DNA from: a virus
DNA: 31,891 bases
Direction: 5' to 3' (one strand)
Virus record (IMG/VR): IMGVR_UViG_3300045974_000990
Coordinates: 1 to 31,891 of that record
Both the position numbers and the translations under genes were made by a program. This document shows positions 1 through 31,891 of the stretch, one piece after another; position 1 is the stretch's first letter, and each line of letters starts with the position of its first letter. Below the pieces are notes generated by a model, which was not told the DNA's origin, searched no databases, and saw nothing but the letters and a program-made list of their open reading frames with translations.

Positions 1-534
1 GCCGAAGAGCTGCGAAGCGGCGATGCGCGGGTCTCCGGCAATGCGTGGGTCTCCGGCAATGCGCAGGTCTTCGGCAATGCGCGGGTCTCCGGCAATGCGC
101 GGGTCTCCGGCAATGCGCGGGTCTTCGGCGATGCGCGGGTCTCCGGCAATGCGCGGGTCTTCGGCGATGCGTGGGTCTCCGGCGATGCGTGGGTCTTCGG
201 CGATGCGCAGGTCTCCGGCGATGCGTGGGTCTCCGGCAATGCGCGGGTCTCCGGCAATGCGTGGGTCGAGAAGTCATGGCAATTCATCCTCGTCGGCCCC
301 ATCGGCTCCGAAGGCGTCACGGCATCCCTCTACCGGACAGCGAACGGGAAGCACGAGCTGCGGGTTGGTTGCTGGAAGGGGACGCTCGGCACCCTGTCAG
401 CGGAGGTGAAGCGTCGCCGTGAGGACTGGACCGCGGATGAGGCAACTCAGGCCGTGTGGACGGCACAGTACAAGGCACTCAATTCGCTGGGTAAGGCGAC
501 TGTCGCACGGTGGGAAACGGCGGTGACCTCATGA
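1..534 (+). CDS. Hexapeptide-repeat beta-helix protein (5' end outside window)
   Basis: The reading frame is open from base 1 to the TGA at 532-534, and the start lies upstream of the window. The visible 177 residues have two parts. First come 14 uninterrupted six-residue repeats of the form [S/F]G[N/D]A[R/W/Q]V (residues 6-89). This is the periodicity of a left-handed parallel beta-helix, with small residues at the turns and V at the inward position. A compact C-terminal domain of about 88 residues follows, beginning EKSWQFILVGPIGSEG. This pairing of hexapeptide repeats with a 'GPIGSxG...' tail domain recurs, from memory, in phage-encoded proteins of unknown function. No acyltransferase motif is visible, so I would not call it an enzyme. 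The two other forward frames over the repeat are also open but only mirror the 18-nt unit. The stop overlaps the next start (ATGA). Confidence 0.85.
   Translation, partial: AEELRSGDARVSGNAWVSGNAQVFGNARVSGNARVSGNARVFGDARVSGNARVFGDAWVSGDAWVFGDAQVSGDAWVSGNARVSGNAWVEKSWQFILVGPIGSEGVTASLYRTANGKHELRVGCWKGTLGTLSAEVKRRREDWTADEATQAVWTAQYKALNSLGKATVARWETAVTS
16..267 (+). repeat. 14 x 18-nt tandem coding repeat
   Basis: Fourteen copies of an 18-bp unit resembling tcyggcratgcgygggtc run head to tail without indels. Variation falls at a few positions: tcc/ttc (S/F), aat/gat (N/D), and cgg/tgg/cag (R/W/Q). No forward frame contains a stop, so copies could be gained or lost by slippage or recombination without breaking the protein. 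Confidence 0.95.
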
Positions 535-809
535 CCGACACTGACTGGCTCGCCGTCGTGACCGACATCACCCGCCAAGACTTCCCCCAACGGCGTACCA
601 ACTTCGTCGCTCCCGAGCGGATCACTATCGGGCGGACGATTTCACGTGACCCGGACGAGGACGAGTGGCACACGGGCGCGCTCGTGTCCGAAACCGACGA
701 CCTGTACACCCTCACCCTCGACGGGGACACGTTCCCCACGTCGTTTCCGAAGCGAACCCCGCGCGGGTACCGGATGTACAGCAAAGCAATGACAGGGAGA
801 GCGTCGTGA
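531..809 (+). CDS. Hypothetical early phage protein
   Basis: A 92-residue acidic, soluble protein (starts MTDTDWLAVVTDITRQ). I chose the ATG at 531 because it overlaps the upstream TGA as ATGA, the arrangement used throughout this operon; an in-frame ATG at 510 would overlap the upstream gene by 25 nt. No recognisable domain. The C-terminal half alternates short charged and beta-prone stretches. Its stop overlaps a GTG start for the next gene. Confidence 0.75.
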   Translation: MTDTDWLAVVTDITRQDFPQRRTNFVAPERITIGRTISRDPDEDEWHTGALVSETDDLYTLTLDGDTFPTSFPKRTPRGYRMYSKAMTGRAS

Positions 810-970
810 CCCCGTATGAGGAGGTCGTCTCCGAGTACGAGCAGGACGTACAAGACCTGCGCGACGGGTGGCGGGATGCCTGCCGCCTGTTCTTCGGTCG
901 CATCGTCCCGTGTCTCGCCGTCATGGCGATCATCGCGTACGTCTGCGGACTGATCGAGAGCATCCGATGA
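806..970 (+). CDS. Small single-pass membrane protein
   Basis: A 54-residue protein starting at a GTG that overlaps the previous TGA (GTGA). The N-terminal 25 residues are acidic (VTPYEEVVSEYEQDVQDLRD). A single hydrophobic stretch follows at about residues 31-48 (IVPCLAVMAIIAYVCGL), then a short tail (IESIR). This predicts one transmembrane helix. Function unknown. Confidence 0.65.
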   Translation: MTPYEEVVSEYEQDVQDLRDGWRDACRLFFGRIVPCLAVMAIIAYVCGLIESIR

Positions 971-1377
971 GCGTCGCTGATCTGGACGCCCTGCCCGTGG
1001 GCGCCATCGTCACAACCGGGGCGGGTCTGGCGTACACACGTCTCCCCGATGGGCGGTGGACGGCACCGTGGGCGAAAAGCATTCCCGCCCGTTGGCTGCT
1101 CGACCCCGAGCACTCCCGCCAACCGATACGGCCCCTGCGATCCTGCACGACCTGTGCCCGACCGATGAGACCGCAACACACACCACTCGCCATGCTCCCA
1201 GGCACCGTGAAAACGGGAACGGCGGGACAGTGCTCGACCTGCACCGACCGCACCACATTCCGCGATGTCGTCGCAATGCCCTGCTCGAGGTGCGGAACCC
1301 CCACACCCAGAGCGGTGCTGTGCGCCGACTGCCGGTACACGATGACCAGCCAAGAGAGGAAGCAGTGGATGACATGA
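967..1377 (+). CDS. Four-CxxC zinc-ribbon-like protein
   Basis: A 136-residue protein whose start overlaps the upstream stop (ATGA). The N-terminal half contains 'GRWTAPWAKSIPARWLL'. The C-terminal half has four CxxC knuckles in order: CTTC, CSTC, CSRC and CADC. This spacing fits two zinc-binding ribbons. A nucleic-acid or protein-binding role is possible, but there is no further evidence. ATGA overlap with the next gene suggests translational coupling. Confidence 0.7.
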   Translation: MSVADLDALPVGAIVTTGAGLAYTRLPDGRWTAPWAKSIPARWLLDPEHSRQPIRPLRSCTTCARPMRPQHTPLAMLPGTVKTGTAGQCSTCTDRTTFRDVVAMPCSRCGTPTPRAVLCADCRYTMTSQERKQWMT

Positions 1378-1574
1378 CCCGCGACGATCTGCGCACGCTC
1401 ATCGTCGCGTCCCTCAGCCCCTTGAGAGATGCCCATGAGCAGGCCATGAGCTACCCCGATTCGAACCCCCCAGCATCCCGCGACAACTGCCCGGAGTGCG
1501 GATCCTCCGACCGAGGAACTCGCCTCAGGGTCACACGCATCGACCGTTGCACAAAAGATTGGCACAACCCATGA
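1374..1574 (+). CDS. Small hypothetical protein with CPEC motif
   Basis: A 66-residue protein. The ATG at 1374 overlaps the preceding TGA, which decides the start over longer in-frame options. An N-terminal helical segment (residues 1-25) is followed by a partial zinc-ribbon (CPECGS...C near the C-terminus). Function unknown. Confidence 0.6.
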   Translation: MTRDDLRTLIVASLSPLRDAHEQAMSYPDSNPPASRDNCPECGSSDRGTRLRVTRIDRCTKDWHNP

Positions 1575-1804
1575 CCGACATGTTCGACGGCGGGTGGATC
1601 TTCACCGACGACCTGCGTGAAGCAACAGAAGCCGCGATCGGTAGCCCCGATGTGATTCGCGGTTCATGGCCTACCGCCCGCCAATGGTTCGAAGACGACA
1701 GGCAGATGTCCGGTGCTGAGGCTGACTTCATCGCCCTCGCATCACCGGAAACGATTCTGGCGCTGCTGCTCGAGCGCGACTTGCTACGCAGGGCGAATCC
1801 ATGA
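1571..1804 (+). CDS. Hypothetical early phage protein
   Basis: A 77-residue acidic protein, predicted largely helical, with Trp in the N-terminal third (MTDMFDGGWIFTDDLREA). Both ends overlap neighbours by ATGA. No recognised family. Confidence 0.65.
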   Translation: MTDMFDGGWIFTDDLREATEAAIGSPDVIRGSWPTARQWFEDDRQMSGAEADFIALASPETILALLLERDLLRRANP

Positions 1805-1905
1805 CCCGCTCCCGTCTCTGGTCGGTCCTCCTCTGGACGATCGCCGCCACCCCTGTACTCATCATCCTCACCGCTGTAACCCTCTGGGCTGCAGACGCCT
1901 ACTGA
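1801..1905 (+). CDS. 34-residue single-TM peptide
   Basis: Begins with ATGA overlap and encodes MTRSRLWSVLLWTIAATP followed by a hydrophobic run to AADAY. The basic N-terminus and single hydrophobic helix predict a membrane peptide with the N-terminus inside. Too short for homology-based assignment; it is supported by operon packing and composition. Confidence 0.5.
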   Translation: MTRSRLWSVLLWTIAATPVLIILTAVTLWAADAY

Positions 1906-1921
1906 ACGGACAACACGCATC

Positions 1922-2029
1922 ATGACCGACATTTACGGGTACGACGGCGGCGACCCCAAGACTCCCGACTACATGGACTGGCTACTCGAACAGGCCGACG
2001 ACGTGCGCGACCAGGTGGTGTTCTCGTGA
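1922..2029 (+). CDS. 35-residue acidic peptide
   Basis: ATG at 1922, encoding MTDIYGYDGGDPKTPDYMDW plus an acidic helix, and ending in a TGA that overlaps the GTG of the nuclease gene. This is one of only two early-region junctions with a gap (16 nt) instead of an overlap. Function unknown. Confidence 0.5.
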   Translation: MTDIYGYDGGDPKTPDYMDWLLEQADDVRDQVVFS

Positions 2030-3003
2030 GCTACCGAATCCTCACCGCGACCGCGAACACACCCGGATGGCTCCGGGCGCGCAAGCAGGGCATCGGCGCA
2101 TCCGAAGCCGCCGCGATCCTCGGCGACACCAGCTGGGGCACACCGTTGACCATCTGGCAGCAGAAGACCTCCGACGAGATCGTGGACATCGGCACCGAAC
2201 GGATGGAGTGGGGCCACAGGCTCGAAGGTCCCGTCCTCGCAGCCGTAGCAGAGGATCATCCCGAGCTCGGCAAAGTCCTCCCCGCTGAGGGGCTGCTGCA
2301 GTCCGTCGAGCACCCGTGGCTCCTCGGCACGTTGGACGCGATGATCGACTCCCCCATCTACGGTGTCGTGCCGCTCGAGGTGAAGAACGTGTCCGCGTTC
2401 GAGGAGAAGAACTGGTTCGACCGAGACGGGATGATCAGCGTCCCCCCGAAATACACCGTCCAAGTCCGCCAGCAAGCATTCATCCGCGACGACGCACCAG
2501 GCGGCTACGTCGCTGTCCTGTTCGACGGGAACCACCTCGAGGTGCTGTGGGTCGCCCGGTCCCAAGACTTCATCGACAACCACCTCCTCGGCACCCTCAA
2601 GGACTTCTGGCAGATCAACGTGGAAGGAGGTGTGGTACCCGACCCGATCATGGGCGACGACCTCGCAGCGCTATGGCCCATCGACCCCGTGGAGACCGTC
2701 GAAGCGGACGAAACGTTCCTCGAAATGCGGGAACGGTGGATCGACGCGAAGGGGCGCGAGTCGCAGGTCAAGAAGGACATCGAGACGCTCAAGTTCTACT
2801 TCGGCGTGTACTTCGAGACTGCCGCTCTGGCCGTCGACGGCGAGGGAAAACCCGTCATGAAGATGGGTTCCCGCAAAGGCGCCCACCGCGTCTCAGTCGC
2901 CACCCACGACACCCACCACCCGACGTGCAACGAGTGCGTCACCCAAGACAACACCTCACGCAGCCCATCAGCTGTCATCCCGAAAGAAGGAACCCCCGCA
3001 TGA
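2026..3003 (+). CDS. YqaJ-family viral recombinase (lambda Exo-like exonuclease)
   Basis: A 325-residue protein of the PD-(D/E)xK fold. Family landmarks visible: GASEAAAILG (residues 24-33), WGHRLEGPV with the first acidic residue E67, GTLDAMID with D104, PLEVKN with the catalytic E118-x-K120, and VQVRQQAFI with the conserved Gln. YqaJ/lambda-Exo enzymes digest one strand of double-stranded DNA 5'-3' to give 3' tails for single-strand annealing or replication-linked recombination. Starts at GTG overlapping the previous TGA. The next gene is a P-loop NTPase and the one after that a small nuclease, so these three form a recombination module. The C-terminal ~60 residues are poorly conserved-looking and low in motif content. 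Confidence 0.92.
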   Translation: MSYRILTATANTPGWLRARKQGIGASEAAAILGDTSWGTPLTIWQQKTSDEIVDIGTERMEWGHRLEGPVLAAVAEDHPELGKVLPAEGLLQSVEHPWLLGTLDAMIDSPIYGVVPLEVKNVSAFEEKNWFDRDGMISVPPKYTVQVRQQAFIRDDAPGGYVAVLFDGNHLEVLWVARSQDFIDNHLLGTLKDFWQINVEGGVVPDPIMGDDLAALWPIDPVETVEADETFLEMRERWIDAKGRESQVKKDIETLKFYFGVYFETAALAVDGEGKPVMKMGSRKGAHRVSVATHDTHHPTCNECVTQDNTSRSPSAVIPKEGTPA

Positions 3004-3956
3004 CGATCAGAACCTCGAAGCCGACCGGCAAACCGTCCTGGCCGATCACTCTCCTCGCCGGCGCGGAGAAGACCGGGAAGTCGTGGGCCGCCGCGCAGGC
3101 CGCCGCGTCGCCGCTCATCGCCCGCACCTACTGGCTCGGCATCGGGGAGGACCGTCCCGACGAGTACGGACTCATCGCCGACTTCGACATCATCGAACAC
3201 GACGGCACCTACCGCGAGATCCTCCGCAACGTCACCGAAGTCGCCGGGGAACCTCCCGTGAAGGACGAAACGGTGCTCCTCGTCGTCGACTCGATGACCC
3301 GCCTGTGGGACCTCATCAAGGACAACGCCCAGGCCACCGCAAACGCTCGAGCCCGCGCCGCAGCGACCCGCTACAACAAGTCGCAGCCCGAGGGTGACTC
3401 ACCCATCAGCATGGACCTCTGGAACGCGGCCAAGGGGCAGTGGAACCACGTCATGGACGCCATCCGCGCCCACCGCGGCCCCGTCATCCTCACCGCCCGC
3501 CTCGACACCGTGACGGTCATGGGCGACGACGGGAAGCCGACGAAGCAGAAGCAGGAGAAGGTCTCCGCAGAGAAGTCGCTCCCCTTCGACGTGGGCGCCG
3601 TGATCGAAATGCCAGTCCGCGGTGAGGCGTACATCACCGGCGTCCGATCGGTGAAGCTGCAACTCCCCGAACGGCTCCTCGTCAAGGACTTCACCATCGA
3701 CGGGCTGTGGCGGAAGCTCGGCCTCCACGAAGTCGAGATCGGCGAGCGAGTGCACGACGCCCCCAAGGTCGACGTGGTCGAGGACACCCCTGCGGAGACC
3801 CGCGACTGGCTTGAGGAGTCGGAGAAGCTCACCGGTTGGACCGAACTCAACCGCCTTGTCGCTGCAGCGATCGCGTTGAAGGTCGACGCGGAGACTGTGG
3901 CTGCGATCCGATACCGCCGCGACCAGATGACGAAGCCCGAATCGAGCGCAGCATGA
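3000..3956 (+). CDS. Phage P-loop NTPase (AAA_24/Sak4-like, RecA-fold)
   Basis: A 318-residue protein with Walker A GAEKTGKS (residues 21-28) and Walker B VLLVVDSMT (92-100). The central section (FDVGAVIEMPVR) matches the layout of phage ATP-binding proteins paired with YqaJ nucleases. RecA-like members such as Sak4 assist single-strand annealing recombination; whether this one binds ssDNA is inference. The ATG at 3000 overlaps the YqaJ stop (ATGA). The C-terminus (TPAETRDWLEESEKL...) is helical and might mediate partner contacts. Confidence 0.88.
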   Translation: MTIRTSKPTGKPSWPITLLAGAEKTGKSWAAAQAAASPLIARTYWLGIGEDRPDEYGLIADFDIIEHDGTYREILRNVTEVAGEPPVKDETVLLVVDSMTRLWDLIKDNAQATANARARAAATRYNKSQPEGDSPISMDLWNAAKGQWNHVMDAIRAHRGPVILTARLDTVTVMGDDGKPTKQKQEKVSAEKSLPFDVGAVIEMPVRGEAYITGVRSVKLQLPERLLVKDFTIDGLWRKLGLHEVEIGERVHDAPKVDVVEDTPAETRDWLEESEKLTGWTELNRLVAAAIALKVDAETVAAIRYRRDQMTKPESSAA

Positions 3957-4321
3957 CCCGCTCGCGCAGTTCCGCGAGGGCAGCCGGCCAGCGCTTCGAG
4001 CGTCTCCTGGCCGATCATCTCCGCGTCGAGCTCGGCAACGAGTTCATCGACATCCGCCCGAAGAACGGCCGCAACGACCGCGGAGACATCGGCGGGGTAC
4101 GTCACCACGGCCACGCGATCGTCATCGAGGCGAAGGACTACGGCGGGCGGATGCTCCCCGGGTCTTGGGTTGCTGAGGCTGAGGTGGAACGCGGCAACGA
4201 TGACGCCCTCGCAGGTGTCGTCGTCATCAAACGCCGCGGGACCACCAAGCCCGGCGAGCAGTACGTGCTCATGACCATGGACGACTTCACCGCGCTGCTC
4301 ACGCTGGAGCGTGCGTCGTGA
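3953..4321 (+). CDS. Small PD-(D/E)xK nuclease (RecB/Holliday-junction-resolvase-like)
   Basis: A 122-residue protein with a compact nuclease core: an early Glu in GQRFERLLADHL, NDRGDIGGV with D45, and AIVIEAKDY with E59-x-K61. This spacing is that of archaeal Hjc / RecB-type restriction-fold resolvases. It follows the YqaJ and ATPase genes with an ATGA overlap, consistent with processing of recombination or replication intermediates. The exact substrate cannot be told from sequence. Its TGA overlaps the GTG of the next gene. Confidence 0.75.
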   Translation: MTRSRSSARAAGQRFERLLADHLRVELGNEFIDIRPKNGRNDRGDIGGVRHHGHAIVIEAKDYGGRMLPGSWVAEAEVERGNDDALAGVVVIKRRGTTKPGEQYVLMTMDDFTALLTLERAS

Positions 4322-4566
4322 CGATCTTCACTCTCAAGGGTCCCGGACTTCTGGCTGCGATCACACGACTGGGTTGCACCGTCCATGTTGACGAGTTCGT
4401 GTTCGCGACGGCTTACACGGTCACACGTGGCAACGACATGCGGAACACGGTCGCCACATTCGATTTGTGCCCGGATGGTGCGTTCCGGTTCGGAACGGTG
4501 CACGGGATCGAGTGCACCAGTTGGCACGAATTCGACATTGAGCTACAGGAAGCCGTGCGCACATGA
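4318..4566 (+). CDS. Hypothetical early phage protein
   Basis: An 82-residue protein from a GTG overlapping the previous stop (GTGA). It contains alternating beta-like segments and two well-separated Cys residues, ending in an acidic helix (WHEFDIELQEAV). No family recognised. The next gene overlaps by ATGA. Confidence 0.7.
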   Translation: MTIFTLKGPGLLAAITRLGCTVHVDEFVFATAYTVTRGNDMRNTVATFDLCPDGAFRFGTVHGIECTSWHEFDIELQEAVRT

Positions 4567-4724
4567 CCACCCAGGCGCAACGCGCTGCGGAGAAACGCCG
4601 CCTCGCCGGCCTCCCCGCCTTCACCTGCCCGAACTGCGGCGCTCTCGCCGCCCACTGGATCCCCGACTCCCTCACCGGTCCCGGCTACTACACCTGCACC
4701 CCGACAGAAAGCAGCGCAGCATGA
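4563..4724 (+). CDS. Small CPNC-motif protein
   Basis: A 53-residue protein with a basic N-terminus (MTTQAQRAAEKRRLAGLP) and a CPNCGALAAHW knuckle plus one more Cys (YYTC). Possibly a minimal metal-binding or nucleic-acid-binding peptide. ATGA overlaps at both ends support it as a gene. Confidence 0.6.
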   Translation: MTTQAQRAAEKRRLAGLPAFTCPNCGALAAHWIPDSLTGPGYYTCTPTESSAA

Positions 4725-4930
4725 CCACAGCAACCCTCGAGCGCACCGGGTACGCCCGGCCCTCGATCAACTGGAACGGCCTCACCGTCACCGATCTTTT
4801 TTGTGGCGCGGGCATTGCTCGCGGGCGCCGCATCGAAGAGGTCAACTTCCTCGATCGCGATCTGGTAATGCACCACATTGACGGGACGACCAATCCTGTA
4901 ATCGACAGTCGGTATCGAGTGGCAGCCTGA
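4721..4930 (+). pseudogene. Truncated DNA cytosine-5 methyltransferase (N-terminal stub)
   Basis: The 69-codon frame starts MTTATLERTGYARP and continues LTVTDLFCGAGI. The last part is the S-adenosylmethionine-binding motif I (DLFCGAG) of cytosine-5 DNA methyltransferases, preceded by the usual strand. A full enzyme is normally above 300 residues and needs motif IV (PCQ) and motif VIII; neither is present here or in any forward frame nearby. After GAGI the sequence becomes unrelated (ARGRRIEEVNFLDRD...). A 7-bp direct repeat (CGCGGGC at 4807-4813 and 4820-4826) sits at the change point and could mark a deletion junction. The frame still opens with ATGA overlap and ends in TGATG with the next gene, so it may be kept for translational coupling. 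Methyltransferase activity is not expected. Confidence 0.7.
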
Positions 4931-5631
4931 TGGGCCGCGAGAGAGCGTCGATCAACATCGACATATGGGGTGACGCGGACTTCCGTTCACTCACCGACCG
5001 GGCACAGAGCCTGTACTTCAAGCTCATGTCCCACCCGAAGCTGGACTACTGCGGGGTGGTCGAGTTCCACCCGGGCCGACTCGCAGCAATGTCGAGGGAG
5101 CAGACCGCCGATCAGGTGATCATCGCCGCTCAGGAGCTGTCTGACAGCTTCTACTGCGTCTTCGACCAGTCCACCGATGAGGTGATGGTTCGCGGGTTCC
5201 TCAGGCATGACGGGGTGCTTCAACAGCCACGCCTGGCGGTGTCTGCGGCGAAAGCTTATGCGGCGATCGCGTCGAACAAAATTCGCGCGGTCGTGGTGCA
5301 TGAGGTCCTCCGATTCAAGAAGGAAAACCCGGATCTCGCAGCGTGGGAGAAGCCCCAGATGAAGACCCTCATCAAGCAGGAATCGGTCTCTGTGAAGGAC
5401 ACGGTGACCGAGCTTGAGTGGGCCGGATTCCTCGGCTACGGGCAAGGCTACGGGCAACGCTCAGACGAAACGTTGCCCGAGCTTACGACCGGGCCTACTA
5501 CAGCTACTACTACATCTACAACTACAGCTACCTCTAAAGAGGGGGTTCGCGATCGGTCAAGTTATGCACAGGGCCTCAGCGGAGCCTCTCCGATCGATGG
5601 AAGAAGCGACCGGTTGGAGGTGGCGTCATGA
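4930..5631 (+). CDS. Replication-initiator-like protein
   Basis: A 233-residue protein starting MGRERASINIDIWGDADF. The N-terminal ~110 residues (FRSLTDRAQSLYFKLMSHP..., HPGRLAAMS, GFLRHDGVLQQP) resemble the winged-helix region of phage replication initiators or replisome organisers common in actinophages. The central region is helical and basic. Residues about 187-202 are Thr/Ser low-complexity (TTGPTTATTTSTTTATSK), encoded by a repetitive CTA/ACT tract. This is the natural place for an internal origin, as in lambda O, but that is inference. Neighbours are recombination genes and an HTH gene. No helicase or helicase-loader motif was seen next to it. Confidence 0.7.
   Translation: MGRERASINIDIWGDADFRSLTDRAQSLYFKLMSHPKLDYCGVVEFHPGRLAAMSREQTADQVIIAAQELSDSFYCVFDQSTDEVMVRGFLRHDGVLQQPRLAVSAAKAYAAIASNKIRAVVVHEVLRFKKENPDLAAWEKPQMKTLIKQESVSVKDTVTELEWAGFLGYGQGYGQRSDETLPELTTGPTTATTTSTTTATSKEGVRDRSSYAQGLSGASPIDGRSDRLEVAS
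5495..5542 (+). repeat. ACT/CTA-rich repeat tract in initiator gene (candidate origin)
   Basis: An 11-bp direct repeat ACTACAGCTAC occurs at 5497-5507 and 5521-5531, separated by more CTAC/ACT units. It is followed by the inverted repeat CCTCT-aa-AGAGG (5531-5542). The tract is clearly lower in GC than its surroundings. Repeats inside an initiator gene are typical of phage origins, but no initiator-binding data exist here. Confidence 0.4.
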
Positions 5632-6089
5632 CGAAGCTGTGCGAGTGCGGGTGCGGGTTCGCCCCGAACACGGGGAAGAGATTCCTTCCCGGACACAACA
5701 AGGCGGCCGGCCCCGCGGGGAACACGATCAAGCCGGCGGGGATGACGTACGCCAGGGCGTTCGAGATCGCGCTGGCTGCCGATGCTCTCTCGAAGTCAAA
5801 GCCGAAGCGGCCGAGGCCTGAGCGTCGCCGCCCACCGGTGGAGGTGTTCGAGGAGGGCACCGTGACCATCCTCAAGGCGAACAACACGACGCGGGTGAAC
5901 TCGGGGCGCCGCAATGGTTCCCGTGTTCCGAAGGAGATTCACGATCGCATCCGGGCGATGAACGTGCAGGGGTTGTCGATTGCGGAGATCGCGATTCGGG
6001 CGGGTGTGTCGTCTCGGACGGTCATCCGTCATCGCGCGGCGTTGGTTTCTCAGATCACTCATTCACCACTACAGGAAGAAGCATCATGA
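5628..6089 (+). CDS. Helix-turn-helix DNA-binding protein with N-terminal Cys cluster
   Basis: A 153-residue protein. The N-terminus has a C-E-C-G-C cluster and a conserved-looking RFLPGHNKAA segment seen in small phage proteins. The C-terminal 45 residues form a clear resolvase/homeodomain-like helix-turn-helix (IRAMNVQGLSIAEIAIRAG then VSSRTVIRHRAAL). The middle is basic and Pro/Arg-rich. Likely a DNA-binding regulator or replication accessory; the target is unknown. ATGA overlap with the initiator gene upstream and with the next gene. Confidence 0.72.
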   Translation: MTKLCECGCGFAPNTGKRFLPGHNKAAGPAGNTIKPAGMTYARAFEIALAADALSKSKPKRPRPERRRPPVEVFEEGTVTILKANNTTRVNSGRRNGSRVPKEIHDRIRAMNVQGLSIAEIAIRAGVSSRTVIRHRAALVSQITHSPLQEEAS

Positions 6090-6355
6090 CCGACATGACA
6101 CCCAAGACCGAGACGACCGAGGCTGAGAAGGTCGCGGCGATCGCACGGTTCGGATTCGACAAGGAGCCGTGGGTGGTCCACGTCAAGGGCCCGGACGATG
6201 TTCTGCCGGCGGACGGGATGCTCGACGCGATTAGGCAGGCCCACGCGATCAACGAGGAAGCGGTCGGCCCTGACGGATACTACGGGCTCGCTACCGTGGA
6301 TCGCCCGTTCATGACGTACGTGTGGGCTGTTCCCACGAAGGAGTCGTGGCTCTGA
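6086..6355 (+). CDS. Hypothetical early phage protein
   Basis: An 89-residue acidic protein (MTDMTPKTETTEAEKVAAIA) with a compact alpha/beta-looking C-terminal half rich in aromatic residues (YYGLATVDRPFMTYVW). No recognised family. The start overlaps the preceding stop (ATGA) and the end overlaps the next start (TGATG). Confidence 0.7.
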   Translation: MTDMTPKTETTEAEKVAAIARFGFDKEPWVVHVKGPDDVLPADGMLDAIRQAHAINEEAVGPDGYYGLATVDRPFMTYVWAVPTKESWL

Positions 6356-6999
6356 TGGGCGAGCTAACTGACCCGACCAACACCGACCTGATCGCGGATG
6401 TCAAAGGCTTCCGAAAGTTCATGTCGGCGGCAAAGGTTCCGCTTGCCAACTCTGAGATATGGGCCAACCGTCTCGTGGGGCAACTGGCTGCTGCTCTCGA
6501 ACAGGCTGGCAAGGAACTAGCCGAAGCGCGAGAACTGATCGAGACCGACGCAGAAGCTCGTCAGAAGATTCATCGTCACTACCTCTCGAAACTTGCCGAG
6601 CAGGCCGCGACCATCGAAGCGGTGAAGGCACTGCGGAATGAGTGGTTCGCCGCGCTCGATTCCCGGACTCACGAGGTCTTCCTCGAAGACGTGCTTGACG
6701 CACTCGACGGCGCACTCTCCACACCCGCCACCGAAGCCGCTGACGTGGACGCGCAGACGATTCGCCAGTTCCGCGATGATGGTGTGTGGCGTGACGGGAC
6801 CGGCAACATGTGGGTGCGATTCGACCCCGACGCTGCGACCCGGATCTGGGCTGACGTGTTGCGAGAAGTGGCCACCGATGCCGTGAAGCTCGACCCCGAA
6901 CCCGAGGATGACCATTACGTCTCCCGGTTCCGTGACAACCCCCGCGCGCACAACGGATTCAACGACGCCGCCAAGTTGCCCGAGAAAGGTGAGAACTGA
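6355..6999 (+). CDS. Hypothetical protein with central coiled coil
   Basis: A 214-residue protein. I chose the ATG at 6355 (TGATG with the previous gene) over an in-frame ATG at 6322. Residues about 45-110 are a long charged helix with heptad character (LAAALEQAGKELAEARELIE and following), suggesting a coiled coil. The C-terminal third has a WRDGTGNMWVRFDPD segment typical of small beta-rich phage proteins. Function unknown. Confidence 0.7.
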   Translation: MGELTDPTNTDLIADVKGFRKFMSAAKVPLANSEIWANRLVGQLAAALEQAGKELAEARELIETDAEARQKIHRHYLSKLAEQAATIEAVKALRNEWFAALDSRTHEVFLEDVLDALDGALSTPATEAADVDAQTIRQFRDDGVWRDGTGNMWVRFDPDAATRIWADVLREVATDAVKLDPEPEDDHYVSRFRDNPRAHNGFNDAAKLPEKGEN

Positions 7000-7373
7000 T
7001 GAACACCACGAACACCATCTCGACTGCCGAAGCCGCCCACGATCTGCCGGACGGTCAGTGGATCGTAGACGCGGAAGGTGGTAGCTACTGCCTGATCGAC
7101 ACGCATCTGGGCTTCCCTCAACGCATGGCTATGCACGGGCGCCACTGCAAGTCGCTTGAATCACTCGCCTACCCACTCGGCCTTGCCGACTTCATTGGCG
7201 AGTGCGAGCACCGTTGGGGTTCTCACGAGATGGGGCACTGTGTGCGCTGCGGTGTGATCATCGCGACACCCAGGCCGATGTTCTTCGATGAGGCACAACG
7301 TGAACTGTTCCACGCCGCGGCTCTCGCAAATGATGCCTACGATGCACGCAAGAAAGCCGAGTCCAATGACTGA
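6999..7373 (+). CDS. Hypothetical protein with Cys/His metal-site motif
   Basis: A 124-residue protein. The middle contains CEHRWGSHEMGHCVRCGV, a CxH...CxxC arrangement like a treble-clef or zinc-ribbon found in small phage proteins. The N-terminal half is a beta-type domain and the C-terminus is helical. TGATG overlap with the previous gene; the stop lies 5 nt inside the next gene. Confidence 0.7.
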   Translation: MNTTNTISTAEAAHDLPDGQWIVDAEGGSYCLIDTHLGFPQRMAMHGRHCKSLESLAYPLGLADFIGECEHRWGSHEMGHCVRCGVIIATPRPMFFDEAQRELFHAAALANDAYDARKKAESND

Positions 7374-7737
7374 CCCTGTACACCCCGACCAGCCCTACAC
7401 ACCAAGCACCGACTGGATTCGGATTCTCGTCGGCAACGCTGCGACACACGCGAAGGACATTCCGCTGGGGATGACTCCCGAGCAGCACCGAGCGCACTGG
7501 TACGAGAACTTCGACCGGTGGCTGGCCGACCATGACGCGTCTGTTCGTCGTGACGCGCAAGCCGACGCCTTGAAAGGCGAACTCACCGAATTCCGCAAGC
7601 GAGTGCAGCAAGCATTCGAGTGGCCCAACCCGGAACTGGCAATGCAGGTGCTCGCCAAGATCGAGTTCCTGATGATCTCCGAGCGCTTCCCCATCGCTGC
7701 TGCTATCCGCCGCAACGAGAACGGAGAGCAGGGATGA
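7366..7737 (+). CDS. Hypothetical helical protein
   Basis: A 123-residue protein starting MTDPVHPDQPYTPSTDW. The ATG at 7366 gives a short overlap with the upstream gene, whereas the upstream in-frame ATG at 7288 would intrude about 80 nt. Residues about 40-110 are predicted helical (YENFDRWLADHDASVRRDAQ...). It resembles small phage proteins of unknown function located among early genes. Confidence 0.68.
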   Translation: MTDPVHPDQPYTPSTDWIRILVGNAATHAKDIPLGMTPEQHRAHWYENFDRWLADHDASVRRDAQADALKGELTEFRKRVQQAFEWPNPELAMQVLAKIEFLMISERFPIAAAIRRNENGEQG

Positions 7738-7901
7738 GCGTCCAACGTCGCATGACCCTTCAACGACTGAGACTGCTGCTGCGGCCACGTGGCATTGCGG
7801 CGTTCGTCGGATGCGCGAGAGCACAGCACTACTACCTCCACCAGTCATGGCCCCTCGCTATTCGCGTGGCATGGCTCTACGGCACGGTAGGTAAGCGCTG
7901 A
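7734..7901 (+). CDS. 55-residue basic hypothetical protein
   Basis: A very basic N-terminus (MSVQRRMTLQRLRLLLRPRG) followed by an aromatic, moderately hydrophobic helix (YYLHQSWPLAIRVAWLYG). Possibly a membrane-associated or nucleic-acid-binding peptide. ATGA overlap upstream and TGATG downstream support it. Confidence 0.55.
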   Translation: MSVQRRMTLQRLRLLLRPRGIAAFVGCARAQHYYLHQSWPLAIRVAWLYGTVGKR

Positions 7902-7984
7902 TGCCTGATCGTTTCGAGGAAGCCCTCACCCGAATGGCCGGATGGATTAGCGCCGGGAAGAACGAAGACGAGGACGAGCGATGA
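7901..7984 (+). CDS. 27-residue peptide
   Basis: Encodes MPDRFEEALTRMAGWISAGK plus an acidic tail (NEDEDER). Overlaps both neighbours (TGATG and ATGA). Weak on its own; the tight packing is the main support. Confidence 0.42.
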   Translation: MPDRFEEALTRMAGWISAGKNEDEDER

Positions 7985-8064
7985 GACGTTGCCTGTTCTG
8001 CGGACGGCGACTCACCTGGATCACCCATTTCCCCCACTACCTCATCCGACACCGGAACTTCTAA
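7981..8064 (+). CDS. 27-residue CxxC peptide
   Basis: Encodes MRRCLFCGRRLTWITHFPHY plus LIRHRNF. The CLFC knuckle and several His residues could bind one metal ion. ATGA overlap with the previous frame. It may be a minimal zinc peptide; confidence rests on the operon arrangement. Confidence 0.42.
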   Translation: MRRCLFCGRRLTWITHFPHYLIRHRNF

Positions 8065-8074
8065 GGACACCGTG

Positions 8075-8230
8075 ATGCAACCCGAGGAACCCTGCGAACC
8101 ATTCACCACCGACCTGACCACCATCGAGGAAGACGGCACCATGACCGACCACCAAACCGTGCTCATGTGCCGGTGCATGGCTGCTGGACACGAGTTGCCC
8201 TATCCGCACGAAGGGATGAGCGCCGCATGA
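8075..8230 (+). CDS. 51-residue hypothetical protein
   Basis: Starts MQPEEPCEPFTTDLTT; an in-frame GTG lies directly before the ATG. An AAGGACAC sequence upstream (8063-8070) can serve as ribosome binding site. The C-terminal half has MCRCMAAGHELPYPHEG, a CxC...H pattern. ATGA overlap with the next gene. Confidence 0.5.
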   Translation: MQPEEPCEPFTTDLTTIEEDGTMTDHQTVLMCRCMAAGHELPYPHEGMSAA

Positions 8231-8481
8231 CCGGATACCGACCCATCTCGATACGCGCACAAGCAGGGACATGGGCAGACGAACCCACCCGCACCCGATG
8301 TTGCGCACGATGCAAAACGCCATACCAGTGCGGCAACGACGAATGCAAATGCCACACACCACCCACACCAGCCCCGCTAAGCGCTCAGGAACAACTCGGA
8401 ACACTAGGAGACCTACTCAACGGCCTAGAACCCCACAGAGGCGCACAGCAACGCAACAGCCACCCGAAAGGCACCGAATGA
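8227..8481 (+). CDS. Cys-rich small protein
   Basis: An 84-residue protein containing CCARCKTPYQCGNDECKCH, six Cys within 18 residues, consistent with a small zinc finger. The remainder is polar and helical. Both ends overlap neighbours by ATGA. Family not recognised with certainty; similar Cys-rich modules occur in actinophage early regions. Confidence 0.65.
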   Translation: MTGYRPISIRAQAGTWADEPTRTRCCARCKTPYQCGNDECKCHTPPTPAPLSAQEQLGTLGDLLNGLEPHRGAQQRNSHPKGTE

Positions 8482-9260
8482 ACGACAACGAACAGATCAC
8501 CAAACCCTGCGTCAACGAATGCATCCGCAAAGGCACCGAGGCGCTCGACCAACCCCAGCTCATGGGCGCCACCCACGGACACTTCTGCGACCGCGAATAC
8601 TTCGCCATCAAGCTCGCCCTCGAGCAGGCAGCGGAGCTCGTGGAACACGTCGTGTCGCTCATCACCTCAACCGGCGGTGGGGGTGACAACGTGCAGGCCA
8701 CAAAGGAAGCACCACTTCCATTCAACGTGCAAGCCTTCAACGACGCGAACGAGACCTACAGCCGCCTCGTGTACTGGGCACGCCACTGGGCTCACGTGCT
8801 GCGCCGGCAGCCCCCCGGAGCCGCGGTGCGCGCCTGGTCGAACAGTGCCGGAGTCGTCGTCGGACTTGCCGCGGACACCGCGCCCGCCCGCGCGCGCTAC
8901 GACGTGTCAACCATGGCGATCTGGCTCAACGCCCATCTGGAAGACATCCTCTGGCAGACGCCCACCGACGATGTGATGTTCTTCCACGACGAGATGCGCG
9001 ACATCTTCCGTGTCGCAGCCCGGTGGCCGTTCGAGATGAAGGCCCGCATCGCGAAGATCCCCTGCCCCCACGACGGATCGAAGATCACCGTCTACCCACC
9101 CGCCGACCTCGGAGAAATGATGCGCATAGTCTGCGAACAAGGCGACGTGTACGACGAAGACCGGTTCGAGTTCTACGTCCGCGAGTTCAACGAACAGCAG
9201 AAAGCAACCGACAAAGCCGACAAGGTGAAAGCGCGACTCGCGAAGAAGTACGCTGCCTAA
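8478..9260 (+). CDS. Conserved-looking actinophage protein of unknown function
   Basis: A 260-residue protein. The N-terminus has CVNECIRKGTEALDQPQLM and HGHFCDREYF, a possible Cys/His metal site. A long central helical region follows (residues ~90-190, with RLVYWARHWAHVLRRQPPG and FFHDEMRDIFRVAARWP). A late segment, ARIAKIPCPHDGSKITVYPP, looks like a second half-site, followed by a basic helical tail ending in KKYAA. Layout and position (last gene of the early operon, just before a promoter/terminator module) match actinophage genes usually left as hypothetical. Not an enzyme I can recognise. Confidence 0.75.
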   Translation: MNDNEQITKPCVNECIRKGTEALDQPQLMGATHGHFCDREYFAIKLALEQAAELVEHVVSLITSTGGGGDNVQATKEAPLPFNVQAFNDANETYSRLVYWARHWAHVLRRQPPGAAVRAWSNSAGVVVGLAADTAPARARYDVSTMAIWLNAHLEDILWQTPTDDVMFFHDEMRDIFRVAARWPFEMKARIAKIPCPHDGSKITVYPPADLGEMMRIVCEQGDVYDEDRFEFYVREFNEQQKATDKADKVKARLAKKYAA

Positions 9261-9284
9261 ATCGCTGCGACTCGCCGTAGGTGC

Positions 9285-9316
9285 TTGACAACTTCGAAAA
9301 CCCGGATGTGTATAAT
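9285..9316 (+). promoter_or_regulatory. Sigma-70-type promoter candidate
   Basis: TTGACA at 9285-9290 and TATAAT at 9311-9316 are both perfect consensus hexamers, but the spacer is 20 nt. Reading the -10 two bases earlier as TGTATA (9309-9314) gives 18 nt. It lies immediately after the last early gene. No other place in the window shows such a match. Confidence 0.7.
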
Positions 9317-9321
9317 TGCGG

Positions 9322-9397
9322 TGTTACCGTGTGCCCCACAAGGGCAGGCGAACAACCTCGTCAGAGAAGGGCATCGGCTTCGGTCGGTGCCCTTTTT
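9322..9397 (+). ncRNA. Putative small structured RNA
   Basis: From the predicted start site to the terminator there are only about 75 nt and no convincing ORF. The segment holds a 5-bp hairpin TGCCC-cacaa-GGGCA (9332-9346) followed by the terminator hairpin. The sequences TGCCC and GGGCA of the first hairpin are repeated in the terminator stem, so alternative pairings (antiterminator-like) are possible. It could be a free small RNA or a leader/attenuator for the genes downstream. Confidence 0.55.
9367..9397 (+). terminator. Intrinsic terminator with UUCG tetraloop
   Basis: AAGGGCATCGGC pairs with GTCGGTGCCCTT (two G-U pairs) around a C(UUCG)G tetraloop, giving a 12-bp stem directly followed by five T (9393-9397). 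This is the clearest terminator in the window. Confidence 0.9.
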
Positions 9398-9463
9398 GCG
9401 TTCCCCCAACACTTCCGACCACGCGGGCAACCCAATCGCGGCCTAGAGCCAGCACATCCGCTG

Positions 9464-9601
9464 ATGAGTTCGGAACACCCCGTCCTCCAGGACAACACCA
9501 GCAACGCGAGCTGGGATCGTGAGCGCAAGCAGCGATCGCAATACCGGAGCGAAGAAGCCCTCACATGGGTGGCCGCACGCAATGCTGAGCGGAACAACTG
9601 A
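9464..9601 (+). CDS. 45-residue hypothetical protein
   Basis: Encodes MSSEHPVLQDNTSNASWDRE followed by a basic helix and ALTWVAARNAERNN. Composition (Arg/Glu-rich helix) fits a real small phage protein. There is no good ribosome binding site, and the frame stays open upstream through the terminator, which is not meaningful. Moderate support only. Confidence 0.42.
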   Translation: MSSEHPVLQDNTSNASWDRERKQRSQYRSEEALTWVAARNAERNN

Positions 9602-9622
9602 ATAGTCATCGTCTCGATGGCA

Positions 9623-9654
9623 GGCCGGTCGCTTACCGCCATTTGCGACCGGCC
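9623..9654 (+). promoter_or_regulatory. Perfect 10-bp hairpin without T-run
   Basis: GGCCGGTCGC (9623-9632) pairs perfectly with GCGACCGGCC (9645-9654) around a 12-nt loop. No T-tract follows, so a classical terminator is unlikely. It sits in the leader of the gene starting at 9686 and could affect mRNA processing or stability, or be a protein-binding site. Confidence 0.5.
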
Positions 9655-9685
9655 ACACACCACCCCGCGATTCAAAGGATGCCTG

Positions 9686-9943
9686 ATGGCTGACAGCGAC
9701 GAACTCGGCTCCGGCTATATCGAACGCCGCCCGAACACGAACCTCATCCACTTCGGATCGCCAGTCGGCAGCCAGTACACGCGCCCGCAGTCACCCCTGA
9801 TCATCACCTCCCAGATGCCCGAGGACAACGACACCGACTCCCCCGCATTCAACCTCGGGGTCCGAATCCTCGACCGCCTCGACCGCCTCGGGCCCGACAC
9901 GCACGCCGAACTGATGGCACGCATCGACAACGGGAACTCATGA
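9686..9943 (+). CDS. Hypothetical protein upstream of HNH gene
   Basis: An 85-residue protein (MADSDELGSGYIERRPNTNL...). The ATG at 9686 is preceded by AAAGGA at a good distance; the in-frame ATG at 9617 has none and would run through the hairpin. The C-terminal helix contains the repeated RLDRLGPDTHAEL pattern. Function unknown. Confidence 0.68.
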   Translation: MADSDELGSGYIERRPNTNLIHFGSPVGSQYTRPQSPLIITSQMPEDNDTDSPAFNLGVRILDRLDRLGPDTHAELMARIDNGNS

Positions 9944-10023
9944 CCGACGCTTGGCGCTGCCCCATCTGCAACCAACACTGGCCAGTACCCAGCATGGCCA
10001 AGGACTGTCAGCACAAGGGATAG
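9940..10023 (+). CDS. 27-residue CPIC peptide
   Basis: Encodes MTDAWRCPICNQHWPVPSMA plus KDCQHKG. CxxC...CxH gives a complete four-ligand zinc-finger pattern in a very short peptide. ATGA overlap with the previous gene; the HNH gene starts 3 nt after its TAG. Similar zinc peptides precede HNH genes in other actinophages from memory. Confidence 0.55.
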   Translation: MTDAWRCPICNQHWPVPSMAKDCQHKG

Positions 10024-10026
10024 AAC

Positions 10027-10374
10027 ATGCGGGTTTGCACAGTGGCCGGATGCCCAACCATCTACCCAACCAGTGAAGGCAGCAAGTGTGCCGCACACCG
10101 AACCACCGCACGCCGGGCACGCACCGACAACCGTGTGTACTCAACAGCAGCACACCGAAGATTCCGCACAGCAGTACTCAACCATGACCCCATCTGCGTC
10201 ATATGCCACATCGCACAGAGCACAGTAGCTGACCACTACCCACAGGCACGCAGAGAGCTAGTCGACGCAGGGCTCAACCCCAACGACCCGCAGTACGGAC
10301 GCGGACTGTGCGCGACCGACCATAACAAGCACACTGCAGCCACCAGCCCAGGCGGATGGAACGACCGCACCTAG
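10027..10374 (+). CDS. HNH endonuclease
   Basis: A 115-residue protein with an N-terminal CTVAGC...CAAH zinc site and a C-terminal HNH core: CVIC (57-60), VADHYP with the DH pair at 69-70, a conserved Asn region, then LCATDHNKHT (C95, H99, H102). HNH proteins encoded beside terminase genes are needed for cos cleavage in HK97-like phages. The position here, directly before the packaging-site candidate and terS, matches that role. It could also act as a free-standing homing-type nuclease, but the position makes that less likely. Confidence 0.9.
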   Translation: MRVCTVAGCPTIYPTSEGSKCAAHRTTARRARTDNRVYSTAAHRRFRTAVLNHDPICVICHIAQSTVADHYPQARRELVDAGLNPNDPQYGRGLCATDHNKHTAATSPGGWNDRT

Positions 10375-10549
10375 CCCCCTCGAGCCAAGGCAAAGAGGGT
10401 GGGGGGAGACCCCCGATCGCTTATACCATAAAAGTCGCCGGTTAGGGCGCTTCGATGTCTGTCAGGTCAAAAACTTTCCGATTCGCCCTGTTTGAACCCC
10501 TCCATGCCTCGCAATGAGGCCGGCGCAATGCCGAGGAAATGAGATCCCG
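10375..10549 (+). other. Non-coding gap, candidate cos/packaging site
   Basis: The 175-nt gap between HNH endonuclease and small terminase has no credible ORF. It contains GGGGG-GAGA-CCCCC (10401-10414, a GAGA-loop hairpin) preceded by more G-rich sequence. An AT-rich stretch follows (TTATACCATAAAA, 10421-10433), then GTCAGGTCAAAAACTTTCC. A G-rich block next to AT-rich DNA between HNH and terS is the usual setting of cos sites in Gram-positive siphophages. Cut positions cannot be read from sequence. A late promoter may also lie here, but I see no convincing -35/-10 pair. Confidence 0.5.
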
Positions 10550-11014
10550 ATGCCTTCTGGTGGTCATGGTAATTCCGGTCCTGCTCCGGATCCGAATGCT
10601 CTGCGTCGTGGTCGTTCTGATGACCGTGGGTGGACGAATCTTCCGGCTGCTGGCTTCACTGGTGTTGTTCCTGAGTTCCCGTTGCCTGGCGCGTTGAGCG
10701 TTGAGGCAGAGTTGTGGGAGTCGCTGTGGAAGAAGCCTCAGGCGGCGATGTGGTCGAAGTTGGGTCTCGAGCTCGAGGTGGCTGCGTATGTTCGGGCGTT
10801 TCTTGAGTCGGTTGAGGTTCAGGCTTCTGCCGGTTTGAAGACGGCTGTTCTTCGGATGAGTGCTGAGATTGGGTTGTCTGTTCCTGGCATGGCGTCTCTT
10901 CGGTGGAAGTTCTCCGAGGATGAGGTTTCCGCTCGTCGGAATGCTGTGGCCCCGGTGAAGGCAGCGCGACCTTCTGCGAAGGATCGTCTGGCGGCTCTCG
11001 CTAATGGCGCTTGA
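10550..11014 (+). CDS. terS: Terminase small subunit
   Basis: A 154-residue protein beginning MPSGGHGNSGPAPDPNALRR, the hallmark N-terminus of actinophage small terminases, followed by SDDRGWTNLPAAG and a helical DNA-binding/oligomerisation core (PQAAMWSKLGLELEVAAYVR). The ATG at 10550 is chosen over 10514 because the conserved N-terminus begins there and GAGGAAATGAGA lies just upstream. It recognises the packaging site and hands DNA to the large subunit. Overlaps terL by 11 nt. Confidence 0.92.
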   Translation: MPSGGHGNSGPAPDPNALRRGRSDDRGWTNLPAAGFTGVVPEFPLPGALSVEAELWESLWKKPQAAMWSKLGLELEVAAYVRAFLESVEVQASAGLKTAVLRMSAEIGLSVPGMASLRWKFSEDEVSARRNAVAPVKAARPSAKDRLAALANGA

Positions 11015-12695
11015 CCGTACTCTCGCGGTTGTCCCGGAGTGGATTGAGGCGCATTGCGTCGTCCCTGATCGGTCCCACCGTGGCTTGCCGTTTCTGCTCG
11101 CTGATGAGCAGCTGTCTTTCGTCGCCGGCCATTACATGGTTCGGTCGACGGCAACTTTCGACCCTGCTGCGGAGTTGGATCCTGAGTTGCCTCAGAACCC
11201 GAAGGCTGATGCGTTTGTTCATCGCCGTTCCCAGTTGGTGCGAGCTCAGAAGTGGGGCAAGTCTCCGCTGATTAGTGCGTTCGTGTGTGCTGAGTCGGTC
11301 GGGCCGGTGTTGTTCGCTGGTTGGGCTGAGGGTTGGGAAGTTTACGACTGCCAGGACTTCGCGTGCGGGTGTGGTTGGTCGTATTCGTATGACGAGGGTG
11401 AGCCGATGGGTCGCCCGTGGTCGACGCCTCTCATTCAGATCACCGCGACCTCGGAAGATCAGACCGGCAACACGTACGACGTGTTGCGGCCGATGATCGA
11501 GCTCGGTCCGTTGGCTGACCTGATCCCGAAGACGGGTGAGGAGTTCATTCGCCTCCCGGGTGATGGTCGTATCGATGTTGTGACCTCGAAGGGCAACACT
11601 CGGCTTGGTCAGCGGGTCACGTTCGTGGTGCAGGACGAGACGGGTATCTGGACGAAGACTAACGGCGGTCACAACCTCGCGAAGAAGCAACGTCAGGGCC
11701 TCGCCGGCATGGGTGGTCGTGCCATCGAGACGACGAACGCGTGGGATCCGGCTGCAGATTCGGTGGCGCAGCGTACCTATGAGTCGCTGGCCAAGGATGT
11801 GTTTCGAGACTTCCGGCATCCCCCGGCAAATCTGAGTTTCAAGAACAAGGCTGAGCGGAAGAAGATCTTCCAGTTCAACTACGCGGGTGCCCCGTGGGTG
11901 TCGGTTGACACGATCGAGGGTGAAGCTGCGGAGATGATGGAGAAGGATCCGGCTGATGCTGAGCGGTTCTTCGGCAATCGTCTGGTCGCCGGTTCCGGTA
12001 AGTGGATTCTGGACGAGGAATGGAACGCTAAGAAACGTCTCGAACCGTTCATTGTCGCACCGCGGACTGCTGTGGCTCTCGGCATGGACTTGTCGAACAA
12101 TAACGACTGGACGGGCATTCGCCTTGAGACGGCGGATCTGTACCAGTTCACGCCGACGTACAACGTGGGCGGTGAGAAGCGGGTGACGGTGTGGGATCCG
12201 GCGAACTTCGGCGGTTTCATCCCTCGTAGTGAGGTTCGTGCTGCGGTCGACTACTTGGCGACTCAGTTCCGCATCGTCAGGGCGTATATAGACCCTGCTG
12301 GCTCGGCTATGGGCGCCGTTGACGAGTCAGCGATCGATGACGACTCGTGGCGTACTGAGCTCGCTGATTGGGCTGCGAAGTATGGCCCGAAGGTCTTCAT
12401 CCCGTGGTCGTGTGCGCGGCTGTCTCCTATGCATGCGTCGCTCGAGCAGTTCCGGTCGGCAATCCGCAACCCGGACAGCCGTTTCACTCACGACGGCGAC
12501 ACGATCACCCGCCAGCACATCACCAATGCGGTGATGATCGCGAAAACGGGTGGGCGTTATGTCCTCGGGAAGCCGCACGGTGCGGATCATCAAAAGATCG
12601 ACCAGGCGATGTCTTCAGACCTCGCGCACGAAGCAACTATGGACGCCACCAAAGAGGGCGATTTCAAGAGCGAAACATCGTATGTCTACTACTAA
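11004..12695 (+). CDS. terL: Terminase large subunit
   Basis: A 563-residue packaging motor ATPase/nuclease. The Walker A variant is RAQKWGKSP (residues 80-88), Walker B is VTFVVQDETG with the catalytic pair near residues 211-212, and the RNase-H-like nuclease domain opens with ALGMDLSNNNDWT (D362). A Cys-containing insert (FACGCGWSYSYDEG, about 119-132) is seen in this subgroup. TerL drives ATP-dependent DNA translocation into proheads and cuts the concatemer. It overlaps terS, and the portal follows 12 nt later. Length is normal for the family. Confidence 0.96.
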   Translation: MALDRTLAVVPEWIEAHCVVPDRSHRGLPFLLADEQLSFVAGHYMVRSTATFDPAAELDPELPQNPKADAFVHRRSQLVRAQKWGKSPLISAFVCAESVGPVLFAGWAEGWEVYDCQDFACGCGWSYSYDEGEPMGRPWSTPLIQITATSEDQTGNTYDVLRPMIELGPLADLIPKTGEEFIRLPGDGRIDVVTSKGNTRLGQRVTFVVQDETGIWTKTNGGHNLAKKQRQGLAGMGGRAIETTNAWDPAADSVAQRTYESLAKDVFRDFRHPPANLSFKNKAERKKIFQFNYAGAPWVSVDTIEGEAAEMMEKDPADAERFFGNRLVAGSGKWILDEEWNAKKRLEPFIVAPRTAVALGMDLSNNNDWTGIRLETADLYQFTPTYNVGGEKRVTVWDPANFGGFIPRSEVRAAVDYLATQFRIVRAYIDPAGSAMGAVDESAIDDDSWRTELADWAAKYGPKVFIPWSCARLSPMHASLEQFRSAIRNPDSRFTHDGDTITRQHITNAVMIAKTGGRYVLGKPHGADHQKIDQAMSSDLAHEATMDATKEGDFKSETSYVYY

Positions 12696-12707
12696 GGAGG
12701 TTCCCCT

Positions 12708-14174
12708 GTGGATGCTGCTCAGGCGACCCTCCTCACGAACCGGATTTACATCCGACTGAACGCACGACGCCCGGAGATCGAGAAGCTCGAGGATTACCGC
12801 GCCGGCAAGCAGCCCCTTTCGTTCGCTACTGCGGAGTGGAAGAAGGCGAACTCGGAGCGGTACACGGGGTTCTCTGACAACTGGACTGCCCCTGTGGTCG
12901 ACGCTGAGGCCGAGCGTATCCGCTACACGGGGATGAAGTTCGCGGATGCCCCTGATGCCGCGAAGGTGTTGCGTGAGCAGTGGTTGCTGAACGAGATGGA
13001 CATGCAGTCCTCTCAGGGTTTTGTGACCTCGCTCACCACTTCGCGTTCGTTCGTCATTGTGTGGGGCGATACGAAGACGGATGAGCCGTTGGTGACGTGG
13101 GAGCACCCGTCGTCGGTGGAGATCGAGTACGACTGGGAGAACCCTCGTATTCGGAAGGCTGCGTTGAAGACGTGGGTGGATGAGAAGGACGAGTACGCGA
13201 CTCTTTACACCCAGCGTGAGGTGTTCAAGTTCCAGCGTCCCCGTGTGCAGCCGAAGGAAGACCGGGAGTCGCAGTCTGAGCAGGCGAAGCTTGCGTATGA
13301 GGCCACTGGTGGCTGGCTGCCTCGTGAGGTCGCTGGTGAGCCGTGGCCGATCGGTAACCCGATGGGCGAAGTTCCTGTGGTTGAGGTTCCGAACCGCCCC
13401 ACGTTGGCTGGCGATCCGATCTCTGAGATTTCGGGTGTCATCCCGATGCAGGATGCGATCAACCTCCTGTGGGCGTACCTATTCCTCGCCGCCGACTACG
13501 CGTCGATGGATGCTCGAGTTGTGACCGGTTCCGGCCCGCCGATGATTCCGATTATCGACCAGGACCCGGCTTCTGCGACGTTCGGTCAGAAGGTTGGCGA
13601 GAAGCCTGTCGAGATGAAGGAGTTGCGCGAGAAGCGTCTCCTGTATCTGACGAACCCTGACGCGAGGATCGATTCGTGGAAGGCTGCGCAGCTCGACATC
13701 TTCACGGCCACGATCGACATCGCAGTGGGTCATATCGCTTCCCAGACGCGTACCCCGCCGACGTACCTCGTTTCCAAGACGGGCATGTCGAATGTGAACG
13801 GCGAAGGTCTGAAGGCGTCCGAGATTGGTCTGAACAAGAAGGTTCAGGAGTTCCAATTGTTCGCCTCCCCTGCGCTGCGTGAGGTCAACCGACTGATCGC
13901 GTTGGCGAAGGGTGACGACAAGCTCGCGTCTCTCGTTCGACTTGGGACAGTCCAGTGGATGAACCCTGAGATCCGGTCTGAGGCGCAGATGGCTGACGCA
14001 CTGCTGAAGAAGAAGCAGACCGGCTATCCGTTCGAGTACCTGCTCGAGCTTGACGGCATCGACGCGTACGACATCGAGCGGATCCTTGCGATGAAGGAAC
14101 AAGAAGCGAACGATCCGCAAATTTCGGCCGCAAACCGAACTTTGACGGGTATCGCTAATGGTCCAATCGTCTGA
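12708..14174 (+). CDS. Portal protein (SPP1 gp6-like)
   Basis: A 488-residue protein from a GTG with a strong AAGGAGG (12694-12700) 7 nt upstream. Landmarks: an N-terminal helical region with YRAGKQPL and GFSDNWTAPVVDAEAERI, central PVVEVPNRPTL and SEISGVIPMQDAINLLWAYL, and the C-terminal stem region with TRTPPTYLV...NGEGLKASEIGLNKK. These are typical of the Phage_prot_Gp6 portal family. It forms the dodecameric DNA entry ring at one capsid vertex. The end overlaps the MuF-like gene by 17 nt. Confidence 0.93.
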   Translation: MDAAQATLLTNRIYIRLNARRPEIEKLEDYRAGKQPLSFATAEWKKANSERYTGFSDNWTAPVVDAEAERIRYTGMKFADAPDAAKVLREQWLLNEMDMQSSQGFVTSLTTSRSFVIVWGDTKTDEPLVTWEHPSSVEIEYDWENPRIRKAALKTWVDEKDEYATLYTQREVFKFQRPRVQPKEDRESQSEQAKLAYEATGGWLPREVAGEPWPIGNPMGEVPVVEVPNRPTLAGDPISEISGVIPMQDAINLLWAYLFLAADYASMDARVVTGSGPPMIPIIDQDPASATFGQKVGEKPVEMKELREKRLLYLTNPDARIDSWKAAQLDIFTATIDIAVGHIASQTRTPPTYLVSKTGMSNVNGEGLKASEIGLNKKVQEFQLFASPALREVNRLIALAKGDDKLASLVRLGTVQWMNPEIRSEAQMADALLKKKQTGYPFEYLLELDGIDAYDIERILAMKEQEANDPQISAANRTLTGIANGPIV

Positions 14175-15411
14175 TTCGTACTACGCCCAACAGCAGTCGA
14201 TAGCGGTCCTCACCGTCGCCTCGGCTAAGAAACTGTGGAAGGGCATGACGGATGATTTCGCGTCGTCCTGGCGGGAGATCCGACCGGCGATGACGGAGAC
14301 CCTGCAGTTGGGTCGCTCAGCATCGATCGCTTCATCCCTTGGCTACACGGCTGCGGCGTTGAAGGAGACCGGGCAGGTTGCGGCACCCCTCGGGGCGTTG
14401 GTCCCCGAACGGTTCCTCGAGACCGCACCCAACGGCTTCCCGGTAGAAGACACACTCGATGGTGCTGTCATCCACGCGAAGGTGGCAGTTGGTCACGGTT
14501 CCTCAGCTGCGGATGCGCTCGCGTCGTCGGAGAAGTGGCTGACCGGTGTTCTGCTGACGATGATGGCCGACACTGGCCGTTCGGTCGTCGGTGCGGACAT
14601 TGCGCAGCGTCCGGCTCTCGGCGGCTACGTGCGGATGCTGAACGCCCCCTCGTGCTCCCGGTGTGTGATCTTGGCCGGTAAGTGGTTCAAGTGGAACGAG
14701 GGCTTCCTGCGGCATCCTCGCTGCGATTGTCGGCACATTCCGGCGTCTGAGGATGTGGCCGGCGATCTGTCGACTGATCCGTATGCGTACTTCCATTCGC
14801 TGTCGAAGGATGAGCAGGCGGCAGTGTTCGGCAAGTCCGAGGCTCGTGCGGTTCGCGACGGCGGCGACATTTACCGGGTTGTGAACATCAAGCAGAACGG
14901 GCTTGCAACGGCGAAGGGCCGCGCACGGTTCGGCACCCCCTCACGCCTGACTGTGGATGACATTTACCGCACGGCTGGCACTCGCACGAACGCGCTTCGA
15001 ATGTTGGAGCAAGAGGGTTACATCACTGGCCCGCAGGTTCGTGGCGGCAACATCCTCGGCAATGGTCCCGCGGCTCAGGGCTTCGGTCAGTTCGGCAAGG
15101 GCGGCAAAGCTCGTGCCGCGACGGACGCGGTGTTGAAAGCGAACGCTGATGGTGTCCGTGACCCGCTGAACCGCTACACGATGACCGCGGCGGAACGGCG
15201 TCTGTTCGATGCGAAGACGCGCCTTGATGTCGGCAAGACGGGTATCTGGCCGCAGTCGATCGGGCAGAACACGGCCGACAAGTTCGTGCGCCCCTTGCCG
15301 ATCACCCCCGTGCAACTGGAGACGTTGCGCCGGAACCTACAGAACCAACTCGACAAGTTACCCGACGCTGCCCCTTCCGTGCAGTCGCTCGCAAAACTGC
15401 TCGGGCTCTAA
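14158..15411 (+). CDS. MuF-like minor capsid protein / maturation-protease-type
   Basis: A 417-residue protein. The N-terminal ~150 residues are helical. They are followed by the signature CSRCVILAGKWFKWNEGFLR HPRCDCRHIP region (C166, C169, H186, C189, C191, H193), the metal-site hallmark of the VG15/MuF family usually annotated 'capsid maturation protease' in actinophages. Known MuF-type proteins are carried inside the head next to the portal; a separate protease motif is not evident, so 'protease' is by convention. The C-terminal ~200 residues (RTAGTRTNALRMLEQEGYIT, RRLFDAKTRLDVGKTGIWP) form a helical domain of unknown role. Overlaps the portal gene. Confidence 0.85.
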   Translation: MVQSSDSYYAQQQSIAVLTVASAKKLWKGMTDDFASSWREIRPAMTETLQLGRSASIASSLGYTAAALKETGQVAAPLGALVPERFLETAPNGFPVEDTLDGAVIHAKVAVGHGSSAADALASSEKWLTGVLLTMMADTGRSVVGADIAQRPALGGYVRMLNAPSCSRCVILAGKWFKWNEGFLRHPRCDCRHIPASEDVAGDLSTDPYAYFHSLSKDEQAAVFGKSEARAVRDGGDIYRVVNIKQNGLATAKGRARFGTPSRLTVDDIYRTAGTRTNALRMLEQEGYITGPQVRGGNILGNGPAAQGFGQFGKGGKARAATDAVLKANADGVRDPLNRYTMTAAERRLFDAKTRLDVGKTGIWPQSIGQNTADKFVRPLPITPVQLETLRRNLQNQLDKLPDAAPSVQSLAKLLGL

Positions 15412-15480
15412 CTTCCCGCTCCTATCAGCGGAAGAACGTCGCGCAACGCGACACCCAACCCAACCAAGGAGCAATTCCTG

Positions 15481-16113
15481 ATGGCAACAGAGATCGACGC
15501 CGAAGACGCAACGTCCGACGCACCCGAAGAGACAGAAACGATCGAGACGCCCGAACCCGATGAGGGTGAAGCCGATCTCGGGGATGCAGGCAAGAAGGCA
15601 CTCGACGCGATGAAAGCACGCGTCAAAGCTGCCGAGAAAGCCGCGAAGGAAGCACGGGCCGACATCGCACGACGCGACGCCGCCGACTCACTCCGCGACA
15701 AGCCCGCCGAGGAACAAGCCATCAAAGCTGCAAGGGCTGAGGGGCGAACCGAAGCGACAGCGAAGGGCAACGAGCGAATCCTGAAAGCCGACCTCCGGGC
15801 CGCGGCAACAGGCAAGCTCGCAGATCCGACCGACGCAGCCCTGTACATCAATCTGTCCGAATTCACTGTCTCCGATGACGGCGATACCGACTCTGAAGCA
15901 CTCGCAGAAGCAATCGCTGACCTGCTCGAACGTAAACCCCATCTGGCCGCTGGTGCCCCTCGCAAGTTCGAGGGCTCGGGCGATCAGGGGGCCAAGGGTA
16001 AGGCCGCGAAATTGGGGCAGCTGACTGACGCTGACCTCGAATCCATGTCACCCGCCGAAGTGAACAAAGCGCGTCGCGAAGGCCGCTTCAACAAGATCCT
16101 CGGCGTCAACTAA
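15481..16113 (+). CDS. Scaffolding protein
   Basis: A 210-residue, highly charged protein with an acidic Glu/Asp/Thr-rich N-terminus (residues 1-40) and a long coiled-coil helix (ALDAMKARVKAAEKAAKEAR and on, to about 115). The basic C-terminal helix (SPAEVNKARREGRFNKILG) is the usual capsid-binding end of scaffold proteins. It lies directly before the major capsid gene. AAGGAG at 15466-15471 serves the ATG at 15481. It is expected to template prohead assembly and leave before packaging. Confidence 0.9.
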   Translation: MATEIDAEDATSDAPEETETIETPEPDEGEADLGDAGKKALDAMKARVKAAEKAAKEARADIARRDAADSLRDKPAEEQAIKAARAEGRTEATAKGNERILKADLRAAATGKLADPTDAALYINLSEFTVSDDGDTDSEALAEAIADLLERKPHLAAGAPRKFEGSGDQGAKGKAAKLGQLTDADLESMSPAEVNKARREGRFNKILGVN

Positions 16114-16134
16114 CCACAGAAAGGGGTGGCTGTA

Positions 16135-16953
16135 ATGGCTATCACCAACTTCAAATCTACGCTCTGGTCGTCCGCGATCCTCGAGCGTTTCAACCAGGCT
16201 AACATCCTCATCCCGGCACTCAACCACCAGTACGAGGGTGAACTGAGTTCCGGTAACACGGTGAAGATCACCGCCGTCAACACGCCAACGATCGTTGACT
16301 ACGCGGCTGCGTCGCGTGTCATCGCCCCGGCGCAGATGACCGACACCACCCAGTCCCTCGTCATCGACCAGGAGAAGGCGTTCTCGTTCATCGTGGACGA
16401 CATCGACCGCGTGCAGGCTGCTGGTTCGTTCGAGCCTGTCACCCGCGACGCTGGTGCCGCCCTGTCGGAGGATGCGGAACTGACCGTCATCAACGCGCTC
16501 AAGGCTCAGGGCACGTCCGCGGGCGTGGGCGCGATCACCACGGCTGACCTCGCGTATGCGGCGGTCATCTCGATCCGCACGAACCTTGTGAAGGCTCTCG
16601 TCCCGACTGACAACCGCATCCTCGCGGTGTCGCCCGAGTTCGCGGCCCTCCTGCTCGGCTCGAGCTCGAAGCTGACCAGCTTCGACCCGGCCGGCGACTC
16701 GGCTCTCCGCAACGGTGTGATCGGTCGGATGCTCGGCTTCACCGTCGTGGAGCACCCGCAGCTCACCCACACGGCTAACCGTCCGTGTGCGGTCGGGTTC
16801 CAGGCAAACGCGGTCGCGTATGTCGGTCAGATTCAGAAGACCGAGGCCGGTCGCATGGAGAACAAGTTCGCGGACTACATCCGCGGTCTGAACGTCTTCG
16901 GCACGAAGGTTCTGCGCGCAACCGCCGTGCAGACCTACCTGCCCGCGACCTAA
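16135..16953 (+). CDS. Major capsid protein (HK97 fold)
   Basis: A 272-residue protein starting MAITNFKSTLWSSAILERFN, followed by the pattern of actinophage/P22-type coat proteins: NHQYEGELSSGNTVKITAVN (N-arm/E-loop), VDDIDRVQAAGSFEPV, and GRMLGFTVVEHPQL with the A-domain sheet. The ATG at 16135 is preferred because AGAAAGG (16118-16124) sits about 10 nt upstream; an in-frame GTG at 16126 would be too close to it. Position after the scaffold is diagnostic. Confidence 0.94.
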   Translation: MAITNFKSTLWSSAILERFNQANILIPALNHQYEGELSSGNTVKITAVNTPTIVDYAAASRVIAPAQMTDTTQSLVIDQEKAFSFIVDDIDRVQAAGSFEPVTRDAGAALSEDAELTVINALKAQGTSAGVGAITTADLAYAAVISIRTNLVKALVPTDNRILAVSPEFAALLLGSSSKLTSFDPAGDSALRNGVIGRMLGFTVVEHPQLTHTANRPCAVGFQANAVAYVGQIQKTEAGRMENKFADYIRGLNVFGTKVLRATAVQTYLPAT

Positions 16954-16972
16954 CCAACACAAGGAGATCACC

Positions 16973-17539
16973 GTGGACGCATTCGCGACATACACAGAGC
17001 TTGGCGTGCGCTTGAACCGGACCTTCACGGTCGGTGTCGAAAGCGCATGGATCACGTCTCTGCTCGAGGATGCGTCCACGTATCTCCGCGACGACGTGCT
17101 GGGCGTGCAGGTTTACCCTCGCGCTCAGTCGTCGTTCGTCGCGTACCCGGATGGTACGCGCATTGATCTTCCGCAGGCCCCGGTCGTGTCTATCGATTCG
17201 GTGATGCGTGGCACGGTCGCGGTCCCGTATGTGCAGCGCGATAACAGCCTGTACGTCGATTGTGATGACGCGGTGACTGTGAAGTTCACCTACGGGTATC
17301 TGATGGCCCCTGCGTCGTTGAAGCGGTGGGCGATGGTGCTTGTGTCCCAGGCGCTCATTCCCCTCGAGCAGAAGCTTGGCCTGACTGCTGGCGGTCTGTC
17401 ATCGATCGCGATCGATGATTTCAAAGCGGCGTGGGCTGATGGCGGCGAAGAGTCCGGCATCACCCTCTCAGATCGCAACATCAAGCTGCTCCGTGAGCAG
17501 TTCGGCGCTCGTGGTTCTTATGTGGTGGGGTCCCGGTGA
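16973..17539 (+). CDS. Head-to-tail adaptor
   Basis: A 188-residue protein from a GTG with AAGGAG 6 nt upstream. Helical N-terminus (FATYTELGVRLNRTFT...WITSLLEDASTYL), beta insert (RIDLPQAPVVSIDSVM, SLYVDCDDAVTVKFTYGY) and helical end match the gp6/gp15-like adaptor fold that attaches beneath the portal. It is the first of four connector/tail-completion genes. Its stop overlaps the GTG of the stopper gene (GTGA). Confidence 0.88.
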   Translation: MDAFATYTELGVRLNRTFTVGVESAWITSLLEDASTYLRDDVLGVQVYPRAQSSFVAYPDGTRIDLPQAPVVSIDSVMRGTVAVPYVQRDNSLYVDCDDAVTVKFTYGYLMAPASLKRWAMVLVSQALIPLEQKLGLTAGGLSSIAIDDFKAAWADGGEESGITLSDRNIKLLREQFGARGSYVVGSR

Positions 17540-17931
17540 ACATGCTTCTGGGTTCCCTTGCGATGGGCCGCGCTCAGGCCGAGTCGCGCATGACAGAGAC
17601 GATCACGGCTGGGCCGTTCGTTGAGACGATCGATCCGAGCACGTTAGCGACTGTCCGCACGATCACGACGACGAGTTACACCGGCCCAGCGCGGGTGAAG
17701 TATCCGACGCTGACCGTTTCGGAGCGCGACTCTGGCGGGCAGCAGTACGCCGCTGTGGACATTGTTGTGAGCGTCCCGATGTCGGGTGCACGGATCCCGG
17801 TCGGTGCGCTGGTGACGGTCACAGCGTCGACCGTGGACGGTTCGCTCGTGGCTCGTGAATTCCGGGTGAAGGCGAGCGCTCAGTCCGGTCAGGTCACAGC
17901 CCATCGTTACCCGGTTGAGGAGCTCTCGTGA
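17536..17931 (+). CDS. Head-to-tail stopper
   Basis: A 131-residue protein, mostly beta (ATVRTITTTSYTGPARVKYP, YAAVDIVVSVPMSGARIPVG), with the OB-like layout of head-closure proteins (DUF6093-type in actinophages). The GTG start overlaps the previous TGA; an in-frame ATG at 17542 is an alternative. It should plug the connector after packaging and form the tail-docking surface. Confidence 0.83.
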   Translation: MNMLLGSLAMGRAQAESRMTETITAGPFVETIDPSTLATVRTITTTSYTGPARVKYPTLTVSERDSGGQQYAAVDIVVSVPMSGARIPVGALVTVTASTVDGSLVAREFRVKASAQSGQVTAHRYPVEELS

Positions 17932-18365
17932 CTGACTTCGGGTTCAGCGACTTGAACAAGCTCTCCGCGGACCTCACCGCACTCCCCGTCATTCTCACCA
18001 ACGAGGTTACGTTCTCCATGCAGCAGGTTGGCGAGGAGACGAAGAAGGCGTGGCGCAAGGATGCTGCGAAGGGTGTTCTCCATCGCCAGTATTCGGGCTC
18101 CATCGATTACACGCAGCGCGAGTTTGGTGCATTCGGCCAGGGTGTGCTCGAGTTGGAGATTGGTCCGAACCTTGCCCGTTACGGCGGCAAGACGGGCAAG
18201 GGTGGTCTGGTCCCGTCGTTCGGTATTTTCGATGACCCGATCAAGAGCGGCATCCGTGCAACGCCGACTCGTGCACGCCAGAAGGCTGAGAAGTTCGCTG
18301 CTGATGAATTGCTCAAGCGTCTCGAGATCGCGGTGGATGAGTCAGCGAAGAAGGTGGGTCTCTGA
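17928..18365 (+). CDS. HK97 gp10-like tail-completion/connector protein
   Basis: A 145-residue protein from a GTG overlapping the preceding stop. Helical N-terminus (FSDLNKLSADLTALPVILTN), then KKAWRKDAAKGVLHRQYSGS and a conserved LELEIGPNLARYGGKTGKGG...SFGIFDDP turn found in gp10-type neck proteins. C-terminal helix. It likely joins head and tail. Confidence 0.85.
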   Translation: MTDFGFSDLNKLSADLTALPVILTNEVTFSMQQVGEETKKAWRKDAAKGVLHRQYSGSIDYTQREFGAFGQGVLELEIGPNLARYGGKTGKGGLVPSFGIFDDPIKSGIRATPTRARQKAEKFAADELLKRLEIAVDESAKKVGL

Positions 18366-18781
18366 TGCGCGCCCACTATGCAGCGGTGAAGGCGCAGCTT
18401 GAAGCGGATCCGGCGCTGAAGGTGTCGGATGCAGCGCGCACGACAGGCAACCCTCCGACTCTCGCTCGTGAGCAGTATCTGATCCTGTACGGGTCGACAG
18501 GCGAACTGGTCAACGATCGTCTCGCCGCAGCACAGGCCCCGAATTCAGATGCGACGTACCGCTACACGATCCGCGCCGTGTCGATCTCGGCTGATGGTGT
18601 GCTGCTGCTGATGACGAAGGTCTACGCGCAACTCGCCGGCAAGGTGCTCACCGTCGCTGGTCGCAACTGCTCCCCGATCGTTCTCGACAACAACGACGCG
18701 AACGTGGAGCCCGACATGAGCGTCGCCCCACCCCTGTTCTACCTGGACATCGACGTCGAGTTGAAGTCCTCGCGGGTGTAA
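18365..18781 (+). CDS. Tail terminator protein
   Basis: A 138-residue protein overlapping the previous gene (TGATG). Composition and order of elements (N-terminal helix MRAHYAAVKAQLEADPALKV, strand YLILYGSTGELVNDRLAAA, then a beta sheet RYTIRAVSISADGVLLLM) fit the gpU-like tail terminator fold. It caps the tail tube and joins the neck. Being last before the major tail protein fits the usual order. Confidence 0.86.
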   Translation: MRAHYAAVKAQLEADPALKVSDAARTTGNPPTLAREQYLILYGSTGELVNDRLAAAQAPNSDATYRYTIRAVSISADGVLLLMTKVYAQLAGKVLTVAGRNCSPIVLDNNDANVEPDMSVAPPLFYLDIDVELKSSRV

Positions 18782-18795
18782 CGCCCCCACATTCT

Positions 18796-18834
18796 CTCCC
18801 CGTACCTCGGGGAGTCACTACCCCGCTCCGGGGT
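18796..18834 (+). promoter_or_regulatory. Tandem hairpins before the major tail protein
   Basis: Two perfect inverted repeats stand side by side: CTCCCCG-tacct-CGGGGAG (18796-18814) and ACCCCG-ctc-CGGGGT (18820-18834). No T-run follows, so they are not obvious terminators. They lie just upstream of the AAAGGA of the major tail protein and may protect the 5' end of that mRNA or be a processing site. Confidence 0.55.
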
Positions 18835-18854
18835 GAACCGAAAGGAATACCCCC

Positions 18855-19370
18855 ATGCCCGATGTTGCAGAATCCGCAACTGGCCCGTCGGCGGTCGATC
18901 AGACCGGCAACCTCACGATCTGGGCGATCCCCGGTCGGACGATCTCTTCGACCGCCCCGTCCGTCGCTCTGATCGGTGGCGCGACCTGCTTCCGCGTCAC
19001 CTACTCGTTCACTTCGGGTGGTTGGGCGCTGACTGCCCCGCAGGACAAGCCCACCGACCCGCGGCTCACCTCGCCGCAGGTTCGTGAGTCGCTGGGTGTC
19101 ATCGCTCCGTCGCTCGCGGATCTCGCCTATGTGGATTCGACTGTCGCGGGTTCCGCCGCGGTCGTGCTCGCCCCGGCAGGTCTGTGGCAGTTCATCGAGC
19201 GTCGCAACGTCCCGCAGACGACCGTGGCGACGATCGCGCAGATCGTTCGCGTGATCAACGTGAACCTCGGCCCGCAGGCTCCTGGTCCGACTGATGGTAC
19301 GGGCAAGTTCACGTACTCGCAGCCGGCCGCCATGGAGTCGCTCGGCGCACCGGTCGCGTTCGTCGCGTAA
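18855..19370 (+). CDS. Major tail protein
   Basis: A 171-residue beta-rich protein (NLTIWAIPGRTISST, TCFRVTYSFTSGGWALTAP, VAGSAAVVLAPAGLWQF). AAAGGA at 18841-18846 places the start at 18855. Position between the terminator protein and the tail chaperones defines it as the tube subunit, and the lack of a sheath gene agrees with a siphovirus. It is bracketed by hairpins on both sides, suggesting its mRNA level is tuned separately. Confidence 0.9.
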   Translation: MPDVAESATGPSAVDQTGNLTIWAIPGRTISSTAPSVALIGGATCFRVTYSFTSGGWALTAPQDKPTDPRLTSPQVRESLGVIAPSLADLAYVDSTVAGSAAVVLAPAGLWQFIERRNVPQTTVATIAQIVRVINVNLGPQAPGPTDGTGKFTYSQPAAMESLGAPVAFVA

Positions 19371-19375
19371 CAACC

Positions 19376-19418
19376 CCTGTGCGGTCGGTTCCACCGGCCG
19401 GCCGCACAGGTTCTCTTT
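19376..19418 (+). terminator. Hairpin after the major tail protein gene
   Basis: CCTGTGCGG (19376-19384) pairs perfectly with CCGCACAGG (19402-19410), with room for a further small stem inside the loop (CGGT...ACCG). TTCTCTTT follows (19411-19418), a T-rich but interrupted tail. It is probably a partial terminator or an mRNA 3'-end stabiliser, which would give more tail-tube protein than downstream products. Confidence 0.6.
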
Positions 19419-19448
19419 CACAGGTGGATATCTCGGTGGAGGTTTCAA

Positions 19449-20036
19449 ATGGTTTCGTTCGATGATCGTCTGGCGGCGGCGAAGGTCCGCCCGAAGCAGC
19501 ACCAAGATGTTGAGGTTCTCCTCGACTCTGACCTGTCCGACAAACGCGAGGCGTTGCGCCTGGCGCTCGAGGTTGCCAAGGCGACGACACAGAGTGATCA
19601 GCGTCTGAGTGCCGTCGATACGGAATCCGCGGACCTCGAGGCTCAACTCAACGACCTGATCGAAGAGTCCGCCGATTCGATCATCCGGCTTCGGTTCTAC
19701 CGTCTCCCCGGCGAGGTGTGGGCCGACATCGTGTCCCGTTGCCCTGCCCGCATCGGTGCTCCGATGGATGAGCACTACGGCTACAACATGCAGCAGGCCG
19801 CGAAGCTCGCCGCACCGATCAACGGTGTACGTGTGGATGGTGACGAGTTGGTCCCGCTGCGGTACGAAGCGGCGACCACTGACAGCCCTGCTGTCAATCA
19901 GTGGGCGGATCTGTGGCAGTCGATCGCGGGCTCTGAGGCGTCGCGCATCGAGTCTGCGATCTGGGAACTCAATGTCTACGAGCCCGACTCGCGGATGGGC
20001 CAGATAAAAAATCAATTGGCGACTCGCCCCGCCTAA
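19449..20036 (+). CDS. Tail assembly chaperone, short form (gpG-like)
   Basis: A 195-residue acidic, helical protein with GGAGG 6 nt before the ATG (19438-19442). Segments: VSFDDRLAAAKVRPKQHQDV, a long charged helix (RLSAVDTESADLEAQLNDLI), then WADIVSRCPARIGAPMDEHY, typical of siphophage tail chaperones that coat the tape measure during tail growth. The frame runs past the slip site at 20006-20012 and ends 24 nt later (QLATRPA stop). Confidence 0.9.
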   Translation: MVSFDDRLAAAKVRPKQHQDVEVLLDSDLSDKREALRLALEVAKATTQSDQRLSAVDTESADLEAQLNDLIEESADSIIRLRFYRLPGEVWADIVSRCPARIGAPMDEHYGYNMQQAAKLAAPINGVRVDGDELVPLRYEAATTDSPAVNQWADLWQSIAGSEASRIESAIWELNVYEPDSRMGQIKNQLATRPA

Positions 20037-20491
20037 AGGACGAGCTCAACCTTGCACTCCATCTCGGCATCGCACCCCGCAGGCTCTCTGGTTGGGAGCC
20101 GGTCACAACGACGCTTTACGCCTACGCGCAACCGGTGTGGTGGAAGCCGTGGACATGGGCTCGCCTGGTCGGGTCTGAGACTCGTATCGAGTCGGAGTTC
20201 GACATCGAGCAGGTCGACCTCCTCCTAGCCATCCGCGAGTTCAACAGCGAGCGTGACTCGAACGGGTTCCCGTTCTCGGAAGTCTTGTCGCCGGCGGCGA
20301 ACCCGAACGAGCACAGTCTCCCCGAGGTGATCCGCTTCTTCGCGCAGGGCCCGTTCACGAACTGGGCTGAGAAGTCGCGTCTGGACGCTGAGCAGCAGTA
20401 CAAGAAAGACGCCGGGGATGCGGCGAACCTGAACGGCATGTTCTGGACGGTCGAGAAGAAGACCTACGGGGCTAACGGCGAATCCAGTTGA
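19449..20491 (+). CDS. Tail assembly chaperone, frameshifted long form (gpGT-like)
   Basis: A -1 slip at A AAA AAT (20006-20012) joins 188 residues of the first frame to 159 residues of the second, 347 in all. After the slip the product reads SIGDSPRLKDELNLALHLG, then SGWEPVTTTLYAYAQPVWWK and a basic/acidic helical domain to YGANGESS. The second frame has no ribosome binding site or start codon of its own near the junction; its first ATG (20135) lies inside the conserved WWKPWTW region. G/GT frameshifting is nearly universal in siphophage tail operons. Confidence 0.88.
20006..20012 (+). other. Programmed -1 ribosomal frameshift site
   Basis: The heptamer A AAA AAT fits X XXY YYZ in the zero frame (codons AAA and AAT). 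Slipping back one base re-pairs Lys and Asn tRNAs on AAA/AAA and opens the downstream chaperone frame. The zero-frame stop is at 20034-20036, leaving only a 24-nt overlap of frames. Confidence 0.85.
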
Positions 20492-20657
20492 GGACGAACG
20501 CTGCAATGGCGGCGAGCATGCCCAGCAGGAGTATGGCCATCCCTAGCCCTGCCATCAGGGTTCCGACGCGGCTCACAATGGTCCACCACACTCCCCCGAT
20601 CGCAAGCACTACAGCGATGCGCGCGAACGTGCGCGAGAGTTTCTTAGTTTCCTGCAT
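20472..20657 (-). CDS. Small two-helix membrane protein on opposite strand
   Basis: A 61-residue protein read from ATG at 20657 down to 20472, on the strand opposite to all surrounding genes. Basic N-terminus (MQETKKLSRTFAR), hydrophobic helix 1 (IAVVLAIGGVWWTIV), short SRVGT turn, hydrophobic helix 2 (LMAGLGMAILLLGMLAAIAA) and a basic end (NWIRR). The composition is that of a genuine membrane protein, and no forward gene uses 20492-20698. The ribosome binding site is weak (AGG three bases before ATG). Its 3' end overlaps the chaperone gene by 20 nt. Function unknown; membrane-exclusion or lysis-timing roles are guesses. Confidence 0.65.
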   Translation of the reverse strand: MQETKKLSRTFARIAVVLAIGGVWWTIVSRVGTLMAGLGMAILLLGMLAAIAAFVLNWIRR

Positions 20658-20698
20658 GACCTGAATCTACAACTTCACACGACGAAACGGGGTGCCTT

Positions 20699-23614
20699 GT
20701 GTCATCCGAACGCGTGATCAAGATTTCGATGCAGGCTCAGGTGTCTAACTACATCGCGGGCATGAAGCAGGTGCAGGCGGAGAACCAGAAGGCTGCGAAG
20801 ACTGCCGGGGATGCGCAGGCCCAGTTTGAGGCGCAGAACCAGGCCATGACTGGGCTTGGTGTCGGACTTCTCGCCGTGGGTGCCCTCGCTGCTGCTGGTG
20901 TCGGGTTGGCGATCAAGAAGTATGCCGAGTTCGATCAGGCAATGTCGAACGTTCAGGCGGCGACTCACGAGTCGACCGCCAACATGGCGCTCCTCAGGGA
21001 CGCTGCCCTCGAGGCTGGGGCGAAGACCGTGTACTCGGCTACCGAGGCGGCGACCGCCATCGAGGAACTCGCGAAGGCTGGCCTGTCGACGGCGGACATT
21101 CTCGGCGGCGCGCTCGATGGCGCTCTGTCCCTCGCTTCGGCTGGCGGGTTGAGTGTCGCGGATGCTGCAGCGACGGCGGCCACGGCTCTGACTTTGTTCA
21201 AGCTCAAGGGCTCCGACATCCCCCATGTCGCGGATCTTCTCGCGGCTGGTGCGGGCAAGGCTCAGGGTTCCGTCGATGATCTGTCGCAGGCACTCAACCA
21301 GGGCGGTTTGGTCGCGGCGCAGGCTGGTTTCTCCATTGAGGACACGACGGGTGTTCTTGCTGCGTTCGCTTCTGCGGGCCTGAAAGGGTCAGACGCGGGT
21401 ACGAGCCTCAAGACCGCGATTCTGGCCCTGCAGAAGCCGTCGTCGCTCGCTCAGGCGGCAATGGACCAGTACGGCATCAGTGTCTATGACTCGAACGGCA
21501 AGATGCTGTCATTCTCGGGCATCGCTGGGCAGTTGAAGGACAAGCTCGGCGGTCTGACTGACGAGCAGCGCAACGCCGCGCTCGCGACGATCTTCGGTAA
21601 CGACGCGGTTCGATCCGCAGCTGTCCTGTATTCCAACGGGGCGAAGGGCATCGATGGCTGGAACAAGAAGGTCAACGACTCCGGGTACGCCGCCGACACG
21701 GCACGGCAGCGGATCAACAACCTGAACGGCGACCTTGAGCAGCTCGGCGGTTCCTTCGATACCGCGCTGATCAAGTCCGGGTCGGCAGCTAACGAGGTTC
21801 TCCGCGGCATTGTGCAGACGGCGACGAACGCGGTCAATGCGTTTGGTGCCGCTCCTCCTGTTGTGCAGGGGACCGCTCTGGCCCTCGGCGCTCTTGCGGC
21901 TGCGACTCTCCTCGCTGGCGGGGCGTTCCTCGTTGGTGTGCCGAAGATTGCCCAGTTTCAGACCAGCCTTGCGCTCCTCAAGGATTCGACCATGCCGGGT
22001 GTGGCTGCCGGTGCGGCACGCATCGAAGGGGCGGTCGGCAAGGCGGGCACAATGCTCGGCAAGGCGGCGTCGTTCCTGACCGGCCCGTGGGGTATCGCCT
22101 TGGCAGCGGGAACTATCGCGGTTGATCAGCTATTCAAAATGATTGCGGCGGGCCAGACGACGACGGCCCAGTTCGAGAACAGTCTCAAGAACGCGGCGAG
22201 CGGGGCGGAACTTCTGCGGCAGGCTGCGCAAAGCGACGGACTCACGACGAGCCTGTTCGGTGACTATGGCGACGCCTTGAAGCACCTGCCTGCCCTCCTC
22301 GACAAGGCGGCAGCGGCGCAGAACAACTGGGGTAACCGGTTGAGCCTGTCCGCCAACGAGCTCGGGGCCATCGACGGGTTGGACCGGCTGGGCGACTCGC
22401 TTGCCACCCTGGCTGCGAAGGATCTCCCGTCCGCCCAGAAGGCGTTTCGGTCATTGTCGGACCAGAACCATTTGAACAAGGAGCAGCAGGCGGCGTTGCT
22501 CGAGACGATGCCGGCCTTGAAGGATGCTCTGGTCCAGCAGGCGACGACCCTTGGTGTGAACGTGTCGAGCTCTGACAAGGCGGCGAACGCGACCGCGCTC
22601 CTGAAACTGGCGATGGGAAGCGCGAAGCCGACCGCGATTGAGGCGGGCGACGCCTACCTGAAAGCGGCCGACGATGCGAAGGGGCTTGACGACAAGCTGC
22701 GGAACCTCATCGACACCGTGAACGCGGCGAACGGTGTTGGGCAGGACGCGGTGTCCTCGAATGCGTCATACCAGCAGTCCCTAGCCGATCTGAAAACGAC
22801 GATTGACGACATCGACCCGGCGACAGGCAAGGCACGCACTGGTGCTGAGGCATTCCAGCACACTCTTGATCAGGGAACAGCAGCAGGTTCCGCAAATGCG
22901 GCAATGCTCGCGGACCTCGCAGCGAAGGGCGAGGATGCGGCGGCTAAGCAGTTCGCCCTCGACGGGAACACGGCGGCTTATACCGCTTCCCTTCAGGCGA
23001 ACCATGATGCGGTCTATCAGAATGCTCTCGCCATCAGCGGCAACGCGGATGAAGCCCAGAAACTGGCGGACAAGGTTGCGGCCATGCCGACCGAGAAGCA
23101 GATCAAGTTCCTGGTTGACACGGCGGCGGCTGCGAAGGCCATCGACATCTTTATCGACGGGCAGTCGGGGAAAACAATCTGGCTGAACGCGAAGACCAGT
23201 TATGCCTACAGCTCCGGCACTGTTGGCGGCATCCCGCAGGGCAGGGGCAACGAGAACGGCGGCCTGTACAACCGCGGCGTGAAGGCGTTCGAGAACGGCG
23301 GGTTCCCCTCTGGCATCTACCCCGGCCGTCCGGGTGGCATTCACAAGTTCGCTGAGGACAAGCTGCCGTGGGAGACATACATCTCCCCGAAGCCCGGCCA
23401 CGAGCAGGAGAACATCGGCTACGCGATGGAGTCACTGCGTCGCCTCGGCGTGAAGCCGCAGTACGCGACCTCCTCGCCGGGTTACTCATCAGCGCCCACC
23501 TCAATGCAGGTCACGAATCACAACACGCTCACCGCGCCTGCCATCGAAACGCAGGACTCAGCCGTGTACGCGACCATCCTCGGTCGTTCTTTTGAGAGGG
23601 CGCTACGCCGATGA
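20699..23614 (+). CDS. Tape measure protein
   Basis: A 971-residue protein from a GTG. An N-terminal helical region (VIKISMQAQVSNYIAGMKQV) is followed by a hydrophobic stretch (MTGLGVGLLAVGALAAAG...) and the TP901-1-type core: VQAATHESTANMALLRDAAL, ATAIEELAKAGLSTADILGG, FASAGLKGSDAGTSLKTAIL. Hydrophobic helices recur near residues 395-415 and 455-475. The C-terminus has GGLYNRGVKAFENGGFPSG and LPWETYISPKPGHEQ, a segment common at actinophage tape-measure ends. It sets tail length and is ejected with DNA. The length suggests a tail near 145 nm by the usual ~1.5 Å per residue rule (inference). The stop overlaps the next ATG. Confidence 0.95.
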   Translation: MSSERVIKISMQAQVSNYIAGMKQVQAENQKAAKTAGDAQAQFEAQNQAMTGLGVGLLAVGALAAAGVGLAIKKYAEFDQAMSNVQAATHESTANMALLRDAALEAGAKTVYSATEAATAIEELAKAGLSTADILGGALDGALSLASAGGLSVADAAATAATALTLFKLKGSDIPHVADLLAAGAGKAQGSVDDLSQALNQGGLVAAQAGFSIEDTTGVLAAFASAGLKGSDAGTSLKTAILALQKPSSLAQAAMDQYGISVYDSNGKMLSFSGIAGQLKDKLGGLTDEQRNAALATIFGNDAVRSAAVLYSNGAKGIDGWNKKVNDSGYAADTARQRINNLNGDLEQLGGSFDTALIKSGSAANEVLRGIVQTATNAVNAFGAAPPVVQGTALALGALAAATLLAGGAFLVGVPKIAQFQTSLALLKDSTMPGVAAGAARIEGAVGKAGTMLGKAASFLTGPWGIALAAGTIAVDQLFKMIAAGQTTTAQFENSLKNAASGAELLRQAAQSDGLTTSLFGDYGDALKHLPALLDKAAAAQNNWGNRLSLSANELGAIDGLDRLGDSLATLAAKDLPSAQKAFRSLSDQNHLNKEQQAALLETMPALKDALVQQATTLGVNVSSSDKAANATALLKLAMGSAKPTAIEAGDAYLKAADDAKGLDDKLRNLIDTVNAANGVGQDAVSSNASYQQSLADLKTTIDDIDPATGKARTGAEAFQHTLDQGTAAGSANAAMLADLAAKGEDAAAKQFALDGNTAAYTASLQANHDAVYQNALAISGNADEAQKLADKVAAMPTEKQIKFLVDTAAAAKAIDIFIDGQSGKTIWLNAKTSYAYSSGTVGGIPQGRGNENGGLYNRGVKAFENGGFPSGIYPGRPGGIHKFAEDKLPWETYISPKPGHEQENIGYAMESLRRLGVKPQYATSSPGYSSAPTSMQVTNHNTLTAPAIETQDSAVYATILGRSFERALRR

Positions 23615-24462
23615 CGACCCTCCAATTCGATGGGCTGACGTTTGATGACGCGGCCAACTCTGGGCTGATCCTCCATTCGTGGGAGGGCTGGTGGGAGGGT
23701 CCGCCGATCCGCTCGAGTACCTCGCCGCGCAACCAGGCTGATGGTGACTTCGGGTCGGTGCGGAACTGGCGCGGGTCTCGGCCTGTCACGGTAGAGGCTG
23801 GCTATATCGGTGCAGCAATGTCGGACACGCGGGCGATGATTCGTCGGCTCGCGGCAATGCAGGCATCCGGGGTGCCGTCCCCATTTCGGGTTACGGATGC
23901 GGATGGGTCGCTGCAGTCGGTGATGGCTCTGGTCGCCCCACCGGTCCCGCCGAAGCAGTTGGGTGTCCCGCGGTTCGACTTCTCGTTCGATGTCGTCGGG
24001 TATGACCCGTTGCTGTATGGCGATCCGGTGGTCACGACGACTGGAGTTCCGGTCTCGGCCGGTGGTCTTGTGTGGCCGCTCGGTTCCGGTTCGGGCTACA
24101 TCGACTTCGGGGCCGCGTCGTCGTCGGGTCGCGCGACCACGGCGAATCCGGGCTCGGCCGCAACGCTGCCTCTACTTGAGGTGACGGGTGGTCTGTCGCT
24201 CGGTTTCGTGATCGCAGATGTGATGACGGGCAGCTATATCCGAGTCGACCGGGTGGTGCCGCTCGGCTCCACCGTGTTCATCAACCAGCGCACCGGTCGA
24301 ATCACGATCGATGCGCCAGGGAACGACATCGGCCAGTTTGTGACCCGCCGCGATCTGCTCCCTGTTCCGGCCGGCGCGACACGTCAGTTCCAACTTTCCC
24401 CCCTCGGTGCGGTCACGGGCACACCGATCCTCACTGTCCGCACTTCACCCGCTTACCTCTAG
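23611..24462 (+). CDS. Distal tail protein (Dit-like minor tail)
   Basis: A 283-residue protein overlapping the tape measure by ATGA. N-terminal LQFDGLTFDDAANSGLILHS, central VTVEAGYIGAAMSDTRAMIR, and the Dit-typical DFSFDVVGYDPLLYGDPVV junction precede a beta-galactose-binding-like C-terminal half ending in PILTVRTSPAYL. Dit forms the hub ring between tail tube and tip. Confidence 0.85.
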   Translation: MTTLQFDGLTFDDAANSGLILHSWEGWWEGPPIRSSTSPRNQADGDFGSVRNWRGSRPVTVEAGYIGAAMSDTRAMIRRLAAMQASGVPSPFRVTDADGSLQSVMALVAPPVPPKQLGVPRFDFSFDVVGYDPLLYGDPVVTTTGVPVSAGGLVWPLGSGSGYIDFGAASSSGRATTANPGSAATLPLLEVTGGLSLGFVIADVMTGSYIRVDRVVPLGSTVFINQRTGRITIDAPGNDIGQFVTRRDLLPVPAGATRQFQLSPLGAVTGTPILTVRTSPAYL

Positions 24463-24471
24463 GAGATCACC

Positions 24472-25464
24472 GTGGCACTTCGTAAAGGCTTCCCTGCCAA
24501 ACTGTCCGGTTCAGCGGCTGATGCTGATGATCTGCGGTACAACCTTGCTGGGGCTGTTGTTCGTGATGCTTCCGGCATCCCCCGGGATGGTTTGTTTCCC
24601 CCTACGGGTGGGACGCTGCTGACTGCTACTGGTACGTGGAATGTGTCGGTTGGCGCCTTCTTTGGGGTTGCCGTGCGGGATGGAGGTGTGGTCCTCCTCT
24701 CGAACGACGGGGCAGCGAACGCGCTGGTCAGTGGTGCGCCGGGTGCGAACTCCCGCCTTGATGTGTTCTATGCGAAGCAGAACGATGCATCTGGGACGGT
24801 CACAACCCCGGATGCGAACAACCTGCCGATCTTCGGAGTACTGGCGGGCATCCCATCCGCGACTCCTGTCCGCAACCCGGCTGGTCTTCCATCTGGTGCG
24901 CTCGAGTTGGGGACGATCCGCGTCCCCTCGACTGCGCTGGCGACGAACTCGGCTGGTGTGGTCATCACGCCGACATTTCAGTACACGGCGATGGCGGGCG
25001 GGAACATTCTGTTTCGCACTGCTGCGGAACGTGATGCGTACGCGGGGTCGTTGAGTCAACGCGGGACGGTGTTCTCTGATCCGACGCCGGCGAACAACGG
25101 TGATTTCGTTTCGAATGGGTCTGTGTGGTCGCGCCCTGTTTACCGCACCCTGCTGGGTGCTCCGGGCAGTGTGTTGGCAGGCGCGGTTCCGACTGTCGCA
25201 GCCCCTATTTTGGAGCAGTCGGGCACGTTCAGTGTGACCACGAACGTCAACGGGGATTCGTCGTTCAATTTCCCCGCTCCGTTCCCGAATGGTCTGATCA
25301 GTGTCCGGTTGGAGAGGTTCAACTTCGTTTCCGTCGCCGCAGTCCTCACGGTCGGCAATGCAACGCAGACGGTCGGGTCGTACTCGTGGCGCACCTACTC
25401 CACGTCGGGCGCACCACTCGTCTCCACAACTGTGTCATTCGCCTACCACGCGATCGGCTGGTAA
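24472..25464 (+). CDS. Minor tail protein (tip/receptor-binding candidate)
   Basis: A 330-residue protein from a GTG with AGGAG (24461-24465) overlapping the preceding stop. The N-terminal domain (MALRKGFPAKLSGSAADADD, VRDASGIPRDGLFPP) is a phage baseplate-attachment style module. The middle has FRTAAERDAYAGSLSQRGTV, and the C-terminus is beta-rich (SFNFPAPFPNGLISVRLERF ... STTVSFAYHAIGW) as in receptor-binding heads. The exact receptor role is inferred from position and composition. Confidence 0.75.
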   Translation: MALRKGFPAKLSGSAADADDLRYNLAGAVVRDASGIPRDGLFPPTGGTLLTATGTWNVSVGAFFGVAVRDGGVVLLSNDGAANALVSGAPGANSRLDVFYAKQNDASGTVTTPDANNLPIFGVLAGIPSATPVRNPAGLPSGALELGTIRVPSTALATNSAGVVITPTFQYTAMAGGNILFRTAAERDAYAGSLSQRGTVFSDPTPANNGDFVSNGSVWSRPVYRTLLGAPGSVLAGAVPTVAAPILEQSGTFSVTTNVNGDSSFNFPAPFPNGLISVRLERFNFVSVAAVLTVGNATQTVGSYSWRTYSTSGAPLVSTTVSFAYHAIGW

Positions 25465-26315
25465 TGGCCACTCTCATTCGCCCTTGCGCCTACGACGGCG
25501 GTCCAGTCGCGGGCGGGTCGTACTGGTTCGACCGCGGCGCTCACAGGCCCCGATTCCATCAGGGCGTCGACCTGCCCCTGTCCACGGGGACGCCCCTCTA
25601 CGGCTGCGGTGACGGCACGGTCATCGGCGTGGTGAAAGGCAGCACCGGCGGCGGGTATTACGTCACCTGCCTCTACCTGGTGGGCGGCGCCCGCATTCAG
25701 GTGATCACCATGCACATGTCCCGCATCGACGTGGAGCTCGGGCAGACCGTCACCACCTCAACCCAGCTGGGACTGTCCGGCGGCAAATACGGTGCGGTCG
25801 GTTCCGGCGATTCCACCGGCTCCCACCTGCACCTCCAAGTGGTCGTGAACGGGAACCTCACCAACCCCGACCACATCCTCACCGACCGTTCGGCGCCCGC
25901 CGGCGAGACCATCACACCACCCCCAGGAGACGACACCATGAGCCAGCAGGACATCGACGCCATCACCGCCCACATCGACGCGGCGGTTGTCGCCCGCGAT
26001 AAGCAGCTGCTCGCCGGGTACGGACAGCACCGGGTTTTCCAGTGCGACCCCACCGTCGGGAAAGCTGAATCCGGCCAGATAGTCGCCGCAGCCCCCGGGG
26101 TGTGGATGCCGTTCCCGTCCTTCGACTACTACAAGCTGGCCCTCGCCCGGAACATCATCACCGACGAGATCACCCACCTTCCGTGGAACGAGTTCACGTT
26201 CTGGCGTGACGTGCTCTACCTCGCATCCGAAGTGAACGACAACAAGACCCTCGCCGCCGTGAACGCCCTCCCGGCCGCGACCGTGCAGGCGCTAATCGGC
26301 AAGCTGTCCAAGTAG
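25464..26315 (+). CDS. M23 (LytM-type) peptidase: tail-tip lysin or endolysin
   Basis: A 283-residue protein whose ATG overlaps the preceding TAA. The metallopeptidase M23 domain (residues 1-150) keeps all zinc and catalytic residues: HQGVD (H32, D36), MHMS with H84, and HLHLQV (H121, H123). These enzymes cut peptide bridges in peptidoglycan. After a Pro-rich linker (APAGETITPPPGDD, about 144-157) a helical C-terminal module starts MSQQDIDAITAHIDAAVVAR and may be a cell-wall or tail-binding part. It lies among minor tail genes, so local wall digestion at DNA entry is likely. No other endolysin is present in the window, so it may also serve lysis. Confidence 0.85.
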   Translation: MATLIRPCAYDGGPVAGGSYWFDRGAHRPRFHQGVDLPLSTGTPLYGCGDGTVIGVVKGSTGGGYYVTCLYLVGGARIQVITMHMSRIDVELGQTVTTSTQLGLSGGKYGAVGSGDSTGSHLHLQVVVNGNLTNPDHILTDRSAPAGETITPPPGDDTMSQQDIDAITAHIDAAVVARDKQLLAGYGQHRVFQCDPTVGKAESGQIVAAAPGVWMPFPSFDYYKLALARNIITDEITHLPWNEFTFWRDVLYLASEVNDNKTLAAVNALPAATVQALIGKLSK

Positions 26316-26337
26316 CCTCCACCTGAAAGGTGATGCC

Positions 26338-27552
26338 GTGACCCGCTACATCCTCGGCAGTCTGCTGACAGGGCGCCGCATTGTGGACCTGAACGTCGTA
26401 GACGGTCCGTGGTCCACCGCGATCAAGAGCACCGGTTCGGTTAGTTGCACTGTGGACCTCAACGATCCGGACATTCAGGTGCTCGGGTTGCGGAACTCGG
26501 CGGAAGTCGCGCAGACGTTCCTCGGCGTTGTGGAGGGAGATGTGATCAAGGAAGCTGGTCCTTTGTGGACCAGCACCTACTCGCGCGATGCCGGAACAAT
26601 GCAGCTCGGTGCGGCGAACATGGCCTCGTTGTTCGATCACCGACTCATCCTCCCCGTCCTCGCGCAGACTCTCTCCACCGACCTGTGGACGATCCCCGAC
26701 CCAGTAGACGCGACGAAAACGATCCCGAACCCGGCACTCTCCACCGTGTTCACGAACATCAGCCTTGCGACGAGGGCTAAGCGGCTCATTCAGCAAGCGT
26801 TGACATGGACGGGCGGCAACGTCCCCATCGTGTTCCAGGCGGACGAGGTTGAGACGCGCACGGAAACGATCCTCGGTACTGACTTCAAGTCGGTGTGGTC
26901 TGCCATTCAGGACCTCATGAACCGGGTGTCCGGGCCTGAGGTTGCCCTGATCCCCCGATTCACGACCGACAATCTTGGTGTTGAGTGGGTGCTGCGGACG
27001 GGGACGATCGCGCAACCGCTGGTCACGTCCAACTCGGTCCTGTTCTGGAATGTCACCGCAGCAGAAACCCCCGTCTCCGGTTTGGTGATCGATAAGGACG
27101 GCTCGAACATGGGTTCCCTGTCGTGGCAGACCGGTGGCCGGGCAATCGCTGACGTGCTGGTGTCCCGCGCGGCTGACCCGTTTCTGCTCGACGCCAAATA
27201 TCCGCTCATGGAAACCATGGATTCGTCACACACTGATGTGGTGTTGCAGGCCACGTTGGATGATTACGCACGGTCGGATGTGGCGTTGGGCCGCGCACCC
27301 ACCTCCGTGTGGTCGATGAACGTGCAAGCACACCCGACTGACCAGTACGGCAACCCGTCAGCCCCGTGGGTGGATCAGGTTTCGGTGGGCGATTTTGCTG
27401 ACCTGTACATTGCCCCCCTCGACCCGGTGACCGGGCTCGGGGACCTGTACTACCCCGAAGGCGGCACATTCCGGCACCGCATCACCAGCATCGCCGGCGA
27501 CGCGAAGGGCGAACAGATCAAACTCACATTCGCACCGAAAGTAGGGTCCTGA
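26338..27552 (+). CDS. Minor tail protein (tail-tip hub / Tal-like N-domain)
   Basis: A 404-residue protein from a GTG with GAAAGGTGA upstream. The N-terminal strand pattern (YILGSLLTGRRIVDLNVVDG, KSTGSVSCTVDLNDP) and the central IPRFTTDNLGVEWVLRTG and SRAADPFLLDAKYPLMETMD regions match actinophage minor tail proteins that form the tip hub beneath Dit. The C-terminal part (SVGDFADLYIAPLDPVTGLG) is beta-rich. No enzymatic motif seen. The next gene overlaps by TGATG. Confidence 0.82.
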   Translation: MTRYILGSLLTGRRIVDLNVVDGPWSTAIKSTGSVSCTVDLNDPDIQVLGLRNSAEVAQTFLGVVEGDVIKEAGPLWTSTYSRDAGTMQLGAANMASLFDHRLILPVLAQTLSTDLWTIPDPVDATKTIPNPALSTVFTNISLATRAKRLIQQALTWTGGNVPIVFQADEVETRTETILGTDFKSVWSAIQDLMNRVSGPEVALIPRFTTDNLGVEWVLRTGTIAQPLVTSNSVLFWNVTAAETPVSGLVIDKDGSNMGSLSWQTGGRAIADVLVSRAADPFLLDAKYPLMETMDSSHTDVVLQATLDDYARSDVALGRAPTSVWSMNVQAHPTDQYGNPSAPWVDQVSVGDFADLYIAPLDPVTGLGDLYYPEGGTFRHRITSIAGDAKGEQIKLTFAPKVGS

Positions 27553-28226
27553 TGGGTGACTACGCATCCCCTCCCGGCCCCGGCCTCGCCTCACTGGTCA
27601 GTGAGCTTCGCGACATCCGCGCGGAGCTGCGCACCCTGCAACGCCCGTCAGGTGTCGATGTTGGTGGTCTCCTGGCCCAAGTGCAGATGGCTCTCGCGAA
27701 CATCACCACGACGGTGACGACAGCGATCAACGCCCTTTCGTATACGCGTGCGGTGATCGACTCGAAGATCGCTAACCCGCCGGCCGGATCCGCTGTGACC
27801 GGGAACATCAGCGCCACCGGTGATATCAACCTCACCGGGGACCTGTACACCCCGCACGGGCTCGCCACTCCAGTAACCTCGGGCTATTTTGCTGCCTACA
27901 TCAACTTCGATGGGCGACTCGGGCGCACTGTTTCCGCCCGCCGGTACAAGCAAGACATCACCGCATGGGCGCCCGATGCGCAAGCAGTCTTCGCCCTGCG
28001 TTTGGTGACCTACCGCCTCAAGTCGAACGTGACAGGCATGGGCGACAAAGCACCTGTCGAAGTGGGAATGATCGCAGAAGAACTCGTCGCGCTGGGCCTT
28101 GGCTGGCTGGTGCTTTACATCAACGGCGAGGTCGAGGGCATCGCTTACGAGAAGATCGCCCTACTGCTTCTGCCTGTTGTGCAGGACCACGAAAAGCGTC
28201 TGCTCGCGCTAGAGGCTCGCCTCTAG
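27552..28226 (+). CDS. Short tail protein with peptidase S74 (intramolecular chaperone) domain
   Basis: A 224-residue protein. The N-terminal 70 residues form a coiled-coil segment (LVSELRDIRAELRTLQRP ...), followed by a short GNISATGDINLTGDLYT beta-repeat and the S74 domain: SARRYKQDI (catalytic-type S128, K133, D135), VEVGMIAEEL and IAYEKIALLLLPVVQDHEKR. S74 domains help trimeric fibres fold and then cut themselves off. The mature part here would be only about 127 residues, a very short appendage. Ends convergently with the minus-strand gene, overlapping it by 4 nt. Confidence 0.9.
   Translation: MGDYASPPGPGLASLVSELRDIRAELRTLQRPSGVDVGGLLAQVQMALANITTTVTTAINALSYTRAVIDSKIANPPAGSAVTGNISATGDINLTGDLYTPHGLATPVTSGYFAAYINFDGRLGRTVSARRYKQDITAWAPDAQAVFALRLVTYRLKSNVTGMGDKAPVEVGMIAEELVALGLGWLVLYINGEVEGIAYEKIALLLLPVVQDHEKRLLALEARL
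28209..28226. terminator. Perfect hairpin at convergent gene ends
   Basis: CTAGAGG-ctcg-CCTCTAG covers the last codons and stop of the S74 gene and, on the other strand, the stop of the exported-protein gene; each TAG is part of the stem. Outside the stem GCG/CGC can extend pairing with one bulge. There is no T-run, so it may act as a bidirectional mRNA 3' end rather than a strong terminator. Confidence 0.55.
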
Positions 28227-28735
28227 GCGCAAACGGCGTGGTCGATGTCGCCGTTACCCGACTGGCTGTCACAGAACGTGGCCGGGTCAACGATGTCACG
28301 CTGGCCGTAGTTGCCCGCATTCGGGTCGGTGACGATGAACGTGGGGATTGGCGTTCCTGCGGGCGCGTGGCCCGGCTCCCACGTCGCTCCCGCTGCGGCC
28401 CGCTGCCTGACTGGTGCCTTGACTGCGGCTGCGGCTTTCGCGGCTGCATCAGCGGCAGCCTGAGCGGCAGCAGCGTTGGCAGCATCAACAGCGGCCTGTG
28501 CGGCTGCTGCGGCTTCCTCCGCAGCGAGGGCTTCGGCTGCATTCACCTGAGACGTTGCGGTCGCATCCGCGAGAGCTTCCGGCGACGTGGGCGAATCCGC
28601 GGCAGATATCGGCTGGTCATGCAACACGAAATGTCGCGCCGTCGGGGTAGCGAGCGGGTTCGCGTAAGCGACCGCTGACCCACCCACAACGGCGATTGCA
28701 ACAGCGGTGACGATAGCCCACGTTTTGATTCCCAT
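28223..28735 (-). CDS. Exported Ala-rich protein with C-terminal Cys pair
   Basis: A 170-residue protein read on the minus strand. The ATG at 28735 starts a clean signal peptide, MGIKTWAIVTAVAIAVVGGS then AVAYA with probable cleavage before NPLATP. In-frame starts upstream (ATG 28747, TTG 28768) would only lengthen the N-terminus. The middle (about residues 55-110) is a nearly uncharged Ala-rich helix with heptad-like AA repeats. The C-terminal domain (PTFIVTDPNAGNYGQRDIVD..., FCDSQSGNGDIDHAVCA) has two Cys that may form a disulfide outside the membrane. It is transcribed against the late operon from its own upstream region. Candidate lysogenic-conversion, superinfection-exclusion or cell-surface protein; no family recognised. 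Confidence 0.75.
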   Translation of the reverse strand: MGIKTWAIVTAVAIAVVGGSAVAYANPLATPTARHFVLHDQPISAADSPTSPEALADATATSQVNAAEALAAEEAAAAAQAAVDAANAAAAQAAADAAAKAAAAVKAPVRQRAAAGATWEPGHAPAGTPIPTFIVTDPNAGNYGQRDIVDPATFCDSQSGNGDIDHAVCA

Positions 28736-28821
28736 AGCACAGACCATAGACCTGTCTACCCCAGACAAGCAATTAAATACTCACATTCACCCCCACAGTG
28801 GGGCGACCAGATAGGGGCCAC
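28736..28821. promoter_or_regulatory. Divergent intergenic region with two palindromes
   Basis: Between the minus-strand gene and the + strand membrane gene, the inverted repeats TGTCT-acccc-AGACA (28753-28767) and CCCCAC-a-GTGGGG (28791-28803) flank the only AT-rich block nearby (CAATTAAATACTCACATTCA, 28770-28789). This looks like a regulated promoter for the minus-strand gene, with a TATTTAAT-like -10 on that strand. No convincing -35 element could be assigned. Confidence 0.5.
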
Positions 28822-29061
28822 ATGCCAGCTTGGCTCCCGTACGTGCTCGGCGGCATCGTCGCCTTCGCCGTCGGCTACCTGACCTTCATCGCCGCGAGAC
28901 AGAACACCAACCTGGCACGCACAACCCGACTCGAGGTGCGCCTAGACACCTTGGAAGGCAAAGTCGGCCGGCGCGACGACTACGTGAACGTGCTCAGGGG
29001 TCACATCGATTCCGGCCAACCGCCGCCATCGCCGCCGTACCCCGATGGTTATTGGGAATAG
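28822..29061 (+). CDS. Small membrane protein with coiled coil
   Basis: A 79-residue protein. AGGGG (28813-28817) fits the ATG at 28822; a GTG at 28798 is in frame but inside the palindrome. One N-terminal transmembrane helix (WLPYVLGGIVAFAVGYLTFI) is followed by a charged helix (RTTRLEVRLDTLEGKVGRRD) and a Pro-rich end. Such one-helix/coiled-coil proteins stand next to holins in many actinophages and may assist lysis. Confidence 0.75.
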   Translation: MPAWLPYVLGGIVAFAVGYLTFIAARQNTNLARTTRLEVRLDTLEGKVGRRDDYVNVLRGHIDSGQPPPSPPYPDGYWE

Positions 29062-29067
29062 GACCAA

Positions 29068-29655
29068 ATGCAGAAACGAATGATCGCCCCCGTTGTCGCC
29101 GCACTGATAGTGCTCCTCGGCATGGGCTCCCTGTTCATCGCCAACACCTCACTGACCACAGCGGTGCATTCAGACGGTCGAACAATAGACGTGCTCGCCG
29201 CGAACAACGACGCGTTGCGAGCTCAGGTGAAGTCGCTGGGGGAAACCCCTGTCGCCCCACCGGCCGCGACGGTCACGAGCTCGCCGCCGACGGACGGCAG
29301 AGACGGCCGCGATGGGCAGGACGCCCGACCGGCAACCCCAAGCGAGCTGCTCGCGCAGGTCTACGCGTATTGCGCCACGGTGAGCTGTGACGGGCAACCG
29401 GGACGCGACGGGGTGACCGTCACCGGCCAGCCCGGGACCGCGGGCGTCAACGGGGCGGACGGCGCGCCAGGCGCATCGGGCGTGAAGGGCGACCCGGGCG
29501 CCGCAGGCCCGTCGGGCACCCCCGGCGAACCTCCGAGCAGCTGGACCTACACGGATGCGCTCGGCATCCAGAACACCTGCACCCGGACGGACCCGTTCGA
29601 TGCAACCGTGCCCACCTACACGTGCGCACCAACCCCCGAAGGAGCAACACCTTGA
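29068..29655 (+). CDS. Membrane-anchored collagen-like protein
   Basis: A 195-residue protein with ATAGGA before the ATG. An N-terminal signal-anchor helix (MIAPVVAALIVLLGMGSLFI) is followed by a short coiled-coil stretch (NDALRAQVKSLGE). It then has two collagen-type Gly-X-Y blocks: a short DGRDGRDGQD, and a longer run of about 15 triplets (GQPGTAGVNGADGAPGASG ...). The C-terminal ~35 residues contain Cys. GXY blocks form triple helices in phage fibres; here the anchor suggests a trimer in the membrane. Similar 'collagen-like' genes are common before actinophage holins. The 3' end overlaps the TTG of the next gene. Confidence 0.75.
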   Translation: MQKRMIAPVVAALIVLLGMGSLFIANTSLTTAVHSDGRTIDVLAANNDALRAQVKSLGETPVAPPAATVTSSPPTDGRDGRDGQDARPATPSELLAQVYAYCATVSCDGQPGRDGVTVTGQPGTAGVNGADGAPGASGVKGDPGAAGPSGTPGEPPSSWTYTDALGIQNTCTRTDPFDATVPTYTCAPTPEGATP

Positions 29656-30047
29656 TCACCTTCCACCCCACCCTGCTGCAGGGCCTCACGCTGCTCGTGA
29701 GCGTGCTCTTGCCGATCCTCGTCGGCCTCGTCACCACCCGAGTCACGTCGCCCCGGGTGAAGGCCCTCGCGCTCCTCGCGCTCTCGCTGATCACGTCGAT
29801 CGTCTCCAGCTGGATCCTCGCGGTGCAGTCGGCAACCAGCTTCGATCTGTGGGCGGCGCTCTACACCTTCGGGACCGTGTTCCTCATCGGTGTTGCGTCC
29901 CATTTCGGGCTGTGGAAGCCGACCGGTGTGGCCGACGCAGCGGCCCGGCATCTGGTCATCCCCGGTGCTGTCATCGACGCTGCAGGAGTGACCCACGTCG
30001 GCGTGCTGCCCGTCTCCTCTACCGACCTGCCGCGCGCCGGCGAGTGA
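29652..30047 (+). CDS. Holin-like membrane protein
   Basis: A 131-residue protein. I chose TTG at 29652 (TTGA overlapping the upstream stop) because AAGGAG lies about 8 nt before it; the in-frame ATG at 29622 would run into the previous gene. Three hydrophobic helices: LLQGLTLLVSVLLPILVGLV, ALALLALSLITSIVSSWILA, and LWAALYTFGTVFLIGVASHF, then a polar C-tail. Three-helix holins open the membrane at lysis to release or activate lysins. Confidence 0.8.
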   Translation: MITFHPTLLQGLTLLVSVLLPILVGLVTTRVTSPRVKALALLALSLITSIVSSWILAVQSATSFDLWAALYTFGTVFLIGVASHFGLWKPTGVADAAARHLVIPGAVIDAAGVTHVGVLPVSSTDLPRAGE

Positions 30048-30112
30048 ACCCGACCGAGTATCAGGTCCCCGTCGACCCGATGGACGACCTGCAGTGCGAC
30101 GGGTGCCAGTAA
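30044..30112 (+). CDS. 22-residue CDGC peptide
   Basis: A GTG overlapping the holin stop (GTGA) begins a 22-codon frame with an acidic body and a C-terminal CDGC. Too short for family assignment; the overlap geometry is that used elsewhere in this genome. Confidence 0.4.
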   Translation: MNPTEYQVPVDPMDDLQCDGCQ

Positions 30113-30207
30113 CCCCTTGCCAGTGCAGGCACGCCTACCGGTGCGCCGATGTGTGCCTGCACTCCAACTCTTGCGATTCCTGCTCATGCAACGCTGAACA
30201 CCACTAG
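30103..30207 (+). CDS. 34-residue Cys-rich peptide
   Basis: A GTG at 30103 (overlapping the upstream frame by 10 nt) opens VPVTPCQCRHAYRCADVCLH and continues to SNSCDSCSCNAEHH. It has seven Cys in about 24 residues plus His residues, a metal-binding pattern. No ribosome binding site of note; translation would rely on coupling. The AGG of its TAG stop belongs to the AGGAG of the next gene. Confidence 0.42.
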   Translation: MPVTPCQCRHAYRCADVCLHSNSCDSCSCNAEHH

Positions 30208-30214
30208 GAGCATC

Positions 30215-31891
30215 ATGGCCCTGCCCGCCAATATCGGATTCTGCACGGTCATCGGGCGGTTCATTCGCGCGACCGCTGATGGGGTTGATGGTGACCGCGA
30301 CCCGGATGGCATCCCTGTTTCGGGGATGACGATCACGTTCACCGCCCCTATCCGGGTGGCCCGCAACGTGACGACGGTCCCGCCCGTGACCGTGTTCATC
30401 GACCCGATTGTGGCCGCTACGGATGCGACCGGCGTTCTGGTGGGTTCTGATCTGTCGCCGGGGATTCTTCTCGTCGCCTCGGATGATGCCGATTTGAGTC
30501 CTTCGGGGTGGTCGTATTCGGTGACGATTGCGGCCCCAAGTATTCCGGCGTTCACCTTCGACTTCAATGCCCCCGCGGGTACTGTCGTGGATTTGTCGAC
30601 GGTGATTCCCGTGCCGGCGAGTCCTGGTGCTGAGGTTGCGGCGTGGCAGGCGGCTGTTGCGGCAACGTTGGCGAATGCTGCTGTTGCTTCGGCGGCGGCG
30701 GCGACGGTGACCAGTTGGGCGGAACCGGTCGGCTTGTCGACGGCCACGAAAGCATCCCTATCTGCCACATATGCCCGGCTTTCCGCGACGGTCGACGGGC
30801 CGACTCTCATCGGTCTGGGGGATTCGATAATCGGATCAGGCGGGTCAACTGACCCCAGTGCAGGGGTCTACGGTGACAACTTCACGACCTACGCCATGCT
30901 GTCCCTCAACGCGAAACTGCGCCTCATTGGCAACGCGGGAGTGCCCGGAGAAACGTCAGCCCAGATACTCGCCCGGGTGCCCGCCGTCGTCGCTGTAGCG
31001 CCCAGCGTCTGCCTTGTCCTCGCCGGAACGAACGACGTAGGCGCGGTCCCGCTCGCCACCTCCATTGCCAACCTCACCGCGATCTACGCAGGACTGCGCG
31101 CGGCCGGGATCACCGCCGTTGCCTGCACCCTCCCACCCCGGACAGACGCCCGCACCGCGGTCGCGAAACTGAACCACTGGATCAAGCGCTACTGTGCCCT
31201 GCAAGGCATCCCGATCGTGGACCTCCACGGAGCGCTCGTGGATGTAACCACCGGAGGGTACTCCGCTGGTCTCAGCAGCGACGGCATTCATCCGATCGCC
31301 AAAGGTGCGCGAGTGATGGGCGATGCAGTCGCTGCTGCTCTCCTGCCGATCGTCCCCAACTTCCCGCCCCTGCTGGCCGAAGACAACGGGACGACGGGCG
31401 CGGCGGAACTGCTCTACACCAACCCGCTTATGCTGATCGACTCCAACGCGGATGGAGTGCCGGATGGATGGTCCTCCTACGCCGGGACCGGATACACCCA
31501 CTCCACCCCGACAGTTGCCGGGGTGCTCGGGAAGACATTCCGCACTGTGCGCACAGCAACAGACAGTCACGTCAACGACATGGGTTTTGGCTCCCCGGCT
31601 TCCTACGCCATCGGTGATCGGATCAGCCTGAGCGGCATCGTGTCCCTCGACGGGGAGACCAGCGGAATGCTCGCACGCATTCGACTCAACGCACAAGGCG
31701 CAGCTTCTGCCCCGAGCCAACAGGCATTGACCATCACCGGAACGGTGGTCCAGAAGACATTCTCCTTCGAGTACGTCGTACCACCCGGGACGACCGCCCT
31801 GGTCCTTGAGCTATTCACGAACGGTGGCTTGGGTACTTTCGATGTCGCACAGGTCACCCTCGTCAACCTCACCAAACAGGGACTCGCCTAA
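30215..31891 (+). CDS. Tail-fibre-like protein with SGNH/GDSL hydrolase domain
   Basis: A 558-residue protein with AGGAG 4 nt before the ATG; the frame ends exactly at the last base of the window. The N-terminal ~140 residues form a beta domain (MALPANIGFCTVIGRFIRAT...), like appendage-attachment domains, joined by an Ala-rich helical linker (residues 140-165). The hydrolase domain (about 195-380) has all SGNH blocks: LIGLGDSI (S204), NAGVPGETS, VLAGTNDVG (N273) and SDGIHPIAKGA (D356, H359). The C-terminal ~160 residues look like a carbohydrate-binding jelly-roll (LLYTNPLMLIDSNADGVPDG ... TFSFEYVVPPGTTALVLEL). It probably removes acyl groups from host surface glycans during adsorption. Confidence 0.88.
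   Translation: MALPANIGFCTVIGRFIRATADGVDGDRDPDGIPVSGMTITFTAPIRVARNVTTVPPVTVFIDPIVAATDATGVLVGSDLSPGILLVASDDADLSPSGWSYSVTIAAPSIPAFTFDFNAPAGTVVDLSTVIPVPASPGAEVAAWQAAVAATLANAAVASAAAATVTSWAEPVGLSTATKASLSATYARLSATVDGPTLIGLGDSIIGSGGSTDPSAGVYGDNFTTYAMLSLNAKLRLIGNAGVPGETSAQILARVPAVVAVAPSVCLVLAGTNDVGAVPLATSIANLTAIYAGLRAAGITAVACTLPPRTDARTAVAKLNHWIKRYCALQGIPIVDLHGALVDVTTGGYSAGLSSDGIHPIAKGARVMGDAVAAALLPIVPNFPPLLAEDNGTTGAAELLYTNPLMLIDSNADGVPDGWSSYAGTGYTHSTPTVAGVLGKTFRTVRTATDSHVNDMGFGSPASYAIGDRISLSGIVSLDGETSGMLARIRLNAQGAASAPSQQALTITGTVVQKTFSFEYVVPPGTTALVLELFTNGGLGTFDVAQVTLVNLTKQGLA

Follow-up and report, generated by a model that had tools for sequence, protein, structure and literature searches.

Which function is served by a small gene that is read against the late genes of a phage and terminates inside the gene of its tail fibre? 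This question is raised by a locus in the IMG/VR virus record IMGVR_UViG_3300045974_000990, analyzed here over its 31,891 bases (the window). The window derives from a tailed phage, recognized by genes for TerL, portal, protease, capsid, tape measure, minor tail and S74 fibre proteins, the last-named carrying an S74 domain detected by Pfam PF13884 with an E value of 6e-6, above the cut-off. The gene in question lies tail to tail with the S74 fibre gene (Table 1), and its late-gene surroundings comprise the minor tail protein and fibre upstream and a collagen-like protein and a GDSL hydrolase downstream. The collagen-repeat protein (PF01391; 29068-29655, +) has a hydrophobic start and a Cys-containing domain at its end, representing a second anchor-stalk-tip-like protein, encoded on the late strand. 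The GDSL-type lipase/acylhydrolase (PF13472; 30149-31891, +) is placed within the late genes and is possibly a tail enzyme.

Table 1. Coordinates of the features at the fibre locus of the window.
Feature	Position	Strand	Basis
Tail-fibre/minor tail gene with C-terminal Peptidase_S74 chaperone domain	27552-28226	+	Pfam PF13884, PHROGs
Co-varying fibre tip (final ~137 fibre codons)	from about 27813	+	Mantel tests
CTAG common to the stop codons of both convergent genes	28223-28226		Sequence; 4-nt overlap recurs in most homologues
Anchor-stalk-tip protein gene, 170 aa, ATG start	28223-28735	-	ORF/translation, same-position homologues, purifying selection
Two-Cys tip GTPIPTF...HAVCA, 44 aa	28226-28357	-	Alignment and tip definition
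Ala-rich stalk codons (limits approximate)	28400-28558	-	Translations
Hydrophobic N-terminal export/anchor segment, residues 6-23	28667-28720	-	Hydropathy scan; in 23/23 homologues
-10-like box TATGGT, 7 nt before ATG	28743-28748	-	TANNNT conserved among homologues
Dyad TGTCT-N5-AGACA, within promoter spacer	28753-28767		Sequence; not conserved
-35-like TTGCTT, 18 nt from -10, beside AT-rich block	28767-28772	-	Alignment on -10 box; weak
Dyad CCCCAC-N1-GTGGGG	28791-28803		Sequence; not conserved

The original prediction described an Ala-rich secreted protein with a small two-Cys C-terminal domain, transcribed against the late genes. The translation bears out the Ala-rich middle and the C-terminal domain, with both cysteines located in the last ~20 residues and none in the N-terminal part, and the ORF indeed runs opposite to the surrounding late genes. 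Regarding the clean signal peptide that had also been proposed, the hydrophobic segment (WAIVTAVAIAVVGGSAVA, KD 2.09) was confirmed; cleavage between VAYA and NP is plausible, with an uncleaved anchor as the alternative. Neither a lipid anchor nor a wall-sorting signal was recognized in the exported protein. In some homologues the Ala-rich stalk is swapped for Pro/Glu-rich stalks. Structural modeling of the tip gave a weak model (mean pLDDT 72, pTM 0.49), for which Foldseek returned no match, and PDB sequence matches stayed at chance level.

Conservation, together with pairwise dN/dS values of 0.06-0.39 among the homologues, identifies the ORF as a gene and not a chance frame. Most differences fall on third positions, the highest dN/dS being that of L072 versus L069, a pair with a replaced tip. 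A spurious antisense ORF in G+C-rich DNA might be suspected from the Ala-rich composition and from the lack of any database match for the window protein by itself. However, conservation at at least 20 loci, the third-position substitutions with the dN/dS range given above, and a conserved start codon and promoter already contradict this explanation, leaving it a negligible probability.

The family proved accessible only by detour. Nothing convincing was retrieved for the window protein from Pfam, PHROGs, NCBIfam, phage and plasmid records or large collections, in agreement with the predicted status as an unrecognized family; an initial idea of an Excalibur-like domain was dropped, as Pfam gave no match. 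The original prediction had proposed a homologue search with the C-terminal region. Queried directly with either the window protein or the tip, the phage, plasmid, viral_contigs and genome_contigs collections yielded no credible relative; relatives were reached only via the neighboring TerL and minor tail genes. The TerL search of viral_contigs delivered 51 loci; the minor tail protein was present in two out of 42 records searched, and in both of them the S74 fibre gene is followed by an exported ORF on the reverse strand. Searching with a minor-tail alignment gave 11 viral loci. The gene is carried by eight distinct phages, i.e., the window and L067, L068, L069, L072, L075, L076, and L077; in L074 the fibre gene is followed by lysis genes and the exported gene is absent, and L070, L071, and L073 break off before its presence can be judged. 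Tip-alignment searches returned 17 viral loci, several of them already found, and all 17 showed a convergent fibre gene at the same place. In total, the exported gene was located at the same position in 19 further viral contigs, with L087 and L088 being identical in sequence.

Extension toward bacterial genomes linked the gene to prophages. Within 400 Microbacteriaceae genomes, a membership based on the centre genome Microbacterium lacus and family grouping, four credible loci were recovered with the type-A tip, each adjoining an S74 fibre gene, and every credible tip-domain match fell in a fibre-bearing genome. Weak tip matches in G142 and G239 had no adjoining fibre and were discarded. An independent fibre-profile survey detected S74 matches in 24 of the 400 genomes. 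Nine of these 24 possess an anchor-stalk-tip gene, always on the opposite strand, while the other 15 have no recognized copy. The gene is convergent at a shared gene end in six of them, G157 included, the loci being prophage-like, and it is separated from the fibre gene by 250 bp in G356, 1.3 kb in G102, and 6 kb in G324. Among 396 genomes of the order, no case was found outside Microbacteriaceae; the one new match of the order-wide search, G803, was rejected as an antisense frame without S74 fibre.

Isolate phages contributed no member. Other tip types had no match in these phages, and the tips of the family are absent from the 50,697 phage records searched which, in conjunction with the lack of a credible Pfam, PHROGs or NCBIfam match, indicates a family missed by current annotation. 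No description of such a family was found in open-licence papers, which is no proof of novelty. Related tail genes occur in Microbacterium phages OscarSo and Isperia and in Arthrobacter phage Galaxy, without the exported gene at this place. Bifidobacterium phage BP742P1 contains, at the corresponding position behind its fibre gene, an ORF in reverse orientation (L004:11883-12191, -), which lacks an export segment and resembles a fibre C-terminus; it was therefore not counted as a homologue and is perhaps the remnant of an invertible fibre cassette.

Upstream of the exported gene, a TANNNT box ending 4-9 nt before the start was found in 17 of 23 homologue regions in comparison to 16 of 330 control starts, and Shine-Dalgarno-like sites in none of the 23 in comparison to 86 of the 330 controls. 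The count of 17 uses the start codons as first chosen; some of the six exceptions gain a TANNNT with a neighboring start codon, a post hoc adjustment that was left out. The box and the missing Shine-Dalgarno-like site together point to a promoter of leaderless type. A longer ORF with TTG start (28223-28768, -) would run through this promoter and place the -10 box inside the gene, for which reason the ATG at 28735 is preferred. The poor -35 explains why a simple sigma-70 scan detected no promoter in the window. Alignment on the -10 box, involving some choices by hand, revealed that the region about 16-23 nt upstream is rich in A+T, which accounts for the AT-rich block noticed in the original prediction. 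Contrary to that prediction, at least one more such block lies nearby, G+C being lower at 29045.

Both predicted dyads are present exactly as described. The 88-bp intergenic stretch contains four dyads with 5-bp arms versus 0.6 in shuffles (p 0.011); for 6-bp arms, the excess was not significant (p 0.12). In the relatives examined, both dyads are missing, and we consequently rejected them as conserved operators; the conserved element is a TANNNT box, lying 6-8 nt ahead of the start codon. As a separate observation, a GGGG(G)TAGA motif (late strand: TCTACCCC) recurs in the stretch that separates the exported gene from the following late gene, seen upstream in L069, L075, L081, L086, and L087 as well as in the promoter spacer of the window.

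The claim that this is an exported accessory gene with independent promotion, carried by a temperate phage and belonging to an undescribed family, is well supported by the conserved anchor-stalk-tip architecture, the leaderless-type promoter of its own and the occurrence in bacterial genomes. It is supported further by the relatives G013 and G023, where integrase and repressor/ImmA-like genes lie downstream (recognized by reading translations), from which we infer that the window phage is temperate as well. Typical traits of a moron were seen, namely the own promoter pattern, the non-late strand, and the absence from L074 and some S74-bearing genomes.

The feature which the original prediction had missed, and which is now the strongest, is the near-constant pairing with the S74 fibre and the joint inheritance of both tips. 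Fibre and exported protein were each divided into an N-terminal part and a tip by motif rules that we chose, and compared by Mantel tests (Spearman) in 21 non-redundant pairs, whose sequences are related to each other. Fibre tip and protein tip correlated with r 0.557 at p 0.001, the minimum reachable with 1000 permutations. The protein tip was not significantly correlated with its own N-terminal part or stalk (r 0.17-0.19; p 0.10 for 0.17), and fibre tip versus fibre N-terminal part gave r -0.11. When three genome loci were added, in two of which the genes are separated, the tip-tip r was 0.392 (p 0.0012), and it was 0.399 when controlling for both N-terminal parts in this enlarged set. With the minor tail as control, r was 0.568 (n=19); the N-terminus of the fibre itself tracks the minor tail (0.83). 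As the protein tip follows the fibre tip more than its own stalk, the unit of exchange appears to consist of fibre tip plus protein tip, and the two would be exchanged as a single cassette across both gene ends.

Individual loci illustrate this pattern. L069 and L072 have both N-terminal parts in common and differ in both tips. L095 combines a window-like stalk (0.63) with an L077-like tip (0.83) and a fibre tip of the L077/L140 kind, and shares with L077 the same 11-nt gene overlap. The pairing is not one to one: fibres of the WGRY class occur with two tip types, and L085 and L086 have the protein tip in common and differ in the fibre tip.

The main rival to a functional matching is plain linkage of neighboring tips with recombinogenic flanks, as adjacent tips with repetitive flanks could be transferred together without it. 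The protein would then be a lysogenic-conversion surface protein in another service, e.g., adhesion, wall change or competition, with its tie to the fibre reflecting one recombination block. The genes do adjoin, low-complexity DNA in both flanks favors exchange, the G102 tip does not fit the class of its fibre, and unrelated tips such as DUF732 in G157 fill the same slot. The S74 domain is, furthermore, possibly removed from the mature fibre and may hence not be the receptor-binding part. However, the tip tracks the fibre tip and not its own stalk, although the stalk is equally adjacent, and in one case (G324) the tips still fit each other with the genes 6 kb apart. We regard this other-service explanation as rather unlikely, though a serious one.

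The constant place at the fibre gene and the co-variation of the tips could likewise be read as signs of a late or virion-associated fibre partner, acting in assembly, maturation or release of progeny from debris and having no function in the lysogen. In contrast, the gene lies on the strand opposite all late genes, has its own promoter and encodes an exported N-terminus, and it is absent in relatives with complete tails (L074, OscarSo, Isperia), which makes such a partner improbable.

Considering its position, export segment, promoter, and co-variation, superinfection exclusion is the most economical function, and we give roughly even chances to a fibre-matched, surface-displayed exclusion protein, with export, lysogenic expression and exclusion inferred from these features. 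The prophage-expressed moron would supply the cell envelope with a protein made of an export/anchor segment, a low-complexity stalk presumably long enough to span the cell wall, and a small Cys-containing tip. While the late operon is silent in the lysogen, the gene would be read from its own promoter into a leaderless mRNA. During lytic growth, late transcripts extending past the shared gene end are expected to counteract its expression. The displayed tip, covering the host receptor or binding to the fibre, would block adsorption of phages having the same class of fibre tip. A need to match the fibre would also explain the exchange of the two tips as one cassette. Somewhat more tentatively, we propose that actinobacterial prophages harbor an undescribed family of surface guardians paired with the fibre, in which attachment tip and shield tip form one exchangeable cassette across the ends of two convergent genes, so that host range and self-exclusion might switch together by one recombination.

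Exclusion genes located beside receptor-binding genes are known from coliphages; it is little documented how a temperate phage can change its attachment tip without loss of self-exclusion. The sequence record suggests joint movement of both tips. If this is true, the tip type would help to predict the fibre class and the phages resisted by the lysogen, providing a testable rule for a Gram-positive group with poorly known phage receptors.

Three known systems allow a comparison. DUF732 proteins (Pfam PF05305) can occupy the same location: the exported protein of G157 (L156/L132) has a DUF732 tip in the same slot and with the same 4-nt overlap with the S74 fibre, whereas the window tip has no DUF732 match. 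A further opposite-strand exported protein with DUF732 is encoded ~1.7 kb downstream of an S74 fibre in G099 (L148). Llp of T5 and Cor of T1, N15, phi80, and HK022 are receptor-blocking exclusion lipoproteins, likewise small, exported and encoded next to a tail-tip or receptor-binding gene; in coliphages, the exclusion proteins encoded in this position correlate with the receptor, linking the type to receptor specificity (PMC9586334, PMC13164509). This adjacency was found in the window and its relatives as convergence with the S74 fibre, whose receptor binding is assumed. Unlike Llp and Cor, the window protein is encoded on the opposite strand, has a long stalk, belongs to Gram-positive hosts and has no lipobox Cys, its two cysteines both lying in the C-terminal tip. 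Ltp of the TP-J34 type (Pfam PF07553) is also encoded by a prophage gene opposite the late genes and consists of anchor, spacer and small active domain (PMC3952083), a likeness in architecture read from the sequence. In contrast to the window protein, Ltp targets the tape measure protein and sits in the lysogeny module instead of at the fibre gene. Neither the window protein nor any of the scanned homologues matched PF07553; the same search detects a true Ltp in G133 (3e-38). The locus concerned (L143) is devoid of the fibre-paired gene, and its Ltp gene follows the S74 fibre gene at a distance of ~7.9 kb and is encoded on the opposite strand. With no sequence match to any family searched, the window protein is best read as one that would work like Cor/Llp and be built like Ltp, while being a member of neither family.
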